DNA from: Flavobacteriales bacterium
GTDB taxonomy: Bacteria > Bacteroidota > Bacteroidia > Flavobacteriales > TMED113
Length of the DNA stretch: 64,000 nt
Assembly (NCBI GenBank): GCA_002718895.1
Contig: PBGD01000009.1
Span: 1-64,000 of the forward strand
Direction of reading: 5' to 3'
Positions 1 through 64,000 of the stretch are shown here, piece by piece. The translations under genes and the position numbers were made by a program. Position 1 is the stretch's first letter, and each line of letters opens with the position of its first letter. The notes under the pieces are model-generated. The model ran no database searches and was not told where the DNA came from. It saw nothing but the letters and a program-made list of their open reading frames with translations.

Positions 1-105
1 ATTGATAGTGTCAAAATAGAAAAGAGGCAAATAGATAGTGTCAAAATAGAAAAGAGACAAATTGATAGTGTCAAAATAGAAAAGAGGCAAATAGATAGTG
101 TCAAA
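1..105 (+). repeat. 30-bp tandem direct repeat, coding
   Basis: A 30-bp unit beginning ATWGATAGTGTCAAAATA is repeated three and a half times. The copies differ mainly at the third base (attgat versus atagat) and at agg versus aga. The period is a multiple of three and each unit encodes [10 protein letters not shown], so this is a protein-level repeat at the 3' end of the truncated gene. The array probably continues to the left of the window. Confidence 0.9.
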
Positions 106-120
106 ATACATAACGATTAA
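1..120 (+). CDS. C-terminal fragment of a decapeptide-repeat protein
   Basis: Frame 1 is open from the window edge to a TAA at 118-120 and gives 39 residues. They are almost entirely copies of the ten-residue unit [10 protein letters not shown]: three complete copies, then a partial copy ending IDSVKIHND. The alternating hydrophobic and charged residues would suit an extended helix or coiled coil, but this is inference. The stop lies only two bases before the panB start, so the gene probably shares a transcript with panB. The N-terminal part is outside the window and I do not recognise the family. Confidence 0.6.
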
Positions 121-122
121 AA

Positions 123-941
123 ATGAAAGAAAATAAAAAATACACAAAGATTACAACTCACTCATTGCAGGAAATGAAAATAAATGGTGAAAAAATTGCA
201 ATGCTTACGGCCTATGACTATTCTTTTGCTAAGTTAATTGATCAAGCCAATATTGATATAATTCTTGTTGGCGATTCAGCATCTAATGTAATGGCTGGTC
301 ATGAAACAACTCTTCCAATTACACTTGAAGAAATGATATATCATGCAAAATCTGTGGTCAAAGCTATTAATAGGTGTTTAGTTGTAGTAGACCTACCCTT
401 TGGCTCTTATCAAGGAAATTCTAAAAAAGCTCTAGAATCATCAATTAAGATCATGAAGGAATCTGGTGCACATGCCGTAAAACTTGAAGGAGGTTCAGAA
501 ATCGAAGACTCAATTAAAAGAATTATTGATTCGGGTGTTCCTGTAATGGGTCACCTTGGATTAACTCCTCAGTCAATTTACAAATTTGGAACATATACAG
601 TAAGAGCAAAAAAATCTGAAGAAATCAAAAAAATAAAAGCAGATGCAAAAAAGTTAGAAAAGGCTGGATGTTTTGCAATAGTTTTAGAAAAAATACCAGC
701 AAAACTTGCAGAGGAAATTGCAAAATTAGTTAAAATACCTATTATAGGAATTGGTGCAGGATCAGGTGTAGATGGTCAAGTTTTAGTAATGCATGACATG
801 TTAGGAATCAATCGTGATTTTAATCCACGATTTTTAAGAAGATATAGTAACCTTGCAGAAATAATTAACGAATCAGTTTCCAAGTATATTAATGATGTAA
901 AAAACAAAAGTTTTCCTAATAAAAATGAAGAATATAATTAA
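123..941 (+). CDS. panB: 3-methyl-2-oxobutanoate hydroxymethyltransferase
   Basis: Ketopantoate hydroxymethyltransferase adds a hydroxymethyl group from 5,10-methylene-tetrahydrofolate to 2-oxoisovalerate, the first committed step towards pantothenate and CoA. The 272 residues match the usual family length. Visible signatures are [12 protein letters not shown] near residue 27, the metal-binding [35 protein letters not shown], the VLEKIP segment carrying the expected catalytic Glu, and GIGAG with DGQVLVMHD. It starts two bases after the preceding stop and overlaps the pseudouridine synthase by 17 bp, so it is operonic. panC and panD are not in the window, but coaBC, a later CoA-pathway gene, is at 48748-49989. 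Confidence 0.97.
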
Positions 942-1620
942 TCAAAATAATTTTATTCTATATGAAGACAATCATCTTATTGTAGTTAATAAACCATCTA
1001 GAACACCTGTTCAAGGGGATAAAACTGGCGACGTAAGCTTAATTGACATAGTTAAAAAATATATTAAAAAAAAATACAATAAACCTGGAAATGTGTTTTT
1101 AGGACTTCCACACAGGATTGATAGACCTACAAGTGGTATAGTGATTTTATGCAAAACTAGTAAATCATTATCTAGAATATGTCAAATGTTTCGTGAAAAA
1201 GAAATTAAAAAAAAATATTGGGCAATTGTTAAGAATAAAATTAATTTAAATTCAGGTACTTTTACACACTATTTAAAAAAAAACAAACGCATTAACAAAT
1301 CATTTGTAACTAACATTCCTAAAAAAGAACATCTAGAGTCAAAATTAAAGTTTAAATTATATAAAAGTTTAAATAATTATCATGTTTATGAAATTCAAAT
1401 AATCACCGGTAGACACCATCAAATTAGAGCTCAACTTGCTCATATTGGCTCCCCAATTAAAGGAGATGTAAAATATGGTTTTAAACGAACAAATAAAGAT
1501 GGCAGTATTTGTTTACATGCAAGAGATATTGAATTTATGCATCCTGTCAAGAATATTAATTTACATATTAAAGCGCCTACACCAAATAGTGATAAAATAT
1601 GGGAAAACTGCAATAAATAA
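925..1620 (+). CDS. RluA-family RNA pseudouridine synthase
   Basis: This cytoplasmic enzyme of 231 residues converts uridine to pseudouridine in rRNA or tRNA. The catalytic motif [12 protein letters not shown] puts the nucleophilic Asp at residue 66, and the family motif [21 protein letters not shown] lies near residue 155. There is no N-terminal S4 domain, so it is the short RluA or TruC-like form rather than RluB/C/D. Its start lies inside the end of panB (17-bp overlap), implying translational coupling. The target uridine cannot be told from sequence. Confidence 0.93.
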
Positions 1621-1635
1621 TAATAATATTTAAAT

Positions 1636-1643
1636 TAAATTTG
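1636..1643 (+). promoter_or_regulatory. possible -7 promoter box
   Basis: TAAATTTG matches the Bacteroidota -7 consensus TAnnTTTG and lies 34 bases before the ATG at 1678. No convincing -33 TTG is present, and the consensus is fairly common in AT-rich DNA, so this is weak. Confidence 0.3.
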
Positions 1644-1677
1644 AAATACAAAACGTTAACAATTATCAAATTATAAA

Positions 1678-2376
1678 ATGTTGCTTTCTAGAAATTCATA
1701 CATAGTTTTGAATAAAAGATTATTAAAGAAGATTGGAATCAATGCATCTATTATACTTTCAGAATTAATAAATTACGAGGAGACAAGTAAAATAAATAAA
1801 GATTCTTTTTTCATTACAAAAATTTCAAAAATTCAATTAGAATCATCACTACATCCAACTAAAATAAAACAAGGAATAAACAAGTTGTATAAAAATAAGC
1901 TCATTGAAATTTTTGTTAAAAACGAAGAAGAAATGAGAGTGAAAATTTTACACAATAATATTTCATCATTAACAAATGTAAATCAACAATGTAACACAAA
2001 TGAAAGTCAAAATACTATTCAAAAATCTTTTAAAAAAACAAAAAAATTTAAAAAACCATCTCTACATGAATTAAAAAATTATTTTTTATCATTAAATAAT
2101 GAAGATGAAAGTGAAATAATGTATGACTTTTATGAGTCAAAAGGGTGGAAAATTGGAAAAAACAATATGAAATGTTGGAAAAGTGCAGCAAGAAATTGGA
2201 TTAGAAGAGCAATCAAGATAAATAAAATTTTTCCTGACTATTATGATTCACAAATTGAAAAAACACTCAACAATAATCCTACAGAACTTAAAAAATATCA
2301 TAATCATTTAAAAAATCTTGGTTGGATATCTACATATTCACCATCATCAGGTACTACATGGAAAAAAGTAAAATGA
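1678..2376 (+). CDS. winged-helix protein resembling phage replication initiators
   Basis: The N-terminal 95 residues look like a winged helix-turn-helix: a hydrophobic first helix (ASIILSELINYEE), FFITKISKIQLESSLHPTK, then IKQGINKLYKNKLIEI as the recognition helix and wing. A basic linker follows. Residues about 140-180 (DFYESKGWKIGKN, then MKCWKSAARNWIRRA) resemble the C-terminal module of phage and plasmid replisome-organiser proteins, where a helical segment ends in an RNW motif. The role could be DNA binding in replication. Here it is a single gene between housekeeping genes, coupled by ATGA overlap to the methyltransferase. The similarity is recognised by eye only. Confidence 0.6.
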   Translation: MLLSRNSYIVLNKRLLKKIGINASIILSELINYEETSKINKDSFFITKISKIQLESSLHPTKIKQGINKLYKNKLIEIFVKNEEEMRVKILHNNISSLTNVNQQCNTNESQNTIQKSFKKTKKFKKPSLHELKNYFLSLNNEDESEIMYDFYESKGWKIGKNNMKCWKSAARNWIRRAIKINKIFPDYYDSQIEKTLNNNPTELKKYHNHLKNLGWISTYSPSSGTTWKKVK

Positions 2377-3119
2377 AAAAAATGAAATGGTTTGAGAATT
2401 GGTTTGATTCAAAATACTACCAGATACTATATAAAAATAGAAATCAAGAGGAAGCAAAACTCTTGATTGATAATTTAATTAATAAGTTCAAACCTAATAA
2501 ATATTCATGTTTTCTTGATTTATGTTGTGGGAATGGTAGACATGCTACTTATTTAAATAAACAAGGATTTAAAGTTGATGGAGTTGACTTATCTGACAAA
2601 AGCCTAAATATTGCGAGAAAAAATAAAAATCAAAATTTAAACTTTTATTGTGAAGACATGAGAGAATATGTAAAAAATAACAAATATGATTTTATTTTAA
2701 ACCTTTTCACAAGCTTTGGTTATTTTGAAACAAAACAAGATAATTTAAGAGTGATTAAAAACTCTTGTAAATCTCTCAAAATTAATGGATACTTTATTAT
2801 TGACTTTTTCAATTCTGAAATTATTAAAAAAAATATTATAGAAAAAGAAATAAAAATTATAAATGATATTATTTTTAAAATAAATAAAAGCTATGACAAA
2901 GAATTTATTTATAAACAAATTGAAATCAATGACAAAGGAAGTAAATATACATTCACTGAAAAAGTAAGACTTTTAAACAAATCAAGTTTCATAGATCTAT
3001 CAAAAGGATTAAATTTAAGATTAGAAGAAACATTTGGTGACTATTATTTGAATCCATTCAATGAATTAAATTCAGACAGACTGATAATAGTTTTTAAAAA
3101 AATTAATAATTATGAATAA
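2373..3119 (+). CDS. class I SAM-dependent methyltransferase
   Basis: The glycine-rich SAM-binding motif I, FLDLCCGNGRHATYL, is followed by motif II VDGVDLSDKSL, an acidic loop EDMREY and DFILNLFTSFGYF, as in methyltransferase domains of the UbiE/Cfr type. I chose the ATG at 2373 (MKKMKWFENWFDSKYY) because it overlaps the previous stop as ATGA. The longer reading frame from 2322 adds an implausible N-terminus lying inside the upstream gene. The WFDSKYYQILYKNR opening is typical of a Bacteroidota methyltransferase of about 250 residues. The substrate is unknown. Confidence 0.88.
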   Translation: MKKMKWFENWFDSKYYQILYKNRNQEEAKLLIDNLINKFKPNKYSCFLDLCCGNGRHATYLNKQGFKVDGVDLSDKSLNIARKNKNQNLNFYCEDMREYVKNNKYDFILNLFTSFGYFETKQDNLRVIKNSCKSLKINGYFIIDFFNSEIIKKNIIEKEIKIINDIIFKINKSYDKEFIYKQIEINDKGSKYTFTEKVRLLNKSSFIDLSKGLNLRLEETFGDYYLNPFNELNSDRLIIVFKKINNYE

Positions 3120-4209
3120 TATATACATCTATTTAAATCAAACACTTTTTTTAGACAACACTTTGTTTTCATGGTTAATTTTTCTCCTTATAATTCTAAT
3201 ATCATTCTTGATTAGAAAAAATATTTCAAATAGAATTATTGACTACTTTTTTCAAAAGATTCAATTACAAAATTCTGATAAGAACATAAACAAAATATTA
3301 GTCAAACCAATAAATAAATTAATTTTTATGATATTTTTATTTATTGCATTTAATCAATTAGAATACCCAAAAGAATGGAATTTAGTTTCAGAAAATAATT
3401 TTGGAATTAAAATGATAACTAAAAAAGGTTATTTATTATTTCTATCAGTATTTATTATTGATTTTTTCTTAAAAGGTATATACTTATTTGGTGAATTTTT
3501 AAAAGAAAAGGCCTCTAAAACAAAATCAAAATTAGATGACCAACTTATACCATTCGCAATTGACTCATTAAAAATTTTAACAATAATTATTGGAATTTTT
3601 ATAATTATCGGAAATATTTTCAATGTTAATATCACTGCATTAGCAGCTGGATTAGGTGTTGGTGGAATTGCAATTGCAATGGCTTCCAAAGAAAGTCTTG
3701 AAAATCTTTTTGGTTCTTTTACAATTTTTTTGGACAGACCTTTTACAGTTGGAGATATTGTTAATATAGGACAAATAACAGGTGTGGTAGAAAAAGTTGG
3801 TTTTAGAAGTACGAGAATAAGAACATTTGACAAAAGTCTAGTAACAGTACCAAATAAAAAAATGGTTGACGCTGAACTTGACAACTTAGGTTTAAGACCT
3901 GTAAGAAGAGCAAAGTTTAATATAGGATTAACTTATGATACCACTCAAGAACAAATAAAAAAAATTGTTAATGATATTCAAGATTTGATTGACAAACATC
4001 CAAAAACTAATAATGATGGAAGAGTAAGATTTATGGAGTTTGGTGCAAGTTCTCTTGATGTTATGGTTCTTTTTTATGTTAATTCAACCAATTGGGATGA
4101 TTTCATTAATACAAAGGAAAATATAAATTATGAAATCATGTCAATTATCAAAGAACATGGAAGTAGCTTTGCCTTCCCAACTAGCAGTATTTACATTGAA
4201 AAAAATTGA
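3112..4209 (+). CDS. MscS-family mechanosensitive ion channel
   Basis: This inner-membrane channel of 365 residues opens under membrane tension and releases solutes on hypo-osmotic shock. There are about four membrane segments: residues 14-34, 65-80, 105-125, and the pore helix around 170-195 with small residues (ALAAGLGVGGIAIAMASKE). The cytoplasmic MscS beta domain follows, with FGSFTIFLDRPFTVGDIVNI, GVVEKVGFRSTRIRTFD and VTVPNKKM. The start overlaps the methyltransferase stop by 8 bp. It resembles the YbdG/YnaI-like branch in having extra N-terminal helices, which is inference from topology. Confidence 0.92.
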   Translation: MNNIYIYLNQTLFLDNTLFSWLIFLLIILISFLIRKNISNRIIDYFFQKIQLQNSDKNINKILVKPINKLIFMIFLFIAFNQLEYPKEWNLVSENNFGIKMITKKGYLLFLSVFIIDFFLKGIYLFGEFLKEKASKTKSKLDDQLIPFAIDSLKILTIIIGIFIIIGNIFNVNITALAAGLGVGGIAIAMASKESLENLFGSFTIFLDRPFTVGDIVNIGQITGVVEKVGFRSTRIRTFDKSLVTVPNKKMVDAELDNLGLRPVRRAKFNIGLTYDTTQEQIKKIVNDIQDLIDKHPKTNNDGRVRFMEFGASSLDVMVLFYVNSTNWDDFINTKENINYEIMSIIKEHGSSFAFPTSSIYIEKN

Positions 4210-4649
4210 TGAAAATAGTAACTAAAATTATAAAAAGTAATTTAACTCATGATATAAGAAAAGAGATTCTTTGGCCTCATATTACAAATAATGACTACAC
4301 GCTACCAATAGATAATGATAAAGACACCTTTCATGTTGGTGCATATTATCTAAATAATATTATTAGTATTGGAACTTTTACAAAACAAAAAAACAAACTT
4401 TTTAAACCTACATCACAGTATAGATTAAGAGCAATGGCAACATCTGAAAAATATCAAAAAAAGGGAGCTGGAAAACTTGTTTTTTTAAAGGGTTTAGAAG
4501 TTTTAAAAAGAAACGAAATAGAATTAATTTGGTGTGATTCACGAATTAACGCAATACCTTTTTACAAATCATTAAAAATGAATTGTATAAACAAAATATA
4601 TCATATTAAAAATATTGGACCACACAAAACAATGTACTTAAGTATTTAA
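4209..4649 (+). CDS. GNAT family N-acetyltransferase
   Basis: A small acetyltransferase of 146 residues. The acetyl-CoA-binding motif A is visible as YRLRAMATSEKYQKKGAGKL, a variant of the usual R/QxxGxG/A, followed by IELIWCDSRINAIPFYKSLKM, typical of GNAT motif B. The ATG at 4209 shares its A with the TGA of the preceding gene; a TTG one codon upstream is less likely. The HVGAYYLNNIISIGTFTK segment fits the beta2-beta3 hairpin of this fold. The acceptor substrate is unknown. Confidence 0.85.
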   Translation: MKIVTKIIKSNLTHDIRKEILWPHITNNDYTLPIDNDKDTFHVGAYYLNNIISIGTFTKQKNKLFKPTSQYRLRAMATSEKYQKKGAGKLVFLKGLEVLKRNEIELIWCDSRINAIPFYKSLKMNCINKIYHIKNIGPHKTMYLSI

Positions 4650-4658
4650 AGTTTTAAA

Positions 4659-5213
4659 ATGAAAAAAATTAAAACCAATATTAATGGATTATTTATTATA
4701 GAAAATAAAGCATTTAAAGATGATAGAGGTTCTTTTATGGAATCTTGGAATAAAAAAAAATTTGAAGAGATTAAATTATATGCAAATTTCACAAAATCTA
4801 ATATATCAATTTCAAAAAAAAATACAATTAGAGGACTTCATTTTCAAAACAAACCACATGGTCAATTAAAATTTGTTCAAGTTCTCTATGGAAAAGTACT
4901 TGATGTAGTTGTAGATATTAGAAAAGAGTCAAAAACTTTTGGAGAAACTTTCACAATTGAATTGTCTGATTCAAATAATTATGGACTGTGGATTCCTCCA
5001 GGATGCGCACATGGATTTTTATCACTTTTTGATAAGAGTATTTTTTCTTACAAATGTACAGGAGAATATAGACCAAATAATGAGCATACAATTATATGGA
5101 ATGACAAAGACCTTAATATTAATTGGGGAGTTAAAAAACCGATAATTTCTAAAAAAGACAAAAAAGGAATATCATTTAAAAAATATATTGAATCAAAAGA
5201 AATTTATGGCTAA
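4659..5213 (+). CDS. rfbC: dTDP-4-dehydrorhamnose 3,5-epimerase
   Basis: RmlC/RfbC epimerises dTDP-4-keto-6-deoxyglucose at C3 and C5 on the way to dTDP-L-rhamnose. The cupin signatures are present: FKDDRGSFMESW, TIRGLHFQ with the catalytic base His at residue 61, KFVQVLYGKVLDVVVDIR, and LWIPPGCAHGFLSL. Length, 184 residues, is normal. The other rhamnose genes (rfbA, rfbB, rfbD) are not in the window, so either they lie elsewhere or the product feeds another deoxysugar pathway. It is followed by the lytic transglycosylase, whose start overlaps its end. Confidence 0.95.
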   Translation: MKKIKTNINGLFIIENKAFKDDRGSFMESWNKKKFEEIKLYANFTKSNISISKKNTIRGLHFQNKPHGQLKFVQVLYGKVLDVVVDIRKESKTFGETFTIELSDSNNYGLWIPPGCAHGFLSLFDKSIFSYKCTGEYRPNNEHTIIWNDKDLNINWGVKKPIISKKDKKGISFKKYIESKEIYG

Positions 5214-6258
5214 ATCACTCACAAAAGCATTATTGTACTCTTACCTATTGATAGCTTCAAATTTATTAATGAGTCAAATAAATATAGATGAAAAAAAATA
5301 TCAAATACACTCAATTAATATTCCTGTAAATTTAAATTTTGCTAATGAGAAATTACCATTACAAAAAATTGATATTAGAGAAAGATTAGATAAGGAATTA
5401 TTAATTAACACATATTGGCAGTCTAGAACAATTCTACTAATTAAAAGATCAAAAAAATATTTTTCAATAATTGAAAAAATATTAAGTAAAAATCAAATAC
5501 CTGATGATTTTAAATATTTAGCTGTTGCAGAAAGTGGATTAGAAAATGTCACTTCTCCCTCCAATGCCAAAGGATTTTGGCAGTTTTTAGAAAAAACAGG
5601 CAAAGAATATAATTTAGAAATAAATAAATCAATTGATGAAAGATATCATTTAGAGAAATCAACTCAAGCAGCTTGTGAGTATTTTAAAAAAGCTTATGAT
5701 GTTTTTCAAAACTGGACACTAGTGGCAGCAGCATATAATATGGGAATAAGTGGACTTAAAAATAAAATAGAACAACAAAAAGTAAATAATTACTATGATT
5801 TAATGTTAAACAATGAAACTTACAGATACATTTTTAGGATTATAGCAATTAAAGAAATAATTGAAAATTATAATAAATATGGTTTTTTTATTGATCAAAA
5901 AGATTTTTATAAATTACCAAGCACAAATGAAATAGAAATAAATAGAGAGATAAAGAGCATAACTGATTTTGCAATTTCAAATGATATAAACTATAAGATA
6001 ATCAAGATATTAAACCCATGGATACTCGGTAATTCAATTCCTAATCCTCAACAAAAAAAATATAAAATTAAATTACCAAAATCAAAGAATCAATTCATGT
6101 TACAAAATGATACAATTATACATATCTGCTCTCAAAAAGAAAATATATATGAACTAGCAAGAAAATACGATGTAAGTATCAACAGCATTATTGAATGGAA
6201 TAAAATTTTACCTTCAAAAAAACTTAAAAAAAACCAGAGAATAATTATTTTAAAATAA
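5206..6258 (+). CDS. LysM-containing lytic transglycosylase (MltD-like)
   Basis: This exported murein hydrolase cleaves the glycan strand of peptidoglycan. From the ATG at 5206 the protein begins with a signal peptide (KALLYSYLLIASNLLMSQ). The SLT domain spans about residues 95-215, with FKYLAVAESGLEN (catalytic Glu 109), AKGFWQF, and VAAAYNMGISGL. A C-terminal LysM at about 305-350 (ICSQKENIYELARKYDVS, then NGR-like KLKKNQRIIIL) binds peptidoglycan. An in-frame ATG at 5188 would overlap rfbC by 26 bp and put extra charged residues before the signal peptide, so I preferred 5206. uvrA begins one base after its stop. Confidence 0.92.
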   Translation: MAKSLTKALLYSYLLIASNLLMSQINIDEKKYQIHSINIPVNLNFANEKLPLQKIDIRERLDKELLINTYWQSRTILLIKRSKKYFSIIEKILSKNQIPDDFKYLAVAESGLENVTSPSNAKGFWQFLEKTGKEYNLEINKSIDERYHLEKSTQAACEYFKKAYDVFQNWTLVAAAYNMGISGLKNKIEQQKVNNYYDLMLNNETYRYIFRIIAIKEIIENYNKYGFFIDQKDFYKLPSTNEIEINREIKSITDFAISNDINYKIIKILNPWILGNSIPNPQQKKYKIKLPKSKNQFMLQNDTIIHICSQKENIYELARKYDVSINSIIEWNKILPSKKLKKNQRIIILK

Positions 6259-6259
6259 T

Positions 6260-9070
6260 ATGGACATTCAAATTATTGGTGCTAAAGAAAATAACTTACA
6301 AAACATTGATGTAAAAATACCATTAAATAAACTTGTTGTATTTACTGGTTTAAGCGGTAGTGGTAAATCATCTCTTGCATTTAACACAATTCATAACGAA
6401 GGACAAAGAAGATACCTTGAAACATTTTCATCATATGCGCGAAATTTCATTGGAAATTTTGAAAGACCGAAAGTTGATTTGATAAGTGGATTGAGTCCTG
6501 TGATCTCAATTGAGCAAAAAACAATATCTAAAAATCCACGATCAACAGTTGGAACAATTACTGAAATACATGATTTTCTTAGATTATTATTTTCAAAAAT
6601 AGGCAAACCTGTTTCATTTAATACAAATAAGAAAATGATCCAACAAGAGCCAAAAGATATTTTCAATAGTGTATTTAAAAAATTTAAAGATTGTGAGATA
6701 TTTATTCTTGCACCATTAATTCAATCAAGAAAAGGTCACTATGGTGATTTATTTCAAAAACTTATTAAAAAAGGTTTTGTCAAAGCAAATGTTGACGGAG
6801 AAATAATAAAAATAACTAATCAATTAAAACTAGATAGATATAAAAATCATGATATAGATATAGTAATTGACAAATTATTAATTAAACAAAATGTTCAAAA
6901 AAGGTTGCAAAATTCAATCAATTTAGCCCTAGAAGAATCTAATGGATCTTTACGGATTCATGACATAAAAACAAAAAAAAACAAATATTTTAGCCAAAAT
7001 TTAACATGTGAAGACACTGGTATCTCATACCCCAATGCTGAACCAAATACTTTTTCATTTAATTCTCCTAAAGGCTATTGTGAAAATTGTAAAGGAATAG
7101 GTGAAATTGAAAAAATTGACTTGGATAAAATAATAACTAATAAATCAAAAAGTATTTATTATGGAGCAATTTCACCGATAGGAGAATACCAGTCTAATTG
7201 GATTTTTCAACAAATTGAAATAATTGCAAAAAAATTTAATTTTGATCTTCATGATCCTATTAAAAACATAAATCAGGATGCTTTAAATGCAATATTATTT
7301 GGCATTAATGACACATTTAAAATAAAAAATAAAAGCATTGGAATTACAAAAAAATATGACTTAAATTTTGAGGGAATTATCAATTTTATTGAAAGTCAAA
7401 AAAAAAATAATTATTCAAAAAAAATTCAGAGATGGACAAATAAATTTTATACCAAACAAAAGTGTGAAGAATGTAACGGAAAAAAACTAAGAAAATCAAG
7501 TTTACATTTTATAATTGATAATAAAAATATTCATGAAATATCTGAACTTGATGTGTTTGAGTTAAAAAAATGGTGTGAAAAATTAAAAATAAATCTAAAA
7601 TCAAATGACAAATTAATTGCTAATGAAATACTTAAAGAATTAATAAATAGAGTTAATTTTTTAATAAATGTTGGCTTAGGTTATTTAACTACATCTAGAA
7701 AAACTGATTCATTATCTGGAGGAGAAAGTCAAAGAATAAAAATTGCTTCTCAAATAGGTTCAGAATTAACTAATGTTTTATATATACTAGATGAACCAAG
7801 TATTGGTCTACACCCTATTGATAATAATAAATTAATTAGTTCCTTAAAAAAACTTAAAAATATTGGAAACAGTGTTATTGTAGTGGAGCACGATAAATCA
7901 ACTATTGAAGCAGCAGATTATATAGTTGATATTGGTCCTGGAGCAGGTGACAATGGAGGAAAGATAACATTTAGTGGTACTTATGACCAACTAAAAAAAT
8001 CAGAATCATTAACTGCTAAATATTTATTTGGAAAATATAAATTTTTTAATTCAACTAATAGACCTGATTTTAATAAACAAATTGAATTAATAGGTGCATG
8101 CGGCAATAATTTAAAAAATGTTAATTTAAATATTCCAATAGGAAATTTAACTGTTGTATGTGGAGTTTCAGGATCAGGAAAGTCTACATTAATAAATAAT
8201 ACATTAATTCCCGCTATTGATTCAAAAATTAATAAAAATTCAATTTTGAAACAATATCCATATAATCATATAAAAGGATATCAACATATTGATAAAGTTA
8301 TAAATATTGATCAAAAACCAATTGGAAGAACTCCTAGATCTAATCCAGCGACATATGTAAATGTATTTACATCAATAAGAGAACTATTCAGTAATTTAAA
8401 TGAATCGAGAGTTAGAGGCTATAATCTAGGAAGATTCTCTTTTAATGTTAAAGAAGGAAATTGTAAAGAGTGTGATGGAAATGGATATACAATTGTTCAA
8501 ATGAAACTTTTACCAGATATGGAATCGCCATGCTCTCATTGTATGGGTAAAAGATTTGATAATGAAACATTAGAAATAAGATATAATAATAAAAATATTA
8601 ATGATGTTCTAAAAATGAGTGTAAATGAAGCTGTAATTTTTTTTAAAAATATTCCTAAAATTAGAAAAAAATTAAAATCATTAAAGGATGTAGGTATGGG
8701 ATATATTACTCTTGGTCAATCGTCCACAAAACTTTCAGGAGGAGAAGCACAAAGAGTAAAACTTGCAGCAGAATTATCAAAAATTTCAACAGGAAAAACT
8801 CTTTATATTTTAGATGAGCCCACAACTGGATTACACTTTCATGATATTGAAATTTTAATGAAATCCATTAATTTATTAGTAGCTAAAGGTAATACAGTTA
8901 TTATTATTGAACACAACATAGATATTATAAGAAATGCAGATCATTTAATAGAATTAGGTCCAAAAGGTGGAAAAAAAGGTGGGGAAATTATTTTTACTGG
9001 TAGTGTTAATGATATGTTAAATAATAAATCTAGTCAAACATCTATTTTTCTAAAAAAAGAAATATCTTAA
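6260..9070 (+). CDS. uvrA: excinuclease ABC subunit A
   Basis: UvrA is the damage-sensing ATPase of nucleotide excision repair and loads UvrB onto lesions. The 936 residues hold two ABC ATPase halves: Walker A GLSGSGKSSLAF (residue ~30) and GVSGSGKSTLIN (~635), with signatures SLSGGESQRIKIA and KLSGGEAQRVKLA, each followed by a Walker B ILDEP. Zinc-finger cysteine pairs are visible as CENCKGIGE with CEECNGK and CKECDGNGY with CSHCMGK. It follows the transglycosylase by one base and precedes the LOG gene by four. uvrB and uvrC are not in the window. Confidence 0.98.
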   Translation: MDIQIIGAKENNLQNIDVKIPLNKLVVFTGLSGSGKSSLAFNTIHNEGQRRYLETFSSYARNFIGNFERPKVDLISGLSPVISIEQKTISKNPRSTVGTITEIHDFLRLLFSKIGKPVSFNTNKKMIQQEPKDIFNSVFKKFKDCEIFILAPLIQSRKGHYGDLFQKLIKKGFVKANVDGEIIKITNQLKLDRYKNHDIDIVIDKLLIKQNVQKRLQNSINLALEESNGSLRIHDIKTKKNKYFSQNLTCEDTGISYPNAEPNTFSFNSPKGYCENCKGIGEIEKIDLDKIITNKSKSIYYGAISPIGEYQSNWIFQQIEIIAKKFNFDLHDPIKNINQDALNAILFGINDTFKIKNKSIGITKKYDLNFEGIINFIESQKKNNYSKKIQRWTNKFYTKQKCEECNGKKLRKSSLHFIIDNKNIHEISELDVFELKKWCEKLKINLKSNDKLIANEILKELINRVNFLINVGLGYLTTSRKTDSLSGGESQRIKIASQIGSELTNVLYILDEPSIGLHPIDNNKLISSLKKLKNIGNSVIVVEHDKSTIEAADYIVDIGPGAGDNGGKITFSGTYDQLKKSESLTAKYLFGKYKFFNSTNRPDFNKQIELIGACGNNLKNVNLNIPIGNLTVVCGVSGSGKSTLINNTLIPAIDSKINKNSILKQYPYNHIKGYQHIDKVINIDQKPIGRTPRSNPATYVNVFTSIRELFSNLNESRVRGYNLGRFSFNVKEGNCKECDGNGYTIVQMKLLPDMESPCSHCMGKRFDNETLEIRYNNKNINDVLKMSVNEAVIFFKNIPKIRKKLKSLKDVGMGYITLGQSSTKLSGGEAQRVKLAAELSKISTGKTLYILDEPTTGLHFHDIEILMKSINLLVAKGNTVIIIEHNIDIIRNADHLIELGPKGGKKGGEIIFTGSVNDMLNNKSSQTSIFLKKEIS

Positions 9071-9074
9071 CATA

Positions 9075-9761
9075 ATGAATAAAGATCTTAAAAAAAAATG
9101 GACAAATAATAGCCATGAAAAAACATGGAGCGTATTTAAAATAATGTCTGAATTTGTTGAAGGATTTGAAAAATTATCAAATGTTGGACCATGCATTTCT
9201 ATTTTTGGTTCAGCAAGAACAAAAAAAAATAACCCTTATTATAATGATGCAGTTGAATTAGCAGAAAAATTAAGTCTCAAAGGATTTGGAATTATTACTG
9301 GCGGCGGTCCTGGCATAATGGAAGCAGGTAATAAAGGTGCTAAAAAAGGTGGTGGCGCATCAGTTGGTTTAAATATTGACCTTCCATTTGAACAAACTCC
9401 AAATAAATATATAGATAGTGAAAAGAGTATAGACTTTAACTATTTTTTTGTAAGAAAAGTGATGTTTGTTAAATATGCTCAGGCTTTTGTTATTTTACCA
9501 GGTGGAGTTGGTACATTAGATGAATTATTTGAAACTATTACATTAATTCAAACAAAAAAAATACAAAAAATACCTATAATACTCTATGGAAGTGAATATT
9601 GGAATGGTTTATTAAAATGGATGGAAGAAGTTGTATTAGAAAAGGAAAAATGTATTAGCAAATCAGATTTTGAAAATTTTATTGTTTTAGACAAAATAGA
9701 TGATGTAATAGAAACAATTGAAGATTTTTATAAAAAAACTCAATTTAGCCCCAATTTTTAA
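9075..9761 (+). CDS. LOG family protein (TIGR00730 type)
   Basis: The 228 residues have the Rossmann-like LOG fold. Motifs are ISIFGSARTKKNN, GFGIITGGGPGIMEAGNKGA, and PGGVGTLDELFETITLIQTKK, the latter two being the family signature. Characterised members hydrolyse nucleoside 5'-monophosphates, for example as cytokinin riboside 5'-monophosphate phosphoribohydrolases. In bacteria without plant hosts the physiological role is unclear, so I give no gene symbol. It closes the rightward run, ending nine bases before the TonB receptor start. Confidence 0.9.
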   Translation: MNKDLKKKWTNNSHEKTWSVFKIMSEFVEGFEKLSNVGPCISIFGSARTKKNNPYYNDAVELAEKLSLKGFGIITGGGPGIMEAGNKGAKKGGGASVGLNIDLPFEQTPNKYIDSEKSIDFNYFFVRKVMFVKYAQAFVILPGGVGTLDELFETITLIQTKKIQKIPIILYGSEYWNGLLKWMEEVVLEKEKCISKSDFENFIVLDKIDDVIETIEDFYKKTQFSPNF

Positions 9762-9770
9762 CTTATTAAT

Positions 9771-12700
9771 TTGAAAAATTTTAAAAAAATAAAATATTTG
9801 ACTTTTAGTCTAATTATACTAATAAGTACTCAAATTGTCTGTCAAGAAAATATATCAGGAACCGTATTTGACCAAAATACCAAAGAAAGATTAATCGGAG
9901 CAAATATTATTATTAAAGATTTGAATATTGGAACTACAACGAATTTTAATGGTGATTTTACTATAAGTATTAATAATTATCCAGCAAATATAGAATGTTC
10001 ATATATTGGTTACCAGACTAAAACATATGAAGTAAAAGATCAAAATCAAAAAATTGAAATTTTATTAACGAAAGATGAGTTAGTTCTTAGTGATATAGAA
10101 ATAGTCGACACAAGATTAAGTGAAAAATTAAAGCAATCTCCAATAACAATTGAAGCTATGGATGTAATTGCGATTAAAGAAGCACCTTCTTCATCCTTTT
10201 ATGAATCATTAGGTAATTTAAAAGGTGTTGACATGACATCGGCAAGTTTAGGTTTTAAAATTATTAATACTAGAGGTTTTAATAGTACATCTCCAGTAAG
10301 ATCATTACAAATTATAGATGGAGTTGACAATCAATCTCCAGGGTTAAATTTTTCACTCGGAAATTTTTTAGGCACAACAGAACTTGATACAAAAGGTGTT
10401 GAGATTATTGTTGGTGCTAATTCAGCCCTATATGGAGCCAATGCATTTAATGGTGTAATTAGTATGACCACTAAGGACCCTTTCATGTTCCCTGGGACCA
10501 GCTATCAAGTAAAAATGGGTGAAAGATCATTAATTGAACACTGCTTTAGATACGCAACACATTGGACAAGTGATAAGGATATAGAAATTGGGTTTAAATT
10601 TAATATCCAAAAAATGTCTGCTAATGATTGGGAAGCTAATAATCTAGATGCGGTTTATGATACTGAATTAGAAATCAATAACTATGGTGGATATGATGCA
10701 GTTAACAGATATGGTGATGAATGGTTTTCAGGATCTGAAATTGATTTTCAACCCAATTTAAATTTAAAAAATACTCTAAGAAGAACTGGATACATGGAAA
10801 GTGATTTAGCAGACTATAATACTGAAAATCTAAAATTTAATACAGCATTTCATTTTAGAAAAAATACTAATGAATTAATATACTCATTTAACTTTGGCTC
10901 TGGAACTACCATATATCAAGGCGACAATAGATATAGCTTAAAAAATATACGTTTTTGGCAAAATAAATTAGAATACAAAAGAAAAGATAATTTTTTCATA
11001 AGGTTTTACACTACTCATGAAGACGCAGGAGATTCATATGATATTGTTGCAACTGCACAAGCCTTATCAGATAAATCCGCATCAAATATTGATTGGGTGA
11101 TTGCATATAAAAGTAAATTTAGAAACTTACTTTCAGACATGCCAGGATATGTTAAAGAACAAGATTGGAACATATATTATGATTCATTTGATGAATGGCA
11201 AATTGAGATGATAAATCTATTAGCATCAAATGAAGATTTAATTGCTAATTATCATCAATTAGCTCGGGAATATACAGATCAACTACTAGGTGAATGGCAA
11301 TATCCTTATTTACAACCCGGGACTCAAGTATTTGACTCTATAATCAATGATATAACATCAAAAACACGATATAATGCATATGGAGAAGAAATTGGAGGCA
11401 CAAAGTTCTATGATAAATCTAGTCTATATAATCTTCAAATTGAGAAAAAAATTGATTTAAATAAATTTGGACATCTAAAGATAGGAGCCAATGGAAGACT
11501 ATATACTCCAGATTCACAAGGATCTATTTTTAATGACGGATTCAATTACATCGATTATCCTCAACTAGATAATCAAGGTGACACAATATTTATGGAGCAA
11601 CCAACTGGAAATTTTGTATTTAATGAATTTGGTCAATTTGTACCTGAAGTAGACCTAGTCATGCAGGAATGGATTGATACAGTCAAAACCAATATTCAAA
11701 ATTATGAGTACGGAATGTATATAGGTTATGAAAATGAATTATTTAGTGAAACATTATTAGTTAATGCAACAGCAAGAGTTGATAAAAATGAAAATTTTAA
11801 TTTTTTATTTTCTCCAGCTACATCTATTGTATACAAGCCTAATGAAAGAGATATTATTAGAGTCTCTTTATCTTCAGCTATTAGAAATCCGACATTAACT
11901 GATCAATATCTTAATTACAATGCAGGATTAGCTACTTTACTTGGTAATATTAATGGATTTGGATTTAATGAAAATTTTGTGACAAGTGAAGCTATATTTG
12001 ACTGTGTAGCAGCTACAACAACAACATTAGGTAATCCAGCAAGTTATTTTTTAACCAATGGAAGACTTCAAATTGATCCAATCAAACCTGAACAAGTAGA
12101 AACAATTGAACTTGGATTTCGAACTACTTTATTCAATAAAATCTACATAGATGCAAGTGGTTATTATTCCAGGTATAATAACTTTATTGGATACCAAATT
12201 GGAGCAAGTTATGAAACTGATGGAACAACATCATTTGCTAATCAAGAAGATATTGACGGTGGATGGGCATCATATATTGGAGAAGAAATAGATTACAAAG
12301 CAATTATTCCCCAAAGCATCAGATTTTATAGAATTGCTGCAAATGCCAAAGAGGAAGTGACAACTCAAGGAATTAGCCTTGGAATAAATTACTATATGAA
12401 TAGTAAAACCTCAATTAATGGTAATTACTCATGGAATAAATTAAATAATGAAGAAACAAAAGACCCTCTAATTCCAGCATATAATACGCCTGAACATAAA
12501 TTTAATATTGGAATATCTAGTAAATTCAAGCTAAAAAAGGCCTCAAATAATTATTATAACTTCTCATTAAATTACAAGTGGATAGAAGGTTTTTTATTTG
12601 AAGGATCTCCTCAATTTACTGGGCCAGTTGAAACATATGGTTTAGTTGATGGACAAATCAACAGAGTATTTAATCAAAAAAATGGTGAACTTATTGCAAA

Positions 12701-12800
12701 AATAGGAGTTTCTAACCTTTTAAATAATCAAATATATCAAGCATATGGTGCACCTAAAATTGGTAGATTAAGTTACATCTCATTATCTTTTCACTATTAA
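9771..12800 (+). CDS. TonB-dependent receptor with carboxypeptidase-regulatory-like domain
   Basis: This is an outer-membrane transporter of 1009 residues that starts at TTG. A signal peptide (about residues 1-26, ending IVCQE) is followed by a CarboxypepD_reg-like beta domain (SGTVFDQNTKERLIGANI, about 28-105). The plug spans about 135-240, with FYESLGNLKGVDM, SLQIIDGVDNQSP and IIVGANSALYGANAFNGVISM. The C-terminal barrel ends in a terminal aromatic (YISLSFHY), as outer-membrane barrels do. No SusD partner follows, so it is not a SusCD pair. Instead two secreted T9SS proteins come next. The transported ligand is unknown. Confidence 0.93.
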   Translation: MKNFKKIKYLTFSLIILISTQIVCQENISGTVFDQNTKERLIGANIIIKDLNIGTTTNFNGDFTISINNYPANIECSYIGYQTKTYEVKDQNQKIEILLTKDELVLSDIEIVDTRLSEKLKQSPITIEAMDVIAIKEAPSSSFYESLGNLKGVDMTSASLGFKIINTRGFNSTSPVRSLQIIDGVDNQSPGLNFSLGNFLGTTELDTKGVEIIVGANSALYGANAFNGVISMTTKDPFMFPGTSYQVKMGERSLIEHCFRYATHWTSDKDIEIGFKFNIQKMSANDWEANNLDAVYDTELEINNYGGYDAVNRYGDEWFSGSEIDFQPNLNLKNTLRRTGYMESDLADYNTENLKFNTAFHFRKNTNELIYSFNFGSGTTIYQGDNRYSLKNIRFWQNKLEYKRKDNFFIRFYTTHEDAGDSYDIVATAQALSDKSASNIDWVIAYKSKFRNLLSDMPGYVKEQDWNIYYDSFDEWQIEMINLLASNEDLIANYHQLAREYTDQLLGEWQYPYLQPGTQVFDSIINDITSKTRYNAYGEEIGGTKFYDKSSLYNLQIEKKIDLNKFGHLKIGANGRLYTPDSQGSIFNDGFNYIDYPQLDNQGDTIFMEQPTGNFVFNEFGQFVPEVDLVMQEWIDTVKTNIQNYEYGMYIGYENELFSETLLVNATARVDKNENFNFLFSPATSIVYKPNERDIIRVSLSSAIRNPTLTDQYLNYNAGLATLLGNINGFGFNENFVTSEAIFDCVAATTTTLGNPASYFLTNGRLQIDPIKPEQVETIELGFRTTLFNKIYIDASGYYSRYNNFIGYQIGASYETDGTTSFANQEDIDGGWASYIGEEIDYKAIIPQSIRFYRIAANAKEEVTTQGISLGINYYMNSKTSINGNYSWNKLNNEETKDPLIPAYNTPEHKFNIGISSKFKLKKASNNYYNFSLNYKWIEGFLFEGSPQFTGPVETYGLVDGQINRVFNQKNGELIAKIGVSNLLNNQIYQAYGAPKIGRLSYISLSFHY

Positions 12801-12875
12801 ACATAATGTATAAGAAATGTATTTCATAATAAAATACTATCTTGCAGAACTTATTTAAACTAAAATTTAAAAACT

Positions 12876-14507
12876 ATGAAAAAAACTTTACAATTATTTA
12901 CAATTTTATTGATATTTATATGTAGTCAAAATATTTATGCTCAAAGATACTTAACTGAGCAATTTACTACTGTAGATACTCTAAGTGACGTGGTTTATGG
13001 TAATAATATTTCAGTGATTGGTTTATTAGCAGCTCAACCACCTGCTTCTCAACCATTATTAATGGATATATACACTCCAGAAGGTGATACTGAAACAAAC
13101 AGACCTGTTGTAATCATGTTACATACTGGAAGTTTTTTACCTAAAATATTAAATGGTCAAGCAACTGGTGAAAAAACAGATAATGCAATAGTTGAACAAT
13201 GCGTGCAATTTGCTAAAAAAGGATATGTGGCTGTAGCTGTAAATTACAGACAAGGATGGAATCCATCTTCAACAAATGAAGATGTAAGAAGAAGTACTTT
13301 AATACAAGCGGCATACAGAGGTTTACAAGATACAAGAACTGCTGTACGATTTTTAAGAAAATCAGTTGCTGAAGATGGAAATCCTTATGGAATCTCAGCT
13401 GATCACATTGCAGTTGGAGGAATTGGAACAGGGGGTTATGTATCTTTAGCTGCAGCAACATTAAATGATTATTCAACTGAACTAACTCTACCAAAATTTA
13501 TTGATCAAAGTACAGGTCTTCCTTATATAATCGAGAGTGTATTTGGTAATTTAGATGGAACAACATCTGGCACACTACCAGAACTTGATATTAATGGAGA
13601 TGGCACACCTGATGCAACAAATATTATTATGTGTACACCAAATCATGAAACCTACTCTTCAGAAATACATATGGCATTTAATATAGGTGGTGCATTACCT
13701 GATAGTTCTTGGATAAATGCAGGAGAAGTGCCAATCGCTAGTATGCAATGCTACTTAGATCAAGATGCTCCTTATGAAGTAGGTGACATTATAGTACCTA
13801 CAACTGGTGAATTTGTGGTCGAAGGACATGGCTCATTAGTAGTTCAAAGAAGATCTGACGAACTAGGTAATAATGATGTTTTTAATGGCCTTAGTATGTC
13901 TGTTACTGATTCATTTTATGGAAATGGTGATGGAGCGATAAACTCTGGACTGCAAGTACAAGCAACAAATATGTTTGGCCAACCTGCAGTTGATGAAAAC
14001 GGAGATCCTATATACATATTTGAAGGACATCCAGTTTATGAAGGTCTTTTTCCAATTGTTGCACCGAAAGGAGATGTTATAACTGGTCAAAGCTCTTCAC
14101 CATGTTTATTTCCATGGAATGAGCAAGGTTCACCATGGGACTGGTGGAATAATGACCCAACTGATCCAACTTCATATCCATCAGTAAGCGCTGCAAGTCC
14201 ATTAACTAATGATGGTGGAACATTAACTGCTGAATTTTTTGCATGTTATTCAACACTAGGTAGTCCTGATATGTCTGAGGCTAAAGGATTAGCATTTGCA
14301 TCAATGATACAAGAATTTATGTGTCCAAGAATAATGGCTGCATTAGATTTAAACAACACAAGTGTAATTGAAAATAGTAAATCAAGTAAAAATTTAATGC
14401 AGACTATTGATATCACTGGGAGAGTTATTAATCCTAACACTAAAAACACAATTTTATTTGATGTTTATGATAATGGTGTTGTTAAGAAAAAATATTTAGT
14501 TAAGTAA
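12876..14507 (+). CDS. secreted alpha/beta-hydrolase-like protein, altered nucleophile elbow
   Basis: A signal peptide (residues 1-22, ending IYAQ) leads into an alpha/beta-hydrolase fold: RPVVIMLHTGSF at ~77, GYVAVAVNYRQGWNP with an arginine-rich helix, and the strand before the nucleophile elbow, IAVGGIGTGGYVSLA (181-190). In active esterases of this type the elbow reads GGxSAGG. Here glycine stands where the catalytic serine is expected. The region 200-490 is an acidic glycine-rich insertion not recognised further. The end (MQTIDITGRVINPN ... VKKKYLVK) resembles a T9SS sorting tail. The fasciclin-like gene starts on the next base. Confidence 0.72.
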   Translation: MKKTLQLFTILLIFICSQNIYAQRYLTEQFTTVDTLSDVVYGNNISVIGLLAAQPPASQPLLMDIYTPEGDTETNRPVVIMLHTGSFLPKILNGQATGEKTDNAIVEQCVQFAKKGYVAVAVNYRQGWNPSSTNEDVRRSTLIQAAYRGLQDTRTAVRFLRKSVAEDGNPYGISADHIAVGGIGTGGYVSLAAATLNDYSTELTLPKFIDQSTGLPYIIESVFGNLDGTTSGTLPELDINGDGTPDATNIIMCTPNHETYSSEIHMAFNIGGALPDSSWINAGEVPIASMQCYLDQDAPYEVGDIIVPTTGEFVVEGHGSLVVQRRSDELGNNDVFNGLSMSVTDSFYGNGDGAINSGLQVQATNMFGQPAVDENGDPIYIFEGHPVYEGLFPIVAPKGDVITGQSSSPCLFPWNEQGSPWDWWNNDPTDPTSYPSVSAASPLTNDGGTLTAEFFACYSTLGSPDMSEAKGLAFASMIQEFMCPRIMAALDLNNTSVIENSKSSKNLMQTIDITGRVINPNTKNTILFDVYDNGVVKKKYLVK

Positions 14508-15221
14508 ATGTATAGAATATTCATTTATTGTCTTATTCCATTTATAGGGTTCTCACAATGTGAGAACCCTATTTTGGATGTGGCTGTAATTACAGATGAA
14601 GGAGATGATGATTTTCAATTTGTAATTAATCTTTTTTATCAAGGTTTACTTGAGGATCACCCCAATATAAATGATTGCAATAGTCCTAATAACTATACAA
14701 TGTTTCTTCCTAACGATAATGTGCCAAGTGCATCAGTTAGCCAGTTAATTGGACTTACAGGAGATGTTACTGACTATCTAAGTTATTATTTTTATCCTAA
14801 CGATTTATTGCTAGAACCAAATCAAAATTTAACAATTGAAATGATAGATGGAAATAATGCTTTCGTTAATACTTTCACAACTCCACCAACAATAAATAAT
14901 ATAGAAATTTCAAATGTAATCTGTGCTTGTAACGGTCTCATTTACTTAATTGACGATTTAATATGGGCACCAGGAGTAATTAATATTAATGAGCATAGAA
15001 AAACTATATTTACTATAGATCAATCATTAAATATGATCAATTTTCAGTCTATTAAAGAAAAAGGAACAGTTTCTATTATAAATCTTAATGGACAAATTAT
15101 ATTCACCAAAAAATTATCCAAAGAGTCTCAAGTTAAAATACCAAAGTTAAATCAAGGAGAATACATAATTAACTATCAAACAAAAAATAATAATATATCT
15201 AAATTATATTTTTTTAAATAG
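14508..15221 (+). CDS. secreted fasciclin-like protein with T9SS tail
   Basis: The 237 residues start directly after the previous stop (TAA then ATG). A signal peptide (FIYCLIPFIGFSQC) leads to a region resembling a degenerate fasciclin (FAS1) domain, with YTMFLPNDNVP near residue 63 and a conserved-looking end, ICACNGLIYLIDDLIWAP, near 142. The last 75 residues form a T9SS-type tail (VSIINLNGQIIFTKKL, then LNQGEYIINYQTK). Such proteins are exported by T9SS and act at the surface, often in adhesion. A perfect hairpin overlaps the signal-peptide codons. The stop is TAG. Confidence 0.65.
   Translation: MYRIFIYCLIPFIGFSQCENPILDVAVITDEGDDDFQFVINLFYQGLLEDHPNINDCNSPNNYTMFLPNDNVPSASVSQLIGLTGDVTDYLSYYFYPNDLLLEPNQNLTIEMIDGNNAFVNTFTTPPTINNIEISNVICACNGLIYLIDDLIWAPGVININEHRKTIFTIDQSLNMINFQSIKEKGTVSIINLNGQIIFTKKLSKESQVKIPKLNQGEYIINYQTKNNNISKLYFFK
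14544..14575 (+). terminator. perfect 13-bp hairpin with T tract inside a gene start
   Basis: ATAGGGTTCTCAC and GTGAGAACCCTAT are exact inverse complements separated by the three-base loop AAT, and TTT follows at 14573-14575. The hairpin begins 37 bases after the stop of the hydrolase-like gene. It has the form of an intrinsic terminator, but it lies inside codons 13-22 of the fasciclin-like gene. It may limit expression of the downstream gene relative to the upstream one. It is the most GC-rich perfect hairpin I noticed in the window. Confidence 0.7.
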
Positions 15222-15223
15222 TA

Positions 15224-16432
15224 TTATAATTCATTTTCGTGCAAGGTTTTACTAAATAGTATATTCCCATTTTCATTATAAGTTTCAAAAGTTAATTTTC
15301 TATTACCTTTTGAACCCTTAATACTAACTAGGGAATAATTATTATTAGATAAATGAGAAATATTGAATTCATTGAAATTAATATTTTTAACATCATCATG
15401 TATTTCTAATTCTAGAAGTTTAGTTCCAACATTTTTATTTTCACTAGAACTAAGTAAAATACACCCATTATTTTCTGACATTTTTAATCTGTAAAGAAAA
15501 TAATCATATTGTGTTTTAAAATCAGAAAAATCTAATTCATTATTTTTTTCAGTAAAGGGGATAGGGCTAGCGATAATAGTAAAAGTGGAACCAGTATTAT
15601 TTAATTCTTGAAATAATCTTTCAATTTGTTTATCTCCATATAAATTATTCTCAGATCTAAAAGAACATGCATCAAGTAAAAAAATGTCTACATCATTATA
15701 TGTATATCGTTGGTATGTACCATAATCAAAATAGGTGTAATTATATGTCTTTTGAAGTGAATTAGGCCAAAAAGCATTAAATGCAAAATATGAACTATCA
15801 ACCATTAAATCACCTGTTAAATTATTTTTGTAATTGAAATCATGATCATTCCAAGTAGCAATCTGAGGTGTTGATGTTAAAAAATTATTTAAAACTGTAT
15901 TTTTTCTAGCATCTACATATTTTGAAATTATTTCATCATATGAATTTGACTTATCCAAATTAACATGACCACCTAACCAAACCATAAAATCTGAGTTTGT
16001 CTTTCTCATATTAGATAACATAGTAGCTGATGGATTTTTCAAATTACTGCCAATTAAAAACTGTACATCATCAAGATGTGGCCTTTTAGTAAAAATATCT
16101 ATTTCCTTAACAAATTCTCCATCTACGTAAACAGTGGCAATATATTCTTTATTAGGAAGTAGCTTTTCTAACTTAACAGTGTAAGGAAAAAATTCTTCTT
16201 TGATATTCTTACTATCGACTTCAAAATCGTACTCCCAAAGTTTATCTTTATCATAATCTTTAATATCAAATTCTATTTTTTTTGCTGACTTTGATAATAA
16301 AAACCAAATTTGGGTACCATATGCGTCAATAAAAGACACCATAGGACCAGCAATTACTTTTTCTGACTGAGAATAAATATTAAATGAAAATAATAAATAA
16401 CAAAAAATAAAGGATTTAAATAAATAGTTCAT
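15224..16432 (-). CDS. secreted PhoD-like protein with degraded metal site
   Basis: From the ATG at 16432 the protein has 402 residues and a signal peptide (residues 1-21, ending IYSQ). A beta-rich N-domain (~25-116) with GTQIWFLLS precedes a calcineurin-like PhoD domain. IATWNDHDF (191-199) matches the PhoD motif ATWDDHD, and NAFWPNSLQKTYNYTYFDYG and DIFLLDACSFR also fit the family. Other motifs have drifted: the usual LGDN is WLGGHVNLD (152-160), the first GSC is GSNLKN, and the terminal GDxH is replaced by LLSSSENKN. It may be an inactive relative. An upstream start at 16477 would overlap the next gene, so I rejected it. Confidence 0.68.
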   Translation of the reverse strand: MNYLFKSFIFCYLLFSFNIYSQSEKVIAGPMVSFIDAYGTQIWFLLSKSAKKIEFDIKDYDKDKLWEYDFEVDSKNIKEEFFPYTVKLEKLLPNKEYIATVYVDGEFVKEIDIFTKRPHLDDVQFLIGSNLKNPSATMLSNMRKTNSDFMVWLGGHVNLDKSNSYDEIISKYVDARKNTVLNNFLTSTPQIATWNDHDFNYKNNLTGDLMVDSSYFAFNAFWPNSLQKTYNYTYFDYGTYQRYTYNDVDIFLLDACSFRSENNLYGDKQIERLFQELNNTGSTFTIIASPIPFTEKNNELDFSDFKTQYDYFLYRLKMSENNGCILLSSSENKNVGTKLLELEIHDDVKNINFNEFNISHLSNNNYSLVSIKGSKGNRKLTFETYNENGNILFSKTLHENEL

Positions 16433-16445
16433 TATAAAAAAAAAT

Positions 16446-17450
16446 TTAATTTTTAATATCAACAAGTTCAACTTCAAAAATTAAAGTTGCACCTGGAGGA
16501 ATAACACCACCTGCACCTCTGTCACCATAAGCTAATTCAGAAGGAATTATAAATTTAGCTTTATCTCCAACTTTTAAAAGAGATATACCCTCATCCCATC
16601 CTTTGATGACACGACCTTGACCTAATGGAAAAGAAATGGGTTCACCTCTATTATAGGAAGAATCAAACATAGTACCATCAACTAGATATCCAGAATAGTG
16701 AACAGACACATTATCTCCAGATTTTGGAGTTGCCCCGCTCCCCTCTTCTAATAAAAAATATGACAAACCACTTTCAGTTGTTTTAGCACCAGCAGTAATT
16801 TCTTTTAGTTTCTCAGCATCTGCTCTTTTTCTTTCTTCTTCTTTTTTCTCAGCTTCAGCTTTGAAATTAGTAAAAACATCAAGAGCTTTAAATTTCTTTG
16901 CTTCTTTACCTACTCTTATAATTTCTATTTTTTCAATAATGTCATCTTGTTCAATTGCATTGACAATAGATTGACTATTTTCATCGTCAGATTCAATTTT
17001 ACCAAAAACTGAGTGTTTTCCGTCTAACCAAGGCGTTTCTTTGTGCGTAATAAAAAATTGAGATCCATTTGTATTTGGCCCACTATTAGCCATAGAAAGT
17101 ACTCCTGGTCCATCATGTTTTAAATCTGGATGAAATTCATCAGGAAATTTATAACCCGGATCACCAGTACCAGTTCCCAATGGACAGCCTCCTTGAATCA
17201 TGAAATCAGGAATAACTCTATGAAACTTTAATCCATCATAAAATGGGCCATCAGAATCTGGCATTAGACCCTCAGCTAAACAAATAAAATTTGCAACAGT
17301 TAAAGGAGTTTTGTCAAAGGCCAATGATATTGTAATATCACCTTTATTTGTAATTATTTTTGCATACATACCATTATCTTTTTTTGTTGCAGTACAAGAT
17401 ATAAAAAAGAGACTAATTAAAAGGATAGTAAAGAAAGCTATTTTTTTCAT
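16446..17450 (-). CDS. lipoprotein peptidylprolyl isomerase, cyclophilin-FKBP fusion
   Basis: This periplasmic folding catalyst of 334 residues joins two unrelated prolyl isomerase families. A lipoprotein signal ends in LFFISC (Cys 19). The cyclophilin domain (about 28-185) shows [37 protein letters not shown] and [12 protein letters not shown] charged helical linker ([14 protein letters not shown]) leads to the FKBP domain (about 235-334) with [33 protein letters not shown] and [19 protein letters not shown]. Both domains look intact. It lies directly downstream of a second FKBP lipoprotein, forming a two-gene folding unit. Confidence 0.94.
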
Positions 17451-17978
17451 TTATTGAATTTTTAATAATTTAACATTTAATATTAGAGTTGAATAAGGAG
17501 GTACTGTTTTACCATAACCACTTAAACCAAAACCTAAATACGAAGGTATTATAATCTTTGCTTTATCCCCAATTTCAAGTAATTTAATTGCATAATTTAA
17601 TCCTCGCATCTGTTTTGAGTACCCAATCTGAAAATTTAAAGTATCTATTAAATTGTAATCATAAGATAATTGAGAGACATAATCTAGAATTTCACATGAA
17701 TATTCAATCATTACCAAATCACCATCTAATGGCATAAGGTTTAAATTTTTTGAACTTATTTTTTCATTGATATGCAATCTGATTCCTAAAGGATGTTTAA
17801 TAAAAGGGATTCTTGAAGCAATTACTAATGAATCTATTTCAATTTCTTCATTTTTAATGATTTTTTTATTGAGATCAATTAATAAAGTATCTATATAATT
17901 TGTTGGATTATTATTTATTTTTTTTTGATATGATGGTTGACAGGAGATGAAAATTAAAGAAAATATTAATAATCTCAT
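17451..17978 (-). CDS. FKBP-type peptidylprolyl isomerase lipoprotein, GldI-like
   Basis: The 175 residues begin with a lipoprotein signal (LLIFSLIFISC). The C-terminal FKBP domain is visible in GLNYAIKLLEIGDKAKIIIP, YLGFGLSGYGKTVPPYSTLIL and NVKLLKI. The upper part of the FKBP fold (residues 60-110) is divergent, with few of the usual active-site aromatics, so activity is uncertain. Its size, lipid anchor and place beside nrnA and ndk recall GldI, a lipoprotein needed for gliding and T9SS function in flavobacteria. That assignment rests on context as much as sequence. It abuts the cyclophilin-FKBP gene with no gap. Confidence 0.75.
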   Translation of the reverse strand: MRLLIFSLIFISCQPSYQKKINNNPTNYIDTLLIDLNKKIIKNEEIEIDSLVIASRIPFIKHPLGIRLHINEKISSKNLNLMPLDGDLVMIEYSCEILDYVSQLSYDYNLIDTLNFQIGYSKQMRGLNYAIKLLEIGDKAKIIIPSYLGFGLSGYGKTVPPYSTLILNVKLLKIQ

Positions 17979-17981
17979 TTA

Positions 17982-18977
17982 TCAATTATTTGAAAAGTCT
18001 TTTAAAGAATCTAAAAAATAAACTAATACTTTTTGAATATTTTTATCATCTATAAAACCACCAGCTGCATTTTTATGCCCTCCTCCATTAAAATAATTTT
18101 TAGAAAATAAATTCACATCAAAATCACCTTGTGATCGAAATGAAATTTTAATACCGTCTTTAAATTCAACAAAAAATGTAGAGAAATAAATATTTTTAAT
18201 ACTTAATGGAATATTCACAAAGCCTTCTGTATCACCTTTTTTATAGTTGCATTTAATCAAATCAGATTCATTTAAAAAAATTACTGCTGCATTGTAATCA
18301 TGAAAAACTTGTAAATTATTAAGACATATTTTCAATAAATCAAATCGAGATTTATTTTGATTATCAAATAGTTTTTGATGAATAATTGAGTGATTTATCT
18401 TCAGTGACATTAATTGCGCAATAATTTCATGAGTTTTATTTGTAACATTAGGATATTTCAAACAACCCGTATCTGTTATTATTCCAGTATAAAGACAAGT
18501 TGCTATATTTCTATTTATTTGAAAATTGAGATTAAGTAAAAACTCATAAACAAGTTCTGCTGTTGAAGAAATTAAAGGATTAGAAAGAATTTGATCACAA
18601 AATTGATCAGGCTCCTCATGATGATCTATCATAATCATATAAGCATCACTTAATTTCAACTTTTCAGACATCAAATAAGTTCTGTAAAGTTTATTAAAAT
18701 CTAAGCAAAATATTATATCAGCTTTATCTAAAATTAAATCACAATTTGCAGTTTCATTTTCATAAACTTTTATTTTATTAGACGAAGGCATCCAATTTAA
18801 ATAGTTCGGAAACTCATTAGGTACAATAATATTAACATTGTGATTTTTATACAAAGCAAAAAATAAAGCTAATGATGAACCTAGAGCATCACCATCTGGA
18901 GATTTGTGAGTAGTAATAACGATATTCTTTCTACTAGATAATTTATCTTGAATACTTAAATAATTTAAATCATACAT
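17982..18977 (-). CDS. nrnA: DHH/DHHA1 phosphoesterase, NrnA-type
   Basis: NrnA-type enzymes degrade oligoribonucleotides down to mononucleotides and dephosphorylate pAp. The 331 residues contain the DHH domain motifs ITTHKSPDGDALGSSLAL (~20), CLDFNKLYRT (~94) and the name-giving MIDHHEEPD (~115), and a C-terminal DHHA1 motif FNGGGHKNAAGGF (~302). All the expected metal-binding Asp and His residues appear present. It is transcribed leftward, opposite ndk, and followed four bases on by the GldI-like gene. Confidence 0.92.
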   Translation of the reverse strand: MYDLNYLSIQDKLSSRKNIVITTHKSPDGDALGSSLALFFALYKNHNVNIIVPNEFPNYLNWMPSSNKIKVYENETANCDLILDKADIIFCLDFNKLYRTYLMSEKLKLSDAYMIMIDHHEEPDQFCDQILSNPLISSTAELVYEFLLNLNFQINRNIATCLYTGIITDTGCLKYPNVTNKTHEIIAQLMSLKINHSIIHQKLFDNQNKSRFDLLKICLNNLQVFHDYNAAVIFLNESDLIKCNYKKGDTEGFVNIPLSIKNIYFSTFFVEFKDGIKISFRSQGDFDVNLFSKNYFNGGGHKNAAGGFIDDKNIQKVLVYFLDSLKDFSNN

Positions 18978-19048
18978 TAAAACAAAAATAATAATATAAA
19001 TCAGATATTAATATGTTGTATTTTTTTTAAATTCGAAAAAAAAAAAAA

Positions 19049-19471
19049 ATGAAAAACACAAATAGAACATTTACTATGATTAAACCCGACGCCATGAGGA
19101 ATGGACATATGGGTTCAATTCTTACTCATATAGAGAAAGCCGGATTTAAAATTCTAGCAATGAAACTAACAAAACTATCTCCAAATCAAGCTAAAGAATT
19201 TTATAACATACATAAAGAAAGACCATTTTTTAATGACTTAATAGATTATATAACATCTGGACCTATTGTTGCTGCTATTCTTGAAAAAGAAAATGCAGTT
19301 GAAGAATTTAGAAATTTAATTGGTAACACAAATCCAAAGGAAGCTCAAGAAGGAACTATTAGGAAAATATATGCGAAATCAATTGATGCAAATGCAATTC
19401 ATGGATCTGACAGTGATGAAAACGCTGAAATTGAAAGTAATTTCCATTTTTCAAAAGATGATATTTTATAA
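19049..19471 (+). CDS. ndk: nucleoside diphosphate kinase
   Basis: Ndk transfers the gamma phosphate from ATP to nucleoside diphosphates by a phosphohistidine intermediate. The 140 residues match the family length. Motifs are [17 protein letters not shown] at the start, [20 protein letters not shown], and the active-site NAIHGSDS with the phosphorylated His at 118. The 5' region is a poly-A run (14 A) directly before the ATG with no Shine-Dalgarno sequence. It is convergent with the dciA-like gene, whose stop is two bases away. Confidence 0.98.
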
Positions 19472-19489
19472 ATTATTTAAAAATAATTT
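19470..19489. terminator. possible bidirectional AT-only terminator
   Basis: AAATTATT and AATAATTT are inverse complements around the loop TAAA, between the convergent stops of ndk and the dciA-like gene. The stem contains no G or C, so it would be weak. Its place at a convergent junction is the main argument. Confidence 0.35.
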
Positions 19490-19748
19490 TTAAAATTCTG
19501 GGATCTAGAATTTGAAGTTTGTTTAATATTTCTTTTTTTCCATTACTCAAATCATTTTTCAAATAAGGATTTTTAATTTCCACGTATAATATACCTTTAG
19601 TAAGACTTATGTGTTCTGTCTCATTTTCAATTTGTTTACCTAGAACACTAATCCAAGTTGACAATGGATCTTTTTTTTGTTTTTGTTGAACTTTTTTGTA
19701 AAACTCAAGAAGTAATTCGCTGACTTTTTTAGGTTTAAGTTTTCTCAT
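19473..19748 (-). CDS. DUF721 / DciA-like protein
   Basis: The 91 residues match the small DUF721 domain: an N-terminal helix (KVSELLLEFYKKVQQ), WISVLGKQIENETEHISLTKGILYVEI, and SNGKKEILNKLQ. DciA proteins help load the replicative helicase in bacteria that lack DnaC or DnaI. Whether this short Bacteroidota form has the same role is inference. The gene overlaps the end of recF by 14 bp, so the two replication-associated genes are cotranscribed. Confidence 0.82.
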   Translation of the reverse strand: MRKLKPKKVSELLLEFYKKVQQKQKKDPLSTWISVLGKQIENETEHISLTKGILYVEIKNPYLKNDLSNGKKEILNKLQILDPRILKIIFK

Positions 19749-20841
19749 GATATGTTCCGTTAAAATTATATAAAAAATACTTACAGCTAATTTTAGCTGT
19801 ACTCATAACAGAGTTTATCCTGTTAAAACTAGTGTCAGTAATAAAAATTTGACCAAAATTGTCAGAATTCAATATTGTCATAATTTGTTCAACTCTATTA
19901 TCATCTAATTTGTCAAAGACATCATCTAACAATAATATAGGCTTCTCATTAGTTTTAGTATAGAGTAAATCAAAATTTGCAAGCTTTAAAGAAATAAGAA
20001 AAGATTTTTGTTGACCCTGAGAGCCGGTTTTCTTTATATTAGTTTCCTTCATTTTGAAAATAAAATCATCACGATGAATGCCAGAACTTGTAAATTGTAA
20101 CACTAAATCCTTCTGGAGGTTCTCTTTAAGTAAATTTTTAAAAGAATTATTTTGTAGTTCAGAATAATACTCAACATCAATATCTTCTCTATCATTAGAA
20201 ATAATATTATAGTATTTTTTAACTGTTTTAATAATTGATGAGATATAATCTCTACGTTTATTGAAAATTTGAGTTCCAAATTCAGCAAGACTATCATCAT
20301 ACGTATTTAAAAGGTCTATGTAATCATTAGTATTGTGAGAATTTTTTAACAATGCATTTCTTTGATTAAGGGTTTTATTATAAAATAAAAGAGATTCTAA
20401 ATATGATGAATCTATTTGAGATAAAAATTTATCTATAAATTTTCGCCTTATTTCTCCACTACCATTAATTAAATTTGAATCAATAGGTGTAATAATAATT
20501 AAAGGAATTTTACCAATATGGTTAGACAATTTATCATATTTCTTATTATTAAATTTTAAAACCTTTTTTTTATTAGTATATGAGCAATTAATATCTAATT
20601 CTTGCTTTTCTTGATTAAAAAATTCACCTTTAATCATAAAATAATTTTCTTTTTCCTTAATATTAAAGGACTCAATAGAATTGAAATAACTTTTAGAAAA
20701 TGATAAGTAGTGAATAGAATCTAATAAATTTGTTTTCCCTACACCATTAGGACCCACTATACAATTTATATTTTCATCAAACTTTAAAGATGTATTTTCA
20801 TGATTTTTAAAGTTGATTATAGATAAAAATTTTAAAATCAT
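19735..20841 (-). CDS. recF: DNA replication and repair protein RecF
   Basis: RecF is an SMC-like ATPase that guides RecA loading at gapped DNA with RecO and RecR. The 368 residues show Walker A GPNGVGKTNLLDSIHYLSFSK (~30), the conserved IPLIIITPIDSNLINGSGEIRRKFID, the signature GSQGQQKSFLISLKLA and Walker B PILLLDDVFDKLDDNRV. It is transcribed leftward, divergent from a TPR membrane protein, an order common in flavobacteria, and overlaps the DUF721 gene at its 3' end. Confidence 0.97.
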   Translation of the reverse strand: MILKFLSIINFKNHENTSLKFDENINCIVGPNGVGKTNLLDSIHYLSFSKSYFNSIESFNIKEKENYFMIKGEFFNQEKQELDINCSYTNKKKVLKFNNKKYDKLSNHIGKIPLIIITPIDSNLINGSGEIRRKFIDKFLSQIDSSYLESLLFYNKTLNQRNALLKNSHNTNDYIDLLNTYDDSLAEFGTQIFNKRRDYISSIIKTVKKYYNIISNDREDIDVEYYSELQNNSFKNLLKENLQKDLVLQFTSSGIHRDDFIFKMKETNIKKTGSQGQQKSFLISLKLANFDLLYTKTNEKPILLLDDVFDKLDDNRVEQIMTILNSDNFGQIFITDTSFNRINSVMSTAKISCKYFLYNFNGTYHEKT

Positions 20842-20902
20842 GATAATTTTTTGTCAAATAAATACATAAAATAACTTAATTTTACGGCAAAATATAGTTT
20901 TT

Positions 20903-21586
20903 ATGGAAAAAAAGAATGTAACTGAAAAACAATTAGCAAATTTAGAGGAAGGCTTAAGTAAAGCAGAACAGTTTGTTGAGAATAATAGAAAAAGTATATT
21001 TTCAATAATCGGCATAATAATACTAGCTTTCATATTATTTTATAGCTATAACAATTTATATATAAAACCTTTAAATGAAAAAGCCCAAAAACAACTATTT
21101 ATTGCTGAAAGATTTTTTGAACAAGATTCATTTAAATTAGCATTAAATGGAAATGAAGATTTTCTTGGTTTTATTGACATTATAGATAAATACTCAAAAA
21201 CAAAATCAGCTTCATTGGCTAAATACTATGCTGGCATATCATTCTATAAAACATCTAATTATCCAGATGCTATAAAAACACTTGAAAAATTCAATTCTCA
21301 AGACAAGTTATTATTATCTATCGCAAAAATCACAATTGGCGATGCATTTTCAGACTTGAATCAACCTGAAGAAGCATTAGAGTATTATCTCAAATCAATG
21401 GATGTAAATAAAAATAATTTAATTACTCCAATAGTTTTGATGAAATGCTCTAAAATATATGAATCTTTAAACAAATCTGATAAAGCAATAGATTGTTATA
21501 ATGAAATTAAATCAAATTATCCTGATTCAAAAGAAGCTTTAAATATTGATAAAAATATTAATAAACTCATTAATGAAAATAAATAA
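20903..21586 (+). CDS. membrane-anchored tetratricopeptide protein
   Basis: A cytoplasmic N-terminal helix of about 34 residues precedes one membrane segment (SIFSIIGIIILAFILFYSY, about 32-52) and a periplasmic domain of tetratricopeptide-like helical pairs, for example SLAKYYAGISFYKTSNYPDAI and EALEYYLKSMDVNKNN. The layout resembles YfgM, a membrane-anchored protein tied to secretion and periplasmic chaperones, but I assign no function. The order recF, TPR protein, ribH is typical for Bacteroidota. The 3' end overlaps ribH by 14 bp. Confidence 0.85.
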   Translation: MEKKNVTEKQLANLEEGLSKAEQFVENNRKSIFSIIGIIILAFILFYSYNNLYIKPLNEKAQKQLFIAERFFEQDSFKLALNGNEDFLGFIDIIDKYSKTKSASLAKYYAGISFYKTSNYPDAIKTLEKFNSQDKLLLSIAKITIGDAFSDLNQPEEALEYYLKSMDVNKNNLITPIVLMKCSKIYESLNKSDKAIDCYNEIKSNYPDSKEALNIDKNINKLINENK

Positions 21587-22049
21587 CAATATTCTTGTTA
21601 ATAGTCTTGATTCAAATATAGGTCTAAATAAAAAAATTGGTATTGTTAAATCTATTTGGAATAATGAAATTACTGGAAGACTTCTTGAGGGATGTAAAAG
21701 CACCTTATTAGATTATGGTGTTCAAAAAAATTCTATATATAATCTATCTGTACCTGGAAGCTTTGAATTAATATATGGTGGCAAAAAACTATACAAAATA
21801 TTTAAGCCAGATGCAATAATTTTAATTGGTTCTATAATACAAGGCGAAACACCTCATTTTCAATTTATATCTCAAGCAACTGCAAATGGAGTCAAAGATT
21901 TAAATATTTTATTTGATATCCCTTTTGTGTTTTGTGTATCTACAGACTTAAATGAAAAACAAGCTATTGATAGATCTGGAGGAAAGATAGGCAATAAAGG
22001 TGTAGATGCCGCATTAACTGCTCTACATTTACTTAAAGAAATTAATTAA
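21573..22049 (+). CDS. ribH: 6,7-dimethyl-8-ribityllumazine synthase
   Basis: RibH condenses 5-amino-6-ribitylaminouracil with 3,4-dihydroxybutanone 4-phosphate, the penultimate step of riboflavin synthesis. From the ATG at 21573 the protein has 158 residues, the normal size. Motifs are VKSIWNNEITGRLLEG, VPGSFELIYGGKKL, the signature IIQGETPHFQFI with catalytic His 95, FDIPFVFCVSTDLNEKQA and GNKGVDAALTALHL. An upstream in-frame ATG at 21546 would overlap the TPR gene by 41 bp and is less likely. The 3' end overlaps the convergent HMGL-like gene by 8 bp. Confidence 0.96.
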   Translation: MKINNNILVNSLDSNIGLNKKIGIVKSIWNNEITGRLLEGCKSTLLDYGVQKNSIYNLSVPGSFELIYGGKKLYKIFKPDAIILIGSIIQGETPHFQFISQATANGVKDLNILFDIPFVFCVSTDLNEKQAIDRSGGKIGNKGVDAALTALHLLKEIN

Positions 22050-22902
22050 AAATTTTTTTTGCTTGATTATATGCATTTTCAAAAGCTAATAAATCTAGGG
22101 AATGTTTGATGTTATTTTCAGCAACAAAGTTAATTAACTTTTCAGTTGCAATATTACCAGTTAATGTATCTTGTGCAAAGGGACAACCTCCAAATCCACC
22201 AATAGCAGTATCAAATCTTCTACAACCAGCATTCCAACCAGCAAATATTTTTTCAAATGAATTTTCAGCTCTAGAGTGTAAGTGAAGTCCAATATCTAAT
22301 GATGGGAAATAATTTTTAGCTTTTGAATAAATTTCAAAAATTGACTTAGGGTTAGAATTACCAATTGTATCAGCTAAAGAAATCATATTAACACCTATTT
22401 CTTTAATTTTGATCATATATTTAATTAATAAATCAACATGAAAATATTCTTCATAAGGGTTTCCAAATGCCATGGAAAAATAAACTAATAATATTTTATT
22501 CTTTTTAACACATAAATCATAAATTTTATCAATTTCAGAAATTGCAGTAGCTATATCCATATTTGAATTGTTATTTTGAAATATCTCAGATATTGATAAA
22601 GGATAACCTAAAATATCCACTCCATCTAGAGATAATGCTTGTTCAGCACCTCTCAAATTTAAAATAATTGAAAGTAATTTAACATCATTACGAAAATTTA
22701 AACCTTGTAGAACTTTATCAGTGCTACGCATTTGAGGTACAGCTTTAGGAGATACAAAACTTCCAAAATCAATTATTGGAAAGCCAACCTTAATTAATGA
22801 ATTAATATATTTAATTTTATTTTCAATAGAAATAAATTCTAATATACCTTGCATAGCATCTCGGGGACATTCTACAATTTTTATATCTTTATTTTCTTTC
22901 AT
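22042..22902 (-). CDS. HMG-CoA lyase-like aldolase
   Basis: This 286-residue TIM-barrel enzyme of the HMGL-like family most resembles hydroxymethylglutaryl-CoA lyase, which splits HMG-CoA into acetoacetate and acetyl-CoA at the end of leucine breakdown. Motifs are ECPRDAMQG (catalytic Arg after Pro), IDFGSFVSPKAVPQM, LADTIGNSNP, GLHLHSRAENS (metal-binding HxH) and the cysteine loop GGFGGCPFA. No other leucine-degradation gene is nearby. The start overlaps the OmpA-family gene by 14 bp. Confidence 0.88.
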   Translation of the reverse strand: MKENKDIKIVECPRDAMQGILEFISIENKIKYINSLIKVGFPIIDFGSFVSPKAVPQMRSTDKVLQGLNFRNDVKLLSIILNLRGAEQALSLDGVDILGYPLSISEIFQNNNSNMDIATAISEIDKIYDLCVKKNKILLVYFSMAFGNPYEEYFHVDLLIKYMIKIKEIGVNMISLADTIGNSNPKSIFEIYSKAKNYFPSLDIGLHLHSRAENSFEKIFAGWNAGCRRFDTAIGGFGGCPFAQDTLTGNIATEKLINFVAENNIKHSLDLLAFENAYNQAKKIFN

Positions 22903-24766
22903 ATCCTTTTACAATAATTTCTGTTCGCCTGTTAATTAACCTGCTCTCCTCAGATGAATCAGTTGAAATAGGACGATCATATCCATATCCTTTAAATGTT
23001 AATCGATTAGCATCTACACCAAAAAATATTAATTGATTATAAACTGACTCTGCTCTTTTTCTTGATAAATCATAATTATAATTATCTGACCCCACATTAT
23101 CAGTATGACCTCCAATTTCAACAATTAATGAGGAATTTAAAATCAAATAATTTGCAAATTTTTTTAATTCAGTTAAAGATGATTTTTTCAATGTGTAATC
23201 ATCAAAATCAAAATAAATATTTTCAAGATTAATTTTGTTACCTATTTTGAGTCTATTTAAAATTATTTCAATTGACTTATTAATTTGGTTATCCTGCAAG
23301 TAATATTCTTTATAAAAATAATCATATTTAGGAGAAGATACTGTTAATATAAAATTTGAATTTACAGGAGCGGTAAAATAAAAACAACCATCTTGTTTAG
23401 GAAATATAGTATTAGTCCAGCTATTATCTAAAGATGTTATATTTATTTCACAATTTACGGGCATTCTACTAATTGAATCAATCACTATTCCATCAATTAA
23501 TGTAGAAGGAATAGCTGAAAATTTAGATGGGATATCAAATTCATATATATCAAGATTCCCAAGTTTATTTGAGTTATAGTAAGATTTTATTCCATTCTTC
23601 GCCACAATTAAGCCAGATTCATCATAATGAGTGTTTATGGGGTATCCTAAATTTTGGATAGTGTCAAAATTAAAGTCAGAATACATAGTTGATCTATATA
23701 AATCAAAACCACCAAAACCTAAATGACCATTAGAAGAAAAATAAAATGTTTGATTATCAGAGTGTAAAAAAGGTGTATATTCATCTCCTTCAGTATTAAT
23801 ACTTGGTCCGAGATTAATAGGATGAGACCATGAATTATTTATTTTTTTTGACACCCATATATCTGAACCGCCATATCCACCGTGTCTATTACTGGAAAAA
23901 AATAACATATTACCATCAGAAGAAATAGCTGGTTGAGACTCCCAATACTCACTATTTATATTATAACCTATATTAATTGGCACTGACCAATCTAAGCTAT
24001 TAATTAAAGTTGAATAATATATATCACATCCACCATAACTATCAGGTCGACTACAAGAAGTAAAAAACAAATCATTGCCATTTAAACTAACAGATAATGA
24101 ACCTTCTCTGTACTCACTATTAATATTATTTCCTAATTTTTCAGGATTTAACCATGTATTATTAACTTTTCGTGAAATATAAAAATTTTCATCCTTAAAT
24201 TCTAGATTATCTTCTCTGTAAGTAAATATAATTATATCAGAATCAATGGGCATAGAAGGGAAGTATTCATCTGCATTCGAATTAATTGATAAAGAAACAG
24301 GTTGAAAATAATTAGAATCAATTTTATGGGTCAATGCAAAATTATTTTTATTTATTAAATCAATAAATTTTAAATTATCAAGTTGATTTTCATTAAAAAA
24401 TGGATCACTAATCACCAAATCAAACTTTTCATAATTTCCTGTTTTATAAAGTGATGTTAACAATTTATAAAGTGTTAAACTATTCATTGATTTTAAATAA
24501 CCTTTTGAAAAAGATTCAAAATAAAATAATAAAGCATTATCAAAATTATTATAATAATAATACAGATCGCCTATGTGATTGAGAGTTGAAAAATTGGAAC
24601 AAGATAAAGGATCAATTGATGAAATTATTTCTTGAGCTCTGTAGTCTTCACCATTTAAGACTAGTTTATCAATTTTATGCAACTTTCTATTTATAGATTT
24701 ACATTCATTTTGACTAAATAAGCTAAAGGTCATAAGATGAATAACTATAAAAACATATGATTTCAT
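22889..24766 (-). CDS. OmpA-family protein with TPR, PD40 repeats and regulatory-like domain (PorE-like)
   Basis: The 625 residues begin with a signal peptide (IVIHLMTFSLFSQ). A helical repeat region (about 25-150) leads into PD40/beta-propeller repeats, with recurring blocks such as NGNDLFFTSCSRPDSYGGCDIY, DGNMLFFSSNRHGGYGGSDIW and DNQTFYFSSNGHLGFGGFDLY. A carboxypeptidase-regulatory-like beta domain follows at about 410-490. The C-terminal OmpA domain (about 510-625) has YFDFDDYTLKKSSL, GGHTDNVGSDNYN and RLINRRTEI and should bind peptidoglycan. This domain order is that of PorE, a T9SS component, but Bacteroidota carry several paralogues, so the exact role is uncertain. Confidence 0.88.
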   Translation of the reverse strand: MKSYVFIVIHLMTFSLFSQNECKSINRKLHKIDKLVLNGEDYRAQEIISSIDPLSCSNFSTLNHIGDLYYYYNNFDNALLFYFESFSKGYLKSMNSLTLYKLLTSLYKTGNYEKFDLVISDPFFNENQLDNLKFIDLINKNNFALTHKIDSNYFQPVSLSINSNADEYFPSMPIDSDIIIFTYREDNLEFKDENFYISRKVNNTWLNPEKLGNNINSEYREGSLSVSLNGNDLFFTSCSRPDSYGGCDIYYSTLINSLDWSVPINIGYNINSEYWESQPAISSDGNMLFFSSNRHGGYGGSDIWVSKKINNSWSHPINLGPSINTEGDEYTPFLHSDNQTFYFSSNGHLGFGGFDLYRSTMYSDFNFDTIQNLGYPINTHYDESGLIVAKNGIKSYYNSNKLGNLDIYEFDIPSKFSAIPSTLIDGIVIDSISRMPVNCEINITSLDNSWTNTIFPKQDGCFYFTAPVNSNFILTVSSPKYDYFYKEYYLQDNQINKSIEIILNRLKIGNKINLENIYFDFDDYTLKKSSLTELKKFANYLILNSSLIVEIGGHTDNVGSDNYNYDLSRKRAESVYNQLIFFGVDANRLTFKGYGYDRPISTDSSEESRLINRRTEIIVKGYERK

Positions 24767-25356
24767 TGAATTTTTAAATATTTATGAGTTTGAAGTGACA
24801 ATCTCCATAATGGATTATTTTGTATAAAATCAATAATTAATGGTTGTATTTCTTCAGATCTAGACCATTCAGGTTGAATATATAATAAACAATCCTTTTG
24901 AACTCTTTTAGATTGATCAAGTGCCCATTTAAAATCATGTTTATTATAAATAACTACCTTTAGCTCATTTGCTATTTTATATATTTTTGATTGAGGTGGC
25001 TTAACTTTTTTAGGTGATAAAGTTATCCAATCCCACTTTCCAGTTATTGGATAAGCTCCTGAAGTTTCAAGATGAGTACTATATTTCTCAACTTTTAAAA
25101 TTGATGTAAGTTCTTCTAAATTATGCATTAATGGTTCTCCTCCAGTGACAACAACAATATTAGTTTTAGATTTCTTAATATTATTAATAATTGTTTTGTA
25201 ATTCATCTTGACACCTTTATTTAATGACCAAGAATTTGGTTCATCACACCAATGACAACCGATATCACATCCTTGTGTTCTTATAAAATAAGAAGATTGA
25301 CCTGCATAAAACCCTTCTCCTTGTATCGATAAAAATGTTTCTTTTATTGATAGCAT
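24763..25356 (-). CDS. queE: 7-carboxy-7-deazaguanine synthase
   Basis: QueE is a radical SAM enzyme that forms the 7-deazaguanine core for queuosine in tRNA. In 197 residues the cluster motif is GCDIGCHWCDEP with Cys 30, 34 and 37 (CX3CX2C), preceded by the family opening SIQGEGFYAGQSSYFIRTQG and followed by VVTGGEPLMH. Neither queC, queD nor queF is in the window. The 3' end overlaps the OmpA-family gene by four bases (ATGA). Confidence 0.94.
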   Translation of the reverse strand: MLSIKETFLSIQGEGFYAGQSSYFIRTQGCDIGCHWCDEPNSWSLNKGVKMNYKTIINNIKKSKTNIVVVTGGEPLMHNLEELTSILKVEKYSTHLETSGAYPITGKWDWITLSPKKVKPPQSKIYKIANELKVVIYNKHDFKWALDQSKRVQKDCLLYIQPEWSRSEEIQPLIIDFIQNNPLWRLSLQTHKYLKIQ

Positions 25357-25409
25357 TGTAATTTGAATAAAATATATTTTAAAAATAAATAAAATGTAAA
25401 TTAGTAATC

Positions 25410-25916
25410 ATGAAAAACCGAAAAATAATTATAACTGGACCGCCAGGAAGTGGGAAAAGTACTATTATACAAGCTCTCATTAAAAAAAAATATACTTGTT
25501 TTAAAGAGATCAATCCGTCAAATATTGATAATAAAAAAGTTAGAGAAAGTAAACAATTGTTAAGTGAATTTATTTTTAAAAAGAGACTTGAAGATTATCA
25601 TAGTGCAAAAAATAATTTAACTTTTTTTGATAGGAGCACAATTGATGTGATTGCATATTTAAATTATTGGAAATTAAACCATCCTCATGAATGGATAAAA
25701 ATTATAAAAAATCAAAATTATTTTATCAATGTGTTTTATGCTCCTTTTTGGTCTGAAATCTACGCTACAAATAACTATAGAAAAGAAAATTTAAAAGAGG
25801 CAATGTTAATTGATAAATTTCTAAGAAATTTATTCTTAAAATTTAATTTTAACTTAATTGAATTACCAAAAACAAATATTGAAAATAGAATTGAATTTAT
25901 TACTAATCAAATATGA
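25410..25916 (+). CDS. AAA_28-type P-loop NTPase
   Basis: A small ATPase of 168 residues with Walker A ITGPPGSGKSTIIQAL at residue 6. The DFDRS-like element FFDRSTIDVIAYLNYW (~70) and the later NVFYAPFWSEIY fit the AAA_28 family of predicted kinases or ATPases, which includes PRK-like and NadR-related enzymes. The RKENLKEAMLIDKFLRNLF helix would carry the lid arginines. The substrate is unknown. The gene ends in an ATGA overlap with fmt, so it is translationally coupled to it. Confidence 0.82.
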   Translation: MKNRKIIITGPPGSGKSTIIQALIKKKYTCFKEINPSNIDNKKVRESKQLLSEFIFKKRLEDYHSAKNNLTFFDRSTIDVIAYLNYWKLNHPHEWIKIIKNQNYFINVFYAPFWSEIYATNNYRKENLKEAMLIDKFLRNLFLKFNFNLIELPKTNIENRIEFITNQI

Positions 25917-26935
25917 AAAAAAATATTCTTTTTTTCGGGACACCTGACTTCGCTATAGATTCATTAAGAAGTATTTATATTCATCAATATAAGTTAAACT
26001 ACGAATTAAAAGGCGTGGTTACTGTTGCTGACAGAATATCTGGAAGAGGTCAGAAAAAAAATCAATCTGCAATTAAAAAAGAAGCAAAAAAATTAAACTT
26101 AAAAATATATGAACCCGATAGTTTAATAGATCCTATCTTTATTGAAGAATTACAAAAATTAGATTTAGATCTCAGTATAGTTGTAGCATTCAAAAAAATA
26201 CCTAAGATTATTTATCAAATACCTAAACTTGGCACTATTAACTTGCATGCATCTATATTGCCTGAATACAGAGGTGCTGCACCCATAAACTGGGCAATTA
26301 TAAATGGAGAAAAGCAAACAGGATTAACTACTTTTTTTATAAATGAAAAAATTGATACTGGAGACATAATAATGCAAAAAGAAGTATCAATAAATATAGA
26401 AGATCATGTAATAGATTTATATAAATTACTAAAAGAGGAAAGTTTTAAATTCATAAAAAACACAATTCAATGTGTGATTCAAAATTCATTCAAATTAAAA
26501 AAACAAAAAAATTATAAAAAAAATATATTAAAAATAGCACCTAAAATAACCAAAGATCTATTAAAACTCAACATAGATTCATTTAACAAGAAACCATTAA
26601 TTAAAATGTACAATTACATAAGAGGTATGTCAAATTATGGGGTTAAAATCAAAATTATTTTAATCAAATCACATACCAAAGAAGAATTTAAAAAAAATAT
26701 TATTGTTAAAAGAGTAAGTAACTTTACCGATAATATCGAAAACAATGAGATAGGTGAAATTAAAATGAATATTGAAAATAAGAATCAAATTATTGTTACT
26801 AATGGTTGCTCATCTTTCAATATTGAAAATTTAAAGTTAGAAAATGGAAAAGAAATATCTGCAAAAGAATTTTACAACGGATTTATAAAAGAAAAAGAAG
26901 TATTAAATCAAATAATTTTCAACAATACAATTTAA
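25913..26935 (+). CDS. fmt: methionyl-tRNA formyltransferase
   Basis: Fmt formylates the initiator Met-tRNA using 10-formyl-tetrahydrofolate. In 340 residues the N-terminal catalytic domain shows ILFFGTPDFAIDSL, VVTVADRISGRG, the catalytic LHASILPEYRGAAPINWAI (His 112) and INEKIDTGDI. The C-terminal domain (about 215-335) is divergent and lysine-rich, as expected for tRNA binding in an AT-rich genome. A cognate peptide deformylase is not in the window. It meets the convergent pdxH tail to tail with a four-base overlap. Confidence 0.97.
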   Translation: MKKNILFFGTPDFAIDSLRSIYIHQYKLNYELKGVVTVADRISGRGQKKNQSAIKKEAKKLNLKIYEPDSLIDPIFIEELQKLDLDLSIVVAFKKIPKIIYQIPKLGTINLHASILPEYRGAAPINWAIINGEKQTGLTTFFINEKIDTGDIIMQKEVSINIEDHVIDLYKLLKEESFKFIKNTIQCVIQNSFKLKKQKNYKKNILKIAPKITKDLLKLNIDSFNKKPLIKMYNYIRGMSNYGVKIKIILIKSHTKEEFKKNIIVKRVSNFTDNIENNEIGEIKMNIENKNQIIVTNGCSSFNIENLKLENGKEISAKEFYNGFIKEKEVLNQIIFNNTI

Positions 26936-27564
26936 GGTGCCAATCTATCAATTAACCATTTACTATTCTTTTTTGTGTATTTGAATCTGTCATGAAGTCT
27001 ATTTGACCTTCCCTGCCAAAATTCGATAGATTTAGGATTCACATTAAATCCTCCCCAGAAACTTGGTTTTTTAATTTTTTTACCATCAAATTTTTGATTA
27101 AAATATTTAAATCTATTTTCTAATTCACATCTATCAAAAACCAAATGACTTTGCTGAGAAGCCCATGCTGAAATTTGAGATTGCCTAGGTCTTGAATTAA
27201 AGTAAGTTAGTGATTTTTTTTGTGATATTTTTTTAGCAATTCCATTGATTCTAATTTGTCTTTGTAAATCTGCCCAAAAAAAACATAAACTTACATTACT
27301 GTTCATAAATAAATTTTGTGCTTTTAAGCTATTATAATTGGTGTAAAAAATAAAACCTCTTGAATTAAACTCCTTGAGTAAAACAACTCTACTTTCAATA
27401 TTTCCATTTTGGTCACTTGTTGACAAAACCATTGCATTAGGTTCTACAACTCTATCAACTGCTTCATTAAACCATTTTTTAAACTGATTTATTGGAGAGT
27501 ACTCAAGATCACTCTTGGAAAGGGTCATTAAATCATAATCAAATCTATCAACTATTTTCTTCAT
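26932..27564 (-). CDS. pdxH: pyridoxamine 5'-phosphate oxidase
   Basis: PdxH is an FMN enzyme that oxidises pyridoxine or pyridoxamine phosphate to pyridoxal phosphate. The 210 residues show PNAMVLSTSDQNGNIESRVVLLKEF, GFIFYTNYNSLKAQN, SLCFFWADLQRQIRINGIA (FMN binding), SRPRQSQISAWASQQSH, and the C-terminal signature WQGRSNRLHDRFKY with WLIDRLAP. These are complete and the length is normal. The gene is monocistronic, between convergent fmt and divergent yqgE. Confidence 0.97.
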   Translation of the reverse strand: MKKIVDRFDYDLMTLSKSDLEYSPINQFKKWFNEAVDRVVEPNAMVLSTSDQNGNIESRVVLLKEFNSRGFIFYTNYNSLKAQNLFMNSNVSLCFFWADLQRQIRINGIAKKISQKKSLTYFNSRPRQSQISAWASQQSHLVFDRCELENRFKYFNQKFDGKKIKKPSFWGGFNVNPKSIEFWQGRSNRLHDRFKYTKKNSKWLIDRLAP

Positions 27565-27612
27565 GTTAAATAAAAATTATATTAATATAAAATAATTGTA
27601 TATATTCATCAT

Positions 27613-28161
27613 ATGAAAATTGAAATTTCTGCTGGAACCATATTAATATCAAAGCCTTTCATGGAAGACAAACGCTTTGACAAAACAATTATTTTACTAA
27701 CACAGCACGATGAAGAAGGAACTATTGGACTAATTATTAATAGACTGTGCTTATTTAATCCAAAAGACATTATCCCTGAATTAAATTCATTTAATATCAA
27801 AATTAAAGAAGGGGGACCTGTGGAAAAAGATAAATTATTTTTTATTCATAAACACCCCAACATTATAAAAGATTCAAAAAAAATAAAAAATGAATTGTAT
27901 TTTGGAGGAGATTTTGACAAATTAATTAATGGCATCAACCAAAAACAAATTCTAGTTGATGATGTTCTTTTTTTTATCGGGTATGCAGGTTGGGATAAAT
28001 ATCAATTAAATGATGAAATCCAAGACGGATCTTGGATTTTATATGAAATTAATGATTTAAACAAAATATTCAAACAAATAGATTGGTCAAGTACTTTAGT
28101 TGAAATTAATCAAGAATACAAAGTGTGGGCAAATGCACCTACAGACTTTCACTTAAATTAG
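27613..28161 (+). CDS. YqgE/AlgH family protein
   Basis: The 182 residues match the YqgE/AlgH (UPF0301) fold throughout: SAGTILISKPFMEDKRFDKTI at the start, LTQHDEEGTIGLIINRL, KEGGPVEKDKLFFIH, ELYFGGDFDKL, and FIGYAGWDKYQLNDEI with GSWIL. The biochemical role is unknown; in some pseudomonads AlgH affects alginate production. It ends with TAG, overlapping the end of the convergent aminotransferase gene by 9 bp. Confidence 0.94.
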   Translation: MKIEISAGTILISKPFMEDKRFDKTIILLTQHDEEGTIGLIINRLCLFNPKDIIPELNSFNIKIKEGGPVEKDKLFFIHKHPNIIKDSKKIKNELYFGGDFDKLINGINQKQILVDDVLFFIGYAGWDKYQLNDEIQDGSWILYEINDLNKIFKQIDWSSTLVEINQEYKVWANAPTDFHLN

Positions 28162-28983
28162 TTTATTTAATTTCTGATTAAGACTTATAGTAAATTTATT
28201 TGATAATTTTTTATTATTTATTAAAGAACACCATTGAATTCCTCTAATTACATTACTAATAAAAACCTCTTCTGCATTTAGCAAATCAGATATAGAAATT
28301 GGCTTGAGATTTATTTTTAATTCTAGTCTATCAATTAAAACTTTTCTCATCACCCCATCTACACAGCCCTCTTCAACTGGAGGAGTAATAATATCACCAT
28401 TGCTTATAATAAATAAATTACCAAAAGTTGATTCTACTACATTGTGTTTATTATTTAATAATAATACATCATCAAAATGATGTTCTTTAGCATAAATTGA
28501 AGCAATAATATTTAAAATTTTATTATTACTTTTTAATCTTGAAATATAATTATTGTATAATAAATTTTCCTTATAAATACCAAAAATAAGTCCTTCGTGA
28601 TTTAAAATATATTTCTTAGATTTCAAGACATCGGTTTCAATAACAAAGCTAATAGAGTTGTCATTGGGCAAATAATATCCTCCATCATTTCTAAAAAAAG
28701 AAATCCTTACTCTTGAACTAGATTTTGATAATTTATTTAAAATTAATAACTCATGAATTAAATCCTTAAAATATTCAATATTAAAAAAGTCAGGAGTTGA
28801 AAACTTTAATATTACAAAAGAGCCTGCAATTCTAAAATAATGTTCTTCCCAAAATAATGGATAAGCATCAACACATTTAATTGTTTCAAAAAAAGAATCA
28901 CCGTATTTGAAAGCTCTATTACTAACTGATAAAAAAAATTTTGTTTTATCAATAAATTGTCCATTATAACAAATCTTAGGCAT
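28153..28983 (-). CDS. PLP-dependent aminotransferase class IV
   Basis: A 276-residue fold-type IV enzyme. Visible motifs are CYNGQFI, SVSNRAFKYGDSFFETIK, VRISFFRNDGGYYLP, the Schiff-base lysine segment YISRLKSNNKILNIIASIYA, VVESTFGNLFI, and TPPVEEGCVDGVMRKVLID. The family includes 4-amino-4-deoxychorismate lyase, branched-chain aminotransferase and D-alanine aminotransferase. The size fits an ADC lyase-like role in folate synthesis, but no pabA or pabB is here, so I leave substrate open. Its start overlaps the ElaA-like gene by 8 bp. Confidence 0.88.
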   Translation of the reverse strand: MPKICYNGQFIDKTKFFLSVSNRAFKYGDSFFETIKCVDAYPLFWEEHYFRIAGSFVILKFSTPDFFNIEYFKDLIHELLILNKLSKSSSRVRISFFRNDGGYYLPNDNSISFVIETDVLKSKKYILNHEGLIFGIYKENLLYNNYISRLKSNNKILNIIASIYAKEHHFDDVLLLNNKHNVVESTFGNLFIISNGDIITPPVEEGCVDGVMRKVLIDRLELKINLKPISISDLLNAEEVFISNVIRGIQWCSLINNKKLSNKFTISLNQKLNKLI

Positions 28984-29413
28984 TTTTGATCATTTTAATG
29001 TGTGGAATATCATCTTCAAGAAAAGTATCACCTACAGAATAAAAACCAAAATCTTCGTAAAACTTTTGTAGGTATAATTGAGCTGAGATTGTAACTTTAT
29101 TATTTCGAGGAAGTAAATCTATAGCTTTATTAATGATCGCTTTACCATATCCTTTATTTCTGTAATTTTTTTTCACTAAAATTCTACCCCATGAAATTGT
29201 ATCATAAATTTTTCCAGAATCAATAATTCTAAGATACGCAACTAATTTATCATCTACAAAGCCCATTAAATGAATTGAACAAAGATCTAAGCCATCAGCA
29301 TCTAAGTAATTACAATTTTGTTCAATTACAAATACCTCTTGACGTAGTCTCAAAATCTCATATAAATCAATTGTACTTAAATTATTGAATTTCTTTACTT
29401 CCCAAACTATCAT
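28976..29413 (-). CDS. ElaA-like GNAT acetyltransferase
   Basis: The 145 residues fit the ElaA branch of GNAT acetyltransferases. The N-terminal IYEILRLRQEVFVIEQNCNYLD (here LYEILRLRQEVFVIEQ) followed by DADGLDLCSIHLMGF is characteristic, and motif A reads WGRILVKKNYRNKGYGKAII. The function of ElaA is not established. It overlaps the upstream acyltransferase gene by 32 bp, a larger overlap than most in this window. No later ATG would preserve the conserved N-terminus. Confidence 0.88.
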   Translation of the reverse strand: MIVWEVKKFNNLSTIDLYEILRLRQEVFVIEQNCNYLDADGLDLCSIHLMGFVDDKLVAYLRIIDSGKIYDTISWGRILVKKNYRNKGYGKAIINKAIDLLPRNNKVTISAQLYLQKFYEDFGFYSVGDTFLEDDIPHIKMIKNA

Positions 29414-30176
29414 TATATTTTTTTAATTGATTATACATTATTTCATGACAAAATTTATTGAGTAAAAATGAATCATCAAATTTATTTGGATAAATTAATT
29501 CACCAACATAAATATTAATTAAACCAGGAGTTACCTTTAAACTTAAATCTGAAAATCTATCTTCTGCATTCATTAAAACAATTGGGAGAATTGGTACGCT
29601 AGACTCTAAAGAAAGTCTAAAAGAACCATTTCTAAATTCTTGTAGTAAAGTATTTTCTTTTAGACTATATGGATTAGAAGACTTACTATCACCATTATTT
29701 TTCCATCCCCCCTCAGGAAAAATTATAATAGAAAAACCTTCTTCAAGAGCTCTTTTCATAGAGTTATAGCCATTATTTCTAGATATTTTATCTTCTCTTT
29801 TGACTGGAATTTGTCCAGAATACTTAGCTAACAGACCAACTAATGGCCAATCAAAAACTTCAGCTTTTCCTAAATATTTAATTTTATGTGGAATTATTGA
29901 AGCAACAATAATTACATCTAGATAAGATTTATGATTAACAATATAGATACATGGTTTATTATGATTGAAGGGGTATGTTCCTTTTATTTCTTTTCTTATA
30001 CAATAAAAGAATAATAATATATTCCCAATGTATCTATTGTATCTCACAAAGATATCTTTACCAAGTTCACCAAAACAAAATATCAACAATAAATTGATGG
30101 GTAAAAAAAATAAAAAAACAAAGATGGTTATAAATAAACACCAAATTGTCCATACAGAAATCAAGAAATGATACAT
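29382..30176 (-). CDS. 1-acyl-sn-glycerol-3-phosphate acyltransferase family
   Basis: This PlsC-type membrane enzyme acylates lysophosphatidic acid or a related lysolipid. An N-terminal membrane region (about 8-36, rich in Phe, Leu and Ile) precedes the acyltransferase domain: IVNHKSYLDVII with the HX4D motif (His 82, Asp 87), GQIPVKRE, the substrate loop IIIFPEGGWK, and VPILPIVLMNAED. The 264 residues are normal. Acyltransferases of this family also act in ornithine or aminolipid synthesis, so the symbol plsC is not given. Confidence 0.9.
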   Translation of the reverse strand: MYHFLISVWTIWCLFITIFVFLFFLPINLLLIFCFGELGKDIFVRYNRYIGNILLFFYCIRKEIKGTYPFNHNKPCIYIVNHKSYLDVIIVASIIPHKIKYLGKAEVFDWPLVGLLAKYSGQIPVKREDKISRNNGYNSMKRALEEGFSIIIFPEGGWKNNGDSKSSNPYSLKENTLLQEFRNGSFRLSLESSVPILPIVLMNAEDRFSDLSLKVTPGLINIYVGELIYPNKFDDSFLLNKFCHEIMYNQLKKYNDSLGSKEIQ

Positions 30177-30243
30177 AGTTTAATTATAAAATAATATCAA
30201 ATATAAAGTTTAAAGATTATCATTTTTAAAATCAGTAATATTT

Positions 30244-30251
30244 TATATTTG
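30244..30251 (+). promoter_or_regulatory. candidate -7 box, near-leaderless
   Basis: TATATTTG is an exact TAnnTTTG match and ends only six bases before the ATG of mtaB at 30258. Transcription from it would begin at or next to the start codon. I see no clear -33 TTG at the right distance. Confidence 0.45.
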
Positions 30252-30257
30252 CAAATA

Positions 30258-31547
30258 ATGAAAATTGCGTTTCACACATTAGGTTGTAAATTAAACTTTG
30301 CAGAGACATCTTTTATTGCAAATAATGTAAAAAAAGAGGGTTTTAATGAGGTTGAATTTAATGAGTTTGCAGATATATATGTTATTAACACATGTTCAGT
30401 GACAGAAAATGCAAACAAAGAATGTAATTATTTAATTAGAAAAGTACTAAAACAAAACCCTAAAGCTAAAACAGTAATTATGGGATGTTATGCACAATTA
30501 AAACCTAATGAAATTAGTAAAATTCATGGTGTTGATTTAGTCATAGGTAATAATTCAAAATTTGAATTAAATAAACATATTCATAACATAAAAAATCAAT
30601 TAGAAACTAAAATAATTCATAAGGAAATTGAAGAAATTAATGATTTTAAAAGTGCTTTTTCATATGGAAGTAGAACAAGATCATTTTTAAAAATCCAAGA
30701 TGGATGCAATTATAAATGTACTTTTTGCACCATTCCTTTAGCAAGAGGTAAAAATCGAAGTGATAATATCTTAAGTATTATAAATAAAATCAATGAATTA
30801 AAAAATTCAGGAATAAAAGAAGTTGTTCTAACTGGTGTTAATATTGGAGATTTTAAAACTGATAAAAATGAACATTTTATTGACTTATTACATGAAATTG
30901 AAACCTTAAAAGATATTAGAGTTAGAATATCATCAATTGAACCTAATTTAATAAGTAATGACATTATACAAAAAGTTAAAAATTCTAAAATATTAGTGCC
31001 TCATTTTCACATCCCTCTTCAATCAGGAAGTGATACTATTTTAAAATCAATGAAAAGAAGGTATTTAACAAAATATTACAAAGATTTAATTTTAAAAATT
31101 AATGCTAATATTAAGAATGTATGCATAGGTGCAGATGTGATTGTAGGCTTCCCTGGAGAAACTGAAGATTTATTTAATGAAACACTTAATTTTATAAAAT
31201 CAATTGATATATCATATCTACATGTTTTCACTTATTCAGAGAGAATGAATACTGAAGCAATTAAAATGAATAATCATGTATCAATTGAAAAAAGAAAATA
31301 TAGAAGTAAAGTATTAAGAAATCTGTCTGAAAAGAAAAAATTAGCTTTTTATCAAAAACAAATTGGTTCCGTAAAGGAAGTTTTATTTGAAAATGAAACA
31401 AAAGATGGATACATATTTGGTTTTTCTGAGAACTATATTAAAATTAAAACTAAACATCAACCAGATATTACTAATAAGTTAAAAAAAATAAAAATTAACA
31501 AATTAGTACACGATCATATTACATATGCATCTGGAGAAATAATTTAA
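30258..31547 (+). CDS. mtaB: tRNA methylthiotransferase MtaB-type
   Basis: MtaB adds a methylthio group to N6-threonylcarbamoyladenosine at tRNA position 37. From the ATG at 30258 there are 429 residues. The UPF0004 domain holds three cluster cysteines: TLGCKLNFAET, INTCSVTENAN and IMGCYAQLKP. The radical SAM domain has FLKIQDGCNYKCTFCTIPLARG (Cys triad) and VVLTGVNIGDF. PHFHIPLQSGSD and GADVIVGFPGET confirm the family, and a C-terminal TRAM-like segment follows. The TLGCKLNFAE opening separates MtaB from MiaB and RimO. An in-frame TTG at 30249 lies inside the promoter box, so the ATG is preferred. Confidence 0.93.
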   Translation: MKIAFHTLGCKLNFAETSFIANNVKKEGFNEVEFNEFADIYVINTCSVTENANKECNYLIRKVLKQNPKAKTVIMGCYAQLKPNEISKIHGVDLVIGNNSKFELNKHIHNIKNQLETKIIHKEIEEINDFKSAFSYGSRTRSFLKIQDGCNYKCTFCTIPLARGKNRSDNILSIINKINELKNSGIKEVVLTGVNIGDFKTDKNEHFIDLLHEIETLKDIRVRISSIEPNLISNDIIQKVKNSKILVPHFHIPLQSGSDTILKSMKRRYLTKYYKDLILKINANIKNVCIGADVIVGFPGETEDLFNETLNFIKSIDISYLHVFTYSERMNTEAIKMNNHVSIEKRKYRSKVLRNLSEKKKLAFYQKQIGSVKEVLFENETKDGYIFGFSENYIKIKTKHQPDITNKLKKIKINKLVHDHITYASGEII

Positions 31548-31552
31548 AAAGT

Positions 31553-32710
31553 ATGACATTCCCTACAATTAGTCATTTAATTGAAAGTATTATTGGAATT
31601 TACATTCCATTACCAATTCAAACCTTTGGATTCTTTATTGTTTTAGCATTCATTATTGGACATTATTATATTAATAAAGAATTTAAAAGAATGGAAAAAA
31701 TGAATATTTTCAATCCAATAAAAATAGAATCATCTAAATCAAAAACGACACTAATTATTGATTATATTTTCAATGGGCTGATGAGTTTTTTATTTGGATA
31801 CAAGATTACATATATAATCGCAAATTATAATTCATTTTCAATAGAACCTCAAAAACTAATCTTAAATTCTGAAGGAAATCTATTATTAGGTTTCATTTTT
31901 TTAACAATTAGTATCATTTACATAAACTACACATCAAAAAAATCAGATTTTTCAACCACTAAATTAATAACCCCCTCAAGCTTATCCTTAAATTTTATAT
32001 TTGTTGCAGCTATAAGTGGTATAATAGGTGCAAAACTCTTCTCTGTGTTAGAAGATTTTAATTATTTTATTCAAAATCCTATTCAAGCATTATTTTCTTT
32101 TAGTGGATTAACATTTTATGGTGGCCTTATATTAGGAACAATTTGCACAATTCTTTATGCTCGTAAATATAACATACCTATTTCTAAACTTGCTGACGTA
32201 TTTGCTCCTTCTCTCATTTTATCATATGGTATAGGTAGACTAGGTTGTCACTTTTCTGGCGATGGAGACTGGGGAATTGTTGCTAATTTTGATAATAAAC
32301 CTATATTTTTTCCTGATTGGTTATGGGGATATAATTTTCCAAGAAATGTAATTGAAACTGGAATAAAAATAAATGATTGTGTCGGAAAGTATTGTTATGA
32401 ATTACCTCAAGCTGTTCATCCTACATCTCTTTATGAAGCAATTTTTGGTATTTGTGCATTTCTTCTTCTTTGGAACATACGAAAAAAAATTCATACACCT
32501 GGTGTATTGTTTTCAATATATCTAATTATTAATGGCATAGAAAGATTTTTAATTGAAACAATCAGAATCACAGATAAATATATGTTTCTAAATTTCAATT
32601 TAACTCAAGCACAAATAATTGGAATTGGTATTGTAATTATTGGACTATCAAGTATAATTTATTTAAATAGGTCGAAGTTCTTATGGATTTATCTAAAAAA
32701 CAAAGCCTAG
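31553..32710 (+). CDS. lgt: prolipoprotein diacylglyceryl transferase
   Basis: Lgt transfers diacylglycerol from phosphatidylglycerol to the lipobox cysteine of lipoproteins; several such substrates lie in this window (BamD, PPIases, DPP III). In 385 residues there are about seven membrane segments and the family motifs FYGGLILGTICTIL, the Lgt signature YGIGRLGCHFSGDGDWG (~225), HPTSLYEAIFG (~290) and INGIERFLIETIR (~325). The N-terminal insert with a charged loop (30-65) is longer than in Escherichia coli. The stop is TAG and the next gene overlaps by 28 bp. Confidence 0.95.
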   Translation: MTFPTISHLIESIIGIYIPLPIQTFGFFIVLAFIIGHYYINKEFKRMEKMNIFNPIKIESSKSKTTLIIDYIFNGLMSFLFGYKITYIIANYNSFSIEPQKLILNSEGNLLLGFIFLTISIIYINYTSKKSDFSTTKLITPSSLSLNFIFVAAISGIIGAKLFSVLEDFNYFIQNPIQALFSFSGLTFYGGLILGTICTILYARKYNIPISKLADVFAPSLILSYGIGRLGCHFSGDGDWGIVANFDNKPIFFPDWLWGYNFPRNVIETGIKINDCVGKYCYELPQAVHPTSLYEAIFGICAFLLLWNIRKKIHTPGVLFSIYLIINGIERFLIETIRITDKYMFLNFNLTQAQIIGIGIVIIGLSSIIYLNRSKFLWIYLKNKA

Positions 32711-33558
32711 TATTTTTACATCTCATAATTTTAATTTGGGGTTTCACAGGTATTTTAGGAAAACTTATTGACATGTCATCAACGCACATTGTACTAAATA
32801 GAATGGCTATTTCTTTTATATGCCTCTTAGTAATTAATAAATTATTCTTTAAACAATTATTAATATCAAAAAAAAACTTAATTACATATTCATTAATTGG
32901 AATACTTATAGCAATACATTGGATATGTTTTTTTGAAGCAATTAAGGAATCTACTGTTTCATTAGCATTAATATGTTTATCTAGTGTTTCTCTTTTTACG
33001 TCAATAATTGAGCCAATATTTTATAAAAGAAAAATATACGTCCATGAATTAATTTTATCTCTTTTTGTCATTTCAGGTATTCTAATCATATTTAATTATG
33101 AAAATCTATATCTTAAAGCTATCATACTATCAATCATTTCCGCATTTTTTGCAGCATTATTTACAGTCTTAAATCATAATTTAATTAATCAAAAACATAA
33201 TTCAACAGTCATTAGTTCATGGGAGATGTTTGGAGGGACAATAGGTATAATCATATATTTATTATTTTCTAATCAATTTAATTTTAATATCATTCCTAAC
33301 AAAATAGATGTTTTATACATTTTAATTTTATCTGTAATTTGTACAGCCTTTGCATTTTCTGCAAGTATAGAGATTATGAAAAAAATCAGTCCATTTACAG
33401 TAAATATAAGTGTTAACCTAGAACCTATTTATGCTATTCTTTTAGCTCTCATCATTTTTAAAGAAGAAGAAAAAATGACAACAGAGTTCTATATAGGATC
33501 TATAATTATTATTTCTAGTATCTTTATAAATACTTTAATTAAAAAATATAATGTTTAA
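32683..33558 (+). CDS. EamA/DMT-superfamily transporter
   Basis: The 291 residues form about ten hydrophobic segments arranged as two EamA repeats (about 10-137 and 145-288). The first has HLIILIWGFTGILGKLI and the second IISAFFAALFTVLNHNLI, with NLEPIYAILLALIIFKEE at the end, a typical EamA closing motif. Such proteins export or import metabolites such as amino acids; the substrate cannot be predicted. The start lies inside lgt (28 bp), and the first methionine is the only good candidate. Confidence 0.9.
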   Translation: MDLSKKQSLVFLHLIILIWGFTGILGKLIDMSSTHIVLNRMAISFICLLVINKLFFKQLLISKKNLITYSLIGILIAIHWICFFEAIKESTVSLALICLSSVSLFTSIIEPIFYKRKIYVHELILSLFVISGILIIFNYENLYLKAIILSIISAFFAALFTVLNHNLINQKHNSTVISSWEMFGGTIGIIIYLLFSNQFNFNIIPNKIDVLYILILSVICTAFAFSASIEIMKKISPFTVNISVNLEPIYAILLALIIFKEEEKMTTEFYIGSIIIISSIFINTLIKKYNV

Positions 33559-33568
33559 AACATTTTCT
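33550..33568 (+). terminator. possible weak terminator after the DMT gene
   Basis: AATGTT and AACATT are inverse complements around a three-base loop, followed by TTT. The stem overlaps the TAA stop at 33556-33558. The stem is short and AT-rich. Confidence 0.3.
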
Positions 33569-33604
33569 AAATAATATTTAATATATATTAACTAAAAAAA
33601 TAAC

Positions 33605-34117
33605 ATGAAAAATTTCTTTTTTCTTTCAACAATTCTTACAACAAGTTTAGTTTTTGCACAAAACCAAATTAATCCAAACCAAACAAACAGTAAATGTATT
33701 TCAGGTAATTGTCAAAATGGTTATGGTGTGAAAAAATTTAACAATGGCACACTTTATATTGGAGAATTTTGGGACGATATACCTAGCGGTCATGGCACAG
33801 TGATTTGGTCTAATGGTAATATATATGTAGGTGATTTTATTAAAGGTGAGTATAAAGGAGATGGCACTTTTATAAGCAAAGCCACAAAAAATAACATACT
33901 TTATGTAGGGGAATTTAATAAAAACAAACCCAACGGATTTGGCACCATGTTATTTGAAAACAATGAATTCTTTGTTGGCGACTTTCAATCAGGTGAGTTT
34001 AATGGCAAAGGATATTTCTACAATTCTAGTCAGACTATAGAGGAAGGAAATTGGATAAATGGTAAAATAAAAGGTGACACTCTTATACAAAGAGAAAAAT
34101 ATATCAAATTTGAATAA
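33605..34117 (+). CDS. secreted MORN-repeat protein
   Basis: After a signal peptide (LSTILTTSLVFAQ) come about five MORN repeats: NGTLYIGEFWDDIPSGHGTV, NGNIYVGDFIKGEYKGDGTF, NILYVGEFNKNKPNGFGTML, NEFFVGDFQSGEFNGKGYF and a degenerate last one. MORN repeats form elongated beta structures that bind lipid or protein partners in other systems. A CxxxNCxxGYG motif (CISGNCQNGYG) precedes the first repeat. The role here is unknown. It is probably exported to the periplasm or surface and is convergent with the PNGase F-like gene. Confidence 0.88.
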   Translation: MKNFFFLSTILTTSLVFAQNQINPNQTNSKCISGNCQNGYGVKKFNNGTLYIGEFWDDIPSGHGTVIWSNGNIYVGDFIKGEYKGDGTFISKATKNNILYVGEFNKNKPNGFGTMLFENNEFFVGDFQSGEFNGKGYFYNSSQTIEEGNWINGKIKGDTLIQREKYIKFE

Positions 34118-34120
34118 AAA

Positions 34121-36112
34121 TTATTTTATCACTACTACTCTTTTATTAAATATATCTGCAGATGTTTTTAACACACAAGTATATATTCCAGTTGGAAAAT
34201 TACTTATATCTATTTTAATTGAATTACTTGAAGAATTATAAAATCTTTTATCAAATATAATTTGTCCGGTAATATCTAAAAGAAAAATATTTACATTGGA
34301 TTTATCTACAAATTCAAAATCAATATTTAAGTAGTTTTTAGAAGGATTAGGGTATACTTCAAAAAAGGGTGCAAATGAATGGTCTTTTAAGTCTATTGAA
34401 TATTCGCCAATTCTAAAGTAATCCGTTAATTCTGAGCCAAAGTCAGGTTCATAATATTTAAAAAAACCTCCCGGAACAGACCTTAGTCTAGCATATCCAG
34501 AACCATCATTATTAGCCCACCAGGCTAAACCATCTTCATTACTATATGGACTTCCTCCTGTATCTAAAATTTGTAATTTATAACAACCAGGTGCTAACTC
34601 AAAAGTATCTCTGTATAAAGTATTAGCATCCATACCTGTTTTTTCAAAAATTAGATTACCGAAATTATCTCTTAGCTCATAAGAACTTTCATTTGGAAAA
34701 TTATTTGTTTTAAAATACATAGCAAATTTACTAGGATATTCTTGGACATACTCATAGTTTGTATATAATATATCATTTACATTATATTCGTCTTCATTAA
34801 AATTAGGAGAATTAACTCTTGCATAAAAAGACAAATCATCATCCCAAGAGTACCAATTTATAGGAGGAAGCATAACTATCTCTGACTGTCCAAATTCTAA
34901 ATTTCCAACCCAAGTATATATGTTTGGATTGTAATTATCAAAACCATAAACAATTTCAACGCTTGTCAAATTTTGAGATCCTTGATTTTTAATTTTCACA
35001 ATAGGATTTGAACAAGTTGGATTGAATCTAAAATGCTCTTGCTTAGTAGAGGGTGCTATGATATCCTCCATTACAGCATCTAAATTAAAGTTAGGCTCTC
35101 CATATGTAAATAATTGCGCGTCATAAATATAGCTAGCACTCCCCTCTCCTTCTGATTGATTATACCACGAAACTGAATTTGGTTTTAATATTTTAAACGA
35201 AAGACTATTATTATCATTTAGATTAATAAAATCAGTTAATTCGTGTTCTATTGTAGTTGCTTTGTCTCCTGGACACCAATTTGCACGATTATAAATCCAT
35301 GTGCCACCTTGTGGATATATAGCAACTTCTCCACAATCATCTCTCCATAATTCGTGAGTATAAATATTTTCATCATTTATCTCAACATGATAATTTACGC
35401 CCTCGGTAAACTCTCCATTTAATCCATGACCACTCACAGTAACTCTTAACATTGAGTTTAAATCATCATTAGAGAAGAAAATATTAGAATCAGTAAGGTT
35501 TTGTAGATTGGCATAAGATTGATTACCAGACCATAAATTTTTAACATCCAACACATTTCTAGGTGGAATACCTTCAATAAATTCAAAATTTAAAGTGACA
35601 TTAAAACAACCCCCTGCTCCAGATTGTGGCCACCCACCATAAAAGGCTCTTATTAAAACCGAATCTTTTAACAAGGGAGCAAAATCAGTTACATCATATG
35701 TATATCTATGTACCCAATTTGGTGAAAATCCAGTTCCCTGACTATTTCCAGGTTGCATATATGTTCCATAGGGAGTTACTACATTAGCTAATGTTTGATC
35801 ATGTATAAAAATAGGATCTTCATTATCGTCAAGGCCATTCTCTTTTAGTAAACTGATTTTAGTTGTGTAGTCCCACCCACTGCAACCTGGCCAAGTTGGA
35901 TTGTTTGGTGAACCACATCTCAGATCATAATGCATTAGTATTTGTCTATATGAATTGCTTCCGTCAGGAAAAACAGCCCAGTTGTCAAAATTTCCATGAG
36001 CATCCATATCAACATAATCATGAGCCTGAACAAAAGTAGTATCCTCCTGAGAATTACTTGAAAAAGAAAATAAAAAAATAAAAATTAGTATGGAATTGAT
36101 AGATTTAGTCAT
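34121..36112 (-). CDS. secreted PNGase F-like protein with T9SS tail
   Basis: Peptide-N-glycosidase F releases intact N-glycans from asparagine. The 663 residues start with a signal peptide (IFIFLFSFSSNSQ). The N-terminal PNGase F-like jelly roll includes LMHYDLRCGSP with GCSGWDYTTKISL, VTPYGTYMQPG and FEFIEGIPPRNVL. The second domain includes VSGHGLNGEFTEG, HELWRDDCGEVAIYPQGGTW and IYNRANWCPGD. A C-terminal T9SS domain (about 585-663, VYPNPSKNYLNIDF and NFPTGIYTCVLK) marks export. The region 350-580 is an additional beta-rich part. It is divergent from a sugar permease. Catalytic residues were not mapped. Confidence 0.85.
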   Translation of the reverse strand: MTKSINSILIFIFLFSFSSNSQEDTTFVQAHDYVDMDAHGNFDNWAVFPDGSNSYRQILMHYDLRCGSPNNPTWPGCSGWDYTTKISLLKENGLDDNEDPIFIHDQTLANVVTPYGTYMQPGNSQGTGFSPNWVHRYTYDVTDFAPLLKDSVLIRAFYGGWPQSGAGGCFNVTLNFEFIEGIPPRNVLDVKNLWSGNQSYANLQNLTDSNIFFSNDDLNSMLRVTVSGHGLNGEFTEGVNYHVEINDENIYTHELWRDDCGEVAIYPQGGTWIYNRANWCPGDKATTIEHELTDFINLNDNNSLSFKILKPNSVSWYNQSEGEGSASYIYDAQLFTYGEPNFNLDAVMEDIIAPSTKQEHFRFNPTCSNPIVKIKNQGSQNLTSVEIVYGFDNYNPNIYTWVGNLEFGQSEIVMLPPINWYSWDDDLSFYARVNSPNFNEDEYNVNDILYTNYEYVQEYPSKFAMYFKTNNFPNESSYELRDNFGNLIFEKTGMDANTLYRDTFELAPGCYKLQILDTGGSPYSNEDGLAWWANNDGSGYARLRSVPGGFFKYYEPDFGSELTDYFRIGEYSIDLKDHSFAPFFEVYPNPSKNYLNIDFEFVDKSNVNIFLLDITGQIIFDKRFYNSSSNSIKIDISNFPTGIYTCVLKTSADIFNKRVVVIK

Positions 36113-36209
36113 ATAAAAGAGCTTAATTAGTAATTTAAAATTTTGAATTCATATATTTAATGATACATCTAAATTTACTAAAAAATATTTTATCTTAATT
36201 CATTAGTTT

Positions 36210-37790
36210 ATGAAAGAAAATAAAAATCATTTATCTGCTCTTATTACACTTGTAACTGTATTTTTCTTTTGGGGATTTATAGCAGCGTCAAATGGTGTAT
36301 TTATTCCCTTTTGCAAAGATTACTTTAACCTTACTCAATTCCAATCACAACTAATTGATACCGCTTTTTATGGGGCTTATTATTTTGGAGCACTTTTCTT
36401 GTTTTTGTTTTCCTCAAATAGAAAAAATGATTTAATAAATAAATGGGGATATAAAAAAAGTATCATCTATGGATTACTCGTTTCTGTAGTTGGATCATTA
36501 CTTATGATACCCTCTGTTAATTTTGGATCTTTTAATTTAATTTTACTTTCTCTTTTTATTATTGCAATTGGATTTTGTTTGCAACAAACTGCTGCTAACC
36601 CTTTCGCTATTTCTCTTGGAGAACCCGAAACAGGTTCTCATAGATTAAATTTAGCAGGAGGTGTCAACTCACTAGGCACAACAATAGGTCCAATTGTAAT
36701 TAGTATAATTTTATTTGGTGGAATCCTAAATACAAATCCTGAGATTAAGAATATGAATATCCTATATATTTTCGTAGCAGGATTATTTATTGCAATGGCA
36801 CTATTTCTAAATTTTTCTAGAAATTTACCAAACCCCAAAAATAGCTCTAAAGTTGAGTCTTCACCTAAGGCTAATAAATTATTAATTACTCTTACGTTTT
36901 CTATATTTACTCTTACAATTATCAGCTTATTAAATCCCATCCAATCAAATAACACATTAAGCTCAATTATCCTATTGATATTGTTAATTAGCGTTATATA
37001 TATTATTGTTAAACCCCTATATATTAAAAAGAAAACACTAAAAGATTGGGGAGCGATGAAATACCCACAATTAAGTTTAGGGATGTTAGCTATATTTTGT
37101 TATGTAGGAGTTGAAGTAACAATTCAAAGTAATTTAGGTGCACTATTAAACACAGATTCTTTTGGAAATATCAGTGCAGCTGAAAATTCACACTTTATTG
37201 CAATGTATTGGGGCAGCTTAATGATTGGAAGATGGCTAGGAGCAATTTCAATATTCAATCCAAGTAAAATAACAAAAAACATATTATATGTATTGGTTCC
37301 ATTTATAGCTTTTTTAATTGTTCTTTTTTTTATCAATCTTAGAGGAAGTAGTATAAATTCATTGAAACTATTTTCTATATGTATAATTATACAAATACTT
37401 GGTTTTTTACTTGGACAAAACAAACCAGTTAAAACACTATTTATTTTCAGTGTTTTAGCAACTATATCTATGGTATATGGAATACTAAATACTGGAACTG
37501 TTAGTATATATGCTTTTTTAAGTGGTGGCTTATTTTGCTCCATAATGTGGCCATGTATTTTTTCACTCAGTATAGCAGGACTAAAAAAGTACACATCTCA
37601 AGGATCATCATTTTTAATTATGATGATTTTAGGTGGAGCAATTGTTCCCCCAATTCAAGGTAAAATTGCAGACATATGGAACATCCACTCATCTTATATC
37701 ATTACAATTTTTTGTTTTTTATATATCGCTTTTTTTGCAATTAAAACTCAATCTGTTCTTAAAAATCAAGGTATTGATTATGATAAATAA
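36210..37790 (+). CDS. FucP/GluP-type sugar:proton symporter
   Basis: This major facilitator protein of 526 residues has about twelve membrane segments, with FFFWGFIAASNGVFIPFCKDYF at the start and FGAYYFGAL-like FYGAYYFGALFLF in helix 2. The loop KWGYKKSIIYGLLV and LQQTAANPFAISLGEP match the fucose/glucose/galactose permease (FHS) family, as does LNLAGGVNSLGTTIGPIV. It is divergent from the PNGase F-like gene (97 bp apart), which suggests import of sugars released from glycans, though this link is inference. The C-terminal half has extra residues compared with E. coli FucP (438). Confidence 0.9.
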   Translation: MKENKNHLSALITLVTVFFFWGFIAASNGVFIPFCKDYFNLTQFQSQLIDTAFYGAYYFGALFLFLFSSNRKNDLINKWGYKKSIIYGLLVSVVGSLLMIPSVNFGSFNLILLSLFIIAIGFCLQQTAANPFAISLGEPETGSHRLNLAGGVNSLGTTIGPIVISIILFGGILNTNPEIKNMNILYIFVAGLFIAMALFLNFSRNLPNPKNSSKVESSPKANKLLITLTFSIFTLTIISLLNPIQSNNTLSSIILLILLISVIYIIVKPLYIKKKTLKDWGAMKYPQLSLGMLAIFCYVGVEVTIQSNLGALLNTDSFGNISAAENSHFIAMYWGSLMIGRWLGAISIFNPSKITKNILYVLVPFIAFLIVLFFINLRGSSINSLKLFSICIIIQILGFLLGQNKPVKTLFIFSVLATISMVYGILNTGTVSIYAFLSGGLFCSIMWPCIFSLSIAGLKKYTSQGSSFLIMMILGGAIVPPIQGKIADIWNIHSSYIITIFCFLYIAFFAIKTQSVLKNQGIDYDK

Positions 37791-37950
37791 AAAACCCGTA
37801 TATGGGCTTGAAGAAATTCAAAATGAACAGGCTTAACTCAGTTATGAAAATTCGGTAATTCTGCAATCAATAGACCAGACCCGCCCTAGCTTTCATAAAC
37901 AAAAAGTAAATTATATTAGTGTTAATTTCTCAAACATAATCACATACGGG
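37791..37950. other. structured, GC-enriched intergenic segment (possible RNA)
   Basis: This gap of 209 bases between the permease and the SDR stands out from its AT-rich surroundings: 13 of 18 bases at 37873-37890 are G or C. Nested complementarities are visible. CCCGTAT (37795-37801) pairs with ATACGGG (37944-37950). TTGAA-GAAA-TTCAA (37808-37821) is a hairpin with a GAAA tetraloop. TTATGAAA (37842-37849) pairs with TTTCATAA (37891-37898). On the minus strand the left end reads AAGCCC, six bases, GGGTTT and more T, like a terminator. It could be a riboswitch-like leader of the SDR or a leftward small RNA. I recognise no known family. Confidence 0.4.
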
Positions 37951-37999
37951 AGTAACTAATTTAATATTATTTTAATAACTAACAAAAATTAATATTCAG

Positions 38000-38758
38000 A
38001 TGACAAAAACAGTATTAATCACAGGAGCAACATCAGGAATTGGAAAAGCACTAGTTAAACGATTTTCACAAGAAAAATATAATATCATAATAACAGGAAG
38101 AAGAGAAAATAGATTAAAAAATATAAAAATTAAAAATGAAGAATTATTTAACAATAAAATTCTAACCTTAAACTTTGATATTACAAATCACCAAATAGTT
38201 AAAAATTCTTTAAATTCATTACCGAATCAATGGAAAAAAATAGACATACTAGTAAATAATGCAGGACTAGCAAGAGGACTAGATAAAATACAAGACGCAT
38301 CAATCCAAGATTGGGAAGAAATGATAGACACAAATATCAAAGGTTTATTATATATATCTCATATAGTTTCAAATTGGATGAAAAAACATAATAAAGGTCA
38401 TATTATTAATATAGGATCAACGGCAGGAAAAGAAGTTTATGAAAAAGGTGGTGTATATTGCGCTACAAAACATGCTGTAGACGCTATTTCGAAGAGTTTA
38501 AGGATTGATTTACTAAAAAGTGGTATCAAAGTAACTCAAGTATGTCCAGGTGCAGTAAAAACAGAGTTTTCTAAAATCAGATTTCATGGAAATATTAAAA
38601 AAGCAAATGATGTATATAAGGGTTACACCCCATTAAAAGCAGAAGATGTAGCAAATGTAATTTTCTACACATCTACTTTACCTGAAAATGTATGTATTAA
38701 TGATTTAGTAGTAACAAGTCTTAATCAAGCAAATAGTTTTTATATTAGCAGAATATAA
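38000..38758 (+). CDS. short-chain dehydrogenase/reductase (YdfG-like)
   Basis: A 252-residue NAD(P)-dependent oxidoreductase. The cofactor motif is LITGATSGIGKAL (residue 6) with TGRRENRL suggesting NADP preference, then NNAGLA (86), and the catalytic Ser 140, Tyr 153 and Lys 157 in INIGSTAG and GVYCATKHA. VCPGAVKTEFSKIRF completes the classical SDR pattern. The closest named enzymes are YdfG-type 3-hydroxy acid (serine, malonic semialdehyde) dehydrogenases. It follows the unusual intergenic segment, which may regulate it, and is followed two bases on by a small gene. Confidence 0.92.
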   Translation: MTKTVLITGATSGIGKALVKRFSQEKYNIIITGRRENRLKNIKIKNEELFNNKILTLNFDITNHQIVKNSLNSLPNQWKKIDILVNNAGLARGLDKIQDASIQDWEEMIDTNIKGLLYISHIVSNWMKKHNKGHIINIGSTAGKEVYEKGGVYCATKHAVDAISKSLRIDLLKSGIKVTQVCPGAVKTEFSKIRFHGNIKKANDVYKGYTPLKAEDVANVIFYTSTLPENVCINDLVVTSLNQANSFYISRI

Positions 38759-38760
38759 CT

Positions 38761-38910
38761 ATGAACGATAAAGAAAAAATAGAAATATTATTAACGCTGA
38801 TAAATGAGATAAAGGAGAAACTTGACCAAGAATGTTGTCAAACATTAATGGATGCTGATTCAATTTCATCCAAAATTGAAAAAACAATTAAAATGATTGT
38901 GAATAAATAA
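38761..38910 (+). CDS. small hypothetical protein of 49 residues
   Basis: An ATG two bases after the SDR stop opens a frame of 49 codons ending at TAA 38908-38910. The product is acidic and helical (MNDKEKIEILLTLINEIKEKL, continuing with a CC pair at residues 25-26), with regular leucine or isoleucine spacing that suggests an amphipathic helix. It has no signal peptide. Its tight spacing argues for cotranscription with the SDR. I do not recognise a family. It could be a partner subunit, but nothing in the sequence proves that. Confidence 0.6.
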   Translation: MNDKEKIEILLTLINEIKEKLDQECCQTLMDADSISSKIEKTIKMIVNK

Positions 38911-38915
38911 AAAAA

Positions 38916-40070
38916 CTATAAAGAATCTTCTAATTTTTTCATCTCAATACTTTTCTTCGAATCTCCAAGCTTATAGTATATTTCCTTTAACACGGAAACA
39001 ATAGATTTATTTTTACCATCTATTCTTAAACAAGCTTCAAGATGAGGAAGTGCTAGACTATAAAGATCATTAATTTGCTTTTTATAACTATTAAATTTAG
39101 ATGTTTCTTTATAGCTGAGAGCATTTTTTTTCTCTATTAAATCTATTGTTTGATCTAAGTACAAACTAGCTAGATTATTGTATGCATCAAAATATGTTGA
39201 ATCTAACTTTATAGCCATTTCAAAAGATGCCTTAGACTTATCAAAATCTTTTAACTGGTTATATGTATTACCTAAAACTAGATGGAGAATTGGATTATTT
39301 TCATCAGATTTGACAGCATTATCTAGACTTTCTAGTAATAATTTATTATCACCTGTTGATAAATAATAATTAACTTCTTCAAAAATTATGTCTTGAGAAC
39401 TAGGAATATTTAATCTACCATTTTTAATAGCTTTTAATTGAGAATCAGTATCACCCATATCAGCATAAGCTCTAATTAATCTCAAATGAAATCTTTCATC
39501 ACTTGGATTAATATTAACCAATTTTTCTGACCATTTTATAGATTCTTGAAAATTTTCAGACTGATAAGCCATTAATGCTGCATTATACATATTAAAAGTA
39601 TCAATTTTTTCAACTCCAGCAGTCCCATTGATATTAATTGCATTAACAAACTTACTCAGTGCACTATTAAAATCTTTTTTCTCATAATCTTTGTATGCCC
39701 CATCTTGAAACAAATATGCACATACAGAGAGTTGATTGATTGATTTTTTATAAAAGTTTGATTGCAATGCAACATCTTCTATAAAGGAATCTGATGCAGT
39801 TTTTAGTAATGTAAAATCAGAAATAAGAGTGTCAGACTGAAATGCCTTAAGGTATATAAGTCCTCTGTAGTATAAAAACTTAGATTGGTCCTTAGGTTTT
39901 TTAAAAGTTGAACCAGAATTTATTTTGGTAGTTGCAATATCAATCCACTTTTTTGCAGATTGTAAATCATTTTTATTATCTAATGCAATAATTGCACTAG
40001 TTAGATCTGCTTTTTGTGAATAACAGCTTATTGATATTAATATTGATATCAAGAAGTATTTTATTTTCAT
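38916..40070 (-). CDS. exported tetratricopeptide-repeat protein
   Basis: The 384 residues begin with a signal peptide (FLISILISISCYSQ). The rest is helical TPR units, for example AALMAYQSENFQESIKWSEKLVNINPSDE, ILHLVLGNTYNQLKDFDKSKASFEMAIK and AYNNLASLYLDQ. TPR proteins mediate protein contacts. In flavobacteria such a gene commonly lies directly downstream of gyrA, as here (31 bp), and the shared transcript suggests some link to growth, although none is established. The Cys before SQ could be a lipobox variant, but the fit is poor. Confidence 0.85.
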   Translation of the reverse strand: MKIKYFLISILISISCYSQKADLTSAIIALDNKNDLQSAKKWIDIATTKINSGSTFKKPKDQSKFLYYRGLIYLKAFQSDTLISDFTLLKTASDSFIEDVALQSNFYKKSINQLSVCAYLFQDGAYKDYEKKDFNSALSKFVNAININGTAGVEKIDTFNMYNAALMAYQSENFQESIKWSEKLVNINPSDERFHLRLIRAYADMGDTDSQLKAIKNGRLNIPSSQDIIFEEVNYYLSTGDNKLLLESLDNAVKSDENNPILHLVLGNTYNQLKDFDKSKASFEMAIKLDSTYFDAYNNLASLYLDQTIDLIEKKNALSYKETSKFNSYKKQINDLYSLALPHLEACLRIDGKNKSIVSVLKEIYYKLGDSKKSIEMKKLEDSL

Positions 40071-40101
40071 TTGTTTTATTTTAAATAATTAGCATTAGTT
40101 T

Positions 40102-42666
40102 TTAAATTGATTTAGTGTCATCATTTAATGGACTCTCTTCTGGAGACGAAGTTTCATTTTTATTTGATAATTCAGAAAGATTATCATCATTAGAAATTAA
40201 ATCTAAATCATCAGATTGATTATTTTCTTCTTCAATTTCAACTTTAGCAACTGATGAAATTTGATCACCTTCTTTAAGGTTAATTAATTTAACTCCTTGA
40301 GTAGCCCGACCCATTACACGCATCTTTTCAACATTCATTCTAATCATAACTCCACTTTTGTTAATGATCATTAAACCATCTTCATCTACAACATTTTTTA
40401 TTGCAATCAATTTACCAGTCTTATCAGTAATATTAATTGTTTTGACACCTTTTCCACCTCTATTAGTAATTCTATAAGCATCAATTTCTGATCTTTTACC
40501 AAAACCATTTTCGGAAACAACTAAAACATGAGATTCAGGATTATTAACACAGACCATTCCTACGACTTCATCTTTGTCATTTGAAAGTGAAATACCTCTA
40601 ACCCCTGATGCTCCTCTGCCCATAGATCTCACTTTAGTTTCATTAAATCTAATTGCTTTACCAGAATTAGCTGCAATCATTACATCAGAATTTCCATCGG
40701 TTAATTTAGCTTCTAGTAAACTATCTCCTTCTCTAATACCAATAGCATTTATTCCATTTTGTCTTGGGCGTGAATATGCTTCTAAACATGTTTTTTTAAC
40801 AATACCATTTTTAGTACACATAATGACATAATGGTTATTTAAATAATCTTGATCTTTAAGATCTTTAACATTTAGATACGCCATGACTTTATCATCAGAT
40901 GGAAGATTAATTAAATTTTGTATAGCTCTTCCCTTTGAAACTTTAGAGCCCTCTGGAATTTCATAAACTCTCATCCAAAAACATTTACCAGCTTTCGTAA
41001 AAAACAACATATAGTTGTGATTAGTTGCAACAAAAATATGCTCTACAAAATCATCGTCTCTTGTAGTAACTCCCCTATGACCAACACCACCACGATTCTG
41101 AATTCTATATTCTGAAAGTGGAGTTCTTTTAACATATCCTAAATGAGATATAGTTATAACAACTTTCTCATCTGGAATCATATCTTCCATAGTTAAATCA
41201 CCTCCAGCATAATTAATTTCAGTTCTTCGGTTATCAGAGTACTTATCTTTTATTTCTAACAATTCATCTTTGATAAGATTCATTCTCAAATCTTTATTAG
41301 ACAACAAATTTTTTAATGATGTAATTAATTCCATTAACTTGTCATGCTCTTCCTTGATTTTATCAATTTCTAATGCAGTAAGTTTTTGTAGTCTTAAGTC
41401 AAGAATAGCTTTGCTTTGAATTTCAGATAATTCAAATTTATTCATTAGAGAATTTTTAGCTTCTTCGGGATTTTTAGAAGAACGAATCAATTGAATAACT
41501 GCATCTATATTTTGTAAAGCAATTAACAAACCTTCCAAAATATGAGCTCTTTTTTCAGCTTGTTTTAGTTCATATTTTGCTCTTCTTACAACTACTTCAT
41601 GTCTATGTTCAATAAAATAATCAACTAATTGTTTTACATTAAGTAACATTGGTCTACCCTTAACTAGTGCAATATTATTTACACTAAAAGAGGTTTGAAG
41701 TTGTGTATATTTATAAAGTTGATTTAGTACAATATTAGGAATTGCATCTCTTTTAAGAACATATACTATTCTCATCCCATTTCTATCAGATTCATCTCTT
41801 ATATCAGAGATACCTTCTAGTTTCTTAGAGTTAACTAGTTCTGCAGTTTTAACAATCATATCAGCTTTATTAACTTGATATGGAAGTTCATTAACAATAA
41901 TTAAATCTTTGCCATTTTTTTCTTCAAACATAACTTTTGCGCGCATCACAACTCTACCTCGACCAGTCTCAAGTGCTTCTTTAACACCTGCATAACCATA
42001 TATAATACCTCCTGTAGGAAAATCTGGTGCTTTTATAAATTCAATTAAATCAGATACTGTTATATCAGGGTTATCAATAGATGCACAAATACCATCAATG
42101 ACTTCTGATAAATTATGTGGAGGCATATTTGTAGCCATTCCAACTGCAATACCAGAAGCCCCATTAACAAGTAAATTAGGAACTCTAGTAGGTAATACCG
42201 TTGGTTCTTTGAGAGTATCATCAAAATTTAATTGAAAATCAACAGTTTCTTTATCAATATCTGATAGCATCTCTTCACTAACCTTTCTTAATCTTGCTTC
42301 TGTATAACGCATAGCTGCTGGGCTATCTCCATCAATTGATCCAAAATTACCTTGACCGTCAACAAGCTGATATCTCAATGACCATTCTTGTGCCATTCTC
42401 ACCATAGAGTCATAAACAGATGTGTCACCATGAGGGTGATATTTTCCAAGTACTTCACCTACAATTCTTGCAGATTTCTTATAAGACCTATTAGATAAAA
42501 CACCTAATTCATACATACCAAAAAGAACCCTTCTATGAACAGGTTTGAAACCATCTCTTACATCGGGTAATGCCCTAGAAACAATAACACTCATCGAGTA
42601 ATCAATATAAGAGGACTTCATCTCATCCTCAATATTTATTTTAATAATTTTTTCTCTTTCTGACAT
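40102..42666 (-). CDS. gyrA: DNA gyrase subunit A
   Basis: GyrA cuts and rejoins DNA during negative supercoiling. In 854 residues the catalytic Tyr is at 121 in AMRYTEARL. The quinolone-determining region [17 protein letters not shown] (77-93) has Thr 82 where E. coli has Ser 83, and Asp 86 for its Asp 87. The C-terminal beta-pinwheel carries the GyrA box as [10 protein letters not shown] and recurrent blade motifs such as RGAQGV-like [11 protein letters not shown]. The tail of about 45 residues is acidic ([15 protein letters not shown]). It is divergent from clpC. Confidence 0.97.
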
Positions 42667-42670
42667 AATA

Positions 42671-42698
42671 CAAAAATGATATTTTTTAACTAATACAA
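42671..42698 (-). promoter_or_regulatory. candidate gyrA promoter, near-leaderless
   Basis: On the minus strand a -33 TTG (42698-42696) is followed after 17 bases by CATTTTTG (42678-42671), one mismatch from TAnnTTTG. The box ends four bases before the gyrA ATG at 42666, so the transcript would start at or near the start codon. Confidence 0.4.
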
Positions 42699-42701
42699 GA
42701 T

Positions 42702-42720
42702 AATGTTATTATATAACATT
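42702..42720. promoter_or_regulatory. inverted repeat between gyrA and clpC, possible operator
   Basis: AATGTTAT and ATAACATT are exact inverse complements around the spacer TAT. The element lies in the 138-bp divergent region, 36 bases from the gyrA start and upstream of the clpC candidate promoter. The spacing of the arms would suit a dimeric regulator, but it is all AT-rich and could be chance. Confidence 0.35.
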
Positions 42721-42754
42721 CTCACATAGAATTACGAAGTTTTTATGAAAAATT

Positions 42755-42783
42755 TTGAATAAATTAATAATGATATATATTTA
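42755..42783 (+). promoter_or_regulatory. candidate clpC promoter
   Basis: TTG at 42755-42757 and TATATTTA at 42776-42783 are 18 bases apart, matching the Bacteroidota -33/-7 layout with one mismatch at the last base. The clpC ATG is 21 bases downstream of the box. Confidence 0.45.
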
Positions 42784-42804
42784 TAGTTTATTAAAGAAAT
42801 AAAA

Positions 42805-45345
42805 ATGGAGGAAAACTTTTCTACAAATATAAAAAATGTAATTGGATTTAGTCGAGATGAAGCATTAAGACTTTCAAATAGTTTTATTGGGACTGAACAT
42901 TTTATTTTAGGAATAATTAAGCTTAAAAAATCAGGAGCAATAGATATTTTAACATCACTTGGTGTTAAAATTGAGGACCTACAAAAAAAAATTGAAAGCT
43001 TTGCTCTTAGTAAGAGTAATACTAAAAACGAAATAAATAATAGCTCACAAATACCTTTACAAAAAGAAGCTGAAAAGGCATTAAAAACCACTTTTCTTGA
43101 AGCAAGAGTATTTAACTCAGAAATAATTGGAACAACTCATTTATTGCTATGTATTCTAAGAAATGATAATGATAAAACAACAAAATTTCTTAATAATATC
43201 GATATAACATATGAAAAAGTGAAATCAGAATTTATTAATCAACTAGAGTATAAAGAGCTCAAAAGCAATAAGGGTGAGAACAAGGATGATAAAATGCAAA
43301 ATTTCACTTCTTCTATTGAACATGAAGAAGAATCTGAGTTCAAAAGTGAAAAACGATTATCGGATATAAGAAAAAAATCAAAATCAAATACCCCTGTGTT
43401 AGATAATTTTGGTAGAGATTTAACCAAATTTGCTGATGAGGGAAAGCTGGACCCTGTAATCGGTAGAGCAAAGGAAATTGAAAGAGTTTCACAAATTTTA
43501 TCAAGAAGAAAAAAAAATAACCCCTTATTAATTGGAGAACCTGGTGTAGGAAAATCTGCAATTGCAGAAGGTTTAGCATCAAGAATTATTCAAAAAAAAG
43601 TTTCTAGGGTATTATTTGATAAAAGAGTAATTGCATTAGATGTTGCATCTCTAGTAGCAGGCACAAAGTACAGAGGACAATTCGAAGAAAGAATGAAAGC
43701 TATTATGAGTGAATTAGAAAAAAATAATGATATTATTTTATTTATTGATGAAATACACACAATTGTCGGTGCAGGTGGATCAACTGGATCATTAGATGCA
43801 TCAAATATGTTTAAACCAGCTTTAGCAAGAGGAGATTTACAATGTATTGGTGCTACAACTTTAGATGAATACAGACAACATATTGAAAAGGATGGTGCAC
43901 TAGAAAGAAGATTTCAAAAAGTAATAATTGAACCAACAAGTGTAAGTGAAACTATACAAATACTTCACAATATTAAGGAAAGATATGAAGAACATCACAA
44001 TGTTATATATTCAGATAAAGCTATAGATGCATGTGTTAATCTAACTAACAGATATGTGAGTGATCGATATTTACCAGATAAAGCTATAGATGCATTAGAT
44101 GAAGCTGGCTCTAGAGTACATATTAGCAATATTAATGTCCCTAAAAAAATACTTGATCTTGAAAATAAACTACAAGAAATACAAAATGAAAAAAAACAAG
44201 TTGTAAAAAAACAAAAATATGAGGAAGCAGCAAAACTAAGAGATGTAGAAAAAGAAACTGAAGCAGTATTATTAGATGAGCAAATAAAGTGGGAAGAGAA
44301 TATGAAGGAAAACAAAGAGATAGTAACAGAAGAAAATGTCTCCGAAGTTATTTCTATGATAAGTGGCATTCCTGTTCAAAGAATTGCACAAACTGAAAGC
44401 AATAGATTATCAAGTATGTCCACTGATTTAAAAACAAAAATTATTGGTCAAGATTTAGCTATTTCAAAAGTTGTTAAAGCAATTCAAAGAAATAGAGCAG
44501 GACTTAAAGACCCAAATAAGCCCATAGGATCATTTATTTTCTTAGGACCTACAGGTGTGGGAAAAACTCAGCTTGCTAAAGAATTAGCCAACTATCTATT
44601 TGATTCACAAAATAACCTAATAAGAGTTGATATGAGCGAGTATATGGAAAAATTTACAATATCAAGATTAGTAGGTGCTCCCCCTGGATATGTTGGATAT
44701 GAAGAGGGAGGACAATTAACTGAAAAGGTTAGAAGAAAACCTTACTCTATAATTTTGTTAGATGAAATAGAAAAAGCACACCCTGATATTTTTAACTTAT
44801 TACTTCAAGTAATGGATGATGGAATTATGACTGATGGCCTAGGTCGAAAAATTGATTTTAAAAATACTATCATTATCATGACATCAAATGTTGGAACGAG
44901 AAAACTAAAAGACCTAGGTAAGGGATTAGGATTTAACACATCTGCAAGAAAAGAAAACTTAGATAATCAAGCGAAAAGTGTAATAGATGCCTCTTTAAAA
45001 AGAACTTTTGCACCAGAATTTCTTAATAGACTAGATGATGTGATTTTATTTAATCATTTAAATGAGGAAGATATATTTAAAATTATAGATATTGAAATCA
45101 ATAAAGTGATCACCAGAATTCATGAGTTAGATTATAAAGTCAGTTTCACAAAAAAAGTTAAATCTTATATACTTAAAAAAGGCTACGATGAGAAATTTGG
45201 TGCGAGACCCCTTAAAAGGGTAATACAAAAATATATAGAAGATGCAATAGCAGAAGAAATTATTTCAAATAATTTAAAAATTGGTGATAGTATTAAAATA
45301 GATATTTCAAAAGACAAAATAGTAGTTATAAAAAAGAAAAAATAA
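42805..45345 (+). CDS. clpC: ATP-dependent Clp protease ATPase subunit ClpC
   Basis: ClpC unfolds proteins for degradation by ClpP. The 846 residues contain Clp N repeats (DEALRLSNSFIGTEHFILGI and LQKEAEKALKTTFLEAR, about 1-140), AAA domain 1 (Walker A GEPGVGKSAIAEG, FIDEIHTIVGAGG), a central coiled coil with the UVR-type segment YEEAAKLRDVEKE that separates ClpC from ClpA, and AAA domain 2 (GPTGVGKTQLAKEL, APPGYVGYEEGGQL). GLGFN near residue 710 matches the ClpP-docking loop. clpP is not in the window. Confidence 0.97.
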   Translation: MEENFSTNIKNVIGFSRDEALRLSNSFIGTEHFILGIIKLKKSGAIDILTSLGVKIEDLQKKIESFALSKSNTKNEINNSSQIPLQKEAEKALKTTFLEARVFNSEIIGTTHLLLCILRNDNDKTTKFLNNIDITYEKVKSEFINQLEYKELKSNKGENKDDKMQNFTSSIEHEEESEFKSEKRLSDIRKKSKSNTPVLDNFGRDLTKFADEGKLDPVIGRAKEIERVSQILSRRKKNNPLLIGEPGVGKSAIAEGLASRIIQKKVSRVLFDKRVIALDVASLVAGTKYRGQFEERMKAIMSELEKNNDIILFIDEIHTIVGAGGSTGSLDASNMFKPALARGDLQCIGATTLDEYRQHIEKDGALERRFQKVIIEPTSVSETIQILHNIKERYEEHHNVIYSDKAIDACVNLTNRYVSDRYLPDKAIDALDEAGSRVHISNINVPKKILDLENKLQEIQNEKKQVVKKQKYEEAAKLRDVEKETEAVLLDEQIKWEENMKENKEIVTEENVSEVISMISGIPVQRIAQTESNRLSSMSTDLKTKIIGQDLAISKVVKAIQRNRAGLKDPNKPIGSFIFLGPTGVGKTQLAKELANYLFDSQNNLIRVDMSEYMEKFTISRLVGAPPGYVGYEEGGQLTEKVRRKPYSIILLDEIEKAHPDIFNLLLQVMDDGIMTDGLGRKIDFKNTIIIMTSNVGTRKLKDLGKGLGFNTSARKENLDNQAKSVIDASLKRTFAPEFLNRLDDVILFNHLNEEDIFKIIDIEINKVITRIHELDYKVSFTKKVKSYILKKGYDEKFGARPLKRVIQKYIEDAIAEEIISNNLKIGDSIKIDISKDKIVVIKKKK

Positions 45346-45349
45346 ACTT

Positions 45350-46162
45350 TTAACTTTTCATATTATCTATAATTTCTTGAGAAACACCAGTGGACGAAAA
45401 TCCACCATCATGAAATAAATTTTGCATTGTCACCATCTTCGTGTAATCTGAAAATAATGATACACAATATTTTGCACAGTCAATTGCACTTGCATTTCCT
45501 AAGGGTGATATATTATTTGCATATTCAAAAAACTCATTAAATCCCTTAACACCACTGCCAGCTGTAGTTAACGTTGGAGACTGTGAAATAGTGTTTATTC
45601 TAACATTTTTAGATTTACCGTAATGATAACCAAAACTACGAGCAATTGACTCTAAAAAGGATTTATTTTCAGCCATATCATTATAATCAGGAAAAGTTCT
45701 TTGAGATGCAATATATGTTAAAGCTAAAATAGAGCCAAATTCATTAATAGCATCTAATTTAAAAGCCACTTGAAGCATTTTATGGAAAGAAACTGCAGAA
45801 ACGTCTAATCCTTTAATTAAAAAATCGTAATTCAAATCAGTATAATGTCTTTTTTTTCTAACATTTAATGACATACCTATAGAGTGTAAAACAAAATCTA
45901 TTTTGCCTCCAAAATGTTGAATCGATGTTGTAAATAGATTCTCCAAATCAGGAATTGATGTAGCATCTGCAGGAACAATAATTGATTGACATTCATCAGA
46001 TAACTTTTTGATTGACCCCATTCTTAATGCAATTGGTGCGTTAGTTAATATAATTTCAGCACCGTTTCTTACAGCTTCTAATGCCACCTGCCATGCAATA
46101 GACTTTTCATCCAATGCGCCAAAAATAATACCTTTCTTTCCTTTTAATAATTGATTAGACAT
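45350..46162 (-). CDS. fabI: enoyl-[acyl-carrier-protein] reductase (NADH)
   Basis: FabI makes the last reduction in each cycle of fatty acid elongation. The 270 residues show the atypical SDR pattern of the family: GKKGIIFGALDEKSIAWQVA, DFVLHSIGMS, and the catalytic Y-x6-K as DYNDMAENKSFLES. VRINTISQSPTLTTAGSGVKGF provides the substrate loop. The loop sequence YNDMAENK departs from the E. coli YNVMGLAK. It lies 18 bases downstream of recN, an order often seen in Bacteroidota. It is convergent with clpC. Confidence 0.94.
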   Translation of the reverse strand: MSNQLLKGKKGIIFGALDEKSIAWQVALEAVRNGAEIILTNAPIALRMGSIKKLSDECQSIIVPADATSIPDLENLFTTSIQHFGGKIDFVLHSIGMSLNVRKKRHYTDLNYDFLIKGLDVSAVSFHKMLQVAFKLDAINEFGSILALTYIASQRTFPDYNDMAENKSFLESIARSFGYHYGKSKNVRINTISQSPTLTTAGSGVKGFNEFFEYANNISPLGNASAIDCAKYCVSLFSDYTKMVTMQNLFHDGGFSSTGVSQEIIDNMKS

Positions 46163-46180
46163 TTTTTATAATTTTTATAT

Positions 46181-47848
46181 TCAAATATCAAGCATTTTTT
46201 TTGCATTAGCAATAGCTTCATTATTTAAATGATCACCACTTAACATTCTAGCAATTTCATTAATTCTTGATTCAGAATTTAATTTTTCAATTTTACTTTC
46301 CATAGAATTTGCATGTTCATTTTTTGAAATTTTATAATGATGATTACCTAATGAAGCAATTTGAGGAGAATGAGTAATACATATTACTTGTCCTTGATTT
46401 GATATTTTTCTTAAAATTCTCCCCATTTTCCTTCCAATATCACCTGAAACACCAGAGTCTATTTCATCAAAAATAATTGTAGAAAATTTATTAACTGAAA
46501 ATAAATAGGTTTTTAACAAAAGCATTAACCTTGCCATTTCACCACCAGAAACAATTGACGATAATGGTTTTAAATCATGCCCTTTGTTAAAAGATAACAT
46601 TAGCGATATCTTGTCATTTCCATTTATTAATAAATCTACAGATTTATCAAAAATAAATTTTAAATGACAATAAGAAATGCCTAAATCAGATAAGTCATTT
46701 TTTAAAAGTTCTATAATATAATTACTAGATTTTTTTCTATAAAAAGTCAAACTATTTACACAATTAATTAGTTTTTCATGCAAATTGTTCATCTCATTTT
46801 TTAAACAATTAATATCATTAGAAGCATTTTCAGCTGTAAAAACCTTTGTTTCTATATCTTTTACTTTTAAAATAAGATCATCGACAGAATGAACGTTTAA
46901 TTTGATTTCTAATGAATTAATTTTATTAAGAATATTTTCTAAAAAATGAAATCTTTGTGCATCATATGACAGATTATTATTTAAATTATTAAGATCTAAT
47001 ACTACATCTTGAATATCTACACTATTTTCTTTTAACCTAGCATTTAAAGCATCTAAGTTGGTATCATAACCTTTGACTGTATTCAAATTACTAATAGATG
47101 AATTTAATTTAGAAATAATAGAATTTTCAGATTCCTCTAGTAAATAAATAGATTCAGATATAGTTGATTTTATTTGGTGAAGGTTTGATATTAATTTTAA
47201 TTCATTTTCATATTTTATTTTCTAGGATAAATCATTACTAATCTCATTAAATTCATTAATTATATTCTTGTAATAATCTAAATTAATATCCTGATGGATA
47301 TAACGTTTTTTGTCTTCAATTTTAGATTTAATTTCAATATAATGATGAAATAGTGTTTTATAATCTGACAGAATACTTCTAAAATCCGTGAAACTTGTTG
47401 CACAAAATTGATCCAGTAAATTTATTAGAAAGATATTATTAGTTAATAGTAAGTTTTCATGTTGTGAATGAATATCTACTAATGATAGACTTAATTTTTT
47501 TAACACATCAAGTTTTACAGGTGTATCGTTAATAAAAATTCTTGATTTACCTTGAAAAATAAATTCTCTTCGAATAATAATTTCTTTATCAAAGTCCAAG
47601 TCATATTCCGATAATTTTTTTTTCATTTCATTATTGGACAATATAAATTCACCTTCAATAATAGATTTTCTAGACTTATCTTTAAAATTTATTGATTCAA
47701 ATCTTGAACCTAAAAGCAGATTTAAAGCACCCAAAATGATGGACTTGCCTGCACCTGTTTCTCCAGTAATAGTAGTAAATCCTTTTTGAAATTTTATTTC
47801 TAAACTGTCAATTATTGCATAGTTTTTTATAATAATTTGTTTTATCAT
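46181..47848 (-). pseudogene. recN: recN interrupted by one in-frame TAG
   Basis: The minus-strand frame runs 556 codons including the final stop, the usual length for RecN, an SMC-like ATPase in double-strand break repair. It is interrupted only at codon 209 by TAG (47224-47222). The N-terminal 208 residues have Walker A TITGETGAGKSIILGALNLL and VDIHSQHENLLL. After the TAG, 45 sense codons in the same frame lead into the C-terminal part, which keeps SGGEMARLMLLLK, Walker B STIIFDEIDSGVSG and ITHSPQIASLG. No frameshift is needed. It may be a recent nonsense mutation, a sequencing error or a readthrough site. A TTG at 47086 begins the longest alternative C-terminal frame. Confidence 0.88.
47222..47224 (-). 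other. in-frame amber codon within recN
   Basis: The fwd-strand CTA is TAG in the RecN frame, context TCC TAG AAA. It falls in the helical coiled-coil arm just after NEISNDLS, not in a motif. One base change would restore a sense codon. TAG is an ordinary stop elsewhere in this window (lgt, yqgE, and the gene ending at 15221), so reassignment of TAG is excluded. Confidence 0.9.
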
Positions 47849-47854
47849 AAATCA

Positions 47855-48751
47855 CTATTGAGAAGTTAAAATTTTTGACCACTTTTGTGAATTTTTTACT
47901 GACATTTGATTTAGTAAATTAACTAATTCATCTGCTTGCATAATTGTTCCTTTTGAAAAAATATTTACAATTTCATCAGTTTTAGTATCAAAAAATATTT
48001 GAAACAAATAGCCACGTGGTCTTTGATTATAAGATGTACGAAGTGACAAAATAGATTCCGCAATATATTCTCTAACAAACTCGGGCTTTTCAGTAAATTG
48101 ATCAAGACCTTCAAGATGATATTTGTAATAAAAATTTCTAACATTTGCAAAATCAGGATTCAATAAATTCTCCACCAACCAATATCTATTACTTAATCCT
48201 TCAAATGATTTCCACCCAGTAGCATTATTATCATTTTGTGCATTTGAAACTATTTTTTGTGCTTTTAAGAAAAAATTCTCACCACCTTTGTTAGAAAATG
48301 TATCATAATCCATTCCAATAATTAAATAAGCATAAAATGCAAGAACAGATGTTAAATTTGATATATGTGTATTTTCATTAAACTCTAATGTTTCAAATTC
48401 AATATATTTAAATCGAAATTGATCATCAAAAATATTTAGAATAGGACTATTATATAAAGTTTTATAAATTGGACGAGAAGATTGAACAGAAATTGAACCT
48501 GAAAATTCATCTGTAGATATTTGTTGATCTAATCTAATTAAAATAGTACATTCAATCCTCTCCTCATTATCAAAAATATCATTTGTCCAATTAGTATTAT
48601 TCATGAATTCATAAATACTTTGACGCATTGAATTAAACATTTCTTTATTTGGGCTAGAAATTGAAGAATAATTTACACTAACCTTACAGTTTAATTCTTG
48701 AGATATTAAAATATAATGTGACGATAATATTAAAAAAATAATCAATCTCAT
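47855..48751 (-). CDS. DUF4835 protein, PorD-like
   Basis: The 298 residues start with a signal peptide (LIIFLILSSHYILISQ), then ELNCKVSVNYSSIS, RLDQQISTDEFSGSISVQSSRP, and the conserved YLIIGMDYDTFSNKGGENFFLKAQKIV block that I recognise from DUF4835. That family includes PorD, a protein required for gingipain-type secretion and predicted to act in the envelope. Its place between coaBC and recN is the usual one in Bacteroidota. The 4-bp overlap with coaBC indicates cotranscription. The molecular role in T9SS is not settled. Confidence 0.85.
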   Translation of the reverse strand: MRLIIFLILSSHYILISQELNCKVSVNYSSISSPNKEMFNSMRQSIYEFMNNTNWTNDIFDNEERIECTILIRLDQQISTDEFSGSISVQSSRPIYKTLYNSPILNIFDDQFRFKYIEFETLEFNENTHISNLTSVLAFYAYLIIGMDYDTFSNKGGENFFLKAQKIVSNAQNDNNATGWKSFEGLSNRYWLVENLLNPDFANVRNFYYKYHLEGLDQFTEKPEFVREYIAESILSLRTSYNQRPRGYLFQIFFDTKTDEIVNIFSKGTIMQADELVNLLNQMSVKNSQKWSKILTSQ

Positions 48752-49989
48752 TTCTTAATTGATTTAAAAAGTTCAATAAATGTTTGGTTTATTAAAATTT
48801 GGTTAAAAATTTCTTCAGCCACATCATTTTTACTCATTAATGGAAAGTCTTTAATACTTAAATTATTATCAATAATTCTAACTTTGTTTTTATCTGATTG
48901 AAAACAAGAATTATTATCATTAAGTGAATTCAAAACTATTAAGTCCATGTTTTTAGTTTTTAATTTATTAATAGCATTAGTTGTCTCATTGTTAGATTCT
49001 AATGCAAAACCTACAACAAATTGCTTGTCCTTCTTTGCAGAAAGTAACTTAACAATATCTTTATTTTTTTTTGTATTAATGACTATTGACTTTTCTTTTA
49101 TTTTTTGCTTAGAATATTCTGCGGGCTTAAAATCAGATACAGCAGCAGCAAAAATTGCTATATCTGCCATTTTAAATTTCTCAGAACATATTTCAAACAT
49201 TTCATCTGCACTCAGAATATTTATTTTATTAATTAGAGGGTGTGAAATATTATAATTAGAAGGACCTATTACTAAATCAATTTCCGCACCCATTTCCGCA
49301 CCTTTTTTTGCTAATTCACATCCCATCTTACCTGAGGAAAAATTTCCTATAAAACGAACAGGATCAATTTTTTCATATGTAGGTCCAGCTGTTACTAAAA
49401 TTTTTTTACCATTAAGGAGATTCTGTTTTAAAAAAAAATTCTCAATATTAGAAAAGACTGTATTAACATCTTGCATCCTGCCTTTACCAAACAACCCACT
49501 AGCAAGCTCACCTTTTTCTGCATCTAAAATTTGCACACCTCTTGATCTAATAATATCTAAATTATCAGATGTTGATTGATTTAAATACATATCTCTATCC
49601 ATAGCAGGGGCACAAAAAATGGGTAATGTAGAGGATAAAAATGTAGCTAATAAAATATTATCACATAAACCATGTGCCATTTTAGAAATTGTATTTGCTG
49701 AAGCTGGAACAATCAAAAATAAGTCAGCCCAATTAGCTAATTCAACATGATTAATCCATGTATTTTTCTTTGGATCTACAAAATCACAAACCACTTCATT
49801 AAGAGATAAAGTTGAAATAGTTAAAGGAGATACAAAATCTTGTGAACTTTTTGTCATTATTACCTTAACCTCAGCACCAGATTTAATAAAAAGCCTAACA
49901 AGTTCAGGTATTTTATATGCTGCAATACTACCAGAAATTCCAATTAATAATTTCTTTCCAAAAAGAACTGAGCTATTAGAAGATTTCAT
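48748..49989 (-). CDS. coaBC: bifunctional phosphopantothenoylcysteine decarboxylase/synthetase
   Basis: This enzyme couples 4'-phosphopantothenate with cysteine using CTP and then decarboxylates the product, in CoA synthesis. In 413 residues the N-terminal CoaC flavoprotein domain has GISGSIAAYKIPELVR, the active-site His in TWINHVELANWADL, PASANTISKMAHGLCDN and APAMDRDMYLN. The C-terminal CoaB domain starts near 195 with VTAGPTYEKIDPVRFIGNFSSG and includes DIAIFAAAVSDFKP and VGFALE. It follows rpoZ and overlaps the PorD-like gene. Confidence 0.96.
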   Translation of the reverse strand: MKSSNSSVLFGKKLLIGISGSIAAYKIPELVRLFIKSGAEVKVIMTKSSQDFVSPLTISTLSLNEVVCDFVDPKKNTWINHVELANWADLFLIVPASANTISKMAHGLCDNILLATFLSSTLPIFCAPAMDRDMYLNQSTSDNLDIIRSRGVQILDAEKGELASGLFGKGRMQDVNTVFSNIENFFLKQNLLNGKKILVTAGPTYEKIDPVRFIGNFSSGKMGCELAKKGAEMGAEIDLVIGPSNYNISHPLINKINILSADEMFEICSEKFKMADIAIFAAAVSDFKPAEYSKQKIKEKSIVINTKKNKDIVKLLSAKKDKQFVVGFALESNNETTNAINKLKTKNMDLIVLNSLNDNNSCFQSDKNKVRIIDNNLSIKDFPLMSKNDVAEEIFNQILINQTFIELFKSIKK

Positions 49990-50016
49990 AATAGTGAAAC
50001 GAACTTAGATGTAAAA

Positions 50017-50454
50017 TTATTTTGAATCGTCGGATTTTTCTATTTTTTCATCAGCAGATTCTTGAGAGTTAGCTAAATCTTGATTATTGTCATTTTCTTC
50101 TAAAGTTATTTCCTGATCTAGTGAAATTTCTTCATCTGTAGCTTGTTCTCTAGTATAAACTTTATCCTCAAGGATTTCTTGTATAGCAATTAATGTGGGT
50201 TTTGGGAGTCTTTCGTAAAATCTAGAAATTTCTGTTTGCTCTTGATTTTCAAAAACCTCCTCTAAAGTGTCAGAAGGTGTTGCAAACTCATCTAATTTCG
50301 CAAGTAATTCTTCTTTAATCTCAACACCAATCTGATTAGTTCTTTGTTTTAAAATAGCAATTAATTCATAAATATTGCCATCGAATTTAGAAGCTAACTC
50401 CTCAATATCTCTTGATATTGTTGTTCTAGCAGCGGTTGTTTTTTTATAATCCAT
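50017..50454 (-). CDS. rpoZ: DNA-directed RNA polymerase subunit omega with acidic tail
   Basis: The omega subunit assists assembly of RNA polymerase. The first ~103 residues match the Bacteroidota form: DYKKTTAARTTISRDIEELA, NIYELIAILKQRTNQIG, ISRFYERLPKPTLIAIQE and DKVYTREQ. A tail of about 40 residues follows that is strongly acidic and Asn/Gln-rich (EEISLDQEITLEENDNNQD). The protein is 145 residues, longer than the ~110 I would expect in flavobacteria. The start overlaps the end of bamD by 11 bp. Confidence 0.88.
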   Translation of the reverse strand: MDYKKTTAARTTISRDIEELASKFDGNIYELIAILKQRTNQIGVEIKEELLAKLDEFATPSDTLEEVFENQEQTEISRFYERLPKPTLIAIQEILEDKVYTREQATDEEISLDQEITLEENDNNQDLANSQESADEKIEKSDDSK

Positions 50455-51238
50455 TTTCTAAGATTTTTAATTTTTGATAAATACTATTAACTTCTTCAAT
50501 AAAAACACTATTAGGAAAAGAAATTAAATAATCATTACATGCAAATATAGCTTCTTTTACCCTTTGTTCCTTTTTTTCTGGAATACTATTTTTACCTAAT
50601 TCAAAATAAGATTTAACCTGAATGTATCTTGATTCCTCAATAAAATTAGTTTCAGGATATTCAGAAAGAAAATTATCAATAGCAAATATTGCAGCTTTAA
50701 ATTCACCTCTATCATAATATGAAGAAACTATTTTAAAATTCTTTTTTTGAAGCTTTTCATTTAGTTCAAAAATTAAATTATTTACAACATTCAAACTATC
50801 AGAATGTGGGAAATTATTAATAAATTTTTCTAATTCACTAATAGCTTGTAAAGTATTATCCTGGTCAAGGGTAAATCTTGGCGAATCTAAATAATAACAA
50901 TATGAGGATAAAAAAGATAACTCTTCCTTTTTAGTAGACAAAACAAATTTAGAGATAAAATTTTTTGCATGATATGATGTTGAAATATAATCATTCATAT
51001 AGTAATTACAATATATATAATGGTAGTATATATCCTCAGCTTGAGAACTTCCTTTATACAGAGGAAGTAAAATTTCAAATAATTCTATCGCTCTCGCATA
51101 ATCACTTGAGTTATAGTATTCATATGCTTTTTCAATTTGAAATTCAATATTTTCACTTTTTAATATTTGTTGATAAGTTCTATACTGTGAACAAGATGAA
51201 AAAATAATTAAGAAGAAAAGAAAATAAAGTGTTTTCAT
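50444..51238 (-). CDS. bamD: outer membrane assembly lipoprotein BamD
   Basis: BamD is the TPR lipoprotein that cooperates with BamA in folding outer-membrane beta-barrels. From the ATG at 51238 there are 264 residues, beginning with a lipoprotein signal (MKTLYFLFFLIIFSSC; Cys 16). TPR motifs cover the rest: KAYEYYNSSDYARAIELFEILLP, YYHYIYCNYYMNDYISTSYHAKNF, YDRGEFKAAIFAIDNFLSEYP and EAIFACNDYLISFPNS. A GTG six codons upstream (51256) opens the same frame, but it would precede the promoter box. bamD begins the transcript through rpoZ, coaBC and the PorD-like gene to recN. Confidence 0.93.
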   Translation of the reverse strand: MKTLYFLFFLIIFSSCSQYRTYQQILKSENIEFQIEKAYEYYNSSDYARAIELFEILLPLYKGSSQAEDIYYHYIYCNYYMNDYISTSYHAKNFISKFVLSTKKEELSFLSSYCYYLDSPRFTLDQDNTLQAISELEKFINNFPHSDSLNVVNNLIFELNEKLQKKNFKIVSSYYDRGEFKAAIFAIDNFLSEYPETNFIEESRYIQVKSYFELGKNSIPEKKEQRVKEAIFACNDYLISFPNSVFIEEVNSIYQKLKILENGL

Positions 51239-51242
51239 CGTG

Positions 51243-51250
51243 CAAATATA
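51243..51250 (-). promoter_or_regulatory. candidate bamD promoter -7 box, near-leaderless
   Basis: On the minus strand TATATTTG exactly matches TAnnTTTG and is followed by CACG and the bamD ATG at 51238. Only four bases separate the box from the start codon, so the transcript should be leaderless or nearly so. Confidence 0.5.
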
Positions 51251-51303
51251 ATACACAAATATTTAATATCTTTGAGAAAAGAGCCAATTATTTCTAATAA
51301 TTG

Positions 51304-51311
51304 TATTTTTG
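51304..51311 (+). promoter_or_regulatory. candidate promoter -7 box for the PLP enzyme
   Basis: TATTTTTG is an exact TAnnTTTG match ending 22 bases before the ATG at 51334. A second match, TATCTTTG, is at 51267-51274. Both lie in the divergent region with bamD. Confidence 0.4.
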
Positions 51312-51333
51312 TGTTAATTTAATTTTTTACAAA

Positions 51334-52575
51334 ATGGATCTATTTGATAAATTAAAACAGAATAGAGGACCATTAGGTCAGCATGCAAAAGACGCACATG
51401 GTTATTTTACATTTCCAAAAATTGAGGGAGAAATTGCAAGCAGAATGACTTTCAATAAAAAAGAGGTGATATGTTGGAGTATAAATAATTACTTAGGACT
51501 ATCAAATCACCCTAAAATTAGAAAGGTTGATGCAGATGCATCAAAAGAATGGGGATTAGGCACTCCAATGGGGTCAAGAATGATGTCCGGAAACACTAAT
51601 AAACATGAAGAATTAGAAAAGAAACTTTCACTTTTTACTCAAAAAGAAGATACTATATTATTAAATTTTGGATATCAAGGTATGCATTCTGCGATTGACG
51701 CCTTAGTTGATCGACAAGATGTAATCGTATATGACTCTGAATCCCATGCATGCATTCTTGATGGTGTTAGACTTCATTTGGGGAAACGTTATCAATATCC
51801 TCATAATAATATTGAAAAATTAAAAAAACAACTAGAAAGAGCTAATACAATAATTGAAGAAACTGGTGGATCTATTCTTGTAATTACCGAAGGCGTATTT
51901 GGAATGGCAGGAGATTTAGGTAAATTAAAAGAAATATGTGACTTAAAGAATAAATATAATTTTAGATTATTTGTTGATGATGCACATGGAATAGGTACTA
52001 TGGGTAAAAATGGGATTGGAACAGGTGAGCAATTAGGAGTGCAAGATGAGATAGATATATATTTTGGAACATTTGCAAAGAGCTTTGCTAGTATTGGGGC
52101 ATTTATTAGTTCAACTAAAGATGTCATTGAATACCTGAGGTACAATACAAGATCTCAAATTTTTGCAAAATCATTACCTATGCCTATAGTTGTGGGCGCG
52201 ATTAAGAGACTAGAGATTATGCAAAACGATCCTTCATTAAGGAATCAACTTTGGGATATTACAAATAAATTACAAGATGGTTTAAAAATAAATGGATTTA
52301 ATATTGGAAACACTGAAAGTTGTGTTACACCAGTTTTCTTGTCCGGAGGTGTTGGTGAAGCTACTAATCTAACAGTTGATTTGAGAGAAAATTATGGTAT
52401 TTTTTGCTCAATAGTTACCTACCCTGTTGTACCAAAAGGAGTAATAATGCTTAGACTTATTCCTACAGCGACTCATACAGAAGAAGATGTGAATATTACA
52501 ATTAATGCATTTAAAGAAGTAAAAGAAAAACTATTTTCAGGTAAATATATTTCAGATAAAATAGCTCAAGTTTAA
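51334..52575 (+). CDS. alpha-oxoamine synthase, serine palmitoyltransferase-like
   Basis: This PLP enzyme of about 413 residues condenses an amino acid with an acyl-CoA. From ATG 51334 it reads MDLFDKLKQNRGPLGQHAKD. Motifs include INNYLGLSNHPKIRK, GSRMMSGNTNKHEELE, YDSESHACILDGVRL (His stacking on PLP), VITEGVFGMAGD, LFVDDAHGIGTMG and the Schiff-base Lys in FGTFAKSFASIGAF. The same family has serine palmitoyltransferase, 2-amino-3-ketobutyrate ligase and cysteate acyltransferases of sulfonolipid synthesis. The QNRGPLGQHAK opening resembles flavobacterial enzymes for sphingolipid or sulfonolipid. The product is undetermined. Confidence 0.85.
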   Translation: MDLFDKLKQNRGPLGQHAKDAHGYFTFPKIEGEIASRMTFNKKEVICWSINNYLGLSNHPKIRKVDADASKEWGLGTPMGSRMMSGNTNKHEELEKKLSLFTQKEDTILLNFGYQGMHSAIDALVDRQDVIVYDSESHACILDGVRLHLGKRYQYPHNNIEKLKKQLERANTIIEETGGSILVITEGVFGMAGDLGKLKEICDLKNKYNFRLFVDDAHGIGTMGKNGIGTGEQLGVQDEIDIYFGTFAKSFASIGAFISSTKDVIEYLRYNTRSQIFAKSLPMPIVVGAIKRLEIMQNDPSLRNQLWDITNKLQDGLKINGFNIGNTESCVTPVFLSGGVGEATNLTVDLRENYGIFCSIVTYPVVPKGVIMLRLIPTATHTEEDVNITINAFKEVKEKLFSGKYISDKIAQV

Positions 52576-53243
52576 AACTTATATATCTTTTGATATGAAT
52601 TATTTTTATAAAATTCTATCATAAAACCTTTATATTTCTCGCAATCAATAGTCCTTCCATATAAGTCAGTTTTCAATAAGATGTCAGATTTTTTAGAATA
52701 CTCAATATTATTTATTAAAGAACAATTGTTTGATAAAAAAGTAAATAAATCATCATCAACAAATGTGACAGAAGATGATAAGCCAGACAGACCGTTTGTT
52801 GCAAAATTATTATGTAAAAATGGTGGATTTTCATTCATAACTGCATTGAATAGCAACTCTCCATAACCTTCTATACACAGTTGAAATGTATAGGATTCAC
52901 CTGAAGAAAAACCATCTTTAATTGGAGTGGTAGCATCATCAGCCCAACCTGCTATTGAAAAATTTGAACTATTATTCCAAGTAGTATATCCACCACAAAA
53001 TAACTGATCATTTTCACCAGTATAAAATACACCAATTAAAACAGGACATGTAATTTCAGAAACTGAAATTGAATTTTCAAATTGATTAGAGTATAATTCA
53101 AAGTTTTCAGTAGATAATATTGCAATTGTTGAACTTCCAGATGTGAGATTATAATTCCAGCCACAAAAATTATCTATATTTTGAGATATGGACAGTGATA
53201 CACATCCAATTAAAAATAGCAAAGAGTAAAGTATATTTTTCAT
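52572..53243 (-). CDS. small secreted protein with T9SS-like tail
   Basis: After a signal peptide (LFLIGCVSLSISQ) the protein is a beta-rich domain of about 160 residues with several conserved-looking aromatics: CGWNYNLTSGSSTIAIL, CPVLIGVFYTGENDQLFCGGYTTW and FSIAGWADDATTPIKDGF. The end (ILLKTDLYGRTIDCEKYKGF, then NNSYQKIYKF) resembles a short T9SS sorting domain. I do not recognise the first domain, but the pattern IGVFY ... GGYTTW ... GW ... AWGDDxxTPxKDGF occurs in many marine Bacteroidota surface proteins. It is followed 11 bases upstream by a very large secreted protein in the same direction. Confidence 0.62.
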   Translation of the reverse strand: MKNILYSLLFLIGCVSLSISQNIDNFCGWNYNLTSGSSTIAILSTENFELYSNQFENSISVSEITCPVLIGVFYTGENDQLFCGGYTTWNNSSNFSIAGWADDATTPIKDGFSSGESYTFQLCIEGYGELLFNAVMNENPPFLHNNFATNGLSGLSSSVTFVDDDLFTFLSNNCSLINNIEYSKKSDILLKTDLYGRTIDCEKYKGFMIEFYKNNSYQKIYKF

Positions 53244-53254
53244 TTAATTAAATA

Positions 53255-56200
53255 TTATTCAACTATAACTTGTCTTACAAATTTAGTGTTTCTATAATCA
53301 ATATTAACTAGGTAAACACCTGAAGACAAATTTTCAACATCAAAAGTTAAAATTTCATTATTTCTATTAACATATTTAGTAGATATTGATTTTCCTAAAA
53401 CAGTTTTAAGACTAACAACTACATCAGATCTTTTTTCAATATTGATTTTAACATTTATATGTTTTTTAGCCGGATTTGGATATATAAAAAATGATAAATC
53501 ATCATATTGATTAATATTAATATTTGATATACATGGATCAGTGTTATTGATAGTGTAAACATTTTCATAATTTTGATTCACAATATCAATAATGTTATCT
53601 ATACATGTATTTTCATCTATTGAAGAAAAATACACTCTACATAGTGGCGCAGGTTCATAGTTTTTAATTATTAATGAATTATCATATGAAACACCTAGAA
53701 TCATGCCATCAAGTGCTGAAAATTGAGGTTGAACTTGATAATCTGGAACTAAATTTTCAATTGAATTAATTATAATATTACCCATAGTAAATTGATACCC
53801 CAAAACTTCATTATTTGGATTTAAAATATAAACATCTACATAACTTTCTTCAATATTAACTTGACCAATACTTAGTGTTACAGTATCATTTGGGTTATTA
53901 ATTTCCATTCCAAAATCACATGGAGTTGTTTGATTATCTCTAGTAAGCTGTTGTTGAGAGTTTTCCACACAATTTACCGCTAAAGCAATATCAGAGACAG
54001 TAATTTCTCCGTCCATATCTAAATCATTACATTGATTAGCACTCCAATCATTTGCAATAATTTCTAAAGAATATTGTTGCAAATCAAAAAGATCTAGAAA
54101 AGAATCCATATTTAAATCTCCATTTACTGCATTTCCCCCACAAATTCCGTTACAATCAAATTGTGTTGATCCAAATTCAATACCATTACAATCTGAATAA
54201 GTAGGACAATCAAACAAACCTAATGGAGAATTATCATCTGCATCATAAATACCATCATTATCTGAATCTAAATCAAAAACATTATCTATTCCATCACCAT
54301 CAACATCATTATCATCATTATTGTTAATTCCATCTCCATCTATATCAACTGCCATATAATAATCTTTATTACCATCTTCATTAGTATATATAACAATACA
54401 TGTTTGCTCCCAATTATTATCAAAACTAAGTTCAACATTTCCAGCAGCATCAGGATCTTGATCCCAGTTTGTTCTAACTACAAAAGTATAAGAACCATCA
54501 GGAACATCAGTTATGTCAATCCATTGACAAGAAAGACCTGAACTATAAATATCTCCACATCCTGCAGATATCCCCATAATACTACATCCATAAGTAAAAT
54601 TACCAGCAGGAACACCTAATTCAGTATCCCCACTACACTCTAAGTCCATAACACAAAAACCATTTTTAAATCCAACTGGTAGTATTTGTCCATCAGAGTC
54701 AAAAAGAACATATTCGGCATATCCTTTGTAGTGCCAATGATTATGACACATATCCCACTCAAACTGATTTGTGTTTTCATTATCATCAACTGAACCTATA
54801 AAATAATCTAAATTACCAACATTTTTAATCCAAGTATCAAATCTAATAATGGAACGTGTTCCATAACCTGTCAAACAACCTTCCTCAATTGCACAACCAT
54901 CTTCATTATTGTAAATTTGTAAATACATACTTGACTCAAATGGCATAACCATCAAATCTGGTCCATTGCTACAATCAGGATCACCAGGGTAAATACATGT
55001 ATTATCATCTATTTCTGCAATTGGGTTAAAATTACATGCTAATTCATCAATACAACCAGAAACTGGACCCTCATAATTTAATTCCCATTCAATATTATCA
55101 CAATCACCTTTTATTCTTATATAGTAGGATTCACCTTCTACAAACAATGGAGATATTTCTGATTGAAGTCCACATAAATCATCATTATAATAAATCGTAC
55201 CTTCATTTGTTTCATCTACAATTAAGCCAGTACAATAATCATACACATAAATTACCGTATTACAGTTAGATAAACATGTGTTTATATTATATTGACCATT
55301 TGAGTCAGGAGTAAATAAATACCAAAAATCATTTGTTTCACTTAAATGTTCACCTAATTCAACTTCAACTGATGTATTACAATCATAACCTGGAGGACAG
55401 TTCATTGTAATAGAAGTGTTATATTGAAAGCTTGGATCTTCTAAAACAAGATCACCTTCATAATAGATTTCAACACCACCTTCTGAAAATAATCCATCAC
55501 CATAACTATCATAAATAGTAAATATATAACAATCAATGTCAGGCAAACAATATTGAAAGGGATAAGCAAAATTGCCTTCGTTAAAGACAGAGTTTTCAGA
55601 AGCAAAAATGACGCCCTGATTATTATTTAAAACAAATGATGTTTCATTGGGATAATAATCAGTTTGAATTAAAACATCTATTTGTATTTCATTTTCATTA
55701 CAAATATTAGAATATAAACAAGATCCATCATCAAAAGTTGCTTCATTAAAATAATTGGATGCTATTTGATCAGTACAACCATATATCTCAATCTCATCAC
55801 AAATATTATTGGAATTTAAATCATTAATACAATTTCCATCGCAGTCATAATAATTTTCAGGATATATACAATTTGAATCATATATGGCTCCGCTATCAAA
55901 ATTACATGCTTCAAAATCTAAACATCCATATAAATTACACTCCGATGATATTACAATAAATTCTTCTGTCAAACCAAAATCATTAGGAGAATTACCACTA
56001 TTATTAGCAATTATAACTCCTTGATCACAAATACTTAATTCATATACTCCATCCGAATTCCATCCATCACCATAGCTATCATTTGCGTTAAAAAAGTAAG
56101 TTTCTCCAATATTTAAACATACATAAGAAGTGTAATTTTGATAATCTTCATAAAAGCTATTTAAGATAGGACTATTGGCTACAATAAGATTTTCTTCATT

Positions 56201-56899
56201 TTGTATATCCCAAGTAATTTCATTGGACCAACTACCTAGATTCAAATTTATCATAACAAGTTGCTGATCAGAATTACAGTTTAAAAAGTATTCACACATT
56301 GAAGGATCAGAAATATCATTATCAACACTGAAATTTGAAGCAGCAACATCCATACATCCAGTAGTATATACACATGAATTATCATCTATAAGACATTCTT
56401 GACAATAGTTTTCAGCGTTTTCATCTATACATCCTCCAACATCACACAATAGGTTTAATTGGAAATCACCTTCACTTGAACTAAATCCGCTAATATATAT
56501 GTAATAAATTAAATTTTGTTCAGCAAAGAATGCTACTTGAGAATGTAAGTTACTGCTTTCACAAAAATAGGCATCATCATTTCCTGTAACACAAGTTAAA
56601 CCAAAACCATCATCTGAAAACACATGTATTTTAGTGTCAAATAAAGATGAACACGTATTCAAAGCAACATAAGAATCATTTCCATCAAGATAATACCACA
56701 CACCAGGAGAAACATCTACTGAAGTCCCACATTCATCAAGTCCATATTGAATTAATTGTTCTTGGTCAGAGCTATAACCTAAAGTCGAAGATTGAAAAGA
56801 ACTATTACAAGTTATAGAAATTGCATTTTGAATTAAATCATTGTTTTGAGAATAAACAAGTGAAACCAGAAATAAAAAAGTAAATAAAATGTTATTCAT
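53255..56899 (-). CDS. large secreted protein with lysyl oxidase-like domain and T9SS tail
   Basis: The 1214 residues begin with a signal peptide (LFTFLFLVSLVYSQ). The N-terminal half has beta-domains and five Cys-rich repeats of the form GCxDxxAxNF...DDxxCxY (for example GCTDQIASNYFNEATFDDGSC). A lysyl oxidase-like domain (about 646-838) follows. Its copper motif is MCHNHWHYKGYAEYVLFD, with His 719, 721 and 723. VRTNWDQDPD lies downstream of it. DGDGIDNVFDLDSDNDGIYD is a calcium-binding thrombospondin type 3 segment (~880). A dockerin-like DLNMDSFLDLFDLQQY and DMDGEITVSDIAL follow. The T9SS tail is IYPNPAKKHINVKI ... VYLVNIDYRNTK. Secreted, surface-located. Substrate unknown. Confidence 0.8.
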   Translation of the reverse strand: MNNILFTFLFLVSLVYSQNNDLIQNAISITCNSSFQSSTLGYSSDQEQLIQYGLDECGTSVDVSPGVWYYLDGNDSYVALNTCSSLFDTKIHVFSDDGFGLTCVTGNDDAYFCESSNLHSQVAFFAEQNLIYYIYISGFSSSEGDFQLNLLCDVGGCIDENAENYCQECLIDDNSCVYTTGCMDVAASNFSVDNDISDPSMCEYFLNCNSDQQLVMINLNLGSWSNEITWDIQNEENLIVANSPILNSFYEDYQNYTSYVCLNIGETYFFNANDSYGDGWNSDGVYELSICDQGVIIANNSGNSPNDFGLTEEFIVISSECNLYGCLDFEACNFDSGAIYDSNCIYPENYYDCDGNCINDLNSNNICDEIEIYGCTDQIASNYFNEATFDDGSCLYSNICNENEIQIDVLIQTDYYPNETSFVLNNNQGVIFASENSVFNEGNFAYPFQYCLPDIDCYIFTIYDSYGDGLFSEGGVEIYYEGDLVLEDPSFQYNTSITMNCPPGYDCNTSVEVELGEHLSETNDFWYLFTPDSNGQYNINTCLSNCNTVIYVYDYCTGLIVDETNEGTIYYNDDLCGLQSEISPLFVEGESYYIRIKGDCDNIEWELNYEGPVSGCIDELACNFNPIAEIDDNTCIYPGDPDCSNGPDLMVMPFESSMYLQIYNNEDGCAIEEGCLTGYGTRSIIRFDTWIKNVGNLDYFIGSVDDNENTNQFEWDMCHNHWHYKGYAEYVLFDSDGQILPVGFKNGFCVMDLECSGDTELGVPAGNFTYGCSIMGISAGCGDIYSSGLSCQWIDITDVPDGSYTFVVRTNWDQDPDAAGNVELSFDNNWEQTCIVIYTNEDGNKDYYMAVDIDGDGINNNDDNDVDGDGIDNVFDLDSDNDGIYDADDNSPLGLFDCPTYSDCNGIEFGSTQFDCNGICGGNAVNGDLNMDSFLDLFDLQQYSLEIIANDWSANQCNDLDMDGEITVSDIALAVNCVENSQQQLTRDNQTTPCDFGMEINNPNDTVTLSIGQVNIEESYVDVYILNPNNEVLGYQFTMGNIIINSIENLVPDYQVQPQFSALDGMILGVSYDNSLIIKNYEPAPLCRVYFSSIDENTCIDNIIDIVNQNYENVYTINNTDPCISNININQYDDLSFFIYPNPAKKHINVKINIEKRSDVVVSLKTVLGKSISTKYVNRNNEILTFDVENLSSGVYLVNIDYRNTKFVRQVIVE

Positions 56900-57104
56900 A
56901 TGAAATTAAATTAATGCGCATTATTTTTTAATTTAAGAATTTTGATCTATTAATAAATTAACATTTATCAATTAAATCAACTTACAAAGTAAAAAATAAT
57001 GAGTTATTGATTTGAAAGTTAGAAATAATTATTTTTTTATTTTAATCTATTAGAATTATTTTTATTTATTATTTATAAATTTGAGCAAGATAAACATACT
57101 TATA
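56900..57104. other. AT-rich divergent intergenic region
   Basis: This is the spacer between the leftward lysyl oxidase-like gene and the rightward membrane protein. It is almost entirely A and T, with runs of T on the plus strand. Apart from the TAAATTTG box at 57076-57083 I see no gene, repeat or strong hairpin. Confidence 0.6.
57076..57083 (+). promoter_or_regulatory. candidate promoter -7 box
   Basis: TAAATTTG matches TAnnTTTG exactly and ends 21 bases before the ATG at 57105. A TTG inside the box (57081) opens the same reading frame but is more likely part of the promoter. No -33 TTG is obvious. Confidence 0.4.
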
Positions 57105-57605
57105 ATGAGTAAAAACAAATTATTAATCACTTTTTTTATAATTCTTGGAATTTTAACTAGACTAATACCGCACCCACCTAACTTTACAGCTATAGGAGCA
57201 ATAGCAGTATTTGGAGGTGCATATATTTCAGACAAAAAGCTTTCATTTATTATTCCCACAATTATTATGTTGATTTCTGACTTACTTTTAGGTTATGAAA
57301 TTCAATTATCTGTATATGTTAGTTTTATTTTAATGGTTGGATGCGGTTTTTTATTAAAGAAAAATATTAAAACAAAAAATATTATTTCCATTGCATTTTT
57401 ATCAAGTATTATTTTTTTTATAATTACTAACTTTCAAGTTTTCTTAACATCTAATATGTACAGCAATGATATTAATGGCCTTTTTCAATGTTATTTATTA
57501 GCAATTCCTTTTTTCACAAATACATTATTAGGAAATATTTTTTATTCTCTTTTAATTTTTCATGCCTTTGATTATGTTAAAAGTCAACTTCTTGTTCTTA
57601 ATTAA
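57105..57605 (+). CDS. DUF6580-like multi-pass membrane protein
   Basis: From the ATG at 57105 there are 166 residues with about five membrane segments (LLITFFIILGILTRLIP, AIGAIAVFGGAYI, FIIPTIIMLISDLLL, VYVSFILMVGCGFLL and ISIAFLSSIIFFIITNF). The opening GILTRLIPHPPNFTAIGAIAVFGGAY is characteristic of DUF6580, a putative transporter subunit with similarity to ECF S components. The substrate is unknown. The next gene starts six bases after the stop. Confidence 0.78.
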   Translation: MSKNKLLITFFIILGILTRLIPHPPNFTAIGAIAVFGGAYISDKKLSFIIPTIIMLISDLLLGYEIQLSVYVSFILMVGCGFLLKKNIKTKNIISIAFLSSIIFFIITNFQVFLTSNMYSNDINGLFQCYLLAIPFFTNTLLGNIFYSLLIFHAFDYVKSQLLVLN

Positions 57606-57610
57606 ATTAA

Positions 57611-58738
57611 ATGAAAAATATACTAGTTCTTGGCGGAGGTAGAGTTGGAAGTGCAATTGCATGGGATTTATCAAAAAACAACTCTATTTCAGTTGCTGAT
57701 ATAAATCAAAAAAATCTAGAAAAAATTCGAAAAAAAAATCCTAAAATTAATCTGATAAAGGAAGATTTATCTAATAAAAAAAAACTTCAAAATCTTATAT
57801 TTAATTTTGACTTGATAATTTCTGCTGTACCTGGTTTCATGGGTTACAAAACACTTAAGACAATTATTGAAAATAAAAAAAATGTAATTGATATTTCTTT
57901 TTTTCCTGAAAATGGTCTTGACTTAAACAAACTTGCAAAATCAAATAAAGTAACTGCACTAATTGATTTTGGAGTTGCACCAGGACTAAGTAACATTATC
58001 TTTGGATATTATGATTCAATTTTTAAAATTGACTCCTATGAGTGTTATGTCGGAGGTTTACCTATAAAAAAAGTTTTACCTTTCGAATACAAGGCTCCTT
58101 TTTCTCCTATCGATGTAATTGAAGAATACATTAGACCTGCTAGACTATTTGAAAATGGACAAATAATTATAAAGGCACCACTATCTGAAAGAGAAATTAT
58201 AAATTTTGATACCAATGAAGACTTAGAAGCTTTTAATACAGATGGACTGAGAAGTCTATTGTTTACTATGTCTCATGTGGCAGACATGAAAGAAAAAACA
58301 TTGAGATATCCTGGACATGCCGAAAAAATTCAATTACTTAAAGATATCGGATTATTTTCTCAAGAAAAAAAATGCATTAATGGCACAATCATCAAGCCCA
58401 TTGAACTCACAGCTCAACTTTTAGAAAAAGAATGGCAACTTGGTGATGGTGAAAGAGAATTCACAACAATGAGAATTGTGTTAAAGAACAAAAAAAAATC
58501 ATATGAAATCAATTTATATGATGAATATGATCATGAAACAAATATAACATCTATGGCTAGAACTACAGGTTATACTTGTACTGCTGGCGCAGCATTATTA
58601 ATAAATAATATATTTAAGAAAAAGGGCATATATACTCCTGAACTAATTGGTAAAGAAAAAAAGTGTTATGATTTTATTTTAGATTATTTAAAAGAAAGAA
58701 ATATTAATTTAAAAACTAAGATTACAAATTCATTATAA
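57611..58738 (+). CDS. saccharopine dehydrogenase-like oxidoreductase
   Basis: The 375 residues have an N-terminal NAD(P) Rossmann motif, VLGGGRVGSAIAWDLS, followed by ISVADINQKNLEKI. AVPGFMGYKTLKTIIENKKNVID and GVAPGLSNIIFGYY then match the saccharopine dehydrogenase fold (about 1-125), and a C-terminal dimer-type domain (about 130-350) has YECYVGGLP and GYTCTAGAALLI. Members act as lysine, saccharopine or carboxynorspermidine dehydrogenases, so the substrate is open. A second, more distant relative is at 60854-62119. Confidence 0.85.
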   Translation: MKNILVLGGGRVGSAIAWDLSKNNSISVADINQKNLEKIRKKNPKINLIKEDLSNKKKLQNLIFNFDLIISAVPGFMGYKTLKTIIENKKNVIDISFFPENGLDLNKLAKSNKVTALIDFGVAPGLSNIIFGYYDSIFKIDSYECYVGGLPIKKVLPFEYKAPFSPIDVIEEYIRPARLFENGQIIIKAPLSEREIINFDTNEDLEAFNTDGLRSLLFTMSHVADMKEKTLRYPGHAEKIQLLKDIGLFSQEKKCINGTIIKPIELTAQLLEKEWQLGDGEREFTTMRIVLKNKKKSYEINLYDEYDHETNITSMARTTGYTCTAGAALLINNIFKKKGIYTPELIGKEKKCYDFILDYLKERNINLKTKITNSL

Positions 58739-58800
58739 ACCCTTAAATTTAAGTATTATTTACAACATCACTTTTTAACTATTAACTAAAATCAATTATT

Positions 58801-60861
58801 TTGAAAAATTTAAAATCTACCATTTATTTATTCATTTTTATTTTAATTTCTTCATGTACTATAACAAATAAAGAAAATGAAAAAATTGATGATTTTCAGT
58901 ATTTAACTGAACAATTTGCAGATATAAAAATGATAAGCTATAAAGTTCCAGGATTTGAAGAACTAACATTAAAACAAAAAAAACTAATTTACTATCTATC
59001 CCAAGCGTCTCTAAGTGGAAGAGATATTATTTTTGATCAAAATTATAGACATAATATTAGAATCAGAAGAACGTTAGAAACTATAGTTGCTAATTATCCA
59101 GGTGATAGAAAAAGTGATAGTTTTCTAAACTTCATGGAGTATACAAAAAGGGTGTGGTTTTCTGGCGGAATACACCATCATTACGCATCTAAAAAAATTA
59201 AACCGAAATTTACTTCTGAATACTTTATTAATGAATTAATTAATAGAACAGAATCTTCAACTGAATACTCCTTTCCTTTACTAAATGGTGAAGATAAAAT
59301 GGATTTAGCTAGAAAGTTAAATCCAATAATATTTAATGAAGAAATTGATTTAAAACGTGTTAACAGAGATGCTGGCATAGACATCATTCTTAATTCTGCA
59401 AATAATTATTATGGAGAAGATGTAACAGTGGATGAAGTCAATTTATTTTATAAAAAAGAGTTCGAAGAAAGAGCACCAGAATATGGATTAAATTCTAAAT
59501 TAAGAAAAAATACAAATGGAGATTTGTATGAAGATATTTATAAACTAGGTGGTATGTATAGTGATGCAATTGAACAAATGATTTATTGGATCAAAAAAGC
59601 TAAAAAAGTTGCTGAAAATGAGGATCAAAAGAAATCATTTGACTTACTTATTGATTACTACACTACTGGCGAAATAAAAAAATGGGATGATTATTGCGTT
59701 CAATGGGTAAATACTAAAACTGATATTGATTGGATCAATGGATTTGTTGAAGTCTATGGCGATGCAGCCGGAAGAAAAGGTGCGTACGAATCTATTGTAC
59801 AAATAAAAGATATGGAGGCATCAAAAACTACAGAAGTAATTAATGAATATGTTCAATGGTTTGAAGATAATTCTAGTATTATGGATGAACATAAAAAAGA
59901 AAATGTAGTTGGTGTTAGTTATAAAGTGGTTACAGTAGCGATGGAATCTGGAGATGCATCTCCATCATCACCAATTGGTGTAAATTTACCAAATAACAAT
60001 TGGATAAGAACTGAACAAGGATCTAAGTCTGTAAGTTTAGGAAACTTGATTTCTGCATATAGTGGAGCTGCAACAGGATCTGGTTTTTTAAATGAATTTT
60101 GTTTTAATGAAGAAGAAATTGAAAGAGCTAAAAAATATGGTGATGCTGCTGACAAATTAGGCACATTATTACATGAAGTTGTCGGTCACGCTTCAGGGAA
60201 GATCAATGATGGTGTAGGAACACCAAAAGAAACTTTAAAAAATTATAAATCAACTTTAGAAGAAGCTCGGGCTGATTTAGTGGCACTATACTACATAATG
60301 AATCCAAAACTTATTGAAATTGGCTTAATGGAATCTTTAGAGTGTGGAAAAGCAGAGTATGACTCTTACATACGTAATGGATTAATGCTTCAATTACGAA
60401 GAATAGAATTAGGGCAAAATATTGAACAGGACCACATGAGAAATAGACAATTAGTTTCTGCGTGGGCCTATGAAAGAGGTTTAAAAGAGAATGTTATTGA
60501 AAAAAAGGCTATAAATAATAAAACATTTTTTGTTATAAATAACTATGAAAAATTACAATTAATATTTGGTGAGTTATTGAGGGAGATTCAAAGAATTACA
60601 TCTGAAGGCGATTTCGAAGCAGGTAAAAATTTAGTGGAAAATTATGGTGTTAAAATTGACTTAGAAATACATAAGGAAGTTTTATCAAGATCTGAAAAAT
60701 TTGATAGCGCACCATATGGGGGGTTTATAAACCCAAATTACACATTAGTCAAGGATAATTCAGGTGAAATAATAGACGTTAAAATTGATTATCCTAAGGA
60801 TTTTACTCAACAAATGATGAGATATGGTAAAGATTATTCATTTCTACCACACGTTAACTAA
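58801..60861 (+). CDS. dipeptidyl peptidase III family lipoprotein (M49)
   Basis: The gene uses a TTG start; a lipoprotein signal follows at once (YLFIFILISSC; Cys 19), so a later start is unlikely. In 686 residues the M49 zinc motif HEXXGH is HEVVGHASGK with His 458, Glu 459 and His 463, and the third ligand lies in the EEARAD segment (487-492). DPP III removes dipeptides from the N-terminus of small peptides. PSSPIGVNLPNNNW and QMMRYGKDYSFLP also fit the family. It is probably on the periplasmic side of the outer membrane. It is convergent with the next gene (8-bp overlap). Confidence 0.92.
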   Translation: MKNLKSTIYLFIFILISSCTITNKENEKIDDFQYLTEQFADIKMISYKVPGFEELTLKQKKLIYYLSQASLSGRDIIFDQNYRHNIRIRRTLETIVANYPGDRKSDSFLNFMEYTKRVWFSGGIHHHYASKKIKPKFTSEYFINELINRTESSTEYSFPLLNGEDKMDLARKLNPIIFNEEIDLKRVNRDAGIDIILNSANNYYGEDVTVDEVNLFYKKEFEERAPEYGLNSKLRKNTNGDLYEDIYKLGGMYSDAIEQMIYWIKKAKKVAENEDQKKSFDLLIDYYTTGEIKKWDDYCVQWVNTKTDIDWINGFVEVYGDAAGRKGAYESIVQIKDMEASKTTEVINEYVQWFEDNSSIMDEHKKENVVGVSYKVVTVAMESGDASPSSPIGVNLPNNNWIRTEQGSKSVSLGNLISAYSGAATGSGFLNEFCFNEEEIERAKKYGDAADKLGTLLHEVVGHASGKINDGVGTPKETLKNYKSTLEEARADLVALYYIMNPKLIEIGLMESLECGKAEYDSYIRNGLMLQLRRIELGQNIEQDHMRNRQLVSAWAYERGLKENVIEKKAINNKTFFVINNYEKLQLIFGELLREIQRITSEGDFEAGKNLVENYGVKIDLEIHKEVLSRSEKFDSAPYGGFINPNYTLVKDNSGEIIDVKIDYPKDFTQQMMRYGKDYSFLPHVN

Positions 60862-62119
60862 TTGAGGTTCTTATAAAATGAATTCCATTTTGGGATAGTT
60901 CTTTTAAAATAGGCTTATATATTTCTGGGTAAACTGGAATTCTCACTCCTTTAAGTGATATCTTATTTTGGAGGATTAATTTGCAAGCAAAAAATACTGG
61001 TAAACCAACAGTTTTAGCCATTCCTGTGTGTATAGTATCTTCACCTTTTACAACCATAGATAAATTTAATTTATGATTTTTTCCATTGAGCTGATATACA
61101 AATTTATGCTGCATAACAATCATATCAATATCACTATTTGAAAGTGACCATTTTTCAGATAAAACATTCATTAAATAACTATAAGAAGAATCATAATTCA
61201 TATTGGAATAACAACTGTTATGTAAATCTAAATAGTTCATTTTTTCATGAACGTCGGGATCAGCAATGTTGTTCATATAATTTAAAAAATTTTGTTTTGA
61301 AATAAAATCACTATTTGTTTCTGAAGTCATTCCCAATTGAACAAAAATATTCCATGCTTTACAAAACCCAACTGATCTAATAGTACCACGAACAATTGTT
61401 TTAGCATCTTGTAAATTATATTTTTCTTTATAATGCAAAGAGTTTCGATTTGCATATGATTCAAAACGACCACAATTTGGAATATCAACGTACTCAACAT
61501 GATTAAAAACTTCATTGTAATTAAATGTTTTCTCTAAACCATCTTTTAAATAAGTTGCACCATCTTTACCGGCTAAAATAATATTTCTAGGATTCCAAGT
61601 AATTTTATAGTTCCAAGGATTATTATCTGATTCTGGGGCAATAAGACCTCCACAGAAGGATTTAAATGTTGTTATTTTAGCATCTTGATTATGCAATGAA
61701 TCAATAACTTCCATGGCTGATATATGATCAATACCAGGATCTAGACCTATTTCATTTAAAATAAGAATATTAGATTTTTTTGCTTCTTGGTCTAAATTTT
61801 GTATTTCATTAGACACATAGGATGCAGTTACTAGATTTTTTTTAAAATTAACACATTCATTAGCGACCAAAACGTGAAAACGTGGAGGGAGCATTGAAAC
61901 AACCAAATCTGATTTTAATATTAACTTTTTTCTTAAGTCAACGTTTTCTATGTTAAATTCAACAAATTCACAATTTTCATAATTAATATAATCCTTAACA
62001 AATGGACTTAAGACTTTATCTGCAAGAACAACTTTTATGTTTAATTCTTCAGATTGCAAAAGATACTTTATTAAAGTGTTTGTTGATCTACCTAGACCTA
62101 ATAACAAAATTGTTTTCAT
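60854..62119 (-). CDS. saccharopine dehydrogenase family protein, LYS9-type
   Basis: From the ATG at 62119 the protein has 421 residues. ILLLGLGRSTNTLIKYLL is the Rossmann motif, followed by SMLPPRFHVLVANECV, NEIGLDPGIDHISAMEVI and FKSFCGGLIAPESDNNPW. These match the saccharopine dehydrogenase (glutamate-forming) C-terminal type widespread in Bacteroidota. Some members act in lysine breakdown. Upstream start at 62152 adds residues that lie in the AT-rich leader. It is divergent from pckA and overlaps the DPP III gene at its 3' end. Confidence 0.88.
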   Translation of the reverse strand: MKTILLLGLGRSTNTLIKYLLQSEELNIKVVLADKVLSPFVKDYINYENCEFVEFNIENVDLRKKLILKSDLVVSMLPPRFHVLVANECVNFKKNLVTASYVSNEIQNLDQEAKKSNILILNEIGLDPGIDHISAMEVIDSLHNQDAKITTFKSFCGGLIAPESDNNPWNYKITWNPRNIILAGKDGATYLKDGLEKTFNYNEVFNHVEYVDIPNCGRFESYANRNSLHYKEKYNLQDAKTIVRGTIRSVGFCKAWNIFVQLGMTSETNSDFISKQNFLNYMNNIADPDVHEKMNYLDLHNSCYSNMNYDSSYSYLMNVLSEKWSLSNSDIDMIVMQHKFVYQLNGKNHKLNLSMVVKGEDTIHTGMAKTVGLPVFFACKLILQNKISLKGVRIPVYPEIYKPILKELSQNGIHFIRTSIS

Positions 62120-62230
62120 AATTTTTAAAAAAATAACAATTTTATTTGACAACTAAATGAAATAAATACATAAATTAGATAACCTTAACAAGTATCTTAC
62201 TTACAAAAGATAATTTAATCTTAACGTAAA

Positions 62231-63853
62231 ATGGGTAAAATTGATATAAGTGAATTTCATGATATAACAAAATTTATATCAGAAAATAAAAACATACTGT
62301 GGAATTTAAGTCCCAAAGAACTAATAGACCATACTCTCAAGTTAAAGATGGGTAATCTAACGGATAATGGTGCATTAGCAATTGATACTGGTAAATTTAC
62401 AGGAAGATCACCAAAAGATCGATTCATTGTTAAAGATAATACAACATTAAAAAGTGTAGATTGGGGAATAATTAATCAACCTATTGACGAAAAAAATTAC
62501 CAATCATTAAAATCAGGTCTGTTAAATTATTTAAAAAATAAAATTATTTATGGACGCAATGCTCATGCATGTGCCGATCCTAAATTTCAATTAAATATTA
62601 GACTTATTTCAGAATATCCATGGTCAAATTTATTTGGTTACAATATGTTTTTAAGACCTGAAGAAGGAGAATTTAAAAAAACCAGTAACGAATGGACAAT
62701 ACTATGTGCTCCAGGATTCAAAAGTAAAGAACCAAAAAAATATGGTATAAATGAGGAAAATTTTTCAATTATCAATTTTACTGAAAGAGTCATATTAATA
62801 GGAGGTACAGGATATACAGGAGAAATTAAAAAAGGTATTTTTTCAGTTTTAAATTTCATCTTACCTAAAAAAAACCAAGTTTTATCTATGCACTGTTCAG
62901 CAAATTCAGGTGTAAATGGTGATACTGCATTATTTTTTGGACTTTCTGGAACAGGCAAAACAACCCTTTCTGCAGATCCATCTAGAAAACTTATTGGCGA
63001 TGATGAACACGGTTGGTCAAAAAATACAATTTTTAATTTTGAAGGGGGTTGTTACGCAAAATGTATTAATCTTTCAAAAGAATCTGAACCAGATATTTTT
63101 GCTGCTATCAAACAAGGTGCACTTCTAGAAAATATTATATTAAAAAAAAATAATGAAGTAGATTTTGAAGATAGTAGTAAAACTGAAAATACAAGAGTAA
63201 GTTATCCGATTTATCATATAAAAAATATTGCACAACCTTCATTAGGAAAATCACCAAAAAATATTTTTTTTCTTACAGCTGATGCTTTTGGAGTTTTACC
63301 ACCAATTTCAAAACTAACTACAAATCAAGCTATGTACCATTTCATTTCTGGCTATACATCAAAAATTGCAGGAACAGAAGAAGGAATTATTGAACCTCAA
63401 GCAACTTTTTCTGCTTGTTTTGGAGCTCCATTTATGCCACTTCATCCTACTGTATATGCAAAAATGCTAGGAAAAAAAATGGATGAAGAGAATGTAAAAG
63501 TATGGTTAATTAATACAGGATGGTCGGGTGGTGAATATGGAGAAGGTGAAAGAATATCACTTAAATATACACGGGCAATTATTAATGACGTGATTAATAA
63601 TTTAACAGATTTCAATTTCACAGAACATCCAATATTTAAATTAAATATGCCTAATAAATGTAAAAACGTTCCCACTGAAATTTTAAATCCTATAAATACC
63701 TGGAAAGATAAAAACAAATATATGCTTCAATCCAAAAAATTAGCTGCATTATTCCATTCAAACTTTACCAAAGTTAAATCATCTGTTAACCAAAAATCAG
63801 ATATTAATTTAACTCAGTTGAAAAATATAACTCTTGGAGGTCCTAAAATTTGA
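62231..63853 (+). CDS. pckA: phosphoenolpyruvate carboxykinase (ATP)
   Basis: PckA converts oxaloacetate to phosphoenolpyruvate in gluconeogenesis using ATP. In 540 residues it has ALAIDTGKFTGRSPKDRFIV (substrate), FNIRLISEYPWSNLF-like LNIRLISEYPWSNLF, GTGYTGEIKKGIFSVLN, the P-loop FFGLSGTGKTTLSADP (~236), GDDEHGWS and FEGGCYAKCI, and GFYSGKVAGTE-like FISGYTSKIAGTE. The ATP-type P-loop and length place it in the ATP-dependent class. Gluconeogenesis would fit growth on peptides, consistent with the neighbouring DPP III (inference). Confidence 0.98.
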   Translation: MGKIDISEFHDITKFISENKNILWNLSPKELIDHTLKLKMGNLTDNGALAIDTGKFTGRSPKDRFIVKDNTTLKSVDWGIINQPIDEKNYQSLKSGLLNYLKNKIIYGRNAHACADPKFQLNIRLISEYPWSNLFGYNMFLRPEEGEFKKTSNEWTILCAPGFKSKEPKKYGINEENFSIINFTERVILIGGTGYTGEIKKGIFSVLNFILPKKNQVLSMHCSANSGVNGDTALFFGLSGTGKTTLSADPSRKLIGDDEHGWSKNTIFNFEGGCYAKCINLSKESEPDIFAAIKQGALLENIILKKNNEVDFEDSSKTENTRVSYPIYHIKNIAQPSLGKSPKNIFFLTADAFGVLPPISKLTTNQAMYHFISGYTSKIAGTEEGIIEPQATFSACFGAPFMPLHPTVYAKMLGKKMDEENVKVWLINTGWSGGEYGEGERISLKYTRAIINDVINNLTDFNFTEHPIFKLNMPNKCKNVPTEILNPINTWKDKNKYMLQSKKLAALFHSNFTKVKSSVNQKSDINLTQLKNITLGGPKI

Positions 63854-63867
63854 TAAAATCTCTTTTT

Positions 63868-64000
63868 ATGGATCTTTTCTATACTAAAAATTCTGAATAT
63901 GAAATACTATCAAAGAATGAGAGTAAACATTGTGTAAATGCGCTCAGAAAAAAAATAAAAGATAAAATATTAGTCACTGAGGGTAAAGGCATTATATATC
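63868..64000 (+). CDS. rsmE: RsmE 16S rRNA methyltransferase, N-terminal fragment
   Basis: An ATG 14 bases after the pckA stop opens a frame still open at the window edge (44 codons). The sequence MDLFYTKNSEYEILSKNESK followed by HCVNALRKKIKDKILVTEGKG matches the start of RsmE, the enzyme that makes m3U at 16S position 1498 (E. coli numbering): the ESKHCVNALR helix and the DGKG-like TEGKG turn of its PUA-like domain. The catalytic SPOUT domain is beyond the edge. Likely cotranscribed with pckA. Confidence 0.8.
   Translation, partial: MDLFYTKNSEYEILSKNESKHCVNALRKKIKDKILVTEGKGIIY

Follow-up and report, generated by a model that had tools for sequence, protein, structure and literature searches.

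A divergent 6S RNA very probably encoded in the minus strand of an intergenic segment of an uncultured Flavobacteriales genome

The window, that is, the whole stretch of DNA analysed here, comprises the first 64,000 nucleotides of contig PBGD01000009.1 of a Flavobacteriales bacterium (assembly GCA_002718895.1, GTDB TMED113), whose genome is a 1.34 Mb draft that is 84.6% complete. A gap between an MFS transporter gene and an SDR gene, both on the plus strand, very probably holds, on the minus strand from 37950 to 37788 (163 nt), the gene for a divergent 6S RNA. The features of the locus are given below in window coordinates; R1 is a covariance model built from the window's family alone, R2 is a joint model of 45 sequences, and column numbers refer to alignment A3.

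36210-37790, plus strand: MFS transporter gene (PF07690), convergent neighbour, not part of the RNA
37788-37950, minus strand: very probable 6S RNA gene, transcript body including the T tract, 163 nt (R2, R1, subthreshold RF01685)
37789-37794, minus strand: terminator-like T tract after P1, overlapping the stop codon of the convergent MFS gene
37795-37805, minus strand: outer closing helix P1, 3' arm, containing CCCGTAT (family and cross-family alignments)
37806-37818, minus strand: inner closing helix P2, 3' arm AATTTCTTCAAGC, with one bulged base (columns 144-156)
37808-37821, minus strand: candidate release hairpin UUGAA-UUUC-UUCAA, an alternative that cannot coexist with P2
37819-37836, minus strand: central bubble, 3' strand, mostly unpaired between the apical stem and P2 in A3, limits approximate
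37837-37903, minus strand: apical stem-loop with conserved GCTAGGGCGGGTCTGG (37890-37875) and CAGAATTACCGAATT, limits approximate
37904-37923, minus strand: central bubble, 5' strand (AACACTAAT...), with AACAC after P2, containing most of a previously supposed promoter
37924-37935, minus strand: P2, 5' arm GTTTGAGAAATT (columns 18-29)
37940-37950, minus strand: P1, 5' arm, containing ATACGGG (columns 1-13)
37956-37963, minus strand: candidate -7 box TAAATTAG, 5 bases before the CCCG of the RNA
37983-37986, minus strand: candidate -33 box TTTG, 19 bases upstream of the -7 box
38000-38758, plus strand: SDR gene (PF00106), divergent neighbour, not part of the RNA
38916-40070, minus strand: TPR protein gene, which stays close to the RNA in several members of the family

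The T tract (window 37788-37794) overlaps the MFS stop codon, and the two transcripts therefore meet tail to tail. The product of a gene at window positions 34121-36112 combines a Por secretion tail with a peptide-N-glycosidase F C-terminal domain.

A string check of the window found everything that a preliminary description of this segment had named: CCCGTAT at 37795-37801, ATACGGG at 37944-37950, TTGAAGAAATTCAA at 37808-37821, TTATGAAA at 37842-37849, TTTCATAA at 37891-37898 and, on the minus strand, TACTTTTTG at 37908-37900. Our results bear out the structured RNA that it proposed, read leftward and stopping at a T tract (minus strand, 37794-37789): its CCCGTAT/ATACGGG closing pair is helix P1, with paired changes in relatives, and its 8-bp pair TTATGAAA/TTTCATAA forms the apical stem. 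The length of about 100 bases given there is wrong, the RNA having 163 nt; in the family alignment on the minus strand the segment forms a single unit from CCCG through the T tract. TACTTTTTG, which had been taken for the promoter, lies within the RNA, on the 5' strand of its central bubble. The promoter is likely to be found upstream of CCCG, as TTTG (37986-37983), 19 bases and TAAATTAG (37963-37956), which would place the transcript start near 37950; the sigma-A consensus, in the available text of PMC9723704, is TAnnTTTG at positions -12 to -5. TAAATT stands at about the same distance in six relatives (L003, L004, L006, L007, L008 and L029; spacings counted by eye), with TTTG 19-20 bases before it in all of them except L008, and L010-L013 have weaker forms of the promoter boxes. 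The 3' strand of the bubble has a motif that by eye resembles a sigma-A -7 box, but it was judged too weak and dropped.

The composition and folding of the segment say little when taken alone. Its G+C content (33.8%) does exceed the window mean (27.1%), but to call it far above the flanks, as had been done, was an overstatement: 91% of 160-base windows have a G+C content no higher than this, and the only very G+C-poor stretch is that of the 49 bases (12%) between the segment and the SDR gene. Judged alone, the inverted arms are not more than chance would give, the longest perfect inverted repeat being 8 nt, a length of at least 8 being found in 51 of 300 mononucleotide shuffles. Single-sequence folding gave z = -0.42 for the minus-strand stretch and z = -1.76 for the plus strand, the two being of different lengths. 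What marks the segment out is its conservation, together with paired changes in relatives, and not the folding of a single sequence.

The earlier statement that no known RNA family is present holds at Rfam gathering thresholds, where the scan that had been suggested found nothing in the window or in 11 family loci, but fails below them. In the relaxed search, positions 37927-37814 of the minus strand match RF01685 (6S-Flavo) over its full length with 29.6 bits (E 0.021 in 451 bases). The next three relaxed matches, to eukaryotic snRNA/snoRNA families, were read as chance, as were snoRNA, U4 and leader-peptide matches below their cut-offs; a tRNA/tmRNA scan found none. At first look, a genome search with RF01685 missed the window locus, and a second place that it matches (21 bits, E 1.29) is reported by neither R1 nor R2 and was set aside as chance. 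With 29.6 bits against a gathering cut-off of 85, the RNA cannot be filed as a member of RF01685 as the family is now drawn, nor is it a member by cut-off (60 bits) of RF01693 (Bacteroidales-1, described in Rfam as '6S-Bacteroidales RNA suggested'), for which no match is listed in the window. Below the cut-off, RF01693 matches three relatives, the best being the family member L010, where it aligns end to end with 29.8 bits (E 0.0025 in 351 bases) and where RF01685 scores 25.1 bits at the same place.

ACUCAACACUAA, in the 5' strand of 6S-Flavo, corresponds to AAUUAACACUAA in the window RNA, and AACAC, which directly follows P2 in all 11 aligned family loci, aligns with the AACAC of 6S-Flavo. 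The same outer closing helix and T tract are present at 6S-Flavo loci, in flanks outside the RF01685 model, with P1 just beyond its boundaries in other families (e.g. CCCGTATTAAT...ATTAATACGGG). P2, in contrast, is GAAAUU/AAUUUC in the window RNA and AAACUC/GAGUUU in 6S-Flavo, and the window RNA has an apical stem of its own. Bacteroidales-1 is of the same length class. By description, the window RNA also resembles the 6S RNAs of E. coli and B. subtilis: the available part of PMC8876501 presents 6S RNA as a rod of about 200 nt with closing stem, central bubble and apical stem, an arrangement found here in 163 nt. As far as the available texts go, 6S-Flavo was introduced in a comparative-genomics survey of 2010 (PMC2864571), 6S RNA has been detected in Flavobacterium psychrophilum (PMC9723704), and a 6S RNA with pRNAs has been reported in Bacteroides thetaiotaomicron (PMC7366714).

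At the DNA level, the segment has strong matches in 10 of the 11 other family genomes (G002-G011, not G001), and the core motif GCTANGGCGGGTCTGG, with at most two mismatches, is present in 11 of the 12 family genomes, the window's own included. In a pattern scan of named GTDB genomes the motif occurs in 11 stretches, all labelled as uncultured Flavobacteriales or Bacteroidetes. One genome, G011, has two different copies of the 6S RNA (L005, 13-176 of contig C23, and L029, 925-1088 of contig C5); both are near contig ends, and a tandem pair or an assembly or binning artefact is possible.

It is the two models that show homology with 6S RNAs already recognised in the phylum. R1 scores the window copy, which is part of its training set, at 169.1 bits, its only match in the genome, as is expected for a housekeeping RNA. 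It was run on 50 loci of other Flavobacteriales families found by RF01685, mostly including some 1.5 kb of flanking sequence in both directions, and matched 36 of them at the expected place and strand (15.4-47.8 bits, 34 at E <= 0.011), including nine of the ten above the RF01685 cut-off; 14 were missed, and four other rows in the test reached at most 10.6 bits. R2 gives the window copy, also in its training set, 134.2 bits on the minus strand. At E <= 0.1 it is positive in 111 of 148 Flavobacteriales genomes, training loci among them, with a single match in nearly all of these. RF01685 exceeds its cut-off in 10 of the same 148 genomes and matches 98 at E <= 10, some of these by chance. Under stricter filters, R2 is positive in 63 of 395 genomes across the phylum, mostly of the same order. 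On 14 more distant genomes, RF01693 has two matches above its cut-off (G361 and G465), both within a base of R2 matches. From the R1, R2 and L010 matches we read RF01685, RF01693 and the window RNA as one homologous set. The f16 genomes (300-600 kb) among those listed have no R2 match, which suggests that 6S RNA was lost with genome reduction. Among the papers listed in our literature searches, none is on the RNA of the window's family. Wehner et al. (2014), a study reportedly on the dissemination of 6S RNA, may list a wider distribution.

The gene neighbourhood of the RNA differs from that of 6S-Flavo. The SDR and MFS genes adjoin it in the window and in none of 11 other family loci (L005 with almost no upstream flank, L013 with 348 bases), while the TPR gene is near it in the window and in L004, L006, L007, L008, L009 and L029. 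In other Flavobacteriales, 6S RNA is found directly upstream, within 200 nt, of an ORF with a similar N-terminus in 48 of 50 loci, and this ORF is RNase Y (rny, TIGR03319) in all four loci tested; the 6S RNA and rny of these bacteria may be linked in expression. Counted to the first ATG, the RNase Y-like ORF follows the end of the Rfam 6S-Flavo match by 16-173 nt in those 48 of the 50 loci (L033-L082). In the window's family rny was found in 6 of 12 genomes, in that of the window (G000) on another contig, and none of the six loci has a 6S RNA beside it (best 11.8 bits). A position upstream of rny, which is usual for 6S-Flavo and not defining, is thus not seen in this family.

The missing rny linkage, the scores far below both Rfam cut-offs and the loci missed by R1 are among the points against a 6S RNA. 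One could suppose instead that the RNA, though small, structured and derived from a 6S RNA, has taken on another job in the window's family, where the old place beside rny has been abandoned and where GCTAGGGCGGGTCTGG and CAGAATTACCGAATT of the apical part are almost invariant, unlike in other families. However, the rod, the bubble and the AACAC next to P2 have all been kept, and R1 and R2 find no other 6S locus in the genome, incomplete as it is, so that we regard a change of job as improbable. The segment RNA is homologous to RF01685 and most likely works as a 6S RNA, ordinary in kind and new as a located member.

Paired-base changes in relatives, which the preliminary description had proposed to look for, are abundant both within and across families. 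In the R1-fitted alignment of 11 family sequences, 96.2% of pair cells are standard and 13 of 43 pairs have changed on both sides (33 cells); none of 500 shuffles reaches the pairing percentage, the changed-pair or the changed-cell value, and pairing falls to 38-51% when the partners are slid by 1-3 columns. An unfitted MAFFT alignment of the family likewise has 13 pairs changed on both sides, and alignment A1 leaves out L009, which is at a contig end. Among 45 sequences of several families, 38 of the 43 pairs have changed on both sides (503 cells, 0 of 500 shuffles), in counts that are to be read with the reservation that A2 and A3 were fitted to the model structure, which flatters them. P1 alone has changes on both sides in 6 of 11 pairs within the family and in 8 of 11 across families. 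The 45 rows of A2 come from 46 sources, 11 of the family and 35 of the 50 other loci, L033 having given none; the 15 loci outside it are L054, L055, L059, L060, L062-L064, L067, L068, L070, L071, L073, L074, L078 and L080.

The same pairs settle the strand. Standard pairs make up 96.2% in the family and 90.9% across families when read on the minus strand, and 83.1% in both cases when read on the plus strand, because G-U pairs break there; on the window, R2 scores 134.2 on the minus strand and 19.8 on the plus strand. This bears on a cis-acting plus-strand leader of the SDR gene, e.g. a riboswitch, which had been offered as an alternative and for which the position upstream of the SDR start and the slightly better plus-strand fold (of a different length) could be cited; with the G-U pairs fixing the minus strand and the SDR gene found beside the RNA in the window only, among the family loci compared, the proposal finds no support and is extremely unlikely. 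A segment that has no function, and in which inverted repeats arose by chance or a coding gene has decayed, would agree with arms that do not exceed chance, but is just as hard to believe in when the DNA is kept in 10 of 11 other family genomes with compensating changes; this reading and the leader were both rejected on strand, conservation and covariation evidence. The RNA of the window is encoded on the minus strand, is homologous to the 6S RNAs of Flavobacteriales and Bacteroidales, and has a conserved fold.

How it may act can be drawn from other 6S RNAs, which, according to the available part of PMC8876501, are rods imitating an open promoter, from whose 5' bubble strand a pRNA is made that opens P2; in the E. 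coli type, a hairpin then joins the 3' bubble strand with the 3' arm of P2. Transcribed leftward between about 37950 and about 37788, the window RNA folds into a rod in which the closing helices P1 and P2 are followed by a central bubble that is mostly open and by an apical stem; the rod would imitate an open promoter and occupy sigma-A RNA polymerase. When nutrients return, the polymerase would use the 5' bubble strand (37904-37923, by analogy the putative pRNA template, with AACAC next to P2) to make a short pRNA, upon which P2 would open, the 3' strand would refold and the polymerase would be let go. Both polymerase binding and pRNA synthesis are what homology predicts for the window RNA.

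A hairpin of the E. coli type, described in the available part of PMC8876501 as forming in the 3' strand at the expense of P2, can likewise be formed in the window RNA. The TTGAA-GAAA-TTCAA string of the preliminary description is indeed there, and its minus-strand form UUGAA-UUUC-UUCAA, which could be such a hairpin, takes up the 3' arm of P2 and cannot coexist with that helix. Local folding is better than in dinucleotide shuffles (p <= 0.1) for the 3' strand in 21 of 45 rows and for the 5' strand in 2 of 45; with the P2 arm fixed and one value per genus, the mean over 22 genera is -4.12 kcal/mol as against -1.97, and none of 500 shuffles is as low. The window's own genus gives p = 0.30 in the 3'-strand test, which is not significant, and the genus-level result thus supports a switch for the group and leaves it as only possible for the window copy. 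We tentatively suggest, with doubts somewhat outweighing confidence, that flavobacterial 6S RNAs, that of the window included, have an E. coli-type release switch whose hairpin has been re-invented with different bases between families. In such a switch, the 3' strand of the bubble would repeat part of the 5' arm of P2, and once P2 has opened, its 3' arm would be caught in a local hairpin (UUGAA-UUUC-UUCAA in the window RNA, AAAACUUGU/ACGAGUUU in genus g9) and the polymerase thrown off.

In this marine flavobacterial group, drift has been so large that the standard RNA library misses its 6S RNA. Helix P1 is not part of the public 6S-Flavo model, whose cut-off leaves most of the order undetected (10 of 148 genomes recovered, as against 111 with the extended model R2), and the two Rfam families of Bacteroidota 6S RNA, RF01685 and RF01693, can be joined. 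An uncultured marine lineage very probably gains a 6S RNA, and with it what would be a general brake on transcription.

Follow-up and report, generated by a model that had tools for sequence, protein, structure and literature searches.

The 64,000-nucleotide stretch of DNA that was analysed (the window) carries a recN gene on its minus strand at 46181-47848, in a single frame of 555 codons that is open but for a TAG at codon 209 (47222-47224). The translation runs from M1 to I555 and a terminal stop and contains exactly one internal stop, as the first-pass annotation had read it. Six bases before the recN ATG lies another TAG (47857-47855), which ends an upstream open reading frame of 298 residues (47855-48751, minus strand) pointing in the same direction. 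The internal stop divides recN into an N-terminal part of 208 residues (47225-47848, minus strand), comprising the Walker A domain and the start of the coiled-coil arm, and a C-terminal part of codons 210-555 (46181-47221, minus strand), which holds the rest of the coiled coil, the signature motif and Walker B. All three motifs, which had been described as intact on either side of the stop, can be read (Walker A, GETGAGKS; signature, SGGEMAR; Walker B, TIIFDEIDSG). With the TAG read as Glu, TIGR00634 (RecN) matches residues 1-554 with an E-value of 6e-111 and a score of 372 bits, below the curated cut-off of 407.85 and so below the formal equivalog threshold. It is nevertheless by far the best family for the joined product, the best structure match is a PDB RecN, and each half of the split frame matches RecN separately. 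No second recN was found in the source genome, from an uncultured member of the Bacteroidota, in which the gene is single-copy. The locus is the recN gene, but as assembled it does not encode a complete RecN product as one continuous polypeptide.

Coding sequence continues downstream of the TAG: the in-frame codon log-likelihood is -3.36 for codons 210-254 and -3.56 for codons 1-208, compared with about -5.0 in the other forward frames. Because this codon-usage signal is unbroken through codons 210-254, the open frame resumes at the codon that follows the TAG rather than at the TTG at 47086. The 45 sense codons that had been placed between the stop and the next open stretch do separate it from this TTG, the first in-frame ATG, GTG or TTG, but they belong to a frame that is open directly after the stop. 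The lone TAG is more than chance, since the two halves of one conserved protein that meet there share a frame, and the residue aligned to it is conserved.

A decayed pseudogene would be expected to look different, as had also been argued at first pass: no further lesion was found in the 555 codons. At 100 near-invariant RecN columns the source protein departs 5 times before the stop and 9 times after it, and eight intact family members depart 3-11 times before and 5-10 times after the same position. Upstream of the stop identity to outgroups is 0.393 and downstream 0.328; both values fall inside the span seen in the relatives. Judged by these comparisons, recN has spent no measurable time evolving free of constraint. 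The rest of the gene shows no decay relative to intact relatives, and so the change is either very young or not present in the cell at all.

The residue aligned to the TAG is strongly conserved. Among the 90 Bacteroidota homologues that have a residue at this position, 86 have Glu, two Gln, one Asp and one Asn; the relatives' Glu codon is GAA in 56 cases and GAG in 30, and GAG makes up 20% of the Glu codons in the source genome. The simplest origin would be a single G-to-T change from GAG (Glu209) to TAG, where the ancestral base is one that we infer. The counterpart of the stop in Deinococcus radiodurans RecN (structure 4AD8) is a Glu, residue 228 of the chain, and falls in the coiled-coil region covered by structure 4ABX, so that the lever arm is cut and both ATPase motifs are untouched.

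The source genome is the only member of its genus, and its nearest full-length RecN homologues are about 49% identical. All 12 genomes of the family have recN, whole or as contig-end pieces, and none of the other 11 has an internal stop. An order-level search of 398 genomes gave a recN match in 316, and no other internal stop occurs among the roughly 150 matches listed. No viral contigs were found. An alignment of relatives at codon 209, which had been proposed as a check, thus finds a sense codon throughout, with the source genome alone differing. This is one half of what had been put forward as counting against the first-pass annotation; the other half, that this genome is in error, is weighed below. 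Apparent frameshifts split recN early in the coiled coil, around codons 173-196, in Flavobacterium covae (L018, near 4869-4881) and Hoylesella pleuritidis (L080, near 4902-4950). They are unrelated to the TAG described here and are possibly sequencing errors.

Four explanations had been offered for the stop: a recent nonsense mutation, a consensus error, readthrough and two reassembling polypeptides. The first two hold up and the last two gain no support. In favour of two separately translated pieces that would rebuild the ABC ATPase by way of the coiled coil, the TAG falls within that arm and separates the Walker A half from the Walker B half. However, with the first restart codon 45 codons on, such a pair would lack 46 residues of the arm, and no relative with recN split at codon 209 was seen among the family genomes, the aligned homologues or the order-level matches listed. 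We regard this arrangement as the least probable of all.

Programmed or tolerated readthrough, which would yield some full-length RecN, could draw on the intact frame, motifs and codon usage on both sides of the TAG, yet it is scarcely more probable. The stop is not conserved at this codon in relatives, occurring only in the source genome among those compared and at a near-invariant Glu. TAG is an ordinary stop here: it ends 176 of 1142 long open reading frames (about 15%) in the source genome, including the gene just upstream of recN, and the examples cited at first pass (32708-32710, 28159-28161 and 15219-15221) do end frames of 403, 191 and 237 codons. Two proteins of the RF-1/RF-2 family are present, with open frames of 356 and 382 residues. 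ARAGORN detected 30 tRNAs and a tmRNA but no tRNA with anticodon CUA in this 85% complete assembly, which likewise gave no sign of a suppressor tRNA or a reassigned TAG. The 120 nucleotides from the stop form no notable structure, folding at -5.7 kcal/mol against -9.6 kcal/mol in codon-shuffled controls, and are hence less structured than these. Programmed use of the stop finds no support in these sequence features. Even taken together, readthrough and split function seem improbable, and that either of them provides RecN as a lineage-specific novelty is slightly more improbable still.

We are therefore confident that the TAG is an isolated, non-programmed one-base nonsense substitution in an otherwise normal recN. 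The frequency of such stops was gauged by reciprocal tblastn between nearly all of the source genome (G000; 34 contigs, 1.34 Mb) and nearly all of a sister-family metagenome-assembled genome (MAG), G008 (20 contigs, 1.50 Mb). Among 980 queries with a match, some three nonsense interruptions in the source genome are credible: recN (TAG), C2:26693 (TAA), in what we take to be a MeaB/ArgK-like GTPase, and C25:12367 (TAG), in a presumed DUF1015-like protein. There is one credible frameshift, C16:7260, near a run of A. Stops arise from 5.5% of random substitutions; if all three stops were errors, some 54 bases in 1.04 Mb would be wrong (about 5e-5 substitutions per base). The comparison revealed no stop in an essential gene of the source genome, and its three or so interrupted genes all look dispensable.

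Several other apparent interruptions were set aside. Some, for example C6:33874 and C6:26543 of G008 against C31, come from a query that is probably a spurious open reading frame containing several stops; others lie ahead of the genuine start codon; and in gyrB of G007 and G009 the additional TAA stops vanish once the query begins at ATG. Two further features of the source genome were seen. At C19:24144-26312 (minus strand) an in-frame fusion joins two adjacent genes, by our reading one for a cytochrome-like protein and one for a membrane protein; where G008 has a TAG between the two, the source genome has TAT, which is either an error or a real stop loss. Two RuvB-like genes (C19:20123-21250 and C20:3333-4364) match the same place in G008, possibly because of contamination, which is estimated at 4.5% in this bin.

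G008 itself has about 15 mid-gene stops. Its lone in-frame stops include C17:22352 (TAG), C6:34893 (TAG), C6:39015 (TGA) and C5:37862 (TAA), in genes that, judged from their sequence, are probably gyrB, rpsC, fusA and ruvB; these four lie mostly at Glu or Gly codons, consistent with a G-to-T signature of consensus errors. Loss of GyrB, ribosomal protein S3 and EF-G at least is hardly tolerable for a living cell, and gyrB is intact in the congeners G007 and G009. On this comparison the lone stops in indispensable G008 genes must be consensus errors, and this shows that isolated stops occur as such errors in MAGs of this group. By manual tally 8 of the 15 fit a G-to-T change at a Glu or Gly codon, compared with 17% expected (binomial p of about 0.001), an excess that recalls the sequencing artefacts left by oxidative damage. 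The recN change fits the same type. This pattern raises the probability of an error in recN without proving it, because the source genome is cleaner than G008 and no essential-gene stop was found in it.

Of the two origins we slightly favour a consensus error in the metagenome assembly, to which we give about even odds; the cell would then make normal RecN. The G-to-T excess, however, sits in another MAG, which may not share its provenance with the source genome, and the finding of stops in dispensable-looking genes and in no essential gene of the source genome fits real gene loss too. A real stop, somewhat short of even odds, would be a recN null allele of very recent origin that has reached fixation or become common in the sampled population: translation would end after residue 208, the truncated protein without Walker B would be non-functional, RecN function would be lost and double-strand-break repair would run without it. 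recN mutants of model bacteria are viable. The gene can evidently be lost, since no recN was found in 57 of the 300 genomes in the order-level search with completeness of 90% or more and contamination of no more than 5%, and the unmatched genomes listed are mostly reduced (0.3-0.6 Mb). Against a null allele stand the retention of recN in every genome of the family, the lack of even one additional lesion and the G008 stops that must be errors. If the stop is real, it would record RecN loss in a small-genome lineage.

The lone stop in recN was read correctly but is ordinary. Lone in-frame stops form a background in MAGs that reaches even gyrB and ribosomal protein genes, and it must be subtracted before any claim of recoding or of split proteins. 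Compared with RecN, the SMC-like DNA repair ATPase (TIGR00634; Deinococcus radiodurans 4AD8, 4ABY and 4ABX), the source protein shares the full-length match, Walker A, the signature and Walker B, and differs in its one internal TAG. With the single-base nonsense errors or young alleles found in MAGs, such as those in gyrB, rpsC, fusA and ruvB of G008, it shares a lone stop with no frameshift, conserved flanks and absence of the stop from relatives. It differs from them in that many bacteria can do without recN, which leaves room for a real allele in this case but not in gyrB or rpsC.
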